A stretch of 43,909 bases of DNA. It comes from Clostridia bacterium. Its GTDB lineage: Bacteria > Bacillota > Clostridia > Oscillospirales > CAG-272. Where the stretch lies: positions 1-43,909 of the forward strand of contig JAFTME010000093.1 in the NCBI GenBank assembly GCA_017452545.1. Reading direction: 5' to 3'. The notes under the pieces are model-generated. The model was not told where the DNA came from, did no database searches, and saw nothing but the letters and a program-made list of their open reading frames with translations. The translations under genes were made by a program, and so were the position numbers. Shown piece after piece: positions 1 to 43,909 of this stretch (the first letter of the stretch is position 1; every line of letters starts with the position of its first letter).

Positions 1-1116
1 CACAAGATCTCCCGTGTCAAGCTGGCGTATCTGATCGATGCTACGGCGGCACCCGTATGCATGATTGCCCCCGTTTCCTCGTGGGCAGCTGCAGTTTCCG
101 GCTGTATCGAGGATTCTACCATGAGCGGTATCGAGCTGTTCGTTCAAGCCATTCCCTTTAACTTCTACTCGCTGCTGACGCTTGTTTTTGTCGTTGCCAT
201 TTCATTGATGGGCTTTGACTACGGCAAAATGGCAGGCTTTGAGATCCGTGCCAAGGAGACCGGTGATGTGCAGGGGATTGACGTCAAGCTCGATCCCGTT
301 GCCGAGAAGGATGCACCCCGTCACAACGAACGCGGTCACGTGATCGATCTGATCTTCCCGACCATCGTGCTTATCATTGGAGCGGTCATTGGTCTGCTGT
401 ACGTTGGCGGATATTTTGAGTCATTTGATTTCGTTGGCGCATTTGGTGAGACCGATGCTTACGTCGGTCTGCCTTGGGGCGGCTTGATCGCGTTGGTCAT
501 TACCATCGTATATCTGATCTGTCGTCGTGTCGTTACCTTTAAGGAAGCAATGGAGTGCGTTCCTCAAGGCTTTATTGCCATGGTTCCCGCCATTCTCATT
601 CTGACGCTGGCAACCGCACTCAAGAACATGACGGGTGCGCTGGGGGCTGACGTATACGTTGATACGTTGATGAGAAGCTCTGCCGAGGGTCTGGCATACT
701 TCCTGCCTGCAATCATTTTCCTGGTTGCTTGCTTCCTTGCGTTTGCTACCGGTACCTCTTGGGGTACGTTCGGCATTCTCATTCCCATCGTTACCGCCAT
801 CTATACCGAGGCGGATCCGCTTATGTTTGTCGGTGTTTCCGCCTGCCTTGCGGGCGCTGTCTGCGGCGACCATTGCTCGCCCATCTCCGACACGACCATT
901 ATGTCCTCGGCGGGTGCTCAGTGCAACCACGTTGACCACGTTTCGACGCAGTTGCCTTACGCCATCACGGTGGCAGCCATCTCGTTCGTCTGCTATATCA
1001 TTGCAGCGTTTATCCCCAACGCGTGGATCATGCTGCCTGTCGGCATTGTTCTGACGGTCGGTACGTTGTTCGTCATTCGTGCCATCACGCGCAAAAAGCA
1101 AAGCATCGACGGCTGA
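1..1116 (+). CDS. NhaC-family Na+/H+ antiporter, 3' part (5' end outside window)
   Basis: The frame is open from the first base, reading HKISRVKLAYLIDATAAPVC before the first ATG at 61, so the true start lies upstream and about 371 residues are visible. It is a polytopic membrane protein. The segments DATAAPVCMIAPVSSW and GDHCSPISDTTIMSSAGAQC are typical of NhaC-type carriers, which exchange Na+ or organic acids for protons at the cytoplasmic membrane. At least seven hydrophobic stretches are visible (for example ILILTLATALKNM and VACFLAFATGTSW). The C-terminus ends in a short basic tail (ITRKKQSIDG). A terminator follows 22 bases after the stop. The substrate cannot be read from sequence; malate/lactate-Na+ antiport (MleN-like) is an alternative to simple Na+/H+ exchange. 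Confidence 0.9.
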   Translation, partial: HKISRVKLAYLIDATAAPVCMIAPVSSWAAAVSGCIEDSTMSGIELFVQAIPFNFYSLLTLVFVVAISLMGFDYGKMAGFEIRAKETGDVQGIDVKLDPVAEKDAPRHNERGHVIDLIFPTIVLIIGAVIGLLYVGGYFESFDFVGAFGETDAYVGLPWGGLIALVITIVYLICRRVVTFKEAMECVPQGFIAMVPAILILTLATALKNMTGALGADVYVDTLMRSSAEGLAYFLPAIIFLVACFLAFATGTSWGTFGILIPIVTAIYTEADPLMFVGVSACLAGAVCGDHCSPISDTTIMSSAGAQCNHVDHVSTQLPYAITVAAISFVCYIIAAFIPNAWIMLPVGIVLTVGTLFVIRAITRKKQSIDG

Positions 1117-1137
1117 TTCTTCGGCTATAACAAAAGT

Positions 1138-1173
1138 AACCGCACCGCCTTTTGGCGGCGCGGTTGCTTTTTG
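1138..1173 (+). terminator. intrinsic terminator of the NhaC-family gene
   Basis: Inverted arms 1138-1149 and 1154-1165 (AACCGC...GCGGTT with one A/C mismatch) enclose a TTTT loop and are followed by GCTTTTTG. Confidence 0.85.
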
Positions 1174-1264
1174 TCGGATCATGCGGAAAAGGGGAGGGCT
1201 TTTATTGCGTTTATGAAGCGACGGTAACAAAAATGAAAAATTTTCTTTTTTATGCCATGTAGTG

Positions 1265-1294
1265 TTGACAACGCTATATTTAAGGGATTATAAT
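1265..1294 (+). promoter_or_regulatory. sigma-A promoter of the ABC ATPase/permease gene
   Basis: TTGACA at 1265-1270 and TATAAT at 1289-1294 are separated by 18 bases. The transcript would have a leader of about 85 bases. Confidence 0.8.
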
Positions 1295-1332
1295 ATTACA
1301 TAATAATTTATACATAGTTTATTCTGCGTAGG

Positions 1333-1352
1333 AAATGACAGATCAGTCATTT
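1333..1352 (+). promoter_or_regulatory. inverted repeat in the ABC transporter leader (possible operator)
   Basis: AAATGAC at 1333-1339 is repeated inverted as GTCATTT at 1346-1352 around a six-base centre. It lies about 40 bases after the -10 box and just before the ribosome binding site. It could be a repressor operator or an RNA hairpin; no regulator gene lies next to it. Confidence 0.4.
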
Positions 1353-1354
1353 TG

Positions 1355-1386
1355 AAAGGAGTGGCGGGCGACCGCCAAAAGCATTC
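1355..1386 (+). promoter_or_regulatory. ribosome binding site separated from its start codon by a hairpin
   Basis: AAAGGAG (1355-1361) lies 25 bases upstream of the only plausible start (ATG 1387), which is too far for normal initiation. Between them is a six-pair stem, TGGCGG 1362-1367 with CCGCCA 1372-1377, closed by the GNRA loop GCGA. If folded, the effective spacing falls to about 9 bases. Confidence 0.55.
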
Positions 1387-4300
1387 ATGATTCTTTTAAA
1401 GAATATTGCAAAGGCCTATCAGGTGGGCGACAAAAGAAGTGGGGAAGCGGTGCCTGCGTTGCGTAACGTTACGCTGGCGTTCAGAGATAATGAGTTTGTA
1501 TCCGTGCTGGGTCCGTCCGGCTGCGGAAAAACGACGCTGCTCAACATTCTCGGCGGTTTGGATCACTACAGCGACGGTGATCTGATCATCAATGGACGCT
1601 CGACCAAGGAGTACAAGGACGCCGACTGGGATACCTATCGCAATCATTCCATCGGCTTTGTTTTTCAAAGCTATAATTTGATCCCACACCAGTCCGTTCT
1701 GGCGAACGTAGAGCTGGCACTGACGCTTTCGGGCGTATCCCGTGCCGAGCGCCGTCGCCGCGCGATCGATGCGCTCAAAAAGGTAGGACTTGGTGACCAG
1801 ATCCATAAGCGCCCCAATCAGATGTCGGGCGGACAGATGCAGCGTGTTGCCATCGCGCGTGCGTTGGTCAACGATCCGGATATCTTGCTCGCGGATGAGC
1901 CGACAGGTGCCCTGGATACGACCACGAGCGTTCAGATCATGGAGATTCTCAAGGAGATTTCTCATGATAAGCTGATCCTGATGGTCACGCACAACCCCGA
2001 GATCGCTCTGACCTACTCCACGAGAATCGTGCGTCTTTTGGATGGGCGTGTGGTCGGTGATACCCAGCCCTACGACCCCGCGCAAGCGGAGAAGGATGCC
2101 GCAGACCGCATCGCGCAGCAAAGAACGCGCGCGGCACGGGCGAAGGAGGAGCGCAAGCGCATGAGCCGCCGCGAAAAGAAAGCGGCAAAGCGCGCAGAGA
2201 GGGCAAAGAAAAAGGGTAAGCGCTCGATGTCCTTTGCGACTGCGCTTATGCTTTCCTTCCAGAATCTGATGACCAAAAAGGCGAGAACGCTGCTGACCTC
2301 GTTTGCCGGCAGCATCGGTATTATCGGCATTGCGCTGATTCTCGCTATGTCTACAGGTATTCGCGCTTACGTCGATGCCGTACAGCGTGATACGCTGTCC
2401 TCCTACCCGATGACCATCGAGGCGGAAACGACCGATATGACCGCGCTGCTGACGACCATGGCGGGCGGCTCCGATGACGGCGAGGTGGAGGAGCACGAAG
2501 AGGGCTCCGTCTACTCCAATCCGCAGATGTATGCGCTGTTCAACTCTATTTTTGCAGCTGAAACGACCACCAACAACCTGACGGCTTTCCGTGAGTTTTT
2601 GATCGAAAACATGGAAAAGACGGGGGAAGGGGAGCTGGGCTCGTTGGTTTCCTCCATTCGTTACCAGTATAACGTTGGTATGAATACCTATGTGGAACAA
2701 GAGGACGGCTCGTATCTTTCCTGCGATCTTGGTGACGGACTCAAAAACAACACCACCCAAGGAAGCGGTAATGCGGGCATTTACAACATGATGGCGCAGT
2801 ATACAGAAACGCTCAATCTGTGGACCGAGCTGCTTCCCGGACGGGATGATGCCCTGATTTCCGATATGTACGCCGAGCAATACGATCTGCTCTGGGGCGA
2901 GTGGCCGGAGAACGCAAATGAGGTCGTGCTGATGGTGGACGAGAACAATGAAATCTCGGATTTTGCTTTCTACGTGCTCGGTATGATCTCTGCGGAGGAC
3001 GTACAGAGTATTCTTGCCAGCGCACTGAAGGGCGAGAAAATCGATCTCCCCTCGCGTAAAATCGACTTTGAGGATATTGGCGAACTTCGCTTCCGCGTTC
3101 TGACCGATGCCGAGCTGTATACCGATACGGATGGTGACGGTATCTTTGTCAATAGCCGCGATGACGAATCCATGCGCACGCTGCTGCTTGGTAATGCGAC
3201 CGAGCTGCGCATATCCGGTATCATTCGCCCCAACGAGGACGCATCGGTCGGCCCGAGCGCTGCAGTGTTCGGCTATACCTCGGCGCTGACGCAAAAGCTG
3301 ATTGCAGCCGTGGAGAACAGCCCGGTCATGCTGGCGCAGACCGACGAGAAAAATGTCAATTTTGACGTGCTGACGGGACTTCCCTTCGAGATTACCGAGG
3401 AGATCGATCCCACCGACGCATACAAGGCAGAGCAGATCCGCAATTATTTCACATCGCTTGATTCCGCAGCCAAGACCGAGCTGTATATCAAAATGCTTTC
3501 TGTTCCCGATGAGGCGGCAATGGCAGCGCAGCTGGAGCAGATCATGGCATCCTACGGCACGCGTGAGGCGATGGAGCAGCTGGCAGCCGACGGCTACGGC
3601 ATGGATATTGAAACCATTCGCTCCTATCTTGCTTCCTACACCGACGAGCAGCTGCACGCCATGGTGGAGGAGCAGATGCGCGCCATGCTGACTGAGCAGT
3701 ACGCAACGCAGGCAAAGGCGCGCGTAGAGGCCATTATGACCACGCCGTCCGAAGCTGAGCTTGCCGGTTATACCGCACAGCTGCTCTCGCAGGTCGGAAC
3801 CGACCGCACGGCGCTGACCGGCTTTGTGATGATGGATTGGAAGCAGCATGTTTCCATGGACGATATGGCGCTGATGGGATATCTTGCCGGGTTGAGCGAT
3901 GAACAGCTTTACGAGGCGGCATCCGCTGTCGCCGCCAAGACGGCAAAGCAGTTGTATGCAGCAAACACCTCTGCCACCAGCCCCGAGGCATATGCCAAGG
4001 CGGCAGCCGCGTTTGACGCCCATTGGCAGGTAAGTGCCGACGATGAGGCGGCTATGGCAGCGATGTACGATGCGTGGATGCCCTCCACTGTGTCGGGCAG
4101 CACGCTGACCGAGGTGCTGGAGACGCTTGGCGCGGTCAGTGAGGAAAAGCCGTCTGCCATTCACATTTACGCCAACGACTTTGAGGATAAAGATGCCATC
4201 TCCAACCTGATCACCGAGTATAACAAAACGGTTGCAGAGGAGGATCAGATCTCGTATACCGACTATATGGCGCTGATGATGTCGGGTATCACCAATATCA

Positions 4301-4713
4301 TCAATGCGATCACCTACGGCTTGATTGCCTTCGTTGCCGTATCGCTTGTGGTATCCTCGATCATGATCGGTATCATCACCTATATTTCGGTGTTGGAGCG
4401 CACCAAGGAGATCGGTATTTTGCGCGCCATCGGTGCGTCCAAGCGGGACGTATCCTCGGTCTTTAACGCAGAGACGCTGATCGTCGGTTTTACGGCAGGT
4501 ATGATCGGTATCGGCAGCTCGTTGCTGCTGTGTATCCCCATCAACTGGATCGTGCACACGCTCAGCGGCATTACGGCGATCAACGCATTCCTGCCAACCG
4601 AGGCGTGCGTCATTCTGGTTCTGATCAGCATGGTACTGACATGGATCGCAGGCTTGTTCCCGGCATCCATGGCGGCGCATAAGGATCCCGTAGAGGCGCT
4701 GCGCACGGAATAA
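1387..4713 (+). CDS. ABC transporter ATP-binding protein/FtsX-type permease fusion (MacB-like)
   Basis: This 1108-residue protein combines an ATPase and a permease. Residues 1-225 form an ABC ATPase with Walker A GPSGCGKT (42-49), Q-loop FVFQSYN (91-97), signature MSGGQ (146-150), Walker B DILLADE (165-171) and an H-loop histidine near 202. A very basic linker (about 240-280) follows, then one membrane helix (about 303-322), a large extracytoplasmic region to about 965, and three C-terminal helices with the FtsX/MacB sequence [19 protein letters not shown]. This is the type VII (mechanotransmission) ABC architecture, in which ATP hydrolysis moves an outer domain rather than carrying a substrate across the membrane. 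Residues about 690-930 are an Ala/Glu/Met-rich helical insertion. The gene is monocistronic, with its own promoter and terminator. The substrate is unknown; peptide or antibiotic resistance and lipoprotein handling are both possible. Confidence 0.92.
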
Positions 4714-4725
4714 TCGCGCGAATTG

Positions 4726-4766
4726 CGAGGAGGGAACTCCCTTTGGGAGCGCTCTCCTCGTTTTTT
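4726..4766 (+). terminator. intrinsic terminator after the ABC transporter gene
   Basis: CGAGGAG (4726-4732) pairs with CTCCTCG (4754-4760), with an inner GGGA/TCCC-type hairpin, followed by TTTTTT (4761-4766). Confidence 0.85.
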
Positions 4767-4808
4767 GAGGTGCCGGAGGGAAAAATATAACAAAATTGGT
4801 GCTGCTTA

Positions 4809-4837
4809 TTGACAAATGGAGCAAATTGCGGTATAAT
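4809..4837 (+). promoter_or_regulatory. sigma-A promoter of the acyl-CoA synthetase gene
   Basis: TTGACA 4809-4814 and TATAAT 4832-4837 with a 17-base spacer; both hexamers match consensus exactly. Transcription should start near 4844. Confidence 0.9.
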
Positions 4838-4848
4838 TTCTCTGTATG

Positions 4849-4869
4849 CAGGGTATCAGTGATAGCCTG
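4849..4869 (+). promoter_or_regulatory. 21-bp TetR-type operator candidate
   Basis: A near-perfect palindrome has outer arms CAGG/CCTG and inner arms TATCA/TGATA; only the centre and one base per half-site break symmetry. It contains TATCAGTGATAG, which is also the core of the classical tetO2 operator. It would lie at about +6 to +26 of the transcript. TetR-family regulators such as FadR control fatty-acid genes in Bacillota, so a repressor site is plausible. No such regulator is encoded in this window. Confidence 0.6.
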
Positions 4870-4940
4870 AACCCTCGCGTTTCCATGACCGTATACAGTT
4901 GAACCGTTCGATATAAAATATGATGAAAGGTGTTTTGAAT

Positions 4941-6644
4941 ATGAAGAACTACCCTTTGTATGAAACGACGGTGTTTGAAAATTTCCGTGTGCTGACGGAA
5001 AACGCCGCCAACAAATCTCCCGATACCATTGCCTGCGTTTATCGCAAGCATCCCGATGACGCCGAGCCTGTAGAGATCACCTACGAGCAGATGCGCTGCG
5101 ATATCCGCCACATGGGCACCGAGGAGCACGCGCTGGGACTTGCCGGTGCACACGTTGCGCTGATTGGTGAGAGCTCTTATTTCTGGGTCTGCTCCTATTT
5201 CTCTCTGATGGCTTCCACCGCCGTTACCGTTCCACTGGACAAGGATATGCCGTTGACGGATCTGGCTGCTACCATGCTCCGCGCGGAATGCACGGCGCTG
5301 TTCTGCAGCCCTGCCATCAAGGACAAGATGGATCAGCTCATTCCCCTCGTTCCTACGCTCAAAACCGTTGTTTACATGACTGATGAGCCTGTGGAGGGCT
5401 ATCTGACTGTGGCGGATCTGATTGCTGCCGGTAAGAAAAAATACGAGGCGGGCGATACGGTATTCTACGATACGCCCATCGATGCTGACGCGCTGGCTTC
5501 CATCGTCTTTACCTCGGGTACGACGGGCAAGGGAAAGGGTGTTATGCTGTCCCAGACCAACATCTGCTCGGATATGACGCAGGGTATGTACAACTTTGCC
5601 ATCACGCAAAAGACCATGATGGTTCTGCCCCCGCACCACACCTACGGCTCGACGGTCAACTTTGTCGGCCACTTTGCGCAGGGCGCGACGGTCTATATGT
5701 CTGCCGGCATCAAGTACATTCTCAAGGAGCTCAACTCCTTCAAGCCGACACACCTGATCCTTGTTCCTCTGTTTGTTGAGACCTTCTACAAGCGTATTTG
5801 GGCGACTGCAGAGCGCCAGGGCAAGGCGGATCTGCTGCGCAAGATGATGAAGGTCAGCAACGGTATGCGCAAGATCGGTATCGATATGCGTCGTAAGCTG
5901 TTCAAGAGCGTGCTGTCTGCCTTTGGCGGCGAGCTGCGCATGATCATCTGCGGCGGTGCTTCGCTCAATCAGGATATCATCAACACCTTTGACGCCATTG
6001 GTGTAACCATTCTTAACGGCTACGGCATTACCGAGTGTGCGCCGCTGGTTTCCTGCAACCGCAATAAGCTGCAGAAGAGGAACAGCGTCGGCACACCCAT
6101 CATCGGTGAGCAGATCAAGATCGCCAACCCCGACGAGAACGGCGAGGGCGAGATCTGTGTCAAGGGCCCCAATGTCATGATGGGCTATTACAAGGACCCC
6201 GAAGCGACGGCGGCTGTCTTTGACGAGGAGGGCTTCTTCAGAACGGGTGACTATGGCTACGTTGATGATGAGGGCTGGATCTACATCACCGGACGCATGA
6301 AGAATCTGATCATCTTCTCCAACGGTAAGAACGTCTATCCCGAGGAGATTGAGATGGAGATCTCCCGCGTGCGCGGTGTCAACGAGGTCGTTGTTTACGC
6401 CGGCGAGAGCAAGGCACATCCGGAGCGCGAGGTCATCGTTGCGGAGATCTATCCCGACAAGGATCTTCTGGCAGCGGACGGCGTGACCGATCTGAAGCAG
6501 TATTTCAACGATCAGATGAAGATCGTCAACGGACGCATGGCGCCCTATAAGGCGGTCGGCATGGTTAAGATCCGTACTGAGGAGTTTGTTAAGAATACGT
6601 CGAGAAAGATCACCAGATTTAATATTGATAAGAGTATTGATTGA
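4941..6644 (+). CDS. long-chain acyl-CoA synthetase (AMP-forming)
   Basis: This 567-residue adenylate-forming enzyme would activate a fatty acid with ATP and transfer it to CoA in the cytoplasm. Visible motifs are the phosphate-binding loop TSGTTGKGKG (191-200), NGYGITE (359-365), RTGD (434-437) and a C-terminal lysine in SRKITRF (K556) in the position of the catalytic lysine. Start choice: an in-frame ATG lies at 4920, but GAAAGG at 4926-4930 sits just before ATG 4941, and residues from MKNYPLYE fit the family N-terminus. The gene is monocistronic, with a consensus promoter, a palindrome at the start of the transcript and a terminator. The FadD-like order of motifs is clear. Chain length is not readable, and an acyl-ACP or acetyl-type substrate cannot be excluded. 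Confidence 0.9.
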   Translation: MKNYPLYETTVFENFRVLTENAANKSPDTIACVYRKHPDDAEPVEITYEQMRCDIRHMGTEEHALGLAGAHVALIGESSYFWVCSYFSLMASTAVTVPLDKDMPLTDLAATMLRAECTALFCSPAIKDKMDQLIPLVPTLKTVVYMTDEPVEGYLTVADLIAAGKKKYEAGDTVFYDTPIDADALASIVFTSGTTGKGKGVMLSQTNICSDMTQGMYNFAITQKTMMVLPPHHTYGSTVNFVGHFAQGATVYMSAGIKYILKELNSFKPTHLILVPLFVETFYKRIWATAERQGKADLLRKMMKVSNGMRKIGIDMRRKLFKSVLSAFGGELRMIICGGASLNQDIINTFDAIGVTILNGYGITECAPLVSCNRNKLQKRNSVGTPIIGEQIKIANPDENGEGEICVKGPNVMMGYYKDPEATAAVFDEEGFFRTGDYGYVDDEGWIYITGRMKNLIIFSNGKNVYPEEIEMEISRVRGVNEVVVYAGESKAHPEREVIVAEIYPDKDLLAADGVTDLKQYFNDQMKIVNGRMAPYKAVGMVKIRTEEFVKNTSRKITRFNIDKSID

Positions 6645-6650
6645 TAAAGA

Positions 6651-6683
6651 AAACAACCGCTCCGTATGGGGCGGTTGTTTTTT
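6651..6683 (+). terminator. intrinsic terminator of the acyl-CoA synthetase gene
   Basis: AAACAACCGCTCC (6651-6663) pairs with GGGGCGGTTGTTT (6668-6680) around GTAT, with one G-T wobble, and runs into TTT. Confidence 0.88.
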
Positions 6684-6694
6684 GCAAAGTAGGT

Positions 6695-6830
6695 TCTTTT
6701 GATGGGTGGATTCGTGACCACCGAACTCGCGTGCGCGAGTTCAAGACGGTTGCCTTGACGGCTGAACGCCGTCATTTTGGCATAGCCAAAAGCGGCAACG
6801 TCTGTTCGCTGTCCTCGTCCGACCTCTTTT
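6695..6830 (-). repeat. run of hairpins beside the tRNA operon (degenerate tRNA-like or palindromic repeat)
   Basis: No credible gene is seen here. Going along the plus strand there are three good stem-loops: GAACTCGC/GCGAGTTC (6723-6742), GACGGC/GCCGTC (about 6758-6774) and TTTTGGC/GCCAAAA (about 6776-6792). Read on the minus strand, the segment around 6700-6742 looks like a tRNA variable arm followed by a T-arm (GGTGG ... CCACC) with an 8-base loop TCACGAAT instead of the usual 7-base TTCGAAT. It has no complete acceptor or anticodon stem, so it is not called as a tRNA. It may be a tRNA remnant or a dispersed palindromic element. Confidence 0.45.
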
Positions 6831-6875
6831 ACCAAAACAAAAAGCATCTGCGATGCAGATGCCTTTTGTTTTGGT
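6831..6875 (-). terminator. tRNA operon terminator, 45-bp palindrome
   Basis: Arms 6831-6851 and 6855-6875 are inverted copies (core GCATCTGC/GCAGATGC) with one mismatch and a three-base loop. On the minus strand the core stem is followed by TTTTTGTTTTGG, an intrinsic terminator for the tRNA operon; it would also work on the plus strand. The right arm includes the CCA end and discriminator base of tRNA-Tyr. Confidence 0.8.
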
Positions 6876-6956
6876 GGGAGCGGGTGGATTCGGACCACCG
6901 AAGTCAGTGACAACAGATTTACAGTCTGCCCCCTTTGGCCGCTCGGGAACGCTCCC
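6872..6956 (-). tRNA. tRNA-Tyr (anticodon GTA)
   Basis: On the minus strand GGGAGCG (from 6956) pairs with CGCTCCC (6876-6882). The anticodon loop CTGTAAA gives anticodon GTA, a long variable arm is present as expected for bacterial tRNA-Tyr, and the T-arm reads GGTGG..CCACC. Discriminator A (6875) is followed by an encoded CCA (6872-6874). It is the second gene of a two-tRNA operon, three bases after tRNA-Thr. Confidence 0.97.
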
Positions 6957-6959
6957 ATG

Positions 6960-7034
6960 TGGAGCTGGTGATCGGAGTCGAACCAACAACCTGCTGATTA
7001 CAAATCAGCTGCTCTGCCATTGAGCCACACCAGC
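6960..7034 (-). tRNA. tRNA-Thr (anticodon TGT)
   Basis: On the minus strand the acceptor GCTGGTG (from 7034) pairs with CACCAGC (6964-6970), followed by discriminator T and encoded CCA (6960-6962). The anticodon loop TTTGTAA gives TGT. The D-arm (GGCTCAATGGCAGAGC) and T-loop (TTCGACT) are normal. Confidence 0.97.
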
Positions 7035-7083
7035 ATGTCTCGTCCGTGCTTGAGCTTGCGGTCGCAATCCGGACAACGCTCGT

Positions 7084-7112
7084 ATTATATCATATTCCCG
7101 TCGGTTTGTCAA
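7084..7112 (-). promoter_or_regulatory. promoter of the tRNA-Thr/tRNA-Tyr operon
   Basis: On the minus strand TTGACA (7107-7112) and TATAAT (7084-7089) are 17 bases apart, an exact consensus. Bases 7113-7260 between this and the next, divergent promoter hold only AT-rich sequence with nothing recognisable. Confidence 0.9.
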
Positions 7113-7263
7113 GTGCAAATGCTAAAAAAATTTTGCTTTTCGCGGTTGTTTTGCGCGTGCAGGCGGATTATTTGTGGTTTAGCAAAATGCACAAAAACCA
7201 ATCTTTAAATTGTGCAAACCGAACGAAATTGGTGCGAAACGTCGATTTTTTGAGCGTTTGGCG

Positions 7264-7292
7264 TTGACAATTATCGCTTTGTGCGCTATAAT
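7264..7292 (+). promoter_or_regulatory. promoter of the CBM9-like lipoprotein gene
   Basis: TTGACA 7264-7269 and TATAAT 7287-7292, spacer 17. Confidence 0.88.
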
Positions 7293-7365
7293 AATACTGC
7301 AGAAAAAGTTCGTGGGTAGATTTGCTCCACGTACAAATTTTTGTTACTTAGAAAAGGAGAAAGCT

Positions 7366-8607
7366 ATGAAAAAGTTTTTGTCTTTGATGCTGGTTCTTGC
7401 AATGCTGATGACCTGCATCGCTATGGTTGCTTGTAAGGAAGATAAGCCCCCTGTAGATGACGATCCTGTTGATGAAACTCCCGACGACGAGACTCCCGAT
7501 GATGAGACTCCCGACGACGAGACCCCCGAAAACCCCGATGATACCACCACCGAGGAAGATGAAGAGGCAAAGGCTCAGGCTGAGGCTGAGGCTGCTGCAG
7601 CTCCCGTAATCGAGAAGATTAAGGCTCTCGAGGGTTGGCCCGAGGTTACCGCTGACAACTATGACACCCTGAAGGCTGAGTACGAGGCAGTAGACGCTGC
7701 TTACGACGAGCTGGACAAGGCTGCTAAGAAGTGCGTTGACAGCGACACCAAGAAGATCCTGAACAACGCAAAGGCTGCTCTGAAGGCTTATGACGATGTT
7801 CTGAAGGCACAGGCTGCTGAGCAGGAGTACCTGGAGAAGATCGCAGGTATGTCCACCAACGCTATCGTTAAGGCTACCATCACCATCGACGGTGTTATGG
7901 ATGAGATCGTTGAGACCAAGTCCAACCCCATGACCCTGACCAAGGAGCTGTGTGACAGTTGGATGGTTACTAAGGCTGACGGCACGAAAACGACCAATGA
8001 ATATGGTGCAGGTGTTGTTGGTGATACTACTCTGACTGATGGTGCGGATACCGACGTAAGCTTCTACTTTGCATACGACGACGAGTATCTGTACGTTGTT
8101 GAGAAGAGATGTGACCTGAACTGGCTGTTTACCACCACCGACTTCCGTAAGCCCTACGCAAGTGACGGTTCTCTGGTATGGTTCGTTCGCGGTGGTAATG
8201 ATACCACGAAGCCTATTTGCGGTATCCAGTGGAATGGCGGCACCAAGGAGACCATCGAGCAGGCTAACCCCCGTCCCGGTGAGAACGTTCCCGTACTGGG
8301 TCTGTTCACGCAGGACGATCAGCCCAACTCTGTTGAGATGACCGCTGATGCTTGGGAGCGCGCAATTGGCTGGGATGAGTCCACGTTCTTCTACGTACTC
8401 GAGGTTAAGATTCCGTTTGCTGATCTGGGCTTCACCGCTGCAGACATTGAGGCTGGCGACATTGGAACCACCTTCTGCTCCGTTGACATCGTTAACGAAG
8501 AGTTTGATGGCGACACCGGCAAGCTGTGGAAGGATATGGGCTACCAGATGCAGTATCACGGCGTAAATCAGTGGAAGTGGTGCTACCGCCTGATGGCAGT
8601 TAAATAA
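7366..8607 (+). CDS. lipoprotein with acidic repeat linker, helical segment and CBM9-like domain
   Basis: The product has 413 residues. AAAGGAG lies 7 bases before ATG 7366, and this start gives a clean lipoprotein signal: MKK, a hydrophobic core, then C23 in MVAC (Met at -3 is slightly unusual). Residues about 35-65 are an acidic Pro/Thr linker with VDETP/DDETP repeats that should space the protein off the membrane. Residues about 70-155 are Ala/Lys/Glu-rich and probably helical. Residues about 165-413 resemble carbohydrate-binding module family 9-type domains: ATITIDGVMDE, then FAYDDEYLYVVEKR, then VLEVKIPFADLGF. It is therefore likely a surface protein that binds or senses carbohydrate. 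It has its own promoter and terminator, and faces another linker-bearing lipoprotein gene. The binding function is inferred from a weak family resemblance. Confidence 0.82.
   Translation: MKKFLSLMLVLAMLMTCIAMVACKEDKPPVDDDPVDETPDDETPDDETPDDETPENPDDTTTEEDEEAKAQAEAEAAAAPVIEKIKALEGWPEVTADNYDTLKAEYEAVDAAYDELDKAAKKCVDSDTKKILNNAKAALKAYDDVLKAQAAEQEYLEKIAGMSTNAIVKATITIDGVMDEIVETKSNPMTLTKELCDSWMVTKADGTKTTNEYGAGVVGDTTLTDGADTDVSFYFAYDDEYLYVVEKRCDLNWLFTTTDFRKPYASDGSLVWFVRGGNDTTKPICGIQWNGGTKETIEQANPRPGENVPVLGLFTQDDQPNSVEMTADAWERAIGWDESTFFYVLEVKIPFADLGFTAADIEAGDIGTTFCSVDIVNEEFDGDTGKLWKDMGYQMQYHGVNQWKWCYRLMAVK
7468..7527 (+). repeat. four 15-bp tandem repeats coding (V/D)DETP
   Basis: Four consecutive units of pattern GAYGAYGARACYCCC encode VDETP, DDETP, DDETP, DDETP inside the lipoprotein linker. 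Synonymous differences between units show they are not very recent copies. Slippage could change linker length. Confidence 0.85.
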
Positions 8608-8659
8608 TTCAAGACACATAAGCGTTTGAATTGACAATTTGAAAGCAAATCACAATTAT

Positions 8660-8693
8660 GCCCCCGAGGCCTCGTGCTTCGGGGGCGTTTTGT
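8660..8693 (+). terminator. terminator of the CBM9-like lipoprotein gene
   Basis: GCCCCCGA (8660-8667) pairs with TCGGGGGC (8679-8686), followed by GTTTTGTTT. Confidence 0.85.
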
Positions 8694-8712
8694 TTATTTT
8701 TTCATTACGGCA

Positions 8713-8750
8713 GAAAAAGAGCAGCCCGACTCTATACGAGTCGGGCTGCT
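8713..8750 (-). terminator. terminator of the SH3-domain lipoprotein gene
   Basis: Thirteen-base perfect arms AGCAGCCCGACTC (8720-8732) and their inverse (8738-8750) enclose TATAC. On the minus strand the stem is followed by TTTTTC. Confidence 0.88.
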
Positions 8751-8772
8751 GTGTTATGCGTGCTCGAATGAA

Positions 8773-9876
8773 TTATTTGCCGGTGTAGGGATCGTCGGGA
8801 ACGATATCCTCGAAGCCGTCGGGAGCGGTGGTGGAGAGGTATGCGGAACCAACGTAGTAGGTGTTACCGTTGATGATCACGCGGCTCCAGGTGCCGTCGG
8901 GAGAGATGGCAACACGGGAAACAACGTCGCCGAGATGCAGACCGGGATGCTCGGTGTAGGGAACGATCGAAGCCTCGATCATGCTGGGATAGTAGCGAAC
9001 CCACAGGGAGTTTGCGGTAACGTACATAGTCTGAGGAGCGGCAAGCTCGGTGTAACCGGTTGCGTGAATGTCATCGGATGTGAGGAACTCGGAGAATGCG
9101 TAGCACTCCTTGCCCTCGTAAATGACCTTGCTCCAGGAATCGTTGATAGCAACACGCTCCAGCGCCTTACCAAATGCGACTTTGTCAATAATGGAGGAGG
9201 TGGTGCTGGGCTCTGCGCGGAGAATGAGCGCGCCCTCTGCGATGACATAAACGGTCTCGGCAGCAGGCAGCGTGACAAACTCGGAGCCGCTTGCGGGAGG
9301 ATTATCGGGCTGATCGTCGCCGCCTACGGGAGGATCAACGATATCGCCGGGATTAACGATGGGCTCGTCCTCACCGCCTACGGGAGGATTTGCGGGATCG
9401 TAAAGATTCAAGCAGTTGGAAGCGACGTAGTACTCATTGCCCTCGAACAGGACCTTGCTCCATTCGTCGGATACGCCGACACGGGTTGCGACCTGCGCGT
9501 AACGCAGCTTGGAAACGACGTTGTTGGCGTCTACCACGGGAGCGGAGCGGAGATCCACCGTGATGCGAGCGTAGACCTGCTCGTTGACCGTTGTGAATTC
9601 ATCGGTCGGAGTGGTCGGGGTCTCATCGTCGGGGTTCTCGGGTGTGGTGTCGGTGCCGGGCGTGGTATCGTCGGGGTTTTCGGGTGTTTCACCACCGGGG
9701 TTTTCGTCATCGGGGGTGGTGTTATCGGGGTTTTCGGGGATATCGTCACCGGACTGTTCGGTGCCCGGGGTAGTATCGGGGTTTTGGGGATCCTTGTCCT
9801 TGTCGGGGTCCTTGCTGCAGGCTGCCATGGATGCAACCACCAGCAGAGCCAGTGCAAATGCGAGAATTTTTTTCAT
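8773..9876 (-). CDS. lipoprotein with three bacterial SH3-like domains
   Basis: The product has 367 residues. An upstream in-frame ATG exists at 9900, but GGAGG lies 8 bases before ATG 9876, and MKKILAFALALLVVASMAAC then gives a lipoprotein signal with C20. Residues about 21-95 are a low-complexity Asp/Pro/Asn/Thr/Glu linker (PENPDDTTP-type units). Three related domains follow, each beginning VYA/VYV/MYV with an RxxP- or RYYP-like turn and ending in a W-S-(K/R)-V-(L/I) ... YYV/CYAF segment; these are bacterial SH3 (SH3b) repeats, which often bind cell-wall peptide bridges. A Gly/Pro/Asp spacer (about 155-200) separates domains 1 and 2. No catalytic domain is present, so it is probably a wall-associated binding lipoprotein. 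The promoter, a small leader hairpin (TGGGTC/GACCCA, 9920-9934) and the terminator are all visible. Confidence 0.85.
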   Translation of the reverse strand: MKKILAFALALLVVASMAACSKDPDKDKDPQNPDTTPGTEQSGDDIPENPDNTTPDDENPGGETPENPDDTTPGTDTTPENPDDETPTTPTDEFTTVNEQVYARITVDLRSAPVVDANNVVSKLRYAQVATRVGVSDEWSKVLFEGNEYYVASNCLNLYDPANPPVGGEDEPIVNPGDIVDPPVGGDDQPDNPPASGSEFVTLPAAETVYVIAEGALILRAEPSTTSSIIDKVAFGKALERVAINDSWSKVIYEGKECYAFSEFLTSDDIHATGYTELAAPQTMYVTANSLWVRYYPSMIEASIVPYTEHPGLHLGDVVSRVAISPDGTWSRVIINGNTYYVGSAYLSTTAPDGFEDIVPDDPYTGK

Positions 9877-9960
9877 GTTTTCTGCCTCCGTTTTTTTCAT
9901 TATTCTTCGTTATGTAGCGTGGGTCAGCGACCCATTATCTCAATTTAATGATACATTGTA

Positions 9961-9989
9961 ATTATAACATATCCCGCCCTGAATGTCAA
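9961..9989 (-). promoter_or_regulatory. promoter of the SH3-domain lipoprotein gene
   Basis: On the minus strand TTGACA (9984-9989) and TATAAT (9961-9966), spacer 17. The 160 bases from here to the divergent glyQS promoter are AT-rich with no recognised feature. Confidence 0.88.
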
Positions 9990-10151
9990 GTCAAACGGGA
10001 AATTCAAGATAAAAATTTTATATGAATTTTTTGTGCAATTCCGTACAATTTTTCGCATTCGGGGAAAGCGGAGATTTCCCGACGGGAAACGAAACGGAGG
10101 GGGAATGAAATCGCTTTTTTCGGAGTTTTTTTGGGAATATGCGGGGAAGTC

Positions 10152-10180
10152 TTGACAATCACGATAAAATATGATAAAAT
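10152..10180 (+). promoter_or_regulatory. promoter of the glycyl-tRNA synthetase gene
   Basis: TTGACA 10152-10157 and TAAAAT 10175-10180, spacer 17. The leader is only about 50 bases, too short for a T-box. It contains an exact 11-bp tandem repeat, AGTATATAATC, at 10189-10199 and 10200-10210. Confidence 0.8.
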
Positions 10181-10235
10181 CTAATATTAGTATATAATCA
10201 GTATATAATCAATCACTTTTGGAGGATAGATTACT

Positions 10236-11657
10236 ATGAGAAATTCCGATAAAACAATGGACAAGATCGTTGCGCTTTGCAAAACGCGCGGCTTTATCTT
10301 CCCCGGCTCCGAGATCTATGGCGGCCTTGCCAACTCTTGGGATTACGGCCCTCTGGGCGTTGAGTTCAAAAATAACGTCAAGCGCGCTTGGTGGAAAAAG
10401 TTCGTTCAGGAGAGCAAGTATAACGTAGGTCTTGACAGCGCCATCATTATGAATCCTCAGGCTTGGGTCGCATCCGGTCACGTTGGCGGATTCTCCGATC
10501 CGCTGATGGATTGCAAGGGCTGCAAGGCTCGTCACCGTGCGGACAAGCTGATCGAGGAGTATGCCTTCCAGAACGGCACGAATGACAATCCTGCAGGCTG
10601 GTCCTTTGAGGAGATGGCTGCATTCATCAAGGAGAAGGGGATCGTTTGCCCTCATTGCGGCGGTAACGATTTTACTGACATCAAGAAGTTCAATTTGATG
10701 TTCAAGACCTTTATCGGTGTTACAGAAGATTCTTCCTCTACCGTATATCTGCGCCCCGAGACTGCACAGGGTATCTTTGTTGATTTCCCCTCGGTGCAGC
10801 GCGCATCCCGCAAAAAGCTGCCCTTCGGTGTTTGCCAGATCGGTAAGTCGTTCCGCAACGAGATCACGCCCGGTAACTTTGTATTCCGTACCCGTGAGTT
10901 CGAGCAGATGGAGCTGGAGTTCTTCTGCCAGCCCGGCACGGATCTGGAGTGGTTTGCTTACTGGAAGGACTACTGCCACAAGTGGCTGCTCAACCTCGGC
11001 ATGAGAGACGAGAATCTGCGTCTGCGTGACCACGATCCCGAGGAGCTTTGCTTCTACTCCAAGGCAACGACCGACTTTGAGTTCCTGTTCCCGTTTGGCT
11101 GGGGCGAGCTGTGGGGCATTGCCGACCGTACCGATTACGACCTCGGTCAGCATGCACAGCACAGCGGCAAGGATATGACCTATTTCGATCAGGAAAAGAA
11201 CGAGCACTATATTCCTTACGTTGTCGAGCCCTCGCTGGGTGCTGACCGCGTAGCGCTGGCATTCCTGGTTGACGCTTACGACGAAGAGGTCATCGACGCC
11301 GAAAAGAACGACGTCCGTACCGTGCTGCATCTGCACCCTGCACTGGCACCCTTCAAGGCTGCCGTCCTGCCGCTTTCCAAAAAGCTGGCTGACAAGGCGG
11401 GTGAGGTTTACGAGGAGCTGTCCAAGTACTTCATGGTCGATTACGATGAGACCGGCTCGATCGGTAAGAGATATCGCCGCGAGGACGAGATCGGTACGCC
11501 TCTTTGCATCACCGTTGACTTCGAAACGGTGGGCGATGCGGAGAAGGGCGTTGAGGCAGACAACTGCGTAACGGTTCGTGACCGCGATACCATGCAGCAG
11601 CTTCGTATGCCCATTTCCGAGCTGAAGGCTTATATCGAGAATTATATCGCATTCTGA
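10236..11657 (+). CDS. glyQS: glycyl-tRNA synthetase, single-chain class II type
   Basis: The product has 473 residues and charges tRNA-Gly with glycine in the cytoplasm. The N-terminus [23 protein letters not shown] is the family hallmark. Class II motif 2 is seen in [26 protein letters not shown], and motif 3 in [13 protein letters not shown]. Two CxxC-type pairs (CKGC near residue 92 and CPHCGG near 133) form a zinc-binding insert. Length matches the homodimeric bacterial/eukaryotic type rather than the separate alpha and beta chains of many bacteria. GGAGG lies 10 bases before the ATG. It has its own promoter, and a hairpin follows the stop. Confidence 0.96.
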
Positions 11658-11673
11658 TTTTGCACAGAATACC

Positions 11674-11705
11674 GGGGGACGCCGACGTCGGTGTCCCCCA
11701 AAATT
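11674..11705 (+). terminator. weak terminator or processing hairpin after glyQS
   Basis: GGGGGACGCCG (11674-11684) pairs with CGGTGTCCCCC (11689-11699, one G-T pair) around ACGT. The tail AAAATTTT is a poor T-tract, so partial readthrough into the DUF554 gene, which has no obvious promoter, is likely. Confidence 0.6.
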
Positions 11706-11726
11706 TTAAAATGAGGAGACGGAACG

Positions 11727-12551
11727 GTGGAACGTTTTGCACTGTGGGGGACGCTGGTTAACGCAGGAGCGGTCATCATCGGCGCGCTGATCGGTATGCT
11801 CTTTGGCGTAATTGGATATAAAAAACGAAAAGCAGCAAGCAAAGACGCACCGACACAAGCAGGGGGGCGCGGACGGCTGGCAGATGCTATCTTTTCCGGG
11901 CTGGCGCTCTGCGTTATTATGGTTGGTCTTGACGGCGTGCTTAAGGGCGCCATCAATGATCGTATCGCGGCGGCGCTGTCCGAGGGCGGCGTGGCAGAGC
12001 TGGCGCTGCCCGGCGAGAAAACCATGGTCATTATTCTGTCTATGGTGCTTGGCAGCATCATCGGCACGCTGCTGGATCTTGACGCGCGACTGACACGACT
12101 TGGCGAATGGTTGGAAAAGAAAACAGGCAACCGTTTTGGTAACGTTGCGCAGGGCTTTGTTACGGCGAGCCTTTTGTTCTGCGTTGGCTCGATGGCGATC
12201 GTCGGCTCGCTGAACAGCGGCTTGACCAACGATCACTCCATGCTGTATACCAAGTCCATGCTTGACTTTATTTCGGCGACCATTTTCGGCTATTCGCTTG
12301 GCTTTGGCGTCATGCTCTCTGCCGGCGCTGTTCTTTTGTATCAGGGCAGCATTGCGCTGCTTGCGCAGTGGATCTCGCCGCTGTTGACGGCAGATGTGAT
12401 CACCACCATGACCATCACGGGCTCGCTTCTGATCGTTGCGCTCGGCTTGAATTTGCTTGGCATCACCAAGATCAAAATAATGAATTATCTTCCCGCTGTG
12501 TTCCTGCCCATCGCGCTTGAGCCGTTGGCGGCACTTGTTGGGTTGGCTTGA
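11727..12551 (+). CDS. DUF554-family integral membrane protein (YqgA/YdfK-like)
   Basis: The product has 274 residues and a GTG start, placed by GAGGAG 8 bases upstream. It has about seven membrane segments. The opening GTLVNAGAVIIGALIG and the later GLALCVIMVGLDGVLKG and SLLFCVGSMAIVGSLNSGL are characteristic of DUF554 proteins. The function of the family is not established; a transporter is often suggested. A Lys/Arg-rich cytoplasmic loop (YKKRKAASKD) follows the first helix. It is followed after 9 bases by a HAD phosphatase and is probably cotranscribed with it. Confidence 0.88.
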   Translation: MERFALWGTLVNAGAVIIGALIGMLFGVIGYKKRKAASKDAPTQAGGRGRLADAIFSGLALCVIMVGLDGVLKGAINDRIAAALSEGGVAELALPGEKTMVIILSMVLGSIIGTLLDLDARLTRLGEWLEKKTGNRFGNVAQGFVTASLLFCVGSMAIVGSLNSGLTNDHSMLYTKSMLDFISATIFGYSLGFGVMLSAGAVLLYQGSIALLAQWISPLLTADVITTMTITGSLLIVALGLNLLGITKIKIMNYLPAVFLPIALEPLAALVGLA

Positions 12552-12560
12552 GGTTTTTCT

Positions 12561-13211
12561 ATGTATCAGATTATTCTGTTTGACCTTGACGGTACGCTGA
12601 CCGATCCCGGAGAGGGCATTACCAATTCGGTTGCCCACGCCCTGATGCGTATGGGGCGCCCGTCTGAGAGCAGAGACGCGCTCTACCGCTATATCGGTCC
12701 TCCGCTTCACAGCGCTTTTATGGAATTTTGCGGCTTTTCTGCCGAGGAGGCGCATCGAGCCATCGAATGCTATCGCGAGTATTACCGTGATCGCGGTATT
12801 TTTGAAAATAAAGTGTATGAGGGGATCCCCGAGCTGTTGGCGGCGCTCAAGCGTGATGGTCGCACGCTCATCGTTGCGACCTCCAAGCCGGAGATCTTTG
12901 CCGAGCGGATTCTGGAGCACTTTGGAATCGCTCATTACTTTGATTGTATCGCGGGCGCGACCTTGGATTCCTCGCGCAGCAAAAAGGCGGATATTATTGC
13001 GTATGCGCTGCAGCGCGTGGGCACTACCGACGTTTCCCGAGCTGTGATGGTCGGGGATCGTGAGCATGACGTTATCGGCGCGTCTGCGTTTGGTATGGAC
13101 AGCATCGGCGTTCTCTTCGGTTATGGCTCCGAGAGTGAGCTGCGGGAGGCGGGCGCGACGCACATTGCCGAGAGTGTAGCTCAGCTTTTTGCGCTTTTGC
13201 AGAAAAAATAA
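12561..13211 (+). CDS. HAD-superfamily phosphatase, phosphoglycolate phosphatase-like
   Basis: The product has 216 residues. HAD motif I is DLDGTLTD (residues 8-15) with the nucleophilic Asp and acid/base Asp, motif II is VATSKPE, a lysine follows in the SRSKKADI segment, and motif IV is MVGDREHDVIGA. The helical cap between residues about 15 and 85 is of the Gph/PGP type. The substrate is probably a small phosphate ester; phosphoglycolate or pyrophosphate are the usual family substrates, but none can be assigned. The gene is second in a small operon with the DUF554 gene. No clear terminator is seen before the rplJ promoter. Confidence 0.88.
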   Translation: MYQIILFDLDGTLTDPGEGITNSVAHALMRMGRPSESRDALYRYIGPPLHSAFMEFCGFSAEEAHRAIECYREYYRDRGIFENKVYEGIPELLAALKRDGRTLIVATSKPEIFAERILEHFGIAHYFDCIAGATLDSSRSKKADIIAYALQRVGTTDVSRAVMVGDREHDVIGASAFGMDSIGVLFGYGSESELREAGATHIAESVAQLFALLQKK

Positions 13212-13241
13212 AAAATATTTCAATAATTTTTCAAAAAGGTA

Positions 13242-13270
13242 TTGACAAACGGATGATATTCGTGTATAAT
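13242..13270 (+). promoter_or_regulatory. promoter of the rplJ-rplL operon
   Basis: TTGACA 13242-13247 and TATAAT 13265-13270, spacer 17, both consensus. Confidence 0.92.
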
Positions 13271-13280
13271 ATCATCCGTT
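13248..13280 (+). promoter_or_regulatory. 33-bp perfect inverted repeat over the rplJ promoter
   Basis: Thirteen-base arms (13248-13260 and 13268-13280, core GGATGATATT/AATATCATCC) with a 7-base centre cover the spacer, the -10 box and the expected start site. Most of it is not transcribed, so it would act at the DNA level. Confidence 0.55.
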
Positions 13281-13281
13281 A

Positions 13282-13440
13282 TCCGAAGACAGCAGGTTTC
13301 CGTAAAAGCTCCATGCTCTCCTGCCGAGGACAGACTTGAATATGACACAACTGTGTTTTGCGGTCTTTCTTCGTGCGGAGCTTCGGCGCTGACGGAGAAA
13401 GTTTTTTTATTCTTTAGCTTTTCAGTTCACGATTGGGAGG
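13282..13440 (+). ncRNA. ribosomal protein L10 leader RNA
   Basis: The region between promoter and rplJ contains the features expected of the L10 leader: CCGAAGACAGCAGG, a pairing CCTGCCGAGGACAG, and later GGAGC..GCGC stems. In Bacillus the L10(L12)4 complex binds such a leader and causes premature termination of its own operon. The call rests on position and these motifs; a covariance-model hit would confirm it. Confidence 0.8.
13365..13408 (+). terminator. attenuator terminator inside the L10 leader
   Basis: CTTTCTTCGT (13365-13374) pairs with ACGGAGAAAG (13392-13401), with one T-G pair and an inner GC-rich loop, followed by TTTTTTT (13402-13408). It lies 40 bases before rplJ, placed for L10-dependent attenuation. 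Confidence 0.75.
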
Positions 13441-13449
13441 TGAAACCAA

Positions 13450-13992
13450 ATGCCCAGCAATTCTATTCTCGAACAGAAGAAACAGATCGTTGCCGATCTG
13501 GCGGAATCCATCAAGAACTCCGCTGTAGGTGTCCTGGTAAACTATCAGGGTATCACGGTGGAAAACGACACCAAGATGCGTAAGGCTCTGCGTGAAGCAG
13601 GCGTTAAGTACGTCGTTATGAAGAATTCCTTGACCGGCAGAGCATGCGAAATGAACGGTCTGGACGACATGAAGCCCCACCTTGTAGGTATGACTGCACT
13701 GGCAATCGGCCCTGCCGATGATCCCATTGCTCCTGCAAAGGTTATTAAGGAGTACGCTGATAAGATCGAGTCCTTCAAGATCGTTGCAGGTTACCTTGAC
13801 GGTGCCGTCGTTGACGCAGCAACCGTTGAGTCTCTGGCAACCATCCCCTCCAGAGAGGTCCTTATCGCGAAGTTCCTCGGCAGCATTCGTTCTCCGCTGT
13901 ACAACTTTGCATATGCGCTGCAGGCAGTTGTCGACAAGGGTGGCGAAGCCGCTCCCGCAGCCGACGCTGCAGAAGCTCCCGCAGAGGCTTAA
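13450..13992 (+). CDS. rplJ: 50S ribosomal protein L10
   Basis: The product has 180 residues and forms the base of the L12 stalk on the large subunit, anchoring L7/L12 dimers through its C-terminal helix. The N-terminal QKKQIVADLAESIKNSAVGVLVNYQG and the MKNSLTGRA segment are typical of L10. The Ala/Glu-rich C-terminus carries the L12-binding helix. GGGAGG lies 9 bases before the ATG. It is first in a two-gene operon with rplL, which here is apart from rplK-rplA and rpoB within the window. Confidence 0.97.
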   Translation: MPSNSILEQKKQIVADLAESIKNSAVGVLVNYQGITVENDTKMRKALREAGVKYVVMKNSLTGRACEMNGLDDMKPHLVGMTALAIGPADDPIAPAKVIKEYADKIESFKIVAGYLDGAVVDAATVESLATIPSREVLIAKFLGSIRSPLYNFAYALQAVVDKGGEAAPAADAAEAPAEA

Positions 13993-14003
13993 TTCTGCAC
14001 CCT

Positions 14004-14048
14004 GCGGCATGAATGCCGCTGCATAAATGTACCAAGGTACAAATTTTT
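14004..14048 (+). promoter_or_regulatory. two hairpins between rplJ and rplL
   Basis: GCGGCAT/ATGCCGC (14004-14010/14013-14019) is followed by TGTACC/GGTACA (14028-14033/14036-14041) and then ATTTTT. The second resembles a weak terminator; both could adjust the L10:L12 ratio or act as a processing site. Confidence 0.4.
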
Positions 14049-14078
14049 AATCATCCTTTATTCAGGAGGTATTTTGAA

Positions 14079-14450
14079 ATGGAAAAGATTAACAACATTA
14101 TCGAAGAGATCAAGTCTCTCACTATTCTTGAACTGTCCGAGCTGGTTAAGGCTGTTGAGGCTGAGTTCGGCGTATCCGCTGCTGCTCCCGTAGGCGTTGT
14201 TGCTGCTGCAGGTGCTGCTGCTCCCGCTGCTGAGGAGAAGACCGAGTTTGACGTTATCCTGGCTGGCTTCGGCTCCAACAAGCTTGGCGTCATCAAGGTT
14301 GTTCGCGAGGTTACCGGTCTGGGTCTGAAGGACGCTAAGGACCTGGTTGAGGGTTGCCCCAAGGCTCTGAAGGAAGGCGTTTCCAAGGACGAGGCAGAGT
14401 CTCTCAAGAAGACCCTGGAAGAGGCAGGCGCTACCGTCGAGGTCAAATAA
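14079..14450 (+). CDS. rplL: 50S ribosomal protein L7/L12
   Basis: The product has 123 residues and is the flexible stalk protein that recruits GTPase factors. It shows the N-terminal dimerisation helices ([19 protein letters not shown]), an Ala/Val-rich hinge (residues about 34-52) and the C-terminal domain with [32 protein letters not shown] and GATVEVK. The upstream in-frame ATG at 14013 is rejected because AGGAGG lies 10 bases before ATG 14079 and the sequence from there matches the family start. A strong terminator follows. Confidence 0.98.
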
Positions 14451-14526
14451 TTCGGCGCATCCGAAGGATGCATCCGATCCCGCTGTGCAATGTGATAACA
14501 ACACAACCTGCGACTGCCGCGGGTTG

Positions 14527-14566
14527 GCACAGAAAAAGGCTCACCGTATTGGTGAGCCTTTTTCTG
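14527..14566 (+). terminator. terminator of the rplJ-rplL operon
   Basis: Nineteen-base arms (14527-14545 and 14551-14569; GGCTCACC/GGTGAGCC core) around GTATT. The right arm contains the T-tract TTTTT (14559-14563). Confidence 0.88.
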
Positions 14567-14574
14567 TGCTATGA

Positions 14575-14603
14575 TTGACTTTTCTTTTGTTTTGTAGTAT
14601 ACT
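14575..14603 (+). promoter_or_regulatory. promoter of the Cys/His-repeat lipoprotein gene
   Basis: TTGACT 14575-14580 and TATACT 14598-14603, spacer 17. Confidence 0.78.
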
Positions 14604-14641
14604 GTATGCAGAATGTTCCTTTATGATAAGGAGGACTGAAC

Positions 14642-15715
14642 GTGAAACGCAATTTGTATTGGAAGGGCTTTGCTTTTGCCGCTATCCTTGCGTGCGCGCT
14701 GCTGCTGGCGGCGTGCTTTGAACAGCCGCCCGTTGTACCGGACGGGAATGAAGCACATATTCATTCGTTTGATACATGGGAGGTGACAAAAAATCCGACC
14801 TGCACGCAACAGGGTGAGAAGGTGCGCTACTGCGCGTGCGGTGAGATGCAGAGCGGCGTGATCGCGGAAACCGGGCATTCCTTCGGAGAGTGGGTGGTCA
14901 CCAAGCAACCCTCCTGCACGGAACAAGGGGAAAGCACACGCTACTGCGCGTGCGGCGAGGTACAGAACAATGTCGTTGCGGAAACGGGGCACACGTTCGG
15001 TGACTGGGAAACCATCACGGAGGCGAGTTGCCGAGAAAAGGGTGAACGAGTTCGGCGCTGCCAAAGCTGCGAGTACTACTTGACTGAGGAAATTGAACTT
15101 CTGGCGCATCAGTATGAAGTGACGGCAGATAATCGCCCCACCTGCGAGCAAGACGGCAGCTTGACACAGACCTGCACGCTTTGTGGGGATGTGAAGAGTG
15201 AGCGTGTTGCTGCGAGCGGACATACTTGGACAGGGGCGACCTGCACGACGCCCAAGACCTGCACAACTTGCGGTGTGACCGAAGGCGAAGCGCTGGGACA
15301 TAGCAGCGCGGTGGGAAAGTGTGCGCGCTGCGGACAAACGGTTGCGCCGACGGTACATTTGCCGTCTCTTCCGACGGAGTGCGCAATGATTTCGTTTGAC
15401 GAAGTTCTTTCTAAGGTGAGAGTGACGAGTATAGAATATACGTTCGAGGCACGGGAACTCACAGGCCCGGGCTTTGAACTTGAATTTACCATTGCCGGAG
15501 AAAAGACCTATGATCGTAAAGGAGTTGATGGAAACACGTATGTTTCTCTTGCGTGGAAGCTTTTGGATGACGAAGGTTATGTCGTTCGCAGTGGCCAACT
15601 GCACGTGTTTAATCTTGCGGTCGGTGATAAGTTCAAGGGTGAAACCTTCCGATATACAGTGTACGATTTGGAGCCTTCTTCCTCCTACACGCTGGTGCTT
15701 GAGGATTATAAATGA
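14642..15715 (+). CDS. lipoprotein with six Cys/His repeats and a C-terminal beta domain
   Basis: The product has 357 residues from GTG 14642, set by AAGGAGG 8 bases upstream. The signal MKRNLYW...LLLAAC gives lipid attachment at C25. Six repeats begin at H41, H79, H117, H156, H194 and H220, mostly 38-39 residues apart, with the pattern H(S/T)F..W..T..PxC...G...RxCxCG......A.(T/S)GH. The paired cysteines and histidine suggest small zinc- or disulfide-stabilised units, as seen in large surface proteins of gut Bacillota. Residues about 240-357 lack Cys repeats and look beta-rich (VRVTSIEYTFEAREL ... YTLVLEDY). The role is unknown; adhesion or wall binding is a guess. It is monocistronic, with a promoter and a shared bidirectional terminator. 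Confidence 0.82.
   Translation: MKRNLYWKGFAFAAILACALLLAACFEQPPVVPDGNEAHIHSFDTWEVTKNPTCTQQGEKVRYCACGEMQSGVIAETGHSFGEWVVTKQPSCTEQGESTRYCACGEVQNNVVAETGHTFGDWETITEASCREKGERVRRCQSCEYYLTEEIELLAHQYEVTADNRPTCEQDGSLTQTCTLCGDVKSERVAASGHTWTGATCTTPKTCTTCGVTEGEALGHSSAVGKCARCGQTVAPTVHLPSLPTECAMISFDEVLSKVRVTSIEYTFEARELTGPGFELEFTIAGEKTYDRKGVDGNTYVSLAWKLLDDEGYVVRSGQLHVFNLAVGDKFKGETFRYTVYDLEPSSSYTLVLEDYK
14762..15340 (+). repeat. six-unit coding repeat (about 114-117 bp) in the Cys/His lipoprotein
   Basis: The first two units are closest at the DNA level (for example GGTGCGCTACTGCGCGTGCGG against CACGCTACTGCGCGTGCGG); later units diverge and the last two are shortened. This indicates stepwise duplication followed by decay. 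Confidence 0.7.
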
Positions 15716-15720
15716 TAACA

Positions 15721-15756
15721 AAAACCGCCTTTGCGTAATTGCGCAAAGGCGGTTTT
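15721..15756 (+). terminator. bidirectional terminator between convergent genes
   Basis: AAAACCGCCTTTGCG (15721-15735) and its inverse (15742-15756) enclose TAATTG. A- and T-tracts on both sides serve the lipoprotein gene on the plus strand and the regulator gene on the minus strand. Confidence 0.85.
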
Positions 15757-15757
15757 A

Positions 15758-16318
15758 TCAGTTGTCGGTGTCTTCGATTCCCTCGTTGTTTTGCAGGACG
15801 CGGTGCGCTACGGTAATCAAGCGTTCGCGTAGCCAAGCGGGCTCCAGCAGCTTGACGTCAGCGTCTGCCGTCAGCAGCGCTGCCAGAAAACGGTCAACGT
15901 GGTGAAATTCGCAAAGGTAAACGCGCTCCCCGCGGCGGGAGATGATATAATTGCTCAGCTCAAGTGCGGTCAACTTGCTGTGCAGCTCAATGGTTGCCGT
16001 ATAGGGCAGCTGCATCTGGATCATTCCGCTTTCGGCGGCGAAGATCGAGGGCTCGTCTACCAGGCTTTCACCGGCAGGGAACAGCTCGTCGTTGTCGGTG
16101 GTGAGAATGACAGGCAGGGCAAAGGGCTGCGTGTAATAATATCCCTTATGCTCGGGGCTGTACTGCAGCGGCGCGCCCAGCTGGCGTGTCAGGTGATCGA
16201 CGTCGCGCTGCGCTTGGCGATGGGAAATGTGAAAGCGCTCGGACAGGCGCATGGCATTGGGATAACACATCTCGGTCACTTTTTTGTGAAACCATTGAAT
16301 TCTCGTGTTGGCGTTCAT
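15758..16318 (-). CDS. HTH transcriptional regulator with a WCX-like C-terminus (shortened WYL-type)
   Basis: The product has 186 residues. Residues about 10-60 (KKVTEMCYPNAMRLSERFHISHRQAQRDVDHL) form a winged helix-turn-helix of the DeoR/HTH_11 kind found at the start of WYL regulators. The C-terminal part (VDRFLAALLTADADVKLLEPAWLRERL) resembles the WCX tail of those proteins. The central WYL domain, usually about 80 residues, is not recognisable, and WYL regulators are normally around 300 residues. It lies 24 bases after a polytopic membrane protein gene and is probably cotranscribed, suggesting the two act together. The binding site and ligand are unknown. Confidence 0.7.
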   Translation of the reverse strand: MNANTRIQWFHKKVTEMCYPNAMRLSERFHISHRQAQRDVDHLTRQLGAPLQYSPEHKGYYYTQPFALPVILTTDNDELFPAGESLVDEPSIFAAESGMIQMQLPYTATIELHSKLTALELSNYIISRRGERVYLCEFHHVDRFLAALLTADADVKLLEPAWLRERLITVAHRVLQNNEGIEDTDN

Positions 16319-16342
16319 ATCGTTCCTTACCTTTCGGTTGTT

Positions 16343-17182
16343 TTAGCCTTGGGGATTGGAGGTCTGTGTTTGCTCGGGAGTCGGTTCCGCGGTGTCGACG
16401 GCTGGCTCATGCTTGGCGGAGAGCAGCGTGAATACGGTAAAGCAGGCTCGAATGCCGATTGCGAGCGAGAGAAGGAACGTTGCAATCGTAGCACCGGTGG
16501 TGACGGCGAGAGCTGTGGCAATAACACCGCTCAGACCGTTGGTGATGCTGAAAATGGCGGTGGCTGTGGCGAGAATCAGCAGCTTGCGTGCGGTGCATTC
16601 GCCGCGCACGAGGCGGACGTGCTCAATGACGAACAGGGCGCCGACAAGCAGCGAGAGTTGATTGAAGATCTTGACGGGGCTGTTGAGCGTGGTAGACCAA
16701 TCAAAATAATCGATACAAACGATCAACAGGACCCGTGCCACCCAAGCCATGCCGCATAGTGTGCGGAGCGCGAGGGAAGGAAGGCGGACTGCGTTATAGA
16801 GGAGAGCGAGCAGGGTGGCTACGGCGCAGATCCAATAGATGCCTTGCGTGCTTACGGCTGCGATAACGTCGAGAATTGAGACGGCGGCAAGTGCTGCGGC
16901 ACAGACGATATCAATTGCACGATCGGCGGTGGCGGTAGCGGGGAAGACAAGCTCGGATTGCTTTGCTGCCTTGGGAAGTCGTTGTATCCATACAAGAGAA
17001 AGCGCAAGCGCTGCAGCGATGGGACATATATATAATAATGTAGAAACGATGCCGGCGCGGAAATAACCGACTGCTGCATCATACCAAAGGAGATAGGCGA
17101 GTGTACGGAGCGCCGCCGATGCGAGCACGGCTGCAAGGAGCGTGCTGCGAACGAGAGCGAGGGAAGAGGGCTTGTTTTGCAT
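16343..17182 (-). CDS. polytopic membrane protein of unknown function
   Basis: The product has 279 residues and is not recognised. ATG 17182 is preferred over the in-frame ATG at 17218 because GGGAGG lies 8 bases before it. About eight hydrophobic helices can be drawn (for example near residues 9-29, 39-62, 85-107, 112-130, 135-155, 172-190, 197-216 and 222-246). The C-terminal tail is short and Pro/Thr/Glu-rich. No transporter or enzyme motif was found. It is the first gene of a two-gene minus-strand operon with the HTH regulator. A TATAAT box (17224-17229 on the minus strand) lies 42 bases upstream, but a convincing -35 box is missing. Confidence 0.65.
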   Translation of the reverse strand: MQNKPSSLALVRSTLLAAVLASAALRTLAYLLWYDAAVGYFRAGIVSTLLYICPIAAALALSLVWIQRLPKAAKQSELVFPATATADRAIDIVCAAALAAVSILDVIAAVSTQGIYWICAVATLLALLYNAVRLPSLALRTLCGMAWVARVLLIVCIDYFDWSTTLNSPVKIFNQLSLLVGALFVIEHVRLVRGECTARKLLILATATAIFSITNGLSGVIATALAVTTGATIATFLLSLAIGIRACFTVFTLLSAKHEPAVDTAEPTPEQTQTSNPQG

Positions 17183-17531
17183 TCGAAAATCCTCCCGAAT
17201 GGGTTTTTGTCTGTTCAATATCTATTATACAATTTAATTGTTAATAATGTTTGAACAAAAGCGACTTTCTCACAAATTGCTTTAGGTTGTGGCGCCGCTT
17301 CAAACGGAGCGGAGGTTGTGTAATATCACGAATTTTTGCTTGTATAATCGTACAATGTGCACAAAAATTGGCGTAAAAAACGCCGTCTCGGACGCTCGGA
17401 AGCGAAAAATGAGCCCCTTTTTGCGCGCCTTGCGATCAAAAGTGCTGAATTTTGTGCATATCGCTACATTTTGGAGATAAAAATGACGTTAAATTCTTCA
17501 GAATTGTCATATAAAAAATGTTAGAAAACAC

Positions 17532-17560
17532 TTGATTTTTTACCTCTTTTCGTGTATAAT
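17532..17560 (+). promoter_or_regulatory. promoter of the S10-spc-alpha operon
   Basis: TTGATT 17532-17537 and TATAAT 17555-17560, spacer 17. Upstream, 17230-17520 shows nothing recognisable apart from AT-rich sequence and a stray TATAAT near 17344. Confidence 0.8.
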
Positions 17561-17566
17561 GGTGGG

Positions 17567-17872
17567 GCTTGATGTGCGATGAAGCGAGAGGTTGCTGCTG
17601 AAATGCAGGTAATTTTCGTGGAGTATGTCCGTTGAATCGGGCGGCAGATCACATACGAACAACGCTCTGTGGGCGCACGCCGCACAGATTTTCTCCGGAA
17701 GAACGGAATATGCGCAGTGCTTTCGCGCAATGTTCCGCTTTTTACAGAAGGAAAAAGAAACACACGGAGCCGTGTTCGGAGATTTGCCCCATTTTACAAA
17801 ACGCGGTTTCGCCCCGTTCAAGGTGCTTCGGCACACGGCGATACCGGGCAAATCTAAAAAGGAGGCAAAACC
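17567..17872 (+). ncRNA. long structured leader of the S10 operon (candidate r-protein leader)
   Basis: About 300 untranslated bases lie between promoter and rpsJ. Stems seen include GTATGT/ACATAC (17623-17628/17651-17656) with inner CCG/CGG, an ACACGG/CCGTGT hairpin near 17763, a GTGC-TTCG-GCAC tetraloop hairpin near 17824, and a terminator-like hairpin at 17704-17743. In other bacteria the S10 leader is the target of L4 control. The specific ligand here is unknown. Confidence 0.5.
17704..17743 (+). terminator. candidate attenuator in the S10 leader
   Basis: CGGAA (17704-17708) with TTCCG (17733-17737) and TGCGC (17711-17715) with GCGCA (17725-17729) form an interrupted stem followed by CTTTTT. 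It lies about 130 bases before rpsJ. Confidence 0.5.
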
Positions 17873-18184
17873 ATGGCAGTAAAGGAAAAGATCAGAGTCA
17901 GACTGAAGAGCTACGATCACAAGCTCATCGATACCGCGGCAGAGAAAATCGTCGAAGTAGCGAAGAGAAATGGTGCTACCGTTTCCGGTCCTATCCCGCT
18001 TCCCACCGATAAGGAGATCATCACGATCCTCCGCGCGGTGCATAAGTACAAGGATAGCCGTGAGCAGTTTGAGTTGCGCACCCACAAGAGACTCATCGAC
18101 ATCGTGAAGCCCTCTCAGAAGGCAATCGATGCGCTCATGAGCGTAGAACTTCCCGCAGGCGTTGAGATCGAGATCAAGCTTTGA
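17873..18184 (+). CDS. rpsJ: 30S ribosomal protein S10
   Basis: The product has 103 residues, the normal length. [21 protein letters not shown] and [15 protein letters not shown] are conserved; the latter lies in the rRNA- and NusB-contacting region. S10 sits in the head of the small subunit and also works as the antitermination factor NusE. GGAGG lies 7 bases before the ATG. It is first in the S10-spc-alpha operon and is followed by an unusual 159-base structured gap. Confidence 0.98.
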
Positions 18185-18343
18185 TCATCAAGCAGCTTGA
18201 AATCGGTTGAAACACCGAACAAAGAAAACAGCCGAGTGTCGGGCGGAAGCACACGCCGGGTAGGATCGGTAACTTTGTAAGTCATGTCGGCACCAATACG
18301 AAATACGCATGTGTCGACCAATAATTTACAGGAGGAAAAAACA
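18185..18343 (+). promoter_or_regulatory. structured gap between rpsJ and rplC
   Basis: This is a long gap for this operon. It contains TCGGT/ACCGA (18203-18207/18214-18218) with loop TGAAAC, and a longer interrupted stem CCGaGTGT/ACACgcCGG (18232-18239/18251-18259). No promoter or ORF was found. It may be an r-protein binding site or a processing site. Confidence 0.4.
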
Positions 18344-18976
18344 ATGAAAAAGGGTATTATCGGTAAGAAGATCGGTATGACGCAGATCTTCGATGAAACC
18401 GGACGCGTGATTCCGGTAACGATAGTCGCAGCCGGCCCCTGTGTTGTAGCACAGAAGAAGACTGCGGAAAAAGACGGCTATGAGGCTGTTCAGCTTGGCT
18501 TCGCAGATGTCAAGGAAAAGCACATGACCAAGGCCGAAAAGGGTCATTTCGAAAAGGCGGGCGTTGCTCCTAAGAAGTATCTGAAGGAATTCCGCCTGGA
18601 TGATTGCTCCGCACTGAACGTGGGTGACATCGTATCTGTCGATACCTTCGCCGCTGGCGACATGGTCGACGTAACCGGTACGACTAAGGGTCACGGCTTC
18701 ACCGGTGTAATCAAGCGTTGGAACCATCACACTCTGATGGCTACGCACGGTGTAGGCCCTGTTCACCGCGAGGTTGGTTCTATGGGTGCAAACTCCACGC
18801 CTTCTCGCGTTTACAAGAACAAGAAAATGGCCGGCCAGTACGGTAACGAACAGGTCACCGTCCTCAATCTTAAAGTAGTGAAGATCGACAGCGAAAAGAA
18901 CATTCTTGCTATCAAGGGCGCCATTCCCGGTGCTAAGAACGGCATCGTGTTCATCCGCGACTCGGTCAAAGCATAA
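18344..18976 (+). CDS. rplC: 50S ribosomal protein L3
   Basis: The product has 210 residues. An earlier in-frame ATG at 18284 is rejected because AGGAGG lies 8 bases before ATG 18344 and [16 protein letters not shown] is the canonical start. The extended loop [15 protein letters not shown] ... [27 protein letters not shown] reaches towards the peptidyl transferase centre. L3 is an early assembly protein of the large subunit. Confidence 0.98.
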
Positions 18977-18996
18977 GCGGAAGGGGGATATAAACA

Positions 18997-19620
18997 ATGC
19001 CAATCGTAAAAGTTATGGATATGACCGGCAAAGAAGTCGGTGAGATCACTCTGTCCGATGTAATCTTCGGCGCAGATGTGAACGGCGCTGTTCTCCATGC
19101 CGCAGTCAGAACTTATCTGATGAACCAGAGACAGGGTACGCAGTCCACTCTGACCCGCACCGAGGTTTCCGGTGGCGGTAAGAAGCCCTGGAGACAGAAG
19201 GGTACCGGCCGTGCACGTCAGGGCTCTACCCGCGCTCCTCAGTGGACCCACGGCGGTGTCGCTCTTGGCCCGAAGCCCAGAGATTATCGCCTGTCTATGA
19301 ATAAGAAGACCAGAAAGGTTGCTCTGTACAGCGCTCTGTCCGCTAAGGTTGCAGAGGGTAACCTCATCGTGGTTGACGACATCAAGACTGCTGAGTTCAA
19401 GACCAAGACCATGGTTAACATGATCAATGCTCTTGGCGGCGCTCGCAAGCCTTTGATCGTTCTGCCCGAGGTTGACACCATGGTCGTAAAGAGCTGCGAC
19501 AACATCCCCGGTGCGAAGACCACCCTGGCTCACACCGTGAACGTTTATGACGTTCTGAATGCAGACAAGTTCATCGCATCCCGCGCAGCCATCGAAAAAC
19601 TTCAGGAGGTGTTCGCATAA
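18997..19620 (+). CDS. rplD: 50S ribosomal protein L4
   Basis: The product has 207 residues. The loop GGGKKPWRQKGTGRARQGSTRAPQW lines the nascent peptide tunnel. In E. coli L4 represses its own operon through the S10 leader. The stop TAA overlaps the ATG of rplW by one base, so the two are probably translationally coupled. Confidence 0.98.
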   Translation: MPIVKVMDMTGKEVGEITLSDVIFGADVNGAVLHAAVRTYLMNQRQGTQSTLTRTEVSGGGKKPWRQKGTGRARQGSTRAPQWTHGGVALGPKPRDYRLSMNKKTRKVALYSALSAKVAEGNLIVVDDIKTAEFKTKTMVNMINALGGARKPLIVLPEVDTMVVKSCDNIPGAKTTLAHTVNVYDVLNADKFIASRAAIEKLQEVFA

Positions 19621-19913
19621 TGAAAATGGTACAGGATATCATCATCAGACCGGTCATCACCGAAGCGAGCATGGACCGTCTGGCTGACAAGAAGTACACC
19701 TTTGAGGTTCGCAGTGATGCAACCAAGGCTGAGATCGCTGAGGCGGTTGAAGCTATGTTTAAGGTAAACGTTGCAAGCGTTAACACCATCAGCATGAAGA
19801 AGAAGCCGAAGAGATACGGTGTACACTTTGGTTACACCTCTGCTTGGAAAAAGGCTGTTGTAACCCTGAAGCCCGACTCCAAGACCATCGAGTTCTTCGA
19901 AGGCTTGAACTAA
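19620..19913 (+). CDS. rplW: 50S ribosomal protein L23
   Basis: The product has 97 residues and sits at the tunnel exit as a docking site for trigger factor and SRP. DIIIRPVITEASMDRLADKKYTFEV and VNVASVNTISMKKKPKRYG are typical. The start is fixed by the ATAATG overlap with rplD and by AGGAGG inside the end of rplD. Confidence 0.97.
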   Translation: MKMVQDIIIRPVITEASMDRLADKKYTFEVRSDATKAEIAEAVEAMFKVNVASVNTISMKKKPKRYGVHFGYTSAWKKAVVTLKPDSKTIEFFEGLN

Positions 19914-19933
19914 TGTGAAGGAGGAAGTGTAGA

Positions 19934-20767
19934 ATGCCTACCAGAAAGTACAACCCTACAACACCGTCCAGAAGAAATATGACGGTTCCTACCTTCGAGG
20001 AAATTACGAAGTTTACTCCCGAAAAGAGCCTGATCGCGATCAAAAAGAAGCATGCAGGCCGTAACAGCTACGGTCGCATCACCGTTCGTCACAGAGGCGG
20101 CGGCAACAAGGTCAAGTACAGACTCATCGATTTCAAGCGTCTGGATCAGTCTCCTGCAACTGTTGTCGGTATCGAGTACGACCCCAACAGAACCGCGTAT
20201 ATCGCACTGCTGCAGACTGAGGAGGGCAAGAAGAGCTATATCATCGCTCCCGAAGGTCTGACTGCCGGTGATACCGTTTACTGCGGTCCCGAGTCCGACA
20301 TTAAGCCCGGTAACACGCTGCCTATCGCAAACATTCCCGTCGGTACCTTCATCTATAACATCGAGCTGTACCCCGGTAAGGGCGCTCAGCTGGTTCGTTC
20401 CGCCGGTACCGCTGCTCAGCTGGTTTCCAAGGAAGCCAACGGCATGGCTCAGATCCGTCTTCCCTCCGGTGAAGTTCGTTTCATCCGTCTGGATTGCAAG
20501 GCGTCCATCGGTCAGGTCGGCAACGTCGAGCACGACACTGTTAAGCTCGGTAAGGCCGGTAAGACCAGACACAAGGGCATCCGCCCGACCGTTCGCGGTT
20601 CTGTTATGAACCCCTGCGATCACCCCCACGGTGGTGGTGAAGGTAAGTCCCCCATCGGTCTGCCGAACCCCGTTACTCCTTGGGGCAAGCCTGCTCTGGG
20701 TTATAAGACCAGAAACAAGAAGGCCAGAACGGATAAGTTCATCGTAAAGCGCAGAAACGCTAAATAA
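19934..20767 (+). CDS. rplB: 50S ribosomal protein L2
   Basis: The product has 277 residues. The Gly/His-rich stretch [17 protein letters not shown] carries the histidine near the peptidyl transferase centre, followed by [19 protein letters not shown]2 is needed for subunit association. The start is preceded by AAGGAGG. Confidence 0.98.
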
Positions 20768-20780
20768 GGAGGGAATATAA

Positions 20781-21062
20781 ATGAGCAGAAGCCTGAAAAA
20801 AGCACCGTTTGTAGAAGCAAAGCTCTACAACCGTATCGTTGCTATGAATGAAAAGGGCGAGAAGAAGGTCCTGAAGACCTGGTCTCGTGCATCCACCATA
20901 TTCCCGGACGTTGTCGGCCACACGATTGCTGTTTACGACGGTAAGAAGCACGTTCCGGTATATGTTGTTGAGGACATGGTTGGTCATAAGCTTGGCGAGT
21001 TCGCTCCCACCCGTACCTTCAAGGGTCACGCGGGCAGCAAGACGTCCAACAATGGTAAGTAA
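20781..21062 (+). CDS. rpsS: 30S ribosomal protein S19
   Basis: The product has 93 residues; [43 protein letters not shown] and [13 protein letters not shown] are conserved. It lies in the small-subunit head beside S13 and is located 13 bases after rplB, with GGAGGG before its ATG. Confidence 0.98.
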
Positions 21063-21079
21063 TTTAGGAGGAGATTGAA

Positions 21080-21415
21080 ATGGAAGCAAGAGCACATCTT
21101 AAATATGCCAGAATCTCCCCCCGCAAGGTGAAGATCGTTCTTGACCTCATCAGAGGCAAGGATGCAGACATGGCAATGGCAATTCTGAAGAACAAGCCCC
21201 GCGCTGCTTCTGAGTTGCTGATCAAGCTGCTGGCAAGCGCCGTGGCTAACGCAGAGAACAACAACCACATGGATCCTTCCAAGCTGTACGTTGCTGAGTG
21301 CTATGCCAACGAAGGTCCTACTCTGAAGAGAATCATGCCTCGCGCAAAAGGCAGCGCAGACAGAATCTTCAAGAGAACCAGCCACGTGACCATCGTGGTC
21401 CGTGAAAGAGACTAA
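21080..21415 (+). CDS. rplV: 50S ribosomal protein L22
   Basis: The product has 111 residues. The family start [27 protein letters not shown] is followed by the beta-hairpin segment ESDR-equivalent [26 protein letters not shown], which lines the exit tunnel. The next gene is very close, and the rpsC ribosome binding site overlaps the rplV stop. Confidence 0.98.
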
Positions 21416-21434
21416 GAAAGGAGATACGGTTTCA

Positions 21435-22208
21435 ATGGGTCAGAAAGTAAATCCCCACGGTCTTCGCGTGGGCGTTATTAAGAACTGGAGCTCCAGATGG
21501 TTCGCAAAGGACGAAGTCTTCGGCGACACCCTGGTTTCCGACTATAATGTCAGAAAGTACCTGAAGAATGAACTCAAGGAAGCAGGTATTTCCAAGATCG
21601 AGATCGAGAGAGACGGTCATCGCGTTCGCGTGTTCGTCAACTGCGCTAAGCCCGGTATGGTTATCGGTCGCGGCGGCTCCGAGATCGACAAGTACAAGAA
21701 TGCGATCGAGAAGATGGTTGGTATGCCTGTGGCTCTCAACGTTGTTGAGATCCGTCAGCCCGACCTGGATGCTCAGCTGGTCGCTGAGAACATCGCAAGC
21801 CAGCTGGAGCGCCGTATCGCGTTCCGCCGCGCTATGAAGATGGCAATCCGCAACACCATGAGACTGGGTGCTAAGGGTATCAAGATTTCCTGCTCCGGTC
21901 GTCTGGGCGGCGCCGAGATCGCAAGATCCGAGCACTATCACGAGGGTACCATCCCGCTGCAGACCATCCGCGCTGATATCGATTACGGTTTCTGGGAGGC
22001 TAACACCACCTACGGTAAGATCGGCGTTAAGGTTTGGATCTACAAGGGCGAGATCCTCAACGAAGTAAACAGAACCTCTGTTGCTGCTCCTCGCGATAAC
22101 CGCGACCGCAGAGATCGCAGAGACAACCGCGGTGACAGACGTGGCAATGGCAACGGCGGTCGCTTCAACCGCGGCGACAGAACTCCCAGAGAAGGAGGTC
22201 GCAAGTAA
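21435..22208 (+). CDS. rpsC: 30S ribosomal protein S3 with Arg/Asp/Gly-rich tail
   Basis: The product has 257 residues from ATG 21435 ([13 protein letters not shown]). The in-frame ATG at 21402 lies inside rplV, and AAAGGAG sits before the later start. A KH domain is visible with its GxxG in [11 protein letters not shown]3 lines the mRNA entry tunnel and has helicase activity with S4 and S5. The last 40 or so residues (from about 218) form a low-complexity tail of RD, RR and RG units ([18 protein letters not shown]), longer than the tail of the common short S3 proteins. Confidence 0.97.
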
Positions 22209-22210
22209 TC

Positions 22211-22627
22211 ATGTTAATGCCGAAAAGAGTTAAGTACCGTCGCGTACAGCGCGGTAGAATGAAGGGTAAGGCGCTGCGCGGTAACACCCTGTCCAATGGT
22301 GATTACGGCTTGGTCGCACTTGAGCCCGCATGGATCACGGCGAACCAGATCGAGGCTGCCCGTATTGCTATGACGCGTTATATCAAGCGTGGTGGTAAGG
22401 TTTGGATCAAGATTTTCCCCGATAAGCCGATCACCGAGAAGCCTGCTGAGACTCGAATGGGTTCCGGTAAAGGTTCTCCCGAGTATTGGGTAGCAGTTGT
22501 AAAGCCCGGTCGCGTTATGTTCGAGATGGGCGGCGTCAACGTTGACGTAGCTCGCGAGGCAATGCGTCTGGCAAGCCACAAGCTCCCGATCAAGACGAAG
22601 TTCGTAACTAAGAGCGAGGAGGTTTAA
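22211..22627 (+). CDS. rplP: 50S ribosomal protein L16
   Basis: The product has 138 residues. [25 protein letters not shown] is the canonical start, followed by [34 protein letters not shown] and [18 protein letters not shown]. It binds near the A site. The gene begins two bases after rpsC, with GGAGG inside the rpsC end. Confidence 0.98.
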
Positions 22628-22633
22628 TCAGCA

Positions 22634-22822
22634 ATGAAGGCAAATGAAATCAGAGAACTGACGGCTGAGCAGCTGTCGGAAAAGCTCAAAGAACTCAAGA
22701 CTGAGCTGTTCAACCTCCGCTTCCAGCATGCGATCAATCAGCTTGAGAACCCCCACAGAATCGTTGAGGTCAAGCGTGATATCGCACGCGTAATGACCGT
22801 TCTTCAGCAGAAGAATGCATAA
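22634..22822 (+). CDS. rpmC: 50S ribosomal protein L29
   Basis: The product has 62 residues, two helices: [32 protein letters not shown] and [22 protein letters not shown]. It neighbours L23 at the tunnel exit. The gene starts 6 bases after rplP, with GAGGAGG inside the rplP end. Confidence 0.97.
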
Positions 22823-22835
22823 GGAGGATTGAGTC

Positions 22836-23096
22836 ATGACACAAGAGAGAGCTCTCAGAAAAACCCGTGTGGGTCTGGTTGTCAGCAACAAGATGGACAA
22901 GACCATCGTCGTTGCCATTGAGGACAACGTAAAGCACCCCGTTTACGGCAAGATCATTAAGAGAACCCTGAAGGTTCACGCACACGATGAAAACAACGAA
23001 TGCTCCATCGGCGACAAAGTCGAAGTCATGGAAACCAGACCCCTCTCCAAGACCAAGAGATGGAGACTGGTTGAAATCATCGAAAAGGCGAAATAA
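22836..23096 (+). CDS. rpsQ: 30S ribosomal protein S17
   Basis: The product has 86 residues. [39 protein letters not shown] and the [17 protein letters not shown] end are typical. It is a primary 16S-binding protein with an OB fold. Confidence 0.98.
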
Positions 23097-23139
23097 GTAG
23101 ATACGGCAAATATCGTATTGAATAGGAGGATTAGCTAAA

Positions 23140-23508
23140 GTGATTCAGCAACAGACACTGATGAAGGTTGCCGATAACACCGGTGCAAAGGAACTGATGT
23201 GCATTCGTGTACTTGGTGGTTCCGGTCGCAGATATGCAAATATCGGCGATGTCGTGGTATGCAGCGTAAAGAAGGCTGCTCCCGGCGGTGTTGTTAAGAA
23301 GGGCGCCGTTGTAAAAGCTGTTGTCGTTAGAAGTGTTAAGGGCCTGAAGCGTGAAGACGGTTCGACCATTCGCTTCGATGAGAATGCAGCTGTTATTATT
23401 AAAGAAGATAAGACTCCCACGGGTACCCGTATCTTTGGGCCGGTCGCAAGAGAACTTCGTGACAAGGACTTCCTGAAGATCCTGTCCTTGGCTCCCGAAG
23501 TACTTTGA
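23140..23508 (+). CDS. rplN: 50S ribosomal protein L14 (GTG start)
   Basis: The product has 122 residues. GTG 23140 is the start: it gives (M)[26 protein letters not shown], the exact family N-terminus, with GGAGG 9 bases upstream. L14 takes part in the intersubunit bridge with 16S rRNA and binds RsfS. The stop overlaps the rplX ribosome binding site. Confidence 0.97.
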
Positions 23509-23522
23509 TGGAGGAAACGAAA

Positions 23523-23837
23523 ATGGCAAAAATGCATATTAAAACTGGCGATACCGTTGTCGTTCTCTCCGGTGACGATAAGGGCAAGAAGGGCGAAGTC
23601 ATCGCCGTTTCTCCCACCGAGGGCAAGGTTATCGTTAAAGACGTCAACGTTATCCACAAGCACGTAAAGCCCCGCAGACAGGGCGAGAGCGGCGGTATCG
23701 TTGATGCAGAGGGTGCTATCTATGCATCCAAGGTCGCTATGTACTGCCCCAACTGCAAGAAGGGCGTACGCACCAAGGTCGTCGTTGACGGCGAAGAGAA
23801 GGCTCGCGCTTGCACCAAGTGCGGTCACAAGTTTTGA
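23523..23837 (+). CDS. rplX: 50S ribosomal protein L24, zinc-ribbon variant
   Basis: The product has 104 residues from ATG 23523, with GGAGG 9 bases upstream; the in-frame ATG at 23505 overlaps rplN and lacks a site. The KOW motif is seen in KTGDTVVVLSGDDKGKKGEVIAV. The C-terminus has two CxxC pairs, YCPNCKKG and ACTKCGHKF, forming a zinc ribbon that Bacillus L24 lacks. Confidence 0.96.
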   Translation: MAKMHIKTGDTVVVLSGDDKGKKGEVIAVSPTEGKVIVKDVNVIHKHVKPRRQGESGGIVDAEGAIYASKVAMYCPNCKKGVRTKVVVDGEEKARACTKCGHKF

Positions 23838-23855
23838 TTGAGGAGGTAGCAAAAA

Positions 23856-24401
23856 ATGGCAGCAAGAATGAAAGAACTGTATACTGCCGAGGTTGCTCCT
23901 GCACTCATGAAGCAATTCGGCTACAAGTCCGTTATGCAGATCCCGAAGCTGGACAAGATCGTTGTCAACGTCGGCGCGGGTGATGCTAAGGAAAATTCCA
24001 AGGTCATCGAGAGCGTTGTCGCAGATCTGACTCTGATCACCGGTCAGAAGGCAGTTCCCACCTACGCAAAGAAGTCCGTCGCTAACTTCAAGCTCCGTGA
24101 GGGCATGAAGATCGGTGCGAAGGTTACCCTGCGTGGCGAGAAGATGTACGAGTTCGTTGACAGACTGTTCAACTTCGCACTTCCCAGACTGCGTGACTTC
24201 AAGGGCATCAATCCCGATGCATTCGACGGTCGCGGCAACTATGCTCTGGGTCTGCGCGAGCAGCTCATCTTCCCGGAGATCGAGTATGACAAGGTTGACA
24301 AGGTTCGCGGTATGGACATCTGCTTTGTTACTACTGCAAACACCGACGAAGAGGCAAAGGCTCTGCTGACTCTCATGGGCGCACCCTTTGCACACAAATG
24401 A
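23856..24401 (+). CDS. rplE: 50S ribosomal protein L5
   Basis: The product has 181 residues. [48 protein letters not shown] and the P-loop-like [15 protein letters not shown] are conserved. It binds 5S rRNA and contacts S13 and P-site tRNA. Confidence 0.98.
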
Positions 24402-24419
24402 TTGAGGAGGTAGACAGTC

Positions 24420-24605
24420 ATGGCAAAGAAAGCAATGATCCTGAAGCAGCAGGCTGAGCAGAAGTTCTCTACTCGCCGTTACAACCGCTGCAAGATTTGC
24501 GGTCGTCCCCACGGTTACCTCCGCAAGTTCGCCATCTGCCGCATTTGCTTCCGTAACCTCGCTTACAAGGGCGAGATTCCGGGCGTAAAGAAGGCATCCT
24601 GGTAA
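24420..24605 (+). CDS. rpsN: 30S ribosomal protein S14, zinc type
   Basis: The product has 61 residues, the short (type Z) form. Zinc ligands are the two CxxC pairs in [10 protein letters not shown] and AICRICFRN. The C-terminus [11 protein letters not shown] is invariant in the family. A structured 158-base gap follows before rpsH. Confidence 0.98.
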
Positions 24606-24763
24606 TATCACGTTATCCTCGCGGCCACGCGCCGCGGTGATATAAAAACAAACTCCCAACTATCGGAAGGAATCGCCGCGCAGGCGGCGGTTTACCACCG
24701 ATATGCCGCCGGTAACAGCCGGCAGCAAGAAATTATTACTTGCATAAAGGAGAAGAAAGTACT
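24606..24763 (+). promoter_or_regulatory. GC-rich structured gap between rpsN and rpsH
   Basis: Three stems are visible: CGCGGC/GCCGCG (about 24620-24636) enclosed by TATCAC/GTGATA, CGCCGC/GCGGCG with loop GCAG (about 24673-24688) enclosed by ATCGG/CCGAT, and GCCGG/CCGGC with loop TAACAG (about 24709-24724). It is much longer than other gaps in the operon. In E. coli S8 controls the spc operon through mRNA near rplE, so an S8-binding role is possible but unproven. Confidence 0.45.
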
Positions 24764-25162
24764 ATGCAAATGTCAGACGTAATTGCAGATATGCTCACCA
24801 GAATCCGCAACGCAAATGATGCGAAGCACGCGACTGTTGACATTCCTGCATCCAACATGAAGAAGGCTATCGCCGAGATCCTCGTTAAAGAGGGTTATGT
24901 AAAGAGCTATACCGTTATCGATGACGGTAAGCAGGGCACCATCCGTGTTACTCTGAAGTATTTGGCAAACAAGCAGAAGGTCATCCGCGGCATCCGCCGC
25001 ATTTCCAAGCCCGGTCTGCGTATCTACGCTTCTTGCGAGGATATGCCGAAGGTTATGAACGGCCTGGGTATTGCAATCGTTTCCACTTCCAAGGGTATCA
25101 TGACGGATAAGGCAGCTCGCGCGCTGCATGTCGGCGGCGAAGTGCTTGCCTTTGTATGGTAA
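24764..25162 (+). CDS. rpsH: 30S ribosomal protein S8
   Basis: The product has 132 residues from ATG 24764 ([18 protein letters not shown]); the in-frame ATG at 24740 precedes the AAAGGAG site and is rejected. The C-terminal [26 protein letters not shown] is conserved. S8 is a central-domain assembly protein and a known translational repressor in enterobacteria. Confidence 0.98.
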
Positions 25163-25182
25163 GAAAGCGGGAGGTATAAGAA

Positions 25183-25731
25183 ATGTCTAGAATTGGTAGA
25201 ATGCCTATTACGGTTCCCGCCGGTGTTACCGTTACCATCGGTGACGAGAACGTTGTTACTGTCAAGGGCCCCCAGGGTACTCTGACTCAGAAGTTCAACG
25301 TCAACATGAAGATCGAGCAGAACGGTGCTGAGGTTACCGTCTCTCGTCCCAACGATGATCCCGAAATGAGAAGCCTTCACGGCCTGACCCGCGCACTGCT
25401 GGCAGATATGGTTACCGGTGTTAACGCCGGCTACGCAAAGACGCTGCAGATCGTTGGTGTCGGTTACAGAGTTGCTCTGCAGGGCAAGAACCTGGTTCTC
25501 AACCTTGGTTTCTCTCACCCCATCAATGTAGAGGCTCCCGAGGGCATCAAGTTTGAGGTTCCGGATCCCAACACGATCATTGTTAAGGGCTTCGACAAGC
25601 AGGCGGTCGGTCAGATCGCAGCTGTTATTCGTTCCAAGCGTCCTCCTGAGCCTTATCATGGTAAGGGCGTTAAGTATTCTGATGAAGTCATTCGCCGCAA
25701 GGCCGGTAAGGCCGGTGGCAAGGGCAAATAA
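25183..25731 (+). CDS. rplF: 50S ribosomal protein L6
   Basis: The product has 182 residues. SRIGRMPITVPAGVTVTIGDENVVTVKGPQGTL is the standard start; the two repeated domains end in the conserved RPPEPYHGKGVKY. It lies near the GTPase centre. GGGAGG lies before the ATG. Confidence 0.98.
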   Translation: MSRIGRMPITVPAGVTVTIGDENVVTVKGPQGTLTQKFNVNMKIEQNGAEVTVSRPNDDPEMRSLHGLTRALLADMVTGVNAGYAKTLQIVGVGYRVALQGKNLVLNLGFSHPINVEAPEGIKFEVPDPNTIIVKGFDKQAVGQIAAVIRSKRPPEPYHGKGVKYSDEVIRRKAGKAGGKGK

Positions 25732-25752
25732 TGAAAGGAGCGTTGTTGTAAG

Positions 25753-26112
25753 ATGGTTTCAAGAAAAGACAAAAACCAGGCTCGTCTTAAGAGACATAAG
25801 AGAGTCAGAAAGAACATCTCCGGCACCGCTGCGCGCCCTCGTCTGGTTGTTTATCGCTCTAACGCGAATATTAGCGCTCAGATCATTGATGATGTCGCAG
25901 GTAAGACGCTGGTTAGCGCTTCCACCTTCGGCAAGTGCTATGATGGCAACGGCGGCAATAAGGTCGCAGCAAGAGCCGTCGGTAAGGATATTGCAGAGAA
26001 GGCTCTCGCAATGAACATTACCGAGGTCGTATTTGACCGTGGCGGTTATCTGTATCACGGACGTGTATCGGAATTGGCTGAGGGTGCCCGCGAGGCAGGC
26101 CTGAAGTTCTGA
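25753..26112 (+). CDS. rplR: 50S ribosomal protein L18
   Basis: The product has 119 residues. The basic N-terminus ([33 protein letters not shown]) binds 5S r[29 protein letters not shown] ends the protein as usual. GAAAGGAG is upstream. Confidence 0.98.
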
Positions 26113-26177
26113 TTTCCTTTGGAAGTCAGTCCGGTTTGTACACTGTTCAATCACCATTGAACATTTTGGAGGAAAAA

Positions 26178-26684
26178 ATGATTAACAAAATCAATCCCGA
26201 AGAGCTCGACCTGATTCATCAGGATCTGATTGCTCTCAACCGTGTTAGCAAGACTGTAAAGGGCGGTCGTATCGCTCGTTTTGCCGCACTGATGGTTGTC
26301 GGTGACGGCAACGGCCACGTCGGCGTAGGTCTGGGCAAGGCAGCTGAGGTACCCGAGGCAATCCGCAAGGGTATCGAGGATGCAAAGAAGAATATGATCA
26401 CCGTATCTCTGAAGGGTACCACCATTCCCCACGAGGTTGTCGGTGTGTTCGGCGCAGGTAAGGTTATCCTGAAGCCTGCTGCACAGGGTACCGGTATCAT
26501 CGCCGGTGGTAAGGTCAGAGCTGTACTTGAGGCTGCCGGTATTTCCAATATCCGCGCTAAGTGCCTGCGCTCCAACAACCCCACCAACGTTGTCAAGGCT
26601 ACCATGGCAGGCCTCGCTGAGCTCCGTTCCGCAGAGGAGGTCGCTAAGATCCGCGATCTGACTGTTGATCAGGTTAAAGCTTGA
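26178..26684 (+). CDS. rpsE: 30S ribosomal protein S5
   Basis: The product has 168 residues from ATG 26178, with GGAGG 7 bases upstream; the in-frame ATG at 26136 lies in a 65-base gap with no site. The dsRNA-binding fold ([39 protein letters not shown]) and the C-terminal domain ([20 protein letters not shown]) are clear. It is involved in decoding accuracy. Confidence 0.98.
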
Positions 26685-26698
26685 GGAGGACACGAACA

Positions 26699-26881
26699 AT
26701 GAAAAAGGTAACTTTGAAGAAGAGCCTCATCGGCGCACTGCCGAAGCAGAAGGCTACGGCTGCATCTCTGGGTCTGCGCAAGATCGGCGATGCGATCGTC
26801 CATGAGGACAATGCGGTTCTCGCAGGCAAGATCAAGGTGATCGCTCACCTGGTTGCTGTTGAGACCGTGGAAAACGCATAA
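26699..26881 (+). CDS. rpmD: 50S ribosomal protein L30
   Basis: The product has 60 residues from ATG 26699 (MKKVTLKKSLIGALPKQKATAASLGLRKIGDAIVHEDN). The upstream in-frame ATG at 26681 is part of the rpsE end, and GAGGAGG sits between them. Length is normal for the short bacterial L30. Confidence 0.97.
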   Translation: MKKVTLKKSLIGALPKQKATAASLGLRKIGDAIVHEDNAVLAGKIKVIAHLVAVETVENA

Positions 26882-26896
26882 GGAGGTAAATGAATA

Positions 26897-27337
26897 ATGA
26901 AACTCCATGAACTTTCCCCCGCGCAGGGTTCCGCTAAGCCCGCTTGGCGTAAGGGTCGTGGCCCCGGTTCCGGTAACGGTAAGACCGCAGGTAAGGGTCA
27001 CAAGGGTCAGAACGCTCGTTCCGGCGGCGGTGTACGTCCCGGCTTCGAGGGTGGTCAGATCCCGATTTACAGAAAGCTTCCGAAGCGCGGCTTCAACAAC
27101 ATCTTTGCTAAGAACTATGCAATCGTTAATGTTGAAGATCTGAACCGTTTTGAGGATGGTGCTGTCGTTGATCTGGATGCACTGCTTGCAGCTAAGATCG
27201 TTCGTAAGCCCATGGACGGCGTGAAGGTACTCGGCAACGGCGAACTCACCAAAAAATTAACCGTAAAAGCCGCAGTCTTTTCTGCTACTGCGAAAGAAAA
27301 GATCGAAGCAGCTGGTGGAAAGACTGAGGTGGCTTGA
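26897..27337 (+). CDS. rplO: 50S ribosomal protein L15
   Basis: The product has 146 residues. The Gly/Arg/Lys-rich N-terminal half ([27 protein letters not shown], extended in 23S rRNA) precedes [18 protein letters not shown]. The stop at 27335-27337 lies two bases before the ATG of secY. Confidence 0.98.
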
Positions 27338-27339
27338 TT

Positions 27340-28656
27340 ATGTTTCAGACACTGAAAAATGCCTGGAAGGTACCGGAGCTTAAGAGCAAGATCCTCTTTA
27401 CGCTTCTGGTTATCGTTCTTTACCGCCTGGGTTCCAGCGTCGTCGTTCCTTTCGTCGATGCTGACCTGATGAAGGCGTTCAGCGAGCAGACCTCGGGAAC
27501 CGTGTTCGAATACATGAGCTTCCTGTCCGGTCAGGCATTCAGCCAGGGTACCCTGTTCGCCCTGAACGTTATGCCTTATATCACCTCCTCCATCGTTATG
27601 CAGCTGTTGACCATTGCGATCCCCGCACTGGAGCGTATGGCGCAGGACGGTGAAGAGGGTAAGAAGAAGATCTCTGCAATCACCCGTGTCGTTACCGTTG
27701 CTCTGGCTCTGATTACCGCTTTCGGTTATACGCAGATGCTCAAGGCAGGCTTCGGCTCCGGTGTGTCTTATCTGACGAACAACTCTGTTTTCGCTCAGAT
27801 CATCATCATCGCTTGCTACTGCGCAGGTGCAGCGCTGATCATGTGGCTGGCAGAGAGAATTAACGAGCACGGAATCGGCAACGGTATCTCCATGATCCTG
27901 TTTGCAAACATTCTGTCTCGCGTTCCCGCGCTGCTTTCCGGCGTATGGAACATGACCTTTACTGAGGGTGGCTTCAGCGGTTTCAAGATTGGCGGTCTCT
28001 TCCTGTCCATCCTGTCTATCGCAATTACGATCGCCATCATCGTATTGATCGTTTGGTTCACTGAGTCCGAGCGCCGCATCCCGATCCAGTACGCAAAGCG
28101 TCAGGTTGGTCGTAAGATGTACGGTGGTCAGACCAGCAACCTGCCCCTGAAGATGAACATGGCAGGCGTTATGCCTATCATCTTCGCAAGCTCTATCGTT
28201 TCTATCCCCGCAACGATCGCAGGCTTTATCAACGACTCTGAGAACTGGTTCGTAGCATGGGTCACTAAGTGGTTCAACTACAACACCTGGCCCTATCTCG
28301 TCGTTTATATCGTCCTGATCCTCGCATTCTCCTATTTCTATATTATGATCTCCTTCAACCCTGTTGAGGTTTCCAATAATATCAGAAATCAGGGTGGTTC
28401 GGTCCCCGGTATTCGTCCCGGCAGACCTACCGCAGACTATATCAAGAGAATTCTGAACAGAATTACGACCATCGGCGCGGTATTCCTGATCTTTATCGCA
28501 GGTTTCCCCATGCTGATGAGCATCGTTCTGCCCAACTTCTCCGGTCTGGCATTCGGCGGCTCCTCGCTGCTGATCGTTGTCGGTGTTGCGCTTGAAACCT
28601 TCCGTAACCTGGAAGCTCAACTCTCTCTGCGCAATTACAAGGGATTCCTTGATTGA
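27340..28656 (+). CDS. secY: protein translocase channel subunit SecY
   Basis: The product has 438 residues and ten predicted membrane helices and forms the SecYEG channel for export and insertion of proteins. VPFVDAD, LFALNVMPYITSSIVMQLLTIAIPALERMAQDGEEG (helix 2 region) and IPIQYAKRQVGRKMYGGQTSNLPLKMNMAGVMPIIFA (cytosolic loop 5) are diagnostic. ATG 27340 is preferred over TTG 27334 (which would overlap rplO), because GAGGTGG lies 7 bases before it. Translational coupling to rplO is likely. Confidence 0.97.
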   Translation: MFQTLKNAWKVPELKSKILFTLLVIVLYRLGSSVVVPFVDADLMKAFSEQTSGTVFEYMSFLSGQAFSQGTLFALNVMPYITSSIVMQLLTIAIPALERMAQDGEEGKKKISAITRVVTVALALITAFGYTQMLKAGFGSGVSYLTNNSVFAQIIIIACYCAGAALIMWLAERINEHGIGNGISMILFANILSRVPALLSGVWNMTFTEGGFSGFKIGGLFLSILSIAITIAIIVLIVWFTESERRIPIQYAKRQVGRKMYGGQTSNLPLKMNMAGVMPIIFASSIVSIPATIAGFINDSENWFVAWVTKWFNYNTWPYLVVYIVLILAFSYFYIMISFNPVEVSNNIRNQGGSVPGIRPGRPTADYIKRILNRITTIGAVFLIFIAGFPMLMSIVLPNFSGLAFGGSSLLIVVGVALETFRNLEAQLSLRNYKGFLD

Positions 28657-28679
28657 TCCACACACATTCGGAGGCAAAC

Positions 28680-29318
28680 ATGAATCTGATTTTGATGGGT
28701 GCTCCCGGCGCGGGCAAAGGCACGCAGTCCGAGAAGATCACCGAGAAATATCAAATTCCTGCGATTTCCACGGGCGATACGCTCCGCCGCGCCATCAAGG
28801 ATGGTACGGAGATGGGGCTGAAGGCTCAATCGTATATGAATGAGGGTAAGCTCGTTCCCGATGAAGTCGTGATCGGAATCATTAAGGAACATCTTGCGAC
28901 GGATGCCTGCAAAAACGGTTTCGTTCTCGATGGCTTCCCCCGCTCTCTGCCTCAGGCAGAGGCGCTGGATGCTATGGGCGTTCGTATTGATGCTGTTGTC
29001 AGCATCGAAGTGCCGGACGAGGTGATCGTCACGCGTATGAGCGGCCGCCGTGTGTGCGGTTGCGGCGCGTCCTATCACGTCGTTCACAATCCCCCCAAGA
29101 CCGCAGATGTTTGTGATAAGTGCGGCGCTGCTCTGTACGTTCGTGCAGACGACAACGCTGAGACGGTCATGAACAGACTGCAGACCTATCATAACACGAC
29201 CGAGCCCATCGCGGCGTTCTACGACGCAAAGGGCAAGCTGATCCGCATTGACGGTCAGGGTAAGGTTGAGGAGATTACTGCGAAGATCTTCGCAGCCCTC
29301 GATGCTATCGAAGCTTGA
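28680..29318 (+). CDS. adk: adenylate kinase, zinc-lid type with a shortened CxC knuckle
   Basis: The product has 212 residues from ATG 28680 with GGAGG 7 bases upstream; it interconverts AMP + ATP and 2 ADP. The P-loop is GAPGAGKGTQ, the AMP site includes STGDTLR and GFPRSLPQA, and the lid carries cysteines. The lid's first pair reads RRVCGCGASYH, that is C-x-C, where the usual form is CxxC; the second pair CDKC is normal. The stop overlaps or adjoins the map gene region (12-base gap). The position between secY and map is standard. Confidence 0.97.
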   Translation: MNLILMGAPGAGKGTQSEKITEKYQIPAISTGDTLRRAIKDGTEMGLKAQSYMNEGKLVPDEVVIGIIKEHLATDACKNGFVLDGFPRSLPQAEALDAMGVRIDAVVSIEVPDEVIVTRMSGRRVCGCGASYHVVHNPPKTADVCDKCGAALYVRADDNAETVMNRLQTYHNTTEPIAAFYDAKGKLIRIDGQGKVEEITAKIFAALDAIEA

Positions 29319-29329
29319 GGTTTCCTGCT

Positions 29330-30091
29330 ATGATCCAGGTTAAAAATTCTATTCAGATTGCGGCGATGAAGGACGCAGGTCGCATCACGGGCGAGGCTTT
29401 GCTTGCCGCCCGTGACCGACTCCGCGAAGGGATCACCACCTACGAGCTTGATAAGGTCATTCACGACTATATCGTTCGTGCGGGGGCGCGCCCGTCCTTC
29501 CTCGGCTACGCCGGATTTCCCGGCAGCGCTTGCATCAGCATCAACGATGAGGTCATTCACGGCATCCCTTCCAAGAAGAGGGTGATCAAGAATGGCGACG
29601 TCGTCAAGATCGATGTCGGTGCTTATTACAAGGGTGTTCACGGTGACAGTGCGCGCACCATCGGTGTGGGAGAGATCTCTTCTGAGGCGCAGCGGCTGAT
29701 CGACGTGACACGAGAAAGCTTCTTCCGTGGCATTGCTGCGTTTGCCGTTGGCAATCGCATTGGCGATATCGGCCACGCGATCGACTCCTACGTCGTGGAG
29801 AACGGGTTCTCTACGGTCAAGAGATACGTCGGTCACGGCATCGGCGCAGATCTTCACGAGTCGCCCGACGTTCCCAACTTCGGAACGGCAGGTCGCGGCG
29901 CAAGACTCTGCAACGGTATGGCGCTTGCCATTGAGCCGATGGTCAACGTCGGTGCCCCTGAGGTGCTGGAGCTTTCCGATGGCTGGACGGTCAAAACGGT
30001 GGACCACTCGCTGTCCGCTCACTATGAAAACACCGTCGTGCTGGTTGGCGGTGAGGTGCTGAACCTTACGCTGATCGATCCGCAATTCTGA
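29330..30091 (+). CDS. map: methionine aminopeptidase, type I
   Basis: The product has 253 residues from ATG 29330 (MIQVKNSIQIAAMKDAG); the TTG at 29315 overlapping adk is rejected. It removes the starting methionine from new proteins. The metal ligands lie in VKIDVGAYYKGVHGDSARTI (two Asp), VGHGIGADLHE (His) and AIEPMV plus the C-terminal Glu. There is no N-terminal zinc-finger or SEC-C extension. Confidence 0.97.
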   Translation: MIQVKNSIQIAAMKDAGRITGEALLAARDRLREGITTYELDKVIHDYIVRAGARPSFLGYAGFPGSACISINDEVIHGIPSKKRVIKNGDVVKIDVGAYYKGVHGDSARTIGVGEISSEAQRLIDVTRESFFRGIAAFAVGNRIGDIGHAIDSYVVENGFSTVKRYVGHGIGADLHESPDVPNFGTAGRGARLCNGMALAIEPMVNVGAPEVLELSDGWTVKTVDHSLSAHYENTVVLVGGEVLNLTLIDPQF

Positions 30092-30148
30092 TGCAATTCT
30101 GATTGTATTCACTGATTTTCCAATCATCTGAAGTAAGGAGGGATTATT

Positions 30149-30367
30149 CTGTCAAAAGACGATGTAATCGAATTTGAAGGTGTCGTAGTCGAGGCACTGC
30201 CTAACGCAACCTTCAAGGTGAAGCTGCCCAATGAGCATATTGTAACAGCTCATATCTCCGGCAGACTGCGCATGAATTATATCAAGATACTGCCCGGTGA
30301 CCGTGTGACCGTTGAGGTCTCGGTTTACGACCTGGATAAGGGTCGTATCACCTGGCGTGCGAAATAA
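30149..30367 (+). CDS. infA: translation initiation factor IF-1 with apparent CTG start
   Basis: The product has 72 residues, the same length as E. coli IF-1: [67 protein letters not shown]. It is a single OB fold that occupies the A site during initiation. No ATG, GTG or TTG exists at the start; the codon aligned with the usual Met is CTG (30149-30151). AAGGAGGG (30135-30142) lies about 7 bases upstream, ideal for CTG. ATT at 30146 is a second possibility with a 4-base spacing. The gene is between map and rpmJ as usual in Bacillota. Confidence 0.94.
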
Positions 30368-30388
30368 GTTTAGAAAGGGTTGATATCC

Positions 30389-30502
30389 ATGAAGGTAAAA
30401 CCGTCCGTTAAAAAGATCTGCGAAAAGTGCAAGATCATCAAGAGACATGGCAAGGTCATGGTCATCTGTGAGAACCCGAAGCACAAGCAGAAGCAGGGCT
30501 GA
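30389..30502 (+). CDS. rpmJ: 50S ribosomal protein L36
   Basis: The product has 37 residues, the standard length. [35 protein letters not shown] carries the zinc ligands C11, C14, C27 and H32. AAAGGG lies upstream. It sits between infA and rpsM. Confidence 0.97.
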
Positions 30503-30540
30503 TACAGTCCACAACAAACCATTTTGAGAGGTGAAAAACA

Positions 30541-30909
30541 ATGGCTCGTATAGCTGGTGTTGATATTCCCAACAACAAGCGCGTCGAAATCGCCCTTACC
30601 TATATCTACGGTATCGGTCGTAAGAGCGCAAACGATATTCTGGCAAAAACCGGAATTGATCCCGATACCCGTGCGAAGGATCTGACCGAGGCTGACGTTG
30701 CAAAGCTTCGTGACGTTATCGAAAACGAGTACACGGTTGAGGGTGATCTGCGTCGTGAAGTCGGTCTGAACATTAAGCGTATGGTAGAGATCAACTGCTA
30801 TCGCGGTATCAGACACAGAAAAGGCTTGCCGGTCAGAGGTCAGAGAACCAAGACCAACGCAAGAACTCGCAAGGGTCCCGCGAAGACCATCGCGAACAAG
30901 AAGAAATAA
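30541..30909 (+). CDS. rpsM: 30S ribosomal protein S13
   Basis: The product has 122 residues. [25 protein letters not shown], the helix-turn region, [26 protein letters not shown] and the Lys-rich end are typical. It contacts P-site tRNA and forms bridge B1. Confidence 0.98.
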
Positions 30910-30924
30910 AGGAGTGGCATAAAG

Positions 30925-31317
<393 letters not shown>

Positions 31318-31338
31318 TTCTTAGGAGGTACGAAGATT

Positions 31339-31965
31339 ATGGCAAGATATACTGGTCCTGCGTGCAAGCTCTGCCGCAGAGAGGGTACCAAACTGTTCCT
31401 CAAGGGTGATCGCTGCCTGACCGGCAAGTGCGCTCTGGAACGCAGAAACACCGCGCCCGGTCAGCACGGTGCTAACACCAAGAAGCTGAAGGAATACGGT
31501 ATGCAGCTTCGCGAAAAGGAAAAGACCAAGAGATACTATGGCGTTCTTGAAAGACAGTTCTACAACTATTTCAAGGAAGCTGACCGCACCAAGGGTATGA
31601 CCGGTGAGAACCTGATCTGCCTGCTTGAGCGTCGTTTGGACAACGTGGTTTACAGAATGGGCATGGCTGCTTCTCACAAGGAGGCTCGTCAGCTGGTTCT
31701 GCACGGTCACTTTACTCTGAACGGCAAGAACGTTAACATTCCTTCTCTGATCGTGAAGGCCGGTGACGTTGTTGCAGTGAAGGAGAGCAGCCGCTCCAGC
31801 GAGAAGATTAAGGCTCTGGCTGATGCTCTTGCTACCAAGACTGCTCCCAAGTGGCTGGATGTCAACAAGGATGCTCTGTCCTGCAAGGTTGCTACGCTGC
31901 CTGCAAGAGACGATGTTGACTTCGAGTTCAACGAGCAGCTGATCGTCGAGCTTTACTCCAAGTAA
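31339..31965 (+). CDS. rpsD: 30S ribosomal protein S4, zinc-type
   Basis: The product has 208 residues. The N-terminus [31 protein letters not shown] has four cysteines for zinc. The S4 RNA-binding domain follows ([38 protein letters not shown]). S4 starts 30S assembly and in many bacteria represses alpha-operon genes. GGAGG lies upstream. Confidence 0.98.
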
Positions 31966-32096
31966 TCAATCCGCATTTGCCAACGATGGTATCATGGCAA
32001 TGCTTGCTACTTGGTACGATCATGGCGAATCTCATTCGCAAACACAGTTTATTACGCGTTGCTTGCTAATTATTATTATGAGGAGGGTTATTTGGA
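31966..32096 (+). promoter_or_regulatory. structured gap between rpsD and rpoA
   Basis: The 131-base gap has TGCCA/TGGCA (about 31978-31999) with inner GAT/ATC, and GCGAAT/ATTCGC (about 32025-32039) with loop CTC. No consensus promoter is seen. It could be an S4 target or a processing region. Confidence 0.3.
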
Positions 32097-33065
32097 ATGA
32101 TTGAAAAGCCCAATATTACGACGATCAGTCTGAGTGATGATGGTAAAAAGGGTGAGTTTGTTGTCGAGCCGCTGGAAAGAGGCTTTGGTACTACGCTGGG
32201 TAACTCCCTGCGTAGAGTTCTGCTCAGCTCGCTGCCCGGCGTGGCAGTAACCAGCATCAAGATTGATGGCCCGTTGCATGAATTCAGCACTGTTCCCGGT
32301 GTTTTGGAGGACGTTACCGAAATCGTTTTGAACGTTAAGGGCATTGTCGCAAAGCTGCACTCGAACGGTCCCAAGACCGTTGTGATCGATGTGACCGGCG
32401 AGCGCGACGTTACTGCCGGTGACATCAAGCAGGATTCCGATATTGAGGTCCTGAACCCGGAACATCATATCTGCACGGTCGGTGAGAACGCGCGCTTCTA
32501 CATGGAGCTGACGTTCGACATCGGTCGCGGATATATTTCCCAGGAACGGAACAAGCAGATTCATACCGCGCTGCTGGGTGCCGCTACTTCGGCTCCCATC
32601 GGTACGATCTACACCGATTCCATTTACACGCCCGTCTATAGCGTAAGCTATACGGTCGATAACACTCGTGTTGGCAACATTACCGACTACGAGAAGCTTA
32701 CGCTGGAAGTCGAGACCAATGGTACGATTTCCGCTAAGGAAGCGATTTCGCTTGGCGCCAAGATTCTCAATGAGCATCTCAACCTGTTCATTGACCTGTC
32801 TGAGGAAGCAAAGACGAAAGACTTTATGGTTGAACGGGAAGAAACCAAGAAAGAAAAGGTCCTTGTGATGACCATTGAGGAGCTTGACATGTCTGTACGT
32901 AGCTTCAACTGCTTGAAGCGTGCAGGCATTGATACGGTTGAGGATTTGACCACACGCACTGAGGAGGACATGATTAAGGTCCGTAACCTCGGTAAGAAAT
33001 CGCTGGAAGAAGTCATTCAGAAGCTGCACTCCCTCGGTCTTGATCTCAAGAGAGAAGAAGACTGA
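32097..33065 (+). CDS. rpoA: RNA polymerase alpha subunit
   Basis: The product has 322 residues. The N-terminal domain ([25 protein letters not shown]) dimerises and assembles beta and beta-prime. A linker (residues about 228-250, rich in Glu and Lys) leads to the C-terminal domain ([42 protein letters not shown]), which binds UP elements and activators. GAGGAGGG lies before the ATG. Confidence 0.98.
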
Positions 33066-33106
33066 GTTGCAGCGAAACATTAGGATAGCAGAAGGAGGGA
33101 AATACC

Positions 33107-33454
33107 ATGCCCGGAAACAGAAAACTCGGCAGACCTACGGCGCATAGAATGGCTATGCTGCGTGGTTTGGTCACCCTGCTGCTTGAGAACGGCCAGGTCG
33201 AGACTACTCTCGCCAGAGCTAAGGAAGTTCGTTCTCTCGCGGAGAAGATGATTACGCTCGGTAAGAAGAACACGTTGGCTTCTCGCCGTGCAGCTCTTGC
33301 TTTCATTACCAAGGAGGCTGTTGTCGCTAAGTTGTTTGGCGAGATCGCTCCCAAGTATGAGAACCGTAACGGTGGTTACACTCGTATCTTCAAGATCGGT
33401 GTTCGCCGCGGCGATGCTGCTGAAATGGCAATCATCACGTTGATCGAAGACTAA
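33107..33454 (+). CDS. rplQ: 50S ribosomal protein L17
   Basis: The product has 115 residues. [40 protein letters not shown] is the family start, and [26 protein letters not shown] the end. It is the last gene of the S10-spc-alpha operon, followed by a strong terminator. ecfA cobalt-type transporter genes, common here in Bacillota, are absent. Confidence 0.98.
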
Positions 33455-33470
33455 TTTTTGATCGAAACTT

Positions 33471-33506
33471 AAAAAAGACTGCCGTGCAGAAATGCACGGC
33501 AGTTTT
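33471..33506 (+). terminator. terminator of the S10-spc-alpha operon
   Basis: ACTGCCGTGCA (33478-33488) and TGCACGGCAGT (33493-33503) are perfect arms around a GAAA tetraloop, followed by TTT; a run of A lies on the other side. Confidence 0.9.
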
Positions 33507-33525
33507 GATATGTAGCCAAAAAGCG

Positions 33526-33655
33526 GTGGGGGAAACTTTTGTGTACAAAAGATTCCCCACACCCTCTTCAAAAAACTTGATTGATAAAAAAGAATTGCAT
33601 CGTATCAAATGCAAATTTCTTTTTTTTGTTTTTCAAAGTTCTTGAAAAGGGGGGC
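33526..33655 (+). repeat. nested long inverted repeats
   Basis: Two imperfect inverted repeats follow each other. The first (33526-33560) pairs GTGGGG...CTTTTGT with ACAAAAG...CCCCAC. The second has arms of about 40 bases (33562-33600 and 33609-33654; GAATTGCAT against ATGCAAATTTC at the tip, CTTCAA near the base) around CGTATCAA. No ORF is present. It may be a miniature element or simply stacked terminators. Confidence 0.55.
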
Positions 33656-33695
33656 GCGAGGGGGAAAACTTCTTTTAAGAAGTTTTCCCCCTCGC
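33656..33695 (+). terminator. 19-bp perfect hairpin between convergent genes
   Basis: Arms 33656-33674 and 33677-33695 (GCGAGGGGGAAAACTTCTT and inverse) with a two-base TT centre. On the plus strand CTTGTTTTTT follows. On the minus strand it lies just after the glnS stop. Confidence 0.75.
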
Positions 33696-33707
33696 CTTGT
33701 TTTTTAT

Positions 33708-35366
33708 TTACTTTTTCGGGAAGCTGTCCTTCAAGCCGACGATGCGGTTGAAGGTGTTTTCATTTTTGGTATCCTTGCAGAAATAGCCAACGCGAACGAA
33801 CTGGAACTTGTCGCCGGGGGCTGCGGTAGCAAGGCTGGGCTCGACCATAGCACCCTCGATCTTGCAAAGAGAATCTGCGTTGAGGAAGTCCAGATAGGTC
33901 ATACCCTCGGGAACGTCTGCGGTGTTCTCAATATTGAACAGGCGCTCGTAGAGCATCAGCGTTACCGGCTGCGCATATTTCGCGGACAGCCAGTGAATGG
34001 TTCCCTTGACCTTTCTGCCGTCAACGGGCATACCGTTGCCGGTTTCCAGATCGGCTGTCGCGTGAATGCACTTAATGGAGCCGTCCTCGTTCTTTTCGAT
34101 GCCGGCGTACTTGATGATATAACCGCCCATGAGTCTGACCTCGCCATCAGGCTTGAGGCGGAAGAACTTGGGAGGCGGAACCTCTGCAAAGTCATCGGCA
34201 TCGATATAGATCTCGCGCGTCATGGGAAGATCGCGCGTGCCGAGCTCGGGCTTCTGCGGATGGTTGGGAACTGCGATCATTTCCTCCTTGTCCTCGGGAT
34301 AGTTGTCGATGACAACCTTGATGGGGGAGGTAACTGCAATGCGGCGCAGTGCATTTTCGTTCAGATCATCGCGCACGCAAGCCTCCAGCTGACGTACGTC
34401 AACGGTGTGGTCGGTGTTGGTAACACCTGCTTCGCGAACAAAGGTAAACAGCGCATGAGGCGTGTAGCCGCGACGGCGCAGACCCTTGAGCGTGGGCAGA
34501 CGGGGATCGTCCCAACCGTCCACGTGGCCTTCCTCTACCAGCTGGCGCAGGTAGCGCTTGGACATTACGGTGTAGGTAATGTTCATGCGGCCGAATTCCC
34601 ATTGATGCGGCTTCTTTTCAAAGCCGATCTTTTCAACGACCCAGTCGTAAAGCGGTCTGTGATTACGGAATTCGCTGGAGCACAGAGAGTGCGTGATGCC
34701 CTCCAGTGCATCCTGAATGGGGTGCGCGAAGTCGTACATGGGATATACACACCATTCGTCGCCCTGGCGGTGATGGTGAATATGCTTGATGCGGTAAATA
34801 ACAGGATCGCGCAGATAGGGGTTGTCCGAGGAGGGATCGATCTTGGCGCGCAGCGTGCGTGCTCCGTCGGGGAACTCACCGGCTCTCATGCGCTCAAACA
34901 ACTCGAGGTTTTCCTCTACGGAGCGATTGCGATAGGGAGATTCCTTGGATGCGACCGAACGGTCGGTGCCCTTGTAGTCAGCCAGATCGTCCTTGGAAAG
35001 GTCGCAAACGTAGGCATCGCCCTGCTTGATCAGCTGGACGGCAAACTCGTAGCATTTTCCGAAATAGTCGGAGCCGTAGAAGACACCGCCGGTAGGAGTG
35101 GCACCCAGCCATTCCAGGTCCTCACGGATGGAGCGAACGAACTCATCCGACTCCTTGGCGGGGTTGGTATCGTCGTAGCGCAGGTTGAACAGACCGTTGT
35201 ATTTGTTTGCAACGTCTGTGTTGATGCAGATCGCCTTGACCGAGCCGATGTGCAGATATCCGTTGGGCTCCGGCGGGAAGCGGGTGTGGATGGCAAGATC
35301 GGGATTGGCGATCAGGTCGGCATCAATGATGTCGTGAATAAAGTTTGTATTTTTGATTTCTTCCAT
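33708..35366 (-). CDS. glnS: glutaminyl-tRNA synthetase
   Basis: The product has 552 residues, the usual GlnRS length. The HIGH motif occurs in RFPPEPNGYLHIGSVKAI and the KMSKS equivalent is VMSKR. DTNPAKESDEFVRSI and HHRQGDEWCVYPMYDFAHPIQDALEGITHSLCSSEF are GlnRS-specific, and the C-terminal beta-barrel anticodon domain is present. It charges tRNA-Gln directly; most Bacillota instead use GatCAB on Glu-tRNA-Gln. It is last in a minus-strand operon, 26 bases after gltX. Confidence 0.97.
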   Translation of the reverse strand: MEEIKNTNFIHDIIDADLIANPDLAIHTRFPPEPNGYLHIGSVKAICINTDVANKYNGLFNLRYDDTNPAKESDEFVRSIREDLEWLGATPTGGVFYGSDYFGKCYEFAVQLIKQGDAYVCDLSKDDLADYKGTDRSVASKESPYRNRSVEENLELFERMRAGEFPDGARTLRAKIDPSSDNPYLRDPVIYRIKHIHHHRQGDEWCVYPMYDFAHPIQDALEGITHSLCSSEFRNHRPLYDWVVEKIGFEKKPHQWEFGRMNITYTVMSKRYLRQLVEEGHVDGWDDPRLPTLKGLRRRGYTPHALFTFVREAGVTNTDHTVDVRQLEACVRDDLNENALRRIAVTSPIKVVIDNYPEDKEEMIAVPNHPQKPELGTRDLPMTREIYIDADDFAEVPPPKFFRLKPDGEVRLMGGYIIKYAGIEKNEDGSIKCIHATADLETGNGMPVDGRKVKGTIHWLSAKYAQPVTLMLYERLFNIENTADVPEGMTYLDFLNADSLCKIEGAMVEPSLATAAPGDKFQFVRVGYFCKDTKNENTFNRIVGLKDSFPKK

Positions 35367-35392
35367 GAGAAGTTCTCCTTGTGTTGAGAAAA

Positions 35393-37081
35393 TTAAGCGA
35401 GGGTAGTCAGCAGGGCATCAAGGCGTGCAAAGGTACGTTCCTTGCCCAGAATGTGCATGACGGTGTATAGATCAGGGGCGTTCATCTTACCGGTGACGGC
35501 GACACGCAGGAACATGCTGACGTCCGCAACGCTACCCTTGAACGCGGTGGGATCGGCCTTATATGCCTTCATATCGGCAGCAAAGCCGAGCGAAGAGGCG
35601 ATCGTCTTGACCTTTTCAAACCATGTATTCATGTCGTCGCTCTCGTCGTAGCTTGCCTTGAACTGCTCAATGACAGCCTTGACGTCTTGCTTGTCGAAGG
35701 TATCGGGAATGGTGTCGAGCAGGGTAAAGTAGGCATCGTAGAAGAAGCCCATGTAATCCTTGACTTCACTCCAAAGGCCAAAGTCCTTACGGGGCTTTTT
35801 GCCGCCGCGACCGATGGCAAGAATGGAGGTTGCATATGCGGGATCGGCTGCAAGCAGTGCGTGGAAATCGGGATCGTAATCCTTGGTCCAGTCGGTCAGC
35901 TCGGCATAAACCTCCTCGGCACTCATGCGGCTGATGACGTTCTTTGCTACGTCATTGAGCTTGTTGAAGTCAAACAGGCAGCCCGAAACCGACATTTTTT
36001 TGATGTTGAAGGGGAAGTCCGTGTAGGGCTTGTCGGGATTCTGCATACGCCACTCCTCGTAGTTGGAGTTGAGCAGCGTCATGACGTACTCACAAACGAC
36101 ACGGGCACTGTAGCCCATGCGAGTGTAATCATCCATGTTGGCGCCCATGTCGCGCTTGGACAGCTTTTTCTTGTTGCCGTTTTCGTCCAGACGCATGATC
36201 TGAGCGATGTGCATATACTTGGGTACCTTGAAGCCGAGATAGCGGAACAGCTGCAGGTGCTTGGCAAGGCTGGGCAGCCACTCCTCACCGCGGATGACGT
36301 GCGTCGTTCCCATGAGGTGATCGTCCACGGCGTGAGCGAAGTGGTAGGTGGGAATGCCGTCGGACTTGAGCAGAACAAAATCCTCGTCGTTCTCGGGAAT
36401 CTCCATGTTGCCCTTGACAAGGTCCGTTACCTTGAGTTTTTTCTCAGGATCGCCGTCAGACAGAATACGCAGCACAAAGGGATCGCCGGCAGCCAGATGT
36501 GCCTCTACGTCCTCCATGGTAAACTCACGGTTTTTGAGCATCTCGGCGCGTTTGGACTGCGCCTGTGCCTCCCAGTCGGTATTTTTCAGTTCTTCTTTTT
36601 TATTGACCTGCTGCAGCTCCTCCAGCTCCTGCTCGGTCGTAAAGCAGGGGTAGGCGCGTCCTTCGCGGACCAGCTGCTTGGCGTAGACGTGATAGATGGG
36701 TGCGCGCAGACTCTGCTTGTAGGGGCCGTATGCACCGTGATCCGCGACTACGCCCTGCTCGTTGAGAATGGCACCCTCGTCAAATTGGATGCCGTAGCGG
36801 GCAAGCGTGCGGATGAGTCCCTCTGCCGCGCCGGGAACCTCACGCTTGGCGTCGGTATCCTCAATGCGCAGATACAGCATACCACCCGACTGGTGCGCCA
36901 GGCGCTCTGCCACCGTGGTGGGGAACAGACCGCCAAAATGCACGAATCCCGTGGGGCTGGGTGCAAAACGGGTAACCTTTGCGCCCTCGGGCAACTGGCG
37001 CGAGGGGTATTTTGCTTCCATATCCGCCGGCGTCTCGGTGACATCCGGGAACAAAAGCTCAGCTAAACGATTGTAGTCCAT
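35393..37081 (-). CDS. gltX: glutamyl-tRNA synthetase, longer form
   Basis: The product has 562 residues, about 75 longer than common GluRS, with an N-terminal extension of about 38 residues before TRFAPSPTGFVHFGG (HIGH region). IEDTDAKREVPGA, THVIRGEEWLPSLAKHLQLFRYLG and KKKLSKRD (KMSKS region) are clear. It charges tRNA-Glu; whether it also charges tRNA-Gln cannot be read. The site AAAGGA is about 12 bases before ATG 37081, a little far. It lies between an MBL-fold hydrolase and glnS in one operon. Confidence 0.95.
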   Translation of the reverse strand: MDYNRLAELLFPDVTETPADMEAKYPSRQLPEGAKVTRFAPSPTGFVHFGGLFPTTVAERLAHQSGGMLYLRIEDTDAKREVPGAAEGLIRTLARYGIQFDEGAILNEQGVVADHGAYGPYKQSLRAPIYHVYAKQLVREGRAYPCFTTEQELEELQQVNKKEELKNTDWEAQAQSKRAEMLKNREFTMEDVEAHLAAGDPFVLRILSDGDPEKKLKVTDLVKGNMEIPENDEDFVLLKSDGIPTYHFAHAVDDHLMGTTHVIRGEEWLPSLAKHLQLFRYLGFKVPKYMHIAQIMRLDENGNKKKLSKRDMGANMDDYTRMGYSARVVCEYVMTLLNSNYEEWRMQNPDKPYTDFPFNIKKMSVSGCLFDFNKLNDVAKNVISRMSAEEVYAELTDWTKDYDPDFHALLAADPAYATSILAIGRGGKKPRKDFGLWSEVKDYMGFFYDAYFTLLDTIPDTFDKQDVKAVIEQFKASYDESDDMNTWFEKVKTIASSLGFAADMKAYKADPTAFKGSVADVSMFLRVAVTGKMNAPDLYTVMHILGKERTFARLDALLTTLA

Positions 37082-37108
37082 AATTTATAGTTTCCTTTAT
37101 CAAAAATA

Positions 37109-37732
37109 TCAGATCATGCGTCCCAGTGCGCGCCATGCACGCTCCAGCGTGGTGGTCTCACCGTGACCGGAGGCGAGAGTCAGCGTCATGGGAAGGGTAG
37201 AGATGCGCTGCAGCGAGGCGGCAAGCGCGTGCGAGTCGCCGCCATACAGATCGTATCTGCCATAGCCTGCGGCGAACATGGTGTCGCCCGAAAGCAGAAA
37301 TTCGCCCTCGGAGGCTAAAAAGCAGCATGAGCCCTTTGTGTGCCCCGGTGTGTGCAGCACCTGCAGGGAAGCAGAGCCCAGGGGAAGAATGTCGCCGTCG
37401 TGCAGCAGGCGGTCAGCAGCTCTCCAGGCACGCTGTCGTCCGAAAAAGTCGGAAAAGGCGTTTTTTGTACCGTCGGACAGGTTTTCTGCATCTGCCTCGT
37501 GAATGTAGGTCGGCACACTCGGCAGCGCGTCACGCAGCTCGTCCAGTGAGAGCATATGGTCGAAATGACCGTGCGTCAAAAGAATTCCGTCGCAGACGGC
37601 ATTCTCAGTGCGCAGCGCGGACAGAATGCGCTCGGTCGAAGCCGAGGGGTCGATCACAAAGGCGTGGGCGTCGTGTACGACCAGATAGCAGTTGGAGGCG
37701 AAGGAATTCGGGGTGAGTGTGATCAGCTTCAT
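37109..37732 (-). CDS. metallo-beta-lactamase-fold hydrolase (glyoxalase II-like)
   Basis: The product has 207 residues. ATG 37732 is chosen over the in-frame ATG at 37822 because AAAGGAG lies 7 bases before it and the promoter lies between the two. The metal-binding motif is THGHFDH, with further ligands in HTPGHTKGSC, LSGDTMF and the C-terminal SGHGE. Proteins of this type hydrolyse thioesters such as S-lactoylglutathione or analogues with other thiols. It is the first gene of the MBL-gltX-glnS operon; no direct link to aminoacylation is evident. Confidence 0.9.
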   Translation of the reverse strand: MKLITLTPNSFASNCYLVVHDAHAFVIDPSASTERILSALRTENAVCDGILLTHGHFDHMLSLDELRDALPSVPTYIHEADAENLSDGTKNAFSDFFGRQRAWRAADRLLHDGDILPLGSASLQVLHTPGHTKGSCCFLASEGEFLLSGDTMFAAGYGRYDLYGGDSHALAASLQRISTLPMTLTLASGHGETTTLERAWRALGRMI

Positions 37733-37774
37733 GGGGTTCTCCTTTGCCTTGTTGCATTTAAAACATACATATTT

Positions 37775-37803
37775 ATTATACCACAAAAAAAACCGTTTGT
37801 CTA
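37775..37803 (-). promoter_or_regulatory. promoter of the MBL-gltX-glnS operon
   Basis: On the minus strand TAGACA (37798-37803) and TATAAT (37775-37780), spacer 17. Confidence 0.78.
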
Positions 37804-37865
37804 TAAATTTACGCAATTTCATGAATTTTCAGAAAAAATCTTGCAAAAAATATTTGAAATAACAC

Positions 37866-37894
37866 TTGACAAAACGGATAAAATATAGTATAAT
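37866..37894 (+). promoter_or_regulatory. promoter of ylxM-ffh
   Basis: TTGACA 37866-37871 and TATAAT 37889-37894, spacer 17, exact consensus. Confidence 0.92.
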
Positions 37895-37917
37895 GTGTAA
37901 AGCAATTTGCTTTACAC
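37895..37917 (+). promoter_or_regulatory. 23-bp perfect palindrome abutting the ylxM -10 box
   Basis: GTGTAAAGCAA (37895-37905) is inverted as TTGCTTTACAC (37907-37917) around a single T. It covers the expected start site (near 37901), so a DNA operator is more likely than an RNA hairpin. Confidence 0.6.
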
Positions 37918-37936
37918 CTTGTCGAGGAGACATCCG

Positions 37937-38269
37937 ATGTTTGAGAAGGATCTGAACATCACCTTTTTGCTGGATTTTTACGGCGACATTTTGTCGGAAA
38001 AGCGGCGTCAGGTGTTGGATGAATATTACAATAACGATCTTTCCCTGTCGGAGATCGCCCAGGATCTTGGCGTCACGCGCCAGGGAGTACGGGATCTGAT
38101 CAAGAAGGCCGAGGCAGAGCTTTTGTTTTACGAGGAAAAATTGGGACTTGCCAAGCGATTCCGCGAGGCGGGAGAGCATGCGGCAGCATTGCGTGAGATG
38201 TCGTCCTCGTACGTTCTGCCCGATGAGGTGGTGCAGCGCATCCACGCGCTGGAGGATTGCGTGCGGTAA
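37937..38269 (+). CDS. ylxM: YlxM-family HTH protein linked to the signal recognition particle
   Basis: The product has 110 residues from ATG 37937, with GAGGAG 8 bases upstream; the in-frame ATG at 37907 lies inside the palindrome. It is a sigma-70 region 4-like helix-turn-helix protein (YYNNDLSLSEIAQDLGVTRQGVRDLIKKAE). The UPF0122/YlxM family is nearly always encoded beside ffh, and its Streptococcus member binds the SRP and stimulates it. ffh follows after 68 bases. Confidence 0.93.
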   Translation: MFEKDLNITFLLDFYGDILSEKRRQVLDEYYNNDLSLSEIAQDLGVTRQGVRDLIKKAEAELLFYEEKLGLAKRFREAGEHAAALREMSSSYVLPDEVVQRIHALEDCVR

Positions 38270-38337
38270 TCGCCGCACGGTAGGTTGCAGTTGCAGGGAA
38301 GGCGAAACGCGTGTTTCGCAGAAAGGAAGGTTCACAC

Positions 38338-39684
38338 TTGTTCGAGAGCTTAGGTGAAAAACTGAACAATGCCTTCAAGCGGCTGAAAAGCAAGGGTAAG
38401 CTGACCGAGGCCGACATTAAGGTCGGTATGCGCGAGATCAAGCTGGCATTGCTTGAGGCTGACGTTAACTTTAAAGTGGTGCGGGAATTTATTTCCGCTG
38501 TATCAGAGCGTGCTGTTGGCGCAGAGGTGCTGGAATCTCTGCTGCCGGGTCAGCAGGTCGTTAAGATCGTTCACGAGGAAATGATCCGTCTGATGGGCGG
38601 CTCGCAAGCCAAGCTGACGATCGCGTCGCAGCCTCCGACCGTCGTGATGATGGTTGGTCTGCAGGGTGCAGGTAAGACCACCCACGCAGCAAAGCTCGCC
38701 AATATGTACAAGAAACAGGGCAAACGTCCGCTGCTGGTTGCCTGCGATATTTACCGTCCCGCCGCTATCCATCAGCTGGAGGTGCTGGGTGAGCAACTGG
38801 ATATTCCCGTATTTACACTGGGAAACAAAGAATCCCCCGTCAAGATCGCCCGTGAGGGTGTGAAGGAAGCCATCCGCCGTGGCTGCGACATGGTCTTTGT
38901 GGATACTGCCGGTCGGTTGCACATTGACGAGGAGCTGATGGCAGAGCTTCAGAATATTAAAAAGGAAGTCAATCCTACCGAGATCCTTTTGACCATCGAC
39001 GCCATGATCGGTCAGGACGCTGTCAACGTTGCCGAGCATTTTAATGGGCTTCTGGATGTTACGGGCGTCATTCTGACCAAGCTGGACGGCGATACCCGTG
39101 GCGGCGCGGCACTCTCTGTGCGCCATGTAACGGGCAAGCCGATCAAGTTTATCGGTGTCGGCGAAAAAATGGATGCCATTGAGGCGTTCCATCCCGACCG
39201 TATGGCAAGCCGCATTCTCGGCATGGGTGACGTGCTTTCTCTGATCGAAAAGGCGGAGCAGGCGTACGACGAAAAGAAAGCCGCGGAGCTGGAGCAAAAG
39301 ATCCGCAAGGCGACCTTTACGTTGGATGACTATCTCGAGCAGCTGGAGCAGATCAAGGGCATGGGTAACATCGAGCAGCTGATGGGCATGATTCCCGGTG
39401 TAAAGCCCGGTGCGCTCAAGGATGCAAAGATCGATGAAAAGGCGATGGCGCATACCGAAGCGATCATCAAATCGATGACAAGACAGGAGCGCGAGCACCC
39501 CGAAATGATCAACTCCTCCCGTAAAAAGCGTATTGCGCAGGGAAGCGGTACGAGCGTCGAGGAGATCAACAAGCTGCTCAAGCAGTTTGAGCAGATGAAA
39601 AAAATGATGAAGCAATTCGCTTCCATGGGCGGCAAGGGCGGTAAGCGCTCGCCGTTTGGCAAGATGAAAATTCCGTTCGGATAA
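38338..39684 (+). CDS. ffh: signal recognition particle protein Ffh (TTG start)
   Basis: The product has 448 residues. The family N-terminus (F)[26 protein letters not shown] places the start at TTG 38338, with AAAGGAAGG 7 bases upstream. A GTG at 38311 in the same frame is possible but would add nine odd residues. The G domain shows [15 protein letters not shown] (P-loop), [13 protein letters not shown] and [14 protein letters not shown]; the Met-rich M domain ([14 protein letters not shown], then [17 protein letters not shown]) binds signal sequences and 4.5S RNA. A hairpin GCGAAAC/GTTTCGC covers 38302-38319. Confidence 0.96.
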
Positions 39685-39754
39685 TACTCGCACAGCGAGA
39701 CATCCGTGGATTTTTATAAATAATTTTCAATATACATGTTGGAGGAAAAGAAAA

Positions 39755-39997
39755 ATGGTTAAGATCAGACTGAAGAGAGTCGGTGCAAAGAAGGCACCCA
39801 AGTACCGCGTAGTTGTTGCTGACGAGCGTATGCCCCGCGATGGTCGTTTCATCGAGGAGATCGGCTACTACAACCCCATGACTGAGCCCGCAGAGCTCAA
39901 GATCGACGCTGACAAGGCTCAGCAGTGGATCAAGAACGGCGCACAGCCCACCGATACCGTTCGTGCACTTCTGAAGAAGTCCGGCATCATCGGCTAA
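39755..39997 (+). CDS. rpsP: 30S ribosomal protein S16
   Basis: The product has 80 residues. [40 protein letters not shown] is characteristic. GGAGG lies 10 bases upstream. It follows ffh and precedes khpA, the usual order in Bacillota. Confidence 0.98.
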
Positions 39998-40082
39998 TTA
40001 AAGAGTAGCGTACCGAACACGATCTCGGTGTGAGGCCCGTTGCGGGCGTCCGCCGAAGAAAAAGAAAGGCATGGTCAATGAA

Positions 40083-40319
40083 ATGGCAGATTTGAAGGAA
40101 ACCTTAACGGGCATTGCCAAAGCCATTGTTGACAACCCCGAGGAAGTCACGGTGGTTGAAAGCACCGATGATAATTCTATCGATCTTGTGTTGAGCGTTG
40201 CTCCCGACGATATGGGTATGGTCATCGGCCGCCACGGCAGAATCGCAAAGGCGATCCGCACGGTAATGAAGGCTGCTGCTACCGGCAGCGGCAAGAAGAT
40301 TAACGTCGAAATTCGCTGA
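40083..40319 (+). CDS. khpA: KH-domain RNA-binding protein KhpA
   Basis: The product has 78 residues from ATG 40083 (MADLKETLTGIAKAIVDNPEEVTV), or 82 from ATG 40071. GAAAGG (40064-40069) is too near 40071 and rather far from 40083, so the start is uncertain. The KH fold carries GxxG in VIGRHGRIAKAIRTVMKAAA. In streptococci KhpA pairs with KhpB/EloR to control cell-wall elongation and mRNA levels. Confidence 0.93.
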   Translation: MADLKETLTGIAKAIVDNPEEVTVVESTDDNSIDLVLSVAPDDMGMVIGRHGRIAKAIRTVMKAAATGSGKKINVEIR

Positions 40320-40321
40320 GC

Positions 40322-40360
40322 AAAAAATCACCGCAGAGTCAAGCTCTGCGGTGATTTTTT
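40322..40360 (+). terminator. bidirectional terminator after khpA
   Basis: AAAAAATCACCGCAGAG (40322-40338) and its inverse (40344-40360) enclose TCAAG. T-tracts on both strands serve khpA and the convergent lipoprotein gene. Confidence 0.9.
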
Positions 40361-40362
40361 GT

Positions 40363-41253
40363 TTAGTCAAAAGCAATATATTTTCCTTCAAAGTAGATGT
40401 ACAGGGTGCTCGGCGCCGCGGCGGATTTGTATATGCTGCAGCCGACCAAGCCACAGTTGGTGTAAAAGTTCTTCTCCGGGATGCGCGTACGACCGATGGT
40501 GCCGTGGACAAATCCAACACATTCGAGATCCGCCGGTGCCTCGGTCGGCGTTGCCGAGAAGTTTTCGCTGTAAAGTGTGTTTTCGTAACGCATGATAGGA
40601 GGAGGCGTGCCATCATCGGCTATGCTAAATGCAAGATAACCATCGTCCGTGGCAATGTAGATGCTGCTACCGTCGCCCGTGTATACGGTGCTGCCGACGT
40701 GTCCGCAGTTGCTGTAAAAATCCTCGGTAGGATAGGTGTTTTCCTCAACGCTGCTAAGAACGGAGCCAATCTCTTGGAGCTTGCTTGCGTCGATGAGTTC
40801 GCTTCTCATGTTGGAACATGTATAAAGGATCCCGTTGTAGCGGATCGCGGACTTGATAGGAGCTGCGGGGTGCGGCTCGGGGCGCATGAAGCCATGGTAG
40901 ATGTCGCCGTCAAGAATGTAAAGCATATCCGGTGCGGAGGACAGCGTATAGACCTCGCAGCCGACGTAGCCGCAGTTGCTTTGCAGCGCTTGCTCCGGGA
41001 GTGTGTTATTCGCTACCGTGCTCGCGATTTTCCCGACAGACTGTAGCTGCGATGCCTGGTCGGCAGCGAGCGGATCGGATGTGAAATACAGTGCATCACC
41101 GTAATAGACGGCGGGCACACGCTCACGGATGGGAGCTGCGCTATCCTCCTGTGTCAGATCATCACCCTGCGCAGGCGGTGTCTCTGTGAGGGCACAGGCG
41201 GATAGGAAGAGGAGGGCAGAGAGCAGTAGAAAGAATATGCGTAAGGGGTTCAT
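40363..41253 (-). CDS. lipoprotein with three tandem 'NCGxVG' repeats
   Basis: The product has 296 residues and is not recognised. The signal MNPLRIFFLLLSALLFLSAC gives lipidation at C20. After a short Asp/Glu/Pro linker come three repeats at about residues 47-122, 137-209 and 220-295. Each has an opening Y(Y/N/E)..(L)LY beta strand, a central helix, the motif NCG(Y/H/L)VG (N93, N182, N266), and closes with a (L/I)YI.....Y.(A/G)F strand. Many repeats carry extra cysteines (C99, C272) and C145, C245. The context gives no function: it has its own promoter and shares a terminator with khpA. GGAGG lies 8 bases before the ATG. Confidence 0.8.
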   Translation of the reverse strand: MNPLRIFFLLLSALLFLSACALTETPPAQGDDLTQEDSAAPIRERVPAVYYGDALYFTSDPLAADQASQLQSVGKIASTVANNTLPEQALQSNCGYVGCEVYTLSSAPDMLYILDGDIYHGFMRPEPHPAAPIKSAIRYNGILYTCSNMRSELIDASKLQEIGSVLSSVEENTYPTEDFYSNCGHVGSTVYTGDGSSIYIATDDGYLAFSIADDGTPPPIMRYENTLYSENFSATPTEAPADLECVGFVHGTIGRTRIPEKNFYTNCGLVGCSIYKSAAAPSTLYIYFEGKYIAFD

Positions 41254-41295
41254 AGACGTTCCTCCTTTTCAAAAATGATTTACCTTCGCACTTTT

Positions 41296-41324
41296 ATTGT
41301 ACCATGCGGGTGGGGGACTGTCAA
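41296..41324 (-). promoter_or_regulatory. promoter of the triple-repeat lipoprotein gene
   Basis: On the minus strand TTGACA (41319-41324) and TACAAT (41296-41301), spacer 17. Confidence 0.85.
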
Positions 41325-41334
41325 TATGAATATG

Positions 41335-41362
41335 TACCAAATTTCCAAACCGAAATTTGGTA
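41335..41362 (-). promoter_or_regulatory. inverted repeat upstream of the lipoprotein promoter
   Basis: Eleven-base perfect arms TACCAAATTTC (41335-41345) and GAAATTTGGTA (41352-41362) lie 11 bases upstream of the -35 box. A regulator site is plausible. On neither strand is it followed by a T-tract in the transcribed direction expected for a minus-strand terminator. Confidence 0.45.
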
Positions 41363-41382
41363 AAAAACAATAAGCAAAGCGC

Positions 41383-41416
41383 AAAAAACGCCCGAGCATC
41401 CATGGATGCCCGGGCG
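41383..41416 (-). terminator. terminator of the sugar ABC ATPase gene
   Basis: CGCCCG/CGGGCG with GCATC/GATGC and loop CATG (41389-41416). On the minus strand TTTTTT (41383-41388) follows. Confidence 0.85.
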
Positions 41417-41428
41417 AAACCGGTTATA

Positions 41429-42541
41429 TTAGTGGATGATGCACTTCTCAGTATCCTTATCGAAGATATGGATTCTGGTGGAGTCAAATGCAACCTTGAT
41501 CTTGTCGCCTGCGCGAGTGGTGGAGCGAGAGGAAACACGAGCGGTCAGCTTGGTCTCGCCAACGAGCAGGTACAGATAGATCTCAGCACCCATCAGCTCG
41601 GTAACGTCAACGTCGGTATCAACGGTAGCGTCAGCGAACAGAGCCAGGTTAGCAGCATCGTCGTGGATGCACTCGGGACGCAGACCAACAACGACTTCCT
41701 TGCCGATGTAGTCCTTCAGCTCGGGAGCGTTTGCCTTCTCAGCGGGCAGCTTAATGGAAGCATTCTCGAAGGTGAAGTAAACGTCCTCACCCTTCTTCTC
41801 CAGCTTACCGTCCATGAAGTTCATCTGGGGAGTACCGATGAAGCCTGCAACGAACTGGTTGCAAGGAGAATCGTACAGGTTCTGAGGAGTATCAACCTGC
41901 TGGATCAGACCGTCCTTCATAACGACGATACGGGTTGCCATGGTCATAGCCTCGACCTGGTCATGCGTAACGTATACGAAGGTGGTCTCAACGCGGTGAT
42001 GAATTCTGGTCAGCTCGGTTCTCATTGCTGCACGGAGCTTAGCGTCCAGGTTGGACAGAGGCTCGTCAAGCAAGAAGACCTGAGGGTTACGAACGATTGC
42101 ACGACCCAGAGCAACACGCTGCTTCTGACCACCGGACAGAGCCTTGGGCTTACGGTCAAGCAGGTGAGTGATATCCAGCGCACGAGCTGCATCCTCAACG
42201 CGGCGCTTGATCTCCTCCTTCGGGGTCTTGGAGAGCTTCAGGCCGAATGCCATGTTCTCGAATACGGACATATGGGGGTACAGAGCGTAGTTCTGGAACA
42301 CCATTGCGATCTTTCTGTCCTTGGGAGCGACGTCGTTAACCAGACGGTCGCCGATGAACAGCTCGCCCTCGGTGATTTCCTCCAGACCTGCGATCATACG
42401 CAGAGTCGTGGTCTTACCGCAACCGGAAGGACCGACGAGGACCAGGAACTCCTTGTCCTTGACTTCCAGGTTGAAGTCGGAAACGGCGGTAACGCCGCCG
42501 GGGTACTTCTTATAAATGTGTCTGAGAGATAAGCTTGCCAT
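41429..42541 (-). CDS. sugar ABC transporter ATPase, MsmK/UgpC type
   Basis: The product has 370 residues from ATG 42541, with GGAGG 8 bases upstream; an in-frame start at 42589 precedes that site. The ATPase domain shows Walker [11 protein letters not shown]-loop FQNYALYPH, signature LSGGQKQRVALGRAI, Walker B VFLLDEPLSNLDAKLR and THDQVEAM. The C-terminal TOBE/regulatory domain (QVDTPQNLYDSPCNQFVAGFIG, then VGLRPECIH) defines the carbohydrate importer subfamily. No permease or binding protein is nearby, so it probably serves several sugar transporters, as MsmK does in streptococci. No convincing promoter was found in the 200 bases upstream. Confidence 0.93.
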   Translation of the reverse strand: MASLSLRHIYKKYPGGVTAVSDFNLEVKDKEFLVLVGPSGCGKTTTLRMIAGLEEITEGELFIGDRLVNDVAPKDRKIAMVFQNYALYPHMSVFENMAFGLKLSKTPKEEIKRRVEDAARALDITHLLDRKPKALSGGQKQRVALGRAIVRNPQVFLLDEPLSNLDAKLRAAMRTELTRIHHRVETTFVYVTHDQVEAMTMATRIVVMKDGLIQQVDTPQNLYDSPCNQFVAGFIGTPQMNFMDGKLEKKGEDVYFTFENASIKLPAEKANAPELKDYIGKEVVVGLRPECIHDDAANLALFADATVDTDVDVTELMGAEIYLYLLVGETKLTARVSSRSTTRAGDKIKVAFDSTRIHIFDKDTEKCIIH

Positions 42542-42739
42542 TGGAACAATCCTCCTAAAAAATAATCGGGTAGTTTTAATAGTAGACAATCTTTAACGCT
42601 TATTATTTTACCAAAAAATGCGTCGAAAGGGAAGAGGGATTTTCCCCAAAAATCACCCCTGCAACTTGTGCAACTGTTACAATTTAGTGCGAACAAAGTG
42701 TGAATAAAACGAATTTTGGCAACCCTGTTATTTAATAAA

Positions 42740-43387
42740 TTAAAAATATTCGAGAAGAACCGCCAAAGCCTCCCAAGGCAACGCGCCCTCAATGACGGCG
42801 GCCTCGATGAGACTGTGATTGCATGGAATATAGCGGAGCAGATGCCAGTCCAGCTTGCCCTCGAAAATGCTCTCAATCAGCGCCATGCGCGACTGCTCGT
42901 TGAGGAAAGGGGCGAGGCGACGGACAAGATCGGGGGGGAGTGCGGAAAAATCGGCGTTTTCGATCAGCGAGACGGTTGCCTCATCCGAGAGATATTCTGC
43001 CAGCTCCATGATGTTGGTGATATCCACACCATGCTTATGCAGTCCCTTGGAAAGCTTGTCGAGGACGCTGGGCTTGAGCAGAGGGGCGATGCCGATCAGA
43101 TCGTTGATTTGGTCTGTCATGATGTTTTGTTCTCCTTTTGCAATTTGTTTGAGCAGATGCTGCTCGCCTTGACTTGACGTGCCGGCGCTGATGAGCTCGT
43201 CCAGCGATACCGAAAAAAGTTCAGAGAGCGGAACGAGGATCGAAATATCGGGGAAGCTGTCGCCGCGCTCATATTTTGAGATGGCTTGGCGAGTGACCGA
43301 CAGGCGGTCGGCAAGCTCGCTTTGCGTCATGTCTGCCTTCTTTCGCAGGCGTGCAAGATAGGCGCCGAAGGCGAAAATGTCAAACAT
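42740..43387 (-). CDS. XRE-family transcriptional regulator
   Basis: The product has 215 residues from ATG 43387, with GAGGAGG 7 bases upstream. Residues about 12-66 (YLARLRKKADMTQSELADRLSVTRQAISKYERGDSFPDISILVPLSELFSVSLDELI) form a Cro/C1-type helix-turn-helix. The remainder is helical, with several similar amphipathic segments (LIGIAPLLKPSVLDKLSKGL, ITNIMELAEYLSDEATVSLI, LPPDLVRRLAPFLNEQSRMALI), a likely dimer or sensor domain. An AAAGGAG ahead of an in-frame ATG at 43120 might permit a separate C-terminal product. The regulated genes are unknown. Confidence 0.88.
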   Translation of the reverse strand: MFDIFAFGAYLARLRKKADMTQSELADRLSVTRQAISKYERGDSFPDISILVPLSELFSVSLDELISAGTSSQGEQHLLKQIAKGEQNIMTDQINDLIGIAPLLKPSVLDKLSKGLHKHGVDITNIMELAEYLSDEATVSLIENADFSALPPDLVRRLAPFLNEQSRMALIESIFEGKLDWHLLRYIPCNHSLIEAAVIEGALPWEALAVLLEYF

Positions 43388-43421
43388 AAAGAATACCTCC
43401 TCGATTGATTTCGGTAGCTTT

Positions 43422-43450
43422 ATTGTAACAGGAAAGACAAAGCGAGTCAA
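43422..43450 (-). promoter_or_regulatory. promoter of the XRE regulator gene
   Basis: On the minus strand TTGACT (43445-43450) and TACAAT (43422-43427), spacer 17. Between 43451 and 43640 no gene is seen; there is only a GGGG/CCCC hairpin near 43562-43577. Confidence 0.8.
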
Positions 43451-43639
43451 GCAACGGGTGGTTGCAAAGAGGGGCGAGGGGATTAAGATTGTGCGAACAG
43501 GGTTGTCTAACTTATCAATCTCGGTCAAATTCACCGCAAAACTAATTTATTGCCAAATTTGTGGGGCAGGGGCCCCATATGGACGTTGCTGTTTGTTTAT
43601 TCAGGACAGAACCGCTAAAAATTCAATCCTAAAATTTTT

Positions 43640-43729
43640 GCCAAAAGTTTTTGGGATTCTTAAACCCTTTTTTCAAAAAGGGTTTAAGCCCGCGGAGCGC
43701 GGGTGCAGGGCAGCGCCCCTTGCGCGCCC
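43640..43729 (-). repeat. three stacked hairpins after tex (terminator/repeat element)
   Basis: TTAAACCCTTTTT/AAAAAGGGTTTAA (43660-43672/43675-43687) is followed by CCCGCG/CGCGGG (43689-43694/43698-43703) and GGGC/GCCC (43708-43711/43715-43718). On the minus strand this is the 3' end of the tex transcript. The ordered set of an AT stem plus two GC stems looks like a dispersed intergenic element. Confidence 0.55.
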
Positions 43730-43909
43730 TTACTTCTCCTTCTTACCCAGCTTCATGGACAGAGAAATTCTCTTTTTCTTGACATCAACGGCGAGCACGC
43801 GGACCTGTACGACGTCACCGACCGAGACAACCTCGGAGGGGTGCTTGACGAAGCGATTGGACAGCTCAGAGATGTGGACCAGTCCGTCTTGATGGACGCC
43901 GATATCCAC
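43730..43909 (-). CDS. tex: Tex-type S1 RNA-binding protein, C-terminal fragment (5' end outside window)
   Basis: The frame is open to the window edge, and 59 residues plus TAA are visible. [52 protein letters not shown] is the S1 domain that ends the Tex/YhgF transcription accessory protein. The pattern with FVKHPSEVV is characteristic of Tex rather than of ribosomal S1 or PNPase. Tex binds RNA and associates with RNA polymerase. The Lys-rich tail LGKKEK ends the protein. Confidence 0.88.

Follow-up and report, generated by a model that had tools for sequence, protein, structure and literature searches.

P0001, encoded in a 43,909-nucleotide stretch of DNA from a Clostridia bacterium (contig JAFTME010000093.1 of assembly GCA_017452545.1; hereafter the window), is a lipoprotein carrying three copies of an extracytoplasmic beta domain that is still unnamed. 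The domain identity of P0001 is well supported, and a remote homology between its domain family and the domain of NisI and SpaI is probable. What the protein does we infer by analogy with NisI. Tentatively, we read P0001 as a surface lipoprotein, remotely related to NisI and SpaI, which may bind an antimicrobial peptide or a component of the cell envelope.

The P0001 gene and its expression signals

P0001 is read from the minus strand (Table 1). Read on the plus strand, the frame at these positions is interrupted by stops, and a plus-strand ORF of 231 aa overlaps the gene. The lipobox (LLFLSAC) is preceded by a hydrophobic stretch, and the Pfam model LPAM_1 gives a sub-threshold match (E 1.4).

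The promoter-like site of P0001 ends 42 bases 5' of the start codon. The region contains four promoter-like sites, where its shuffles have 2.0 on average, and three terminator-like sites, where they have 2.9, meaning that the latter arise nearly as often by shuffling. Since terminator-like and promoter-like sites lie between the upstream ABC ATPase gene and P0001, co-transcription of the two genes was judged unlikely; P0001 is probably a single-gene transcript. The perfect hairpin between the convergent genes is probably a two-way terminator. The surroundings of P0001 consist of ribosomal and tRNA-synthetase (housekeeping) genes, among which no lantibiotic cluster was seen by eye.

Table 1. 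Position of P0001, its parts and the neighbouring features in the window
Feature	Position	Strand	Basis or remark
Three-domain lipoprotein gene P0001	40363..41253	-	296 aa, start at 41253
Ribosome-binding site AAAAGGAGG of P0001	7 bases 5' of ATG	-	by eye
P0001 signal peptide and lipobox LSAC (residues 17-20, Cys20)	41194..41253	-	by eye from translation
Acidic linker, lipid anchor to first domain of P0001	41128..41193	-	by eye
P0001 repeat/domain 1, residues 43-126	40876..41127	-	profiles; AlphaFold2 pLDDT 93.5
P0001 repeat/domain 2, residues 132-212	40618..40860	-	profiles
P0001 repeat/domain 3, residues 216-296	40366..40608	-	profiles
P0001 promoter-like site TTGACA-17-TACAAT, TG before second hexamer	41296..41324	-	consensus match, 11/12
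Terminator-like hairpin 3' of upstream ABC ATPase gene	41389..41416	-	12 pairs, 9 GC, T run
Perfect hairpin with A/T flanks, between convergent genes	40322..40360	.	by eye; absent from automatic site list
Upstream neighbour, ABC transporter ATPase (ABC_tran, OB_MalK, TOBE)	41429..42589	-	Pfam; probably separate transcript
Convergent neighbour, small RNA-binding (KH-type) protein, after ffh and rpsP	40071..40319	+	labels by eye

Three copies of one domain

A profile built from five domains that occur in the genus outside P0001 detects exactly three domains in the protein, at residues 47-123, 135-212 and 218-295, with scores of 64.1, 57.7 and 63.3 bits. On 1000 shuffles of mature P0001 the same profile reached 6.1 bits at best, and because the observed scores far exceed this value the repeats are considered real. 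Their membership in a wider domain family, marked by a conserved Asn and a G..VY strand, is settled by a second profile, made from 57 domains of other genera, which recovers all three repeats (37.4, 39.3 and 41.5 bits, against 8.5 for the highest of 1000 shuffles).

The initial annotation had described P0001 as a lipoprotein with three repeats of about 75 residues, each with a strand-helix-NCG-strand order. The lipobox, recognised by eye, and the three domains separately recognisable by profile confirm this description, and the NCG triplets are found in the translation at exactly the residues given for them (93, 182 and 266). The unit is about 82 residues long, however, and not 75. The proposed order fits the AlphaFold2 model of repeat 1, which has strands at 6-9 and 12-17, a helix at 22-27, a strand at 28-33, the NCG loop and strands at 58-62, 65-73 and 76-81.

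A domain family without a library model

Searches with P0001 gave no usable match in Pfam, NCBIfam or PDB sequences. None of these three names the domain or offers a strong match of the repeats to a known domain family, and to that extent the family is indeed unrecognised, as had been proposed; the repeat is not, however, peculiar to P0001, whose copies are divergent members of a widespread domain. A first scan of genome contigs found no relative. A profile of eight repeats from the genus detected relatives at E 1e-3 in 16 of the 295 genomes sampled from the order (Oscillospirales; about 5%), and a 22-row profile detected them at E 1e-4 in 31 of the 391 sampled from the class (Clostridia; 8%), both counts including P0001's own genome. 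The third match of the family-level search (G083, E 6e-4) contains three internal stop codons and, being probably spurious, was discarded. The viral contigs scanned held no relative of the domain. Named carriers include Agathobaculum desmolans, A. massiliense, Roseburia inulinivorans, Pseudoflavonifractor sp., Flavonifractor plautii and Acutalibacter sp.

No Pfam model, PF18218 included, was matched by 22 family domains at E 0.1. PHROGs yielded nothing usable for 22 family members, one of which matches a single function-unknown PHROG at E 0.044. The domain family of P0001 is without a model in the libraries searched. No description naming the domain, or NisI-like domains on anti-sigma proteins, appeared in the part of the literature covered (PMC4828448 and PMC12506125 included), a scope that does not establish that the family is undescribed.

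Domains with an i-E below 1e-6 and a covered model make up a set of 65, from which fragments such as L004, L006 and L071 are dropped. Alignment A1 leaves out the split domain of L004, A2 comprises 22 of 23 domains (L014, close to L015, is left out) and A4 comprises 14 of 16. A rough consensus of the family reads P-M-v-x-v-x-G-x-L-Y ... G-x-I-x-S-x-V ... P-x-x-n-x-q-S/A-N ... G-x-x-V-Y ... Y/W-x-x-F.

The domain occurs in diverse settings. Rough automatic pattern sorting divided 56 non-redundant domain ORFs into 29 lipobox-like proteins, 23 with a transmembrane segment, two M56/BlaR1-like proteins and two undecided cases; L003 and L070 are probably misplaced in this sorting, and L022 is also BlaR1-like by eye. 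Fusions to BlaR1-like proteins were recognised, by eye and by pattern, in L022, L035 and L037, and a fusion to Big_14 in L009. Immediately upstream of the domain gene, 13 of 16 named loci have an ECF sigma gene, as do 3 of 44 other loci; the 16 came from an ECF-adjacent query and so do not give a general rate. Sigma domains were confirmed by Pfam in all six proteins scanned. Judged from gene order, the ECF-adjacent domain proteins would be anti-sigma factors; among four of them compared with Pfam, only L058 shows DUF4179, below threshold (E 0.047). Given its lipoprotein, transmembrane, ECF-linked and BlaR1-like settings, the domain is an extracytoplasmic module, used alone and on apparent sensors.

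Within its own genome, P0001 is accompanied by a second family lipoprotein, a single-domain protein of 135 aa with a lipobox recognised by eye (G000:C43). An XRE-type regulator, labelled by eye, is found near both copies, at 42740-43534 of the window and at 40-303 of L073, in both cases on the minus strand. Two-domain tandem versions exist in other genera (L028 and L012, with frames of 329 and 243 aa), so tandem duplication of the domain has more than one origin or is old.

The domain is also carried by three small mobilizable plasmids. That of Blautia hydrogenotrophica (NZ_CP136424.1; L103, 1059-1829) has, beside erm(B), a gene whose domain is a close relative of the L019-type domain, and plasmids of 5962 bases from Enterococcus faecium (L102) and from a Clostridiales isolate carry an identical domain. 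In L057, L058 and L064, a pair consisting of an ECF sigma gene and a domain-protein gene is flanked, by eye, by recombinase-type and relaxase-type genes; because of these flanks the pair seems to travel on a mobile element.

A probable remote relation to NisI and SpaI

NisI, the immunity lipoprotein that shields nisin producers from their own lantibiotic, is according to PMC4828448 a lipid-anchored protein with two like domains that share one fold, and it binds nisin without modifying it. The same source has the N-domain in contact with the membrane and the C-domain binding nisin, and gives Tyr152 and Asp155 as important residues (PMC4828448). The protein corresponds to NCBIfam NF033433 (NisI_immun_dup) and to PDB entries 5xhb, 2n32 and 2n2e, and the subtilin immunity lipoprotein SpaI to Pfam PF18218 (Spa1_C) and PDB 2lvl.

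Structure prediction was successful in part. Repeat 1 alone, aligned with 16 other rows, was folded confidently by AlphaFold2 (pLDDT 93.5, pTM 0.82), but a full-length model of P0001 made without an alignment reached a pLDDT of 41. When the repeat 1 model was compared with 350,542 PDB chains using Foldseek, SpaI, the NisI N-domain, the NisI C-domain and full NisI took ranks 1, 2, 3 and 5, with E-values of 0.22 to 2.6 that are not significant; SpaI, as the first match, had an E-value of 0.22 and a TM of 0.45 by query. Realignment with VIA, which only re-aligns Foldseek's list and is thus not independent, gave Z 5.3 for 5xhb, 5.2 for 2n2e, 4.7 for 2lvl and 3.6 for 2n32 over 70-73 residues, a Z of about 5 being middling and the next, unrelated entry scoring 3.3. 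What counts here is that a single family, NisI/SpaI, takes the leading places in so large a search. Matches of the model in a library of viral structures were insignificant.

Profile comparison points in the same direction. With hhalign, the 65 family domains scored 22.3 against 10 NisI-type domains and 23.7 at default settings. None of 300 column shuffles attained the latter score (best 14.2), nor did any of 268 natural decoy clusters; the best decoy scored 17.4, and just 21 of the clusters have three or more sequences. The reversed alignment scored 8.4, and circular permutation of the NisI alignment gave scores as high as 22.6, close to the unpermuted 23.7. The score increased when NisI sequences were added: against 12 NisI-type domains it was 27.2 over 78 columns (hhalign probability 62%, P 7.7e-5; best of 300 shuffles 14.9), and 24.1 when the genus domains were left out. 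Genus-only profiles, in contrast, fall short of NisI, with scores of 16.8 against 10 and 15.0 against 12 NisI-type domains that are not significant; the link to NisI therefore runs via the wider family.

Weak cross-matches were obtained with HMMs as well. Among 499 ORFs, the best non-family matches of the family HMM are NisI-type (L090, E 0.0048; L096 and L097, 0.08), followed by two unrelated ORFs (0.25 and 0.59) and the NisI-type L095 (0.78), L089 not being listed. Conversely, the best non-NisI matches of the NisI HMM are the family proteins L069 (E 0.018) and L067 (0.073); from 0.26 on, unrelated ORFs are mixed in. A repeat of these comparisons gave similar values. From the structural and profile comparisons together, we consider it probable that the domain family of P0001 and the NisI/SpaI domain are remotely homologous.

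NisI-type lipoproteins were also noted in records that do not name them as such: those of the Streptococcus 'rum' phage records (L096 and L097, both 998-1714) are annotated as hypothetical, and a two-domain NisI-type lipoprotein near 4001-4708 of a Subdoligranulum variabile plasmid (L094) is without a listed annotation.

P0001 and NisI have in common a lipid anchor and tandem copies of one beta domain, NisI ranking with the best structural matches of the repeat 1 model and its profile alignment being collinear over the 78 columns. They differ in that P0001 has three domains of about 82 residues, whereas the NisI-type proteins collected have two of about 105. SpaI is a lipoprotein with one such domain and in this resembles the single-domain paralogue of P0001; it differs in that no Pfam match, PF18218 included, was obtained for the 22 family domains. 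NF033433 and the Pfam and NCBIfam family models (PF18218) likewise gave no match to P0001. In the window's genome NF033433 found nothing at E <= 1, and in 12 genomes it gave one sub-threshold match (G487, E 0.042), away from the family gene of that genome. Because the family models fail and P0001, unlike NisI, is not accompanied by a lantibiotic cluster, P0001 is not a formal member of the NisI/SpaI group.

What the domains may bind

In the reading preferred here, the three domains of P0001 would lie outside the membrane and make it a lipid-anchored binding protein without catalysis. As ligand, an antimicrobial peptide would be most likely, or else a part of the envelope such as the lipid II target. 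A ligand held near the membrane, with P0001 perhaps serving as a decoy for peptides, might do less harm, by analogy with what NisI does for nisin.

No LanC-like gene was found in the four of six genus genomes searched, the window's included, which is about 90% complete. Self-immunity to a lantibiotic of the organism's own was for this reason judged unlikely, and any such role of P0001 would be protection against the peptides of neighbours.

The main rival to this peptide-binding reading takes the domain for a general extracytoplasmic sensor or interaction module that has no link to antimicrobial peptides. The lipoproteins would then bind peptidoglycan, a carbohydrate or a partner protein, and the anti-sigma-like and BlaR1-like proteins would detect an envelope signal. 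The ECF sigma genes upstream of the domain gene (13 of the 16 loci obtained with the ECF-adjacent query and 3 of the 44 others) and the fusions to BlaR1-like proteins and to Big_14 speak for such a module, which we regard as a serious possibility although short of probable. It leaves unexplained, however, why NisI and SpaI should come closest among solved structures and give the best match by profile, and no sigma gene was seen by eye beside P0001 in the window. The ECF anti-sigma-type proteins of Agathobaculum, Roseburia and Flavonifractor share with P0001 the same domain by profile and an extracytoplasmic location by predicted topology, but there the domain is part of a transmembrane protein beside a sigma gene, whereas P0001 is a lipoprotein with no such neighbour seen in the window. 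The gene settings do not decide between the sensor and the peptide-binding readings.

The NCG motif

The Asn-Cys-Gly triplet had initially been named as an element shared by the repeats, and the nearby cysteines as candidates for disulfide formation or metal binding outside the cell. Neither carries over to the family. It is the Asn that marks the family, being kept in 62 of 65 domains. The Cys that follows is confined to the genus, in 7 of 8 domains, and occurs in none of 57 domains elsewhere, which mostly have F, H or D at this position. A second Cys (VGC) is present in 5 of 8 genus domains and in 7 of 57 others, and is missing in repeat 2 of P0001. On sequence grounds, the NCG motif is therefore a local variant within a domain of wider spread.

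P0001 contains cysteines at residues 20 (lipobox), 94, 99, 146, 183, 245, 267 and 272, which leaves the mature protein with an odd number of them (seven) besides the lipid-modified one. Because the NCG Cys is confined to the window's genus and no cysteine set is conserved family-wide, disulfide or metal binding would be at most a local feature, and cysteine chemistry appears unlikely as the general function of the domain. That extracellular disulfides or a bound metal define the function of P0001 is highly improbable: the frequency of both cysteines within the genus favours it, but outside the genus the NCG Cys is absent from all 57 domains and the second Cys from 50, and neither the lack of the second Cys in repeat 2 nor the seven mature cysteines fit it well.

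Distribution of P0001 within the genus

The P0001 gene is present in two of six genomes of the genus. In a sister species (G003), the same gene slot holds a three-domain counterpart within flanks that are 78-86% identical at the DNA level. The products of five neighbours (ffh, rpsP, the KH-type protein, an ATPase fragment and a tRNA synthetase) are 86-94% identical between G003 and the window; identity of the counterpart to P0001 is 32% over the aligned part, as that of a fast-changing surface protein would be. In the other four genomes no P0001-like gene was found beside the KH-type gene at E 1e-5, and the ATPase gene is not adjacent there. A further family lipoprotein gene of G003 is apparently split over two contig ends (L004 and L005).

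Such a patchy distribution and the low identity to the G003 counterpart could also reflect a decaying or neutral lipoprotein retained by chance and without an important role, which is very unlikely given that the frames are open with three domains in both species and that P0001 has good promoter-like and ribosome-binding sites.

Implications

A more far-reaching proposal unites the settings of the domain. The repeats would represent an undescribed superfamily of small NisI/SpaI-like domains in gut Clostridia that recognise lantibiotic-like peptides or lipid II, acting as lipoprotein decoys in non-producers (in P0001 as three copies) and as sensors on ECF anti-sigma-type and BlaR1-like proteins, all within one shared system by which antimicrobial peptides of neighbours are detected and survived. 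In this full form we consider the proposal doubtful.

The domain is present in about 5% and 8% of the sampled genomes of the order and the class, respectively, yet no Pfam or NCBIfam model covers any member scanned. If the link to NisI and SpaI holds, many lipoproteins, together with the outer domains of a group of ECF-linked and BlaR1-like membrane proteins, would gain a first function open to experiment, and the link would have a bearing on how certain gut bacteria might resist lantibiotics that they do not make themselves.
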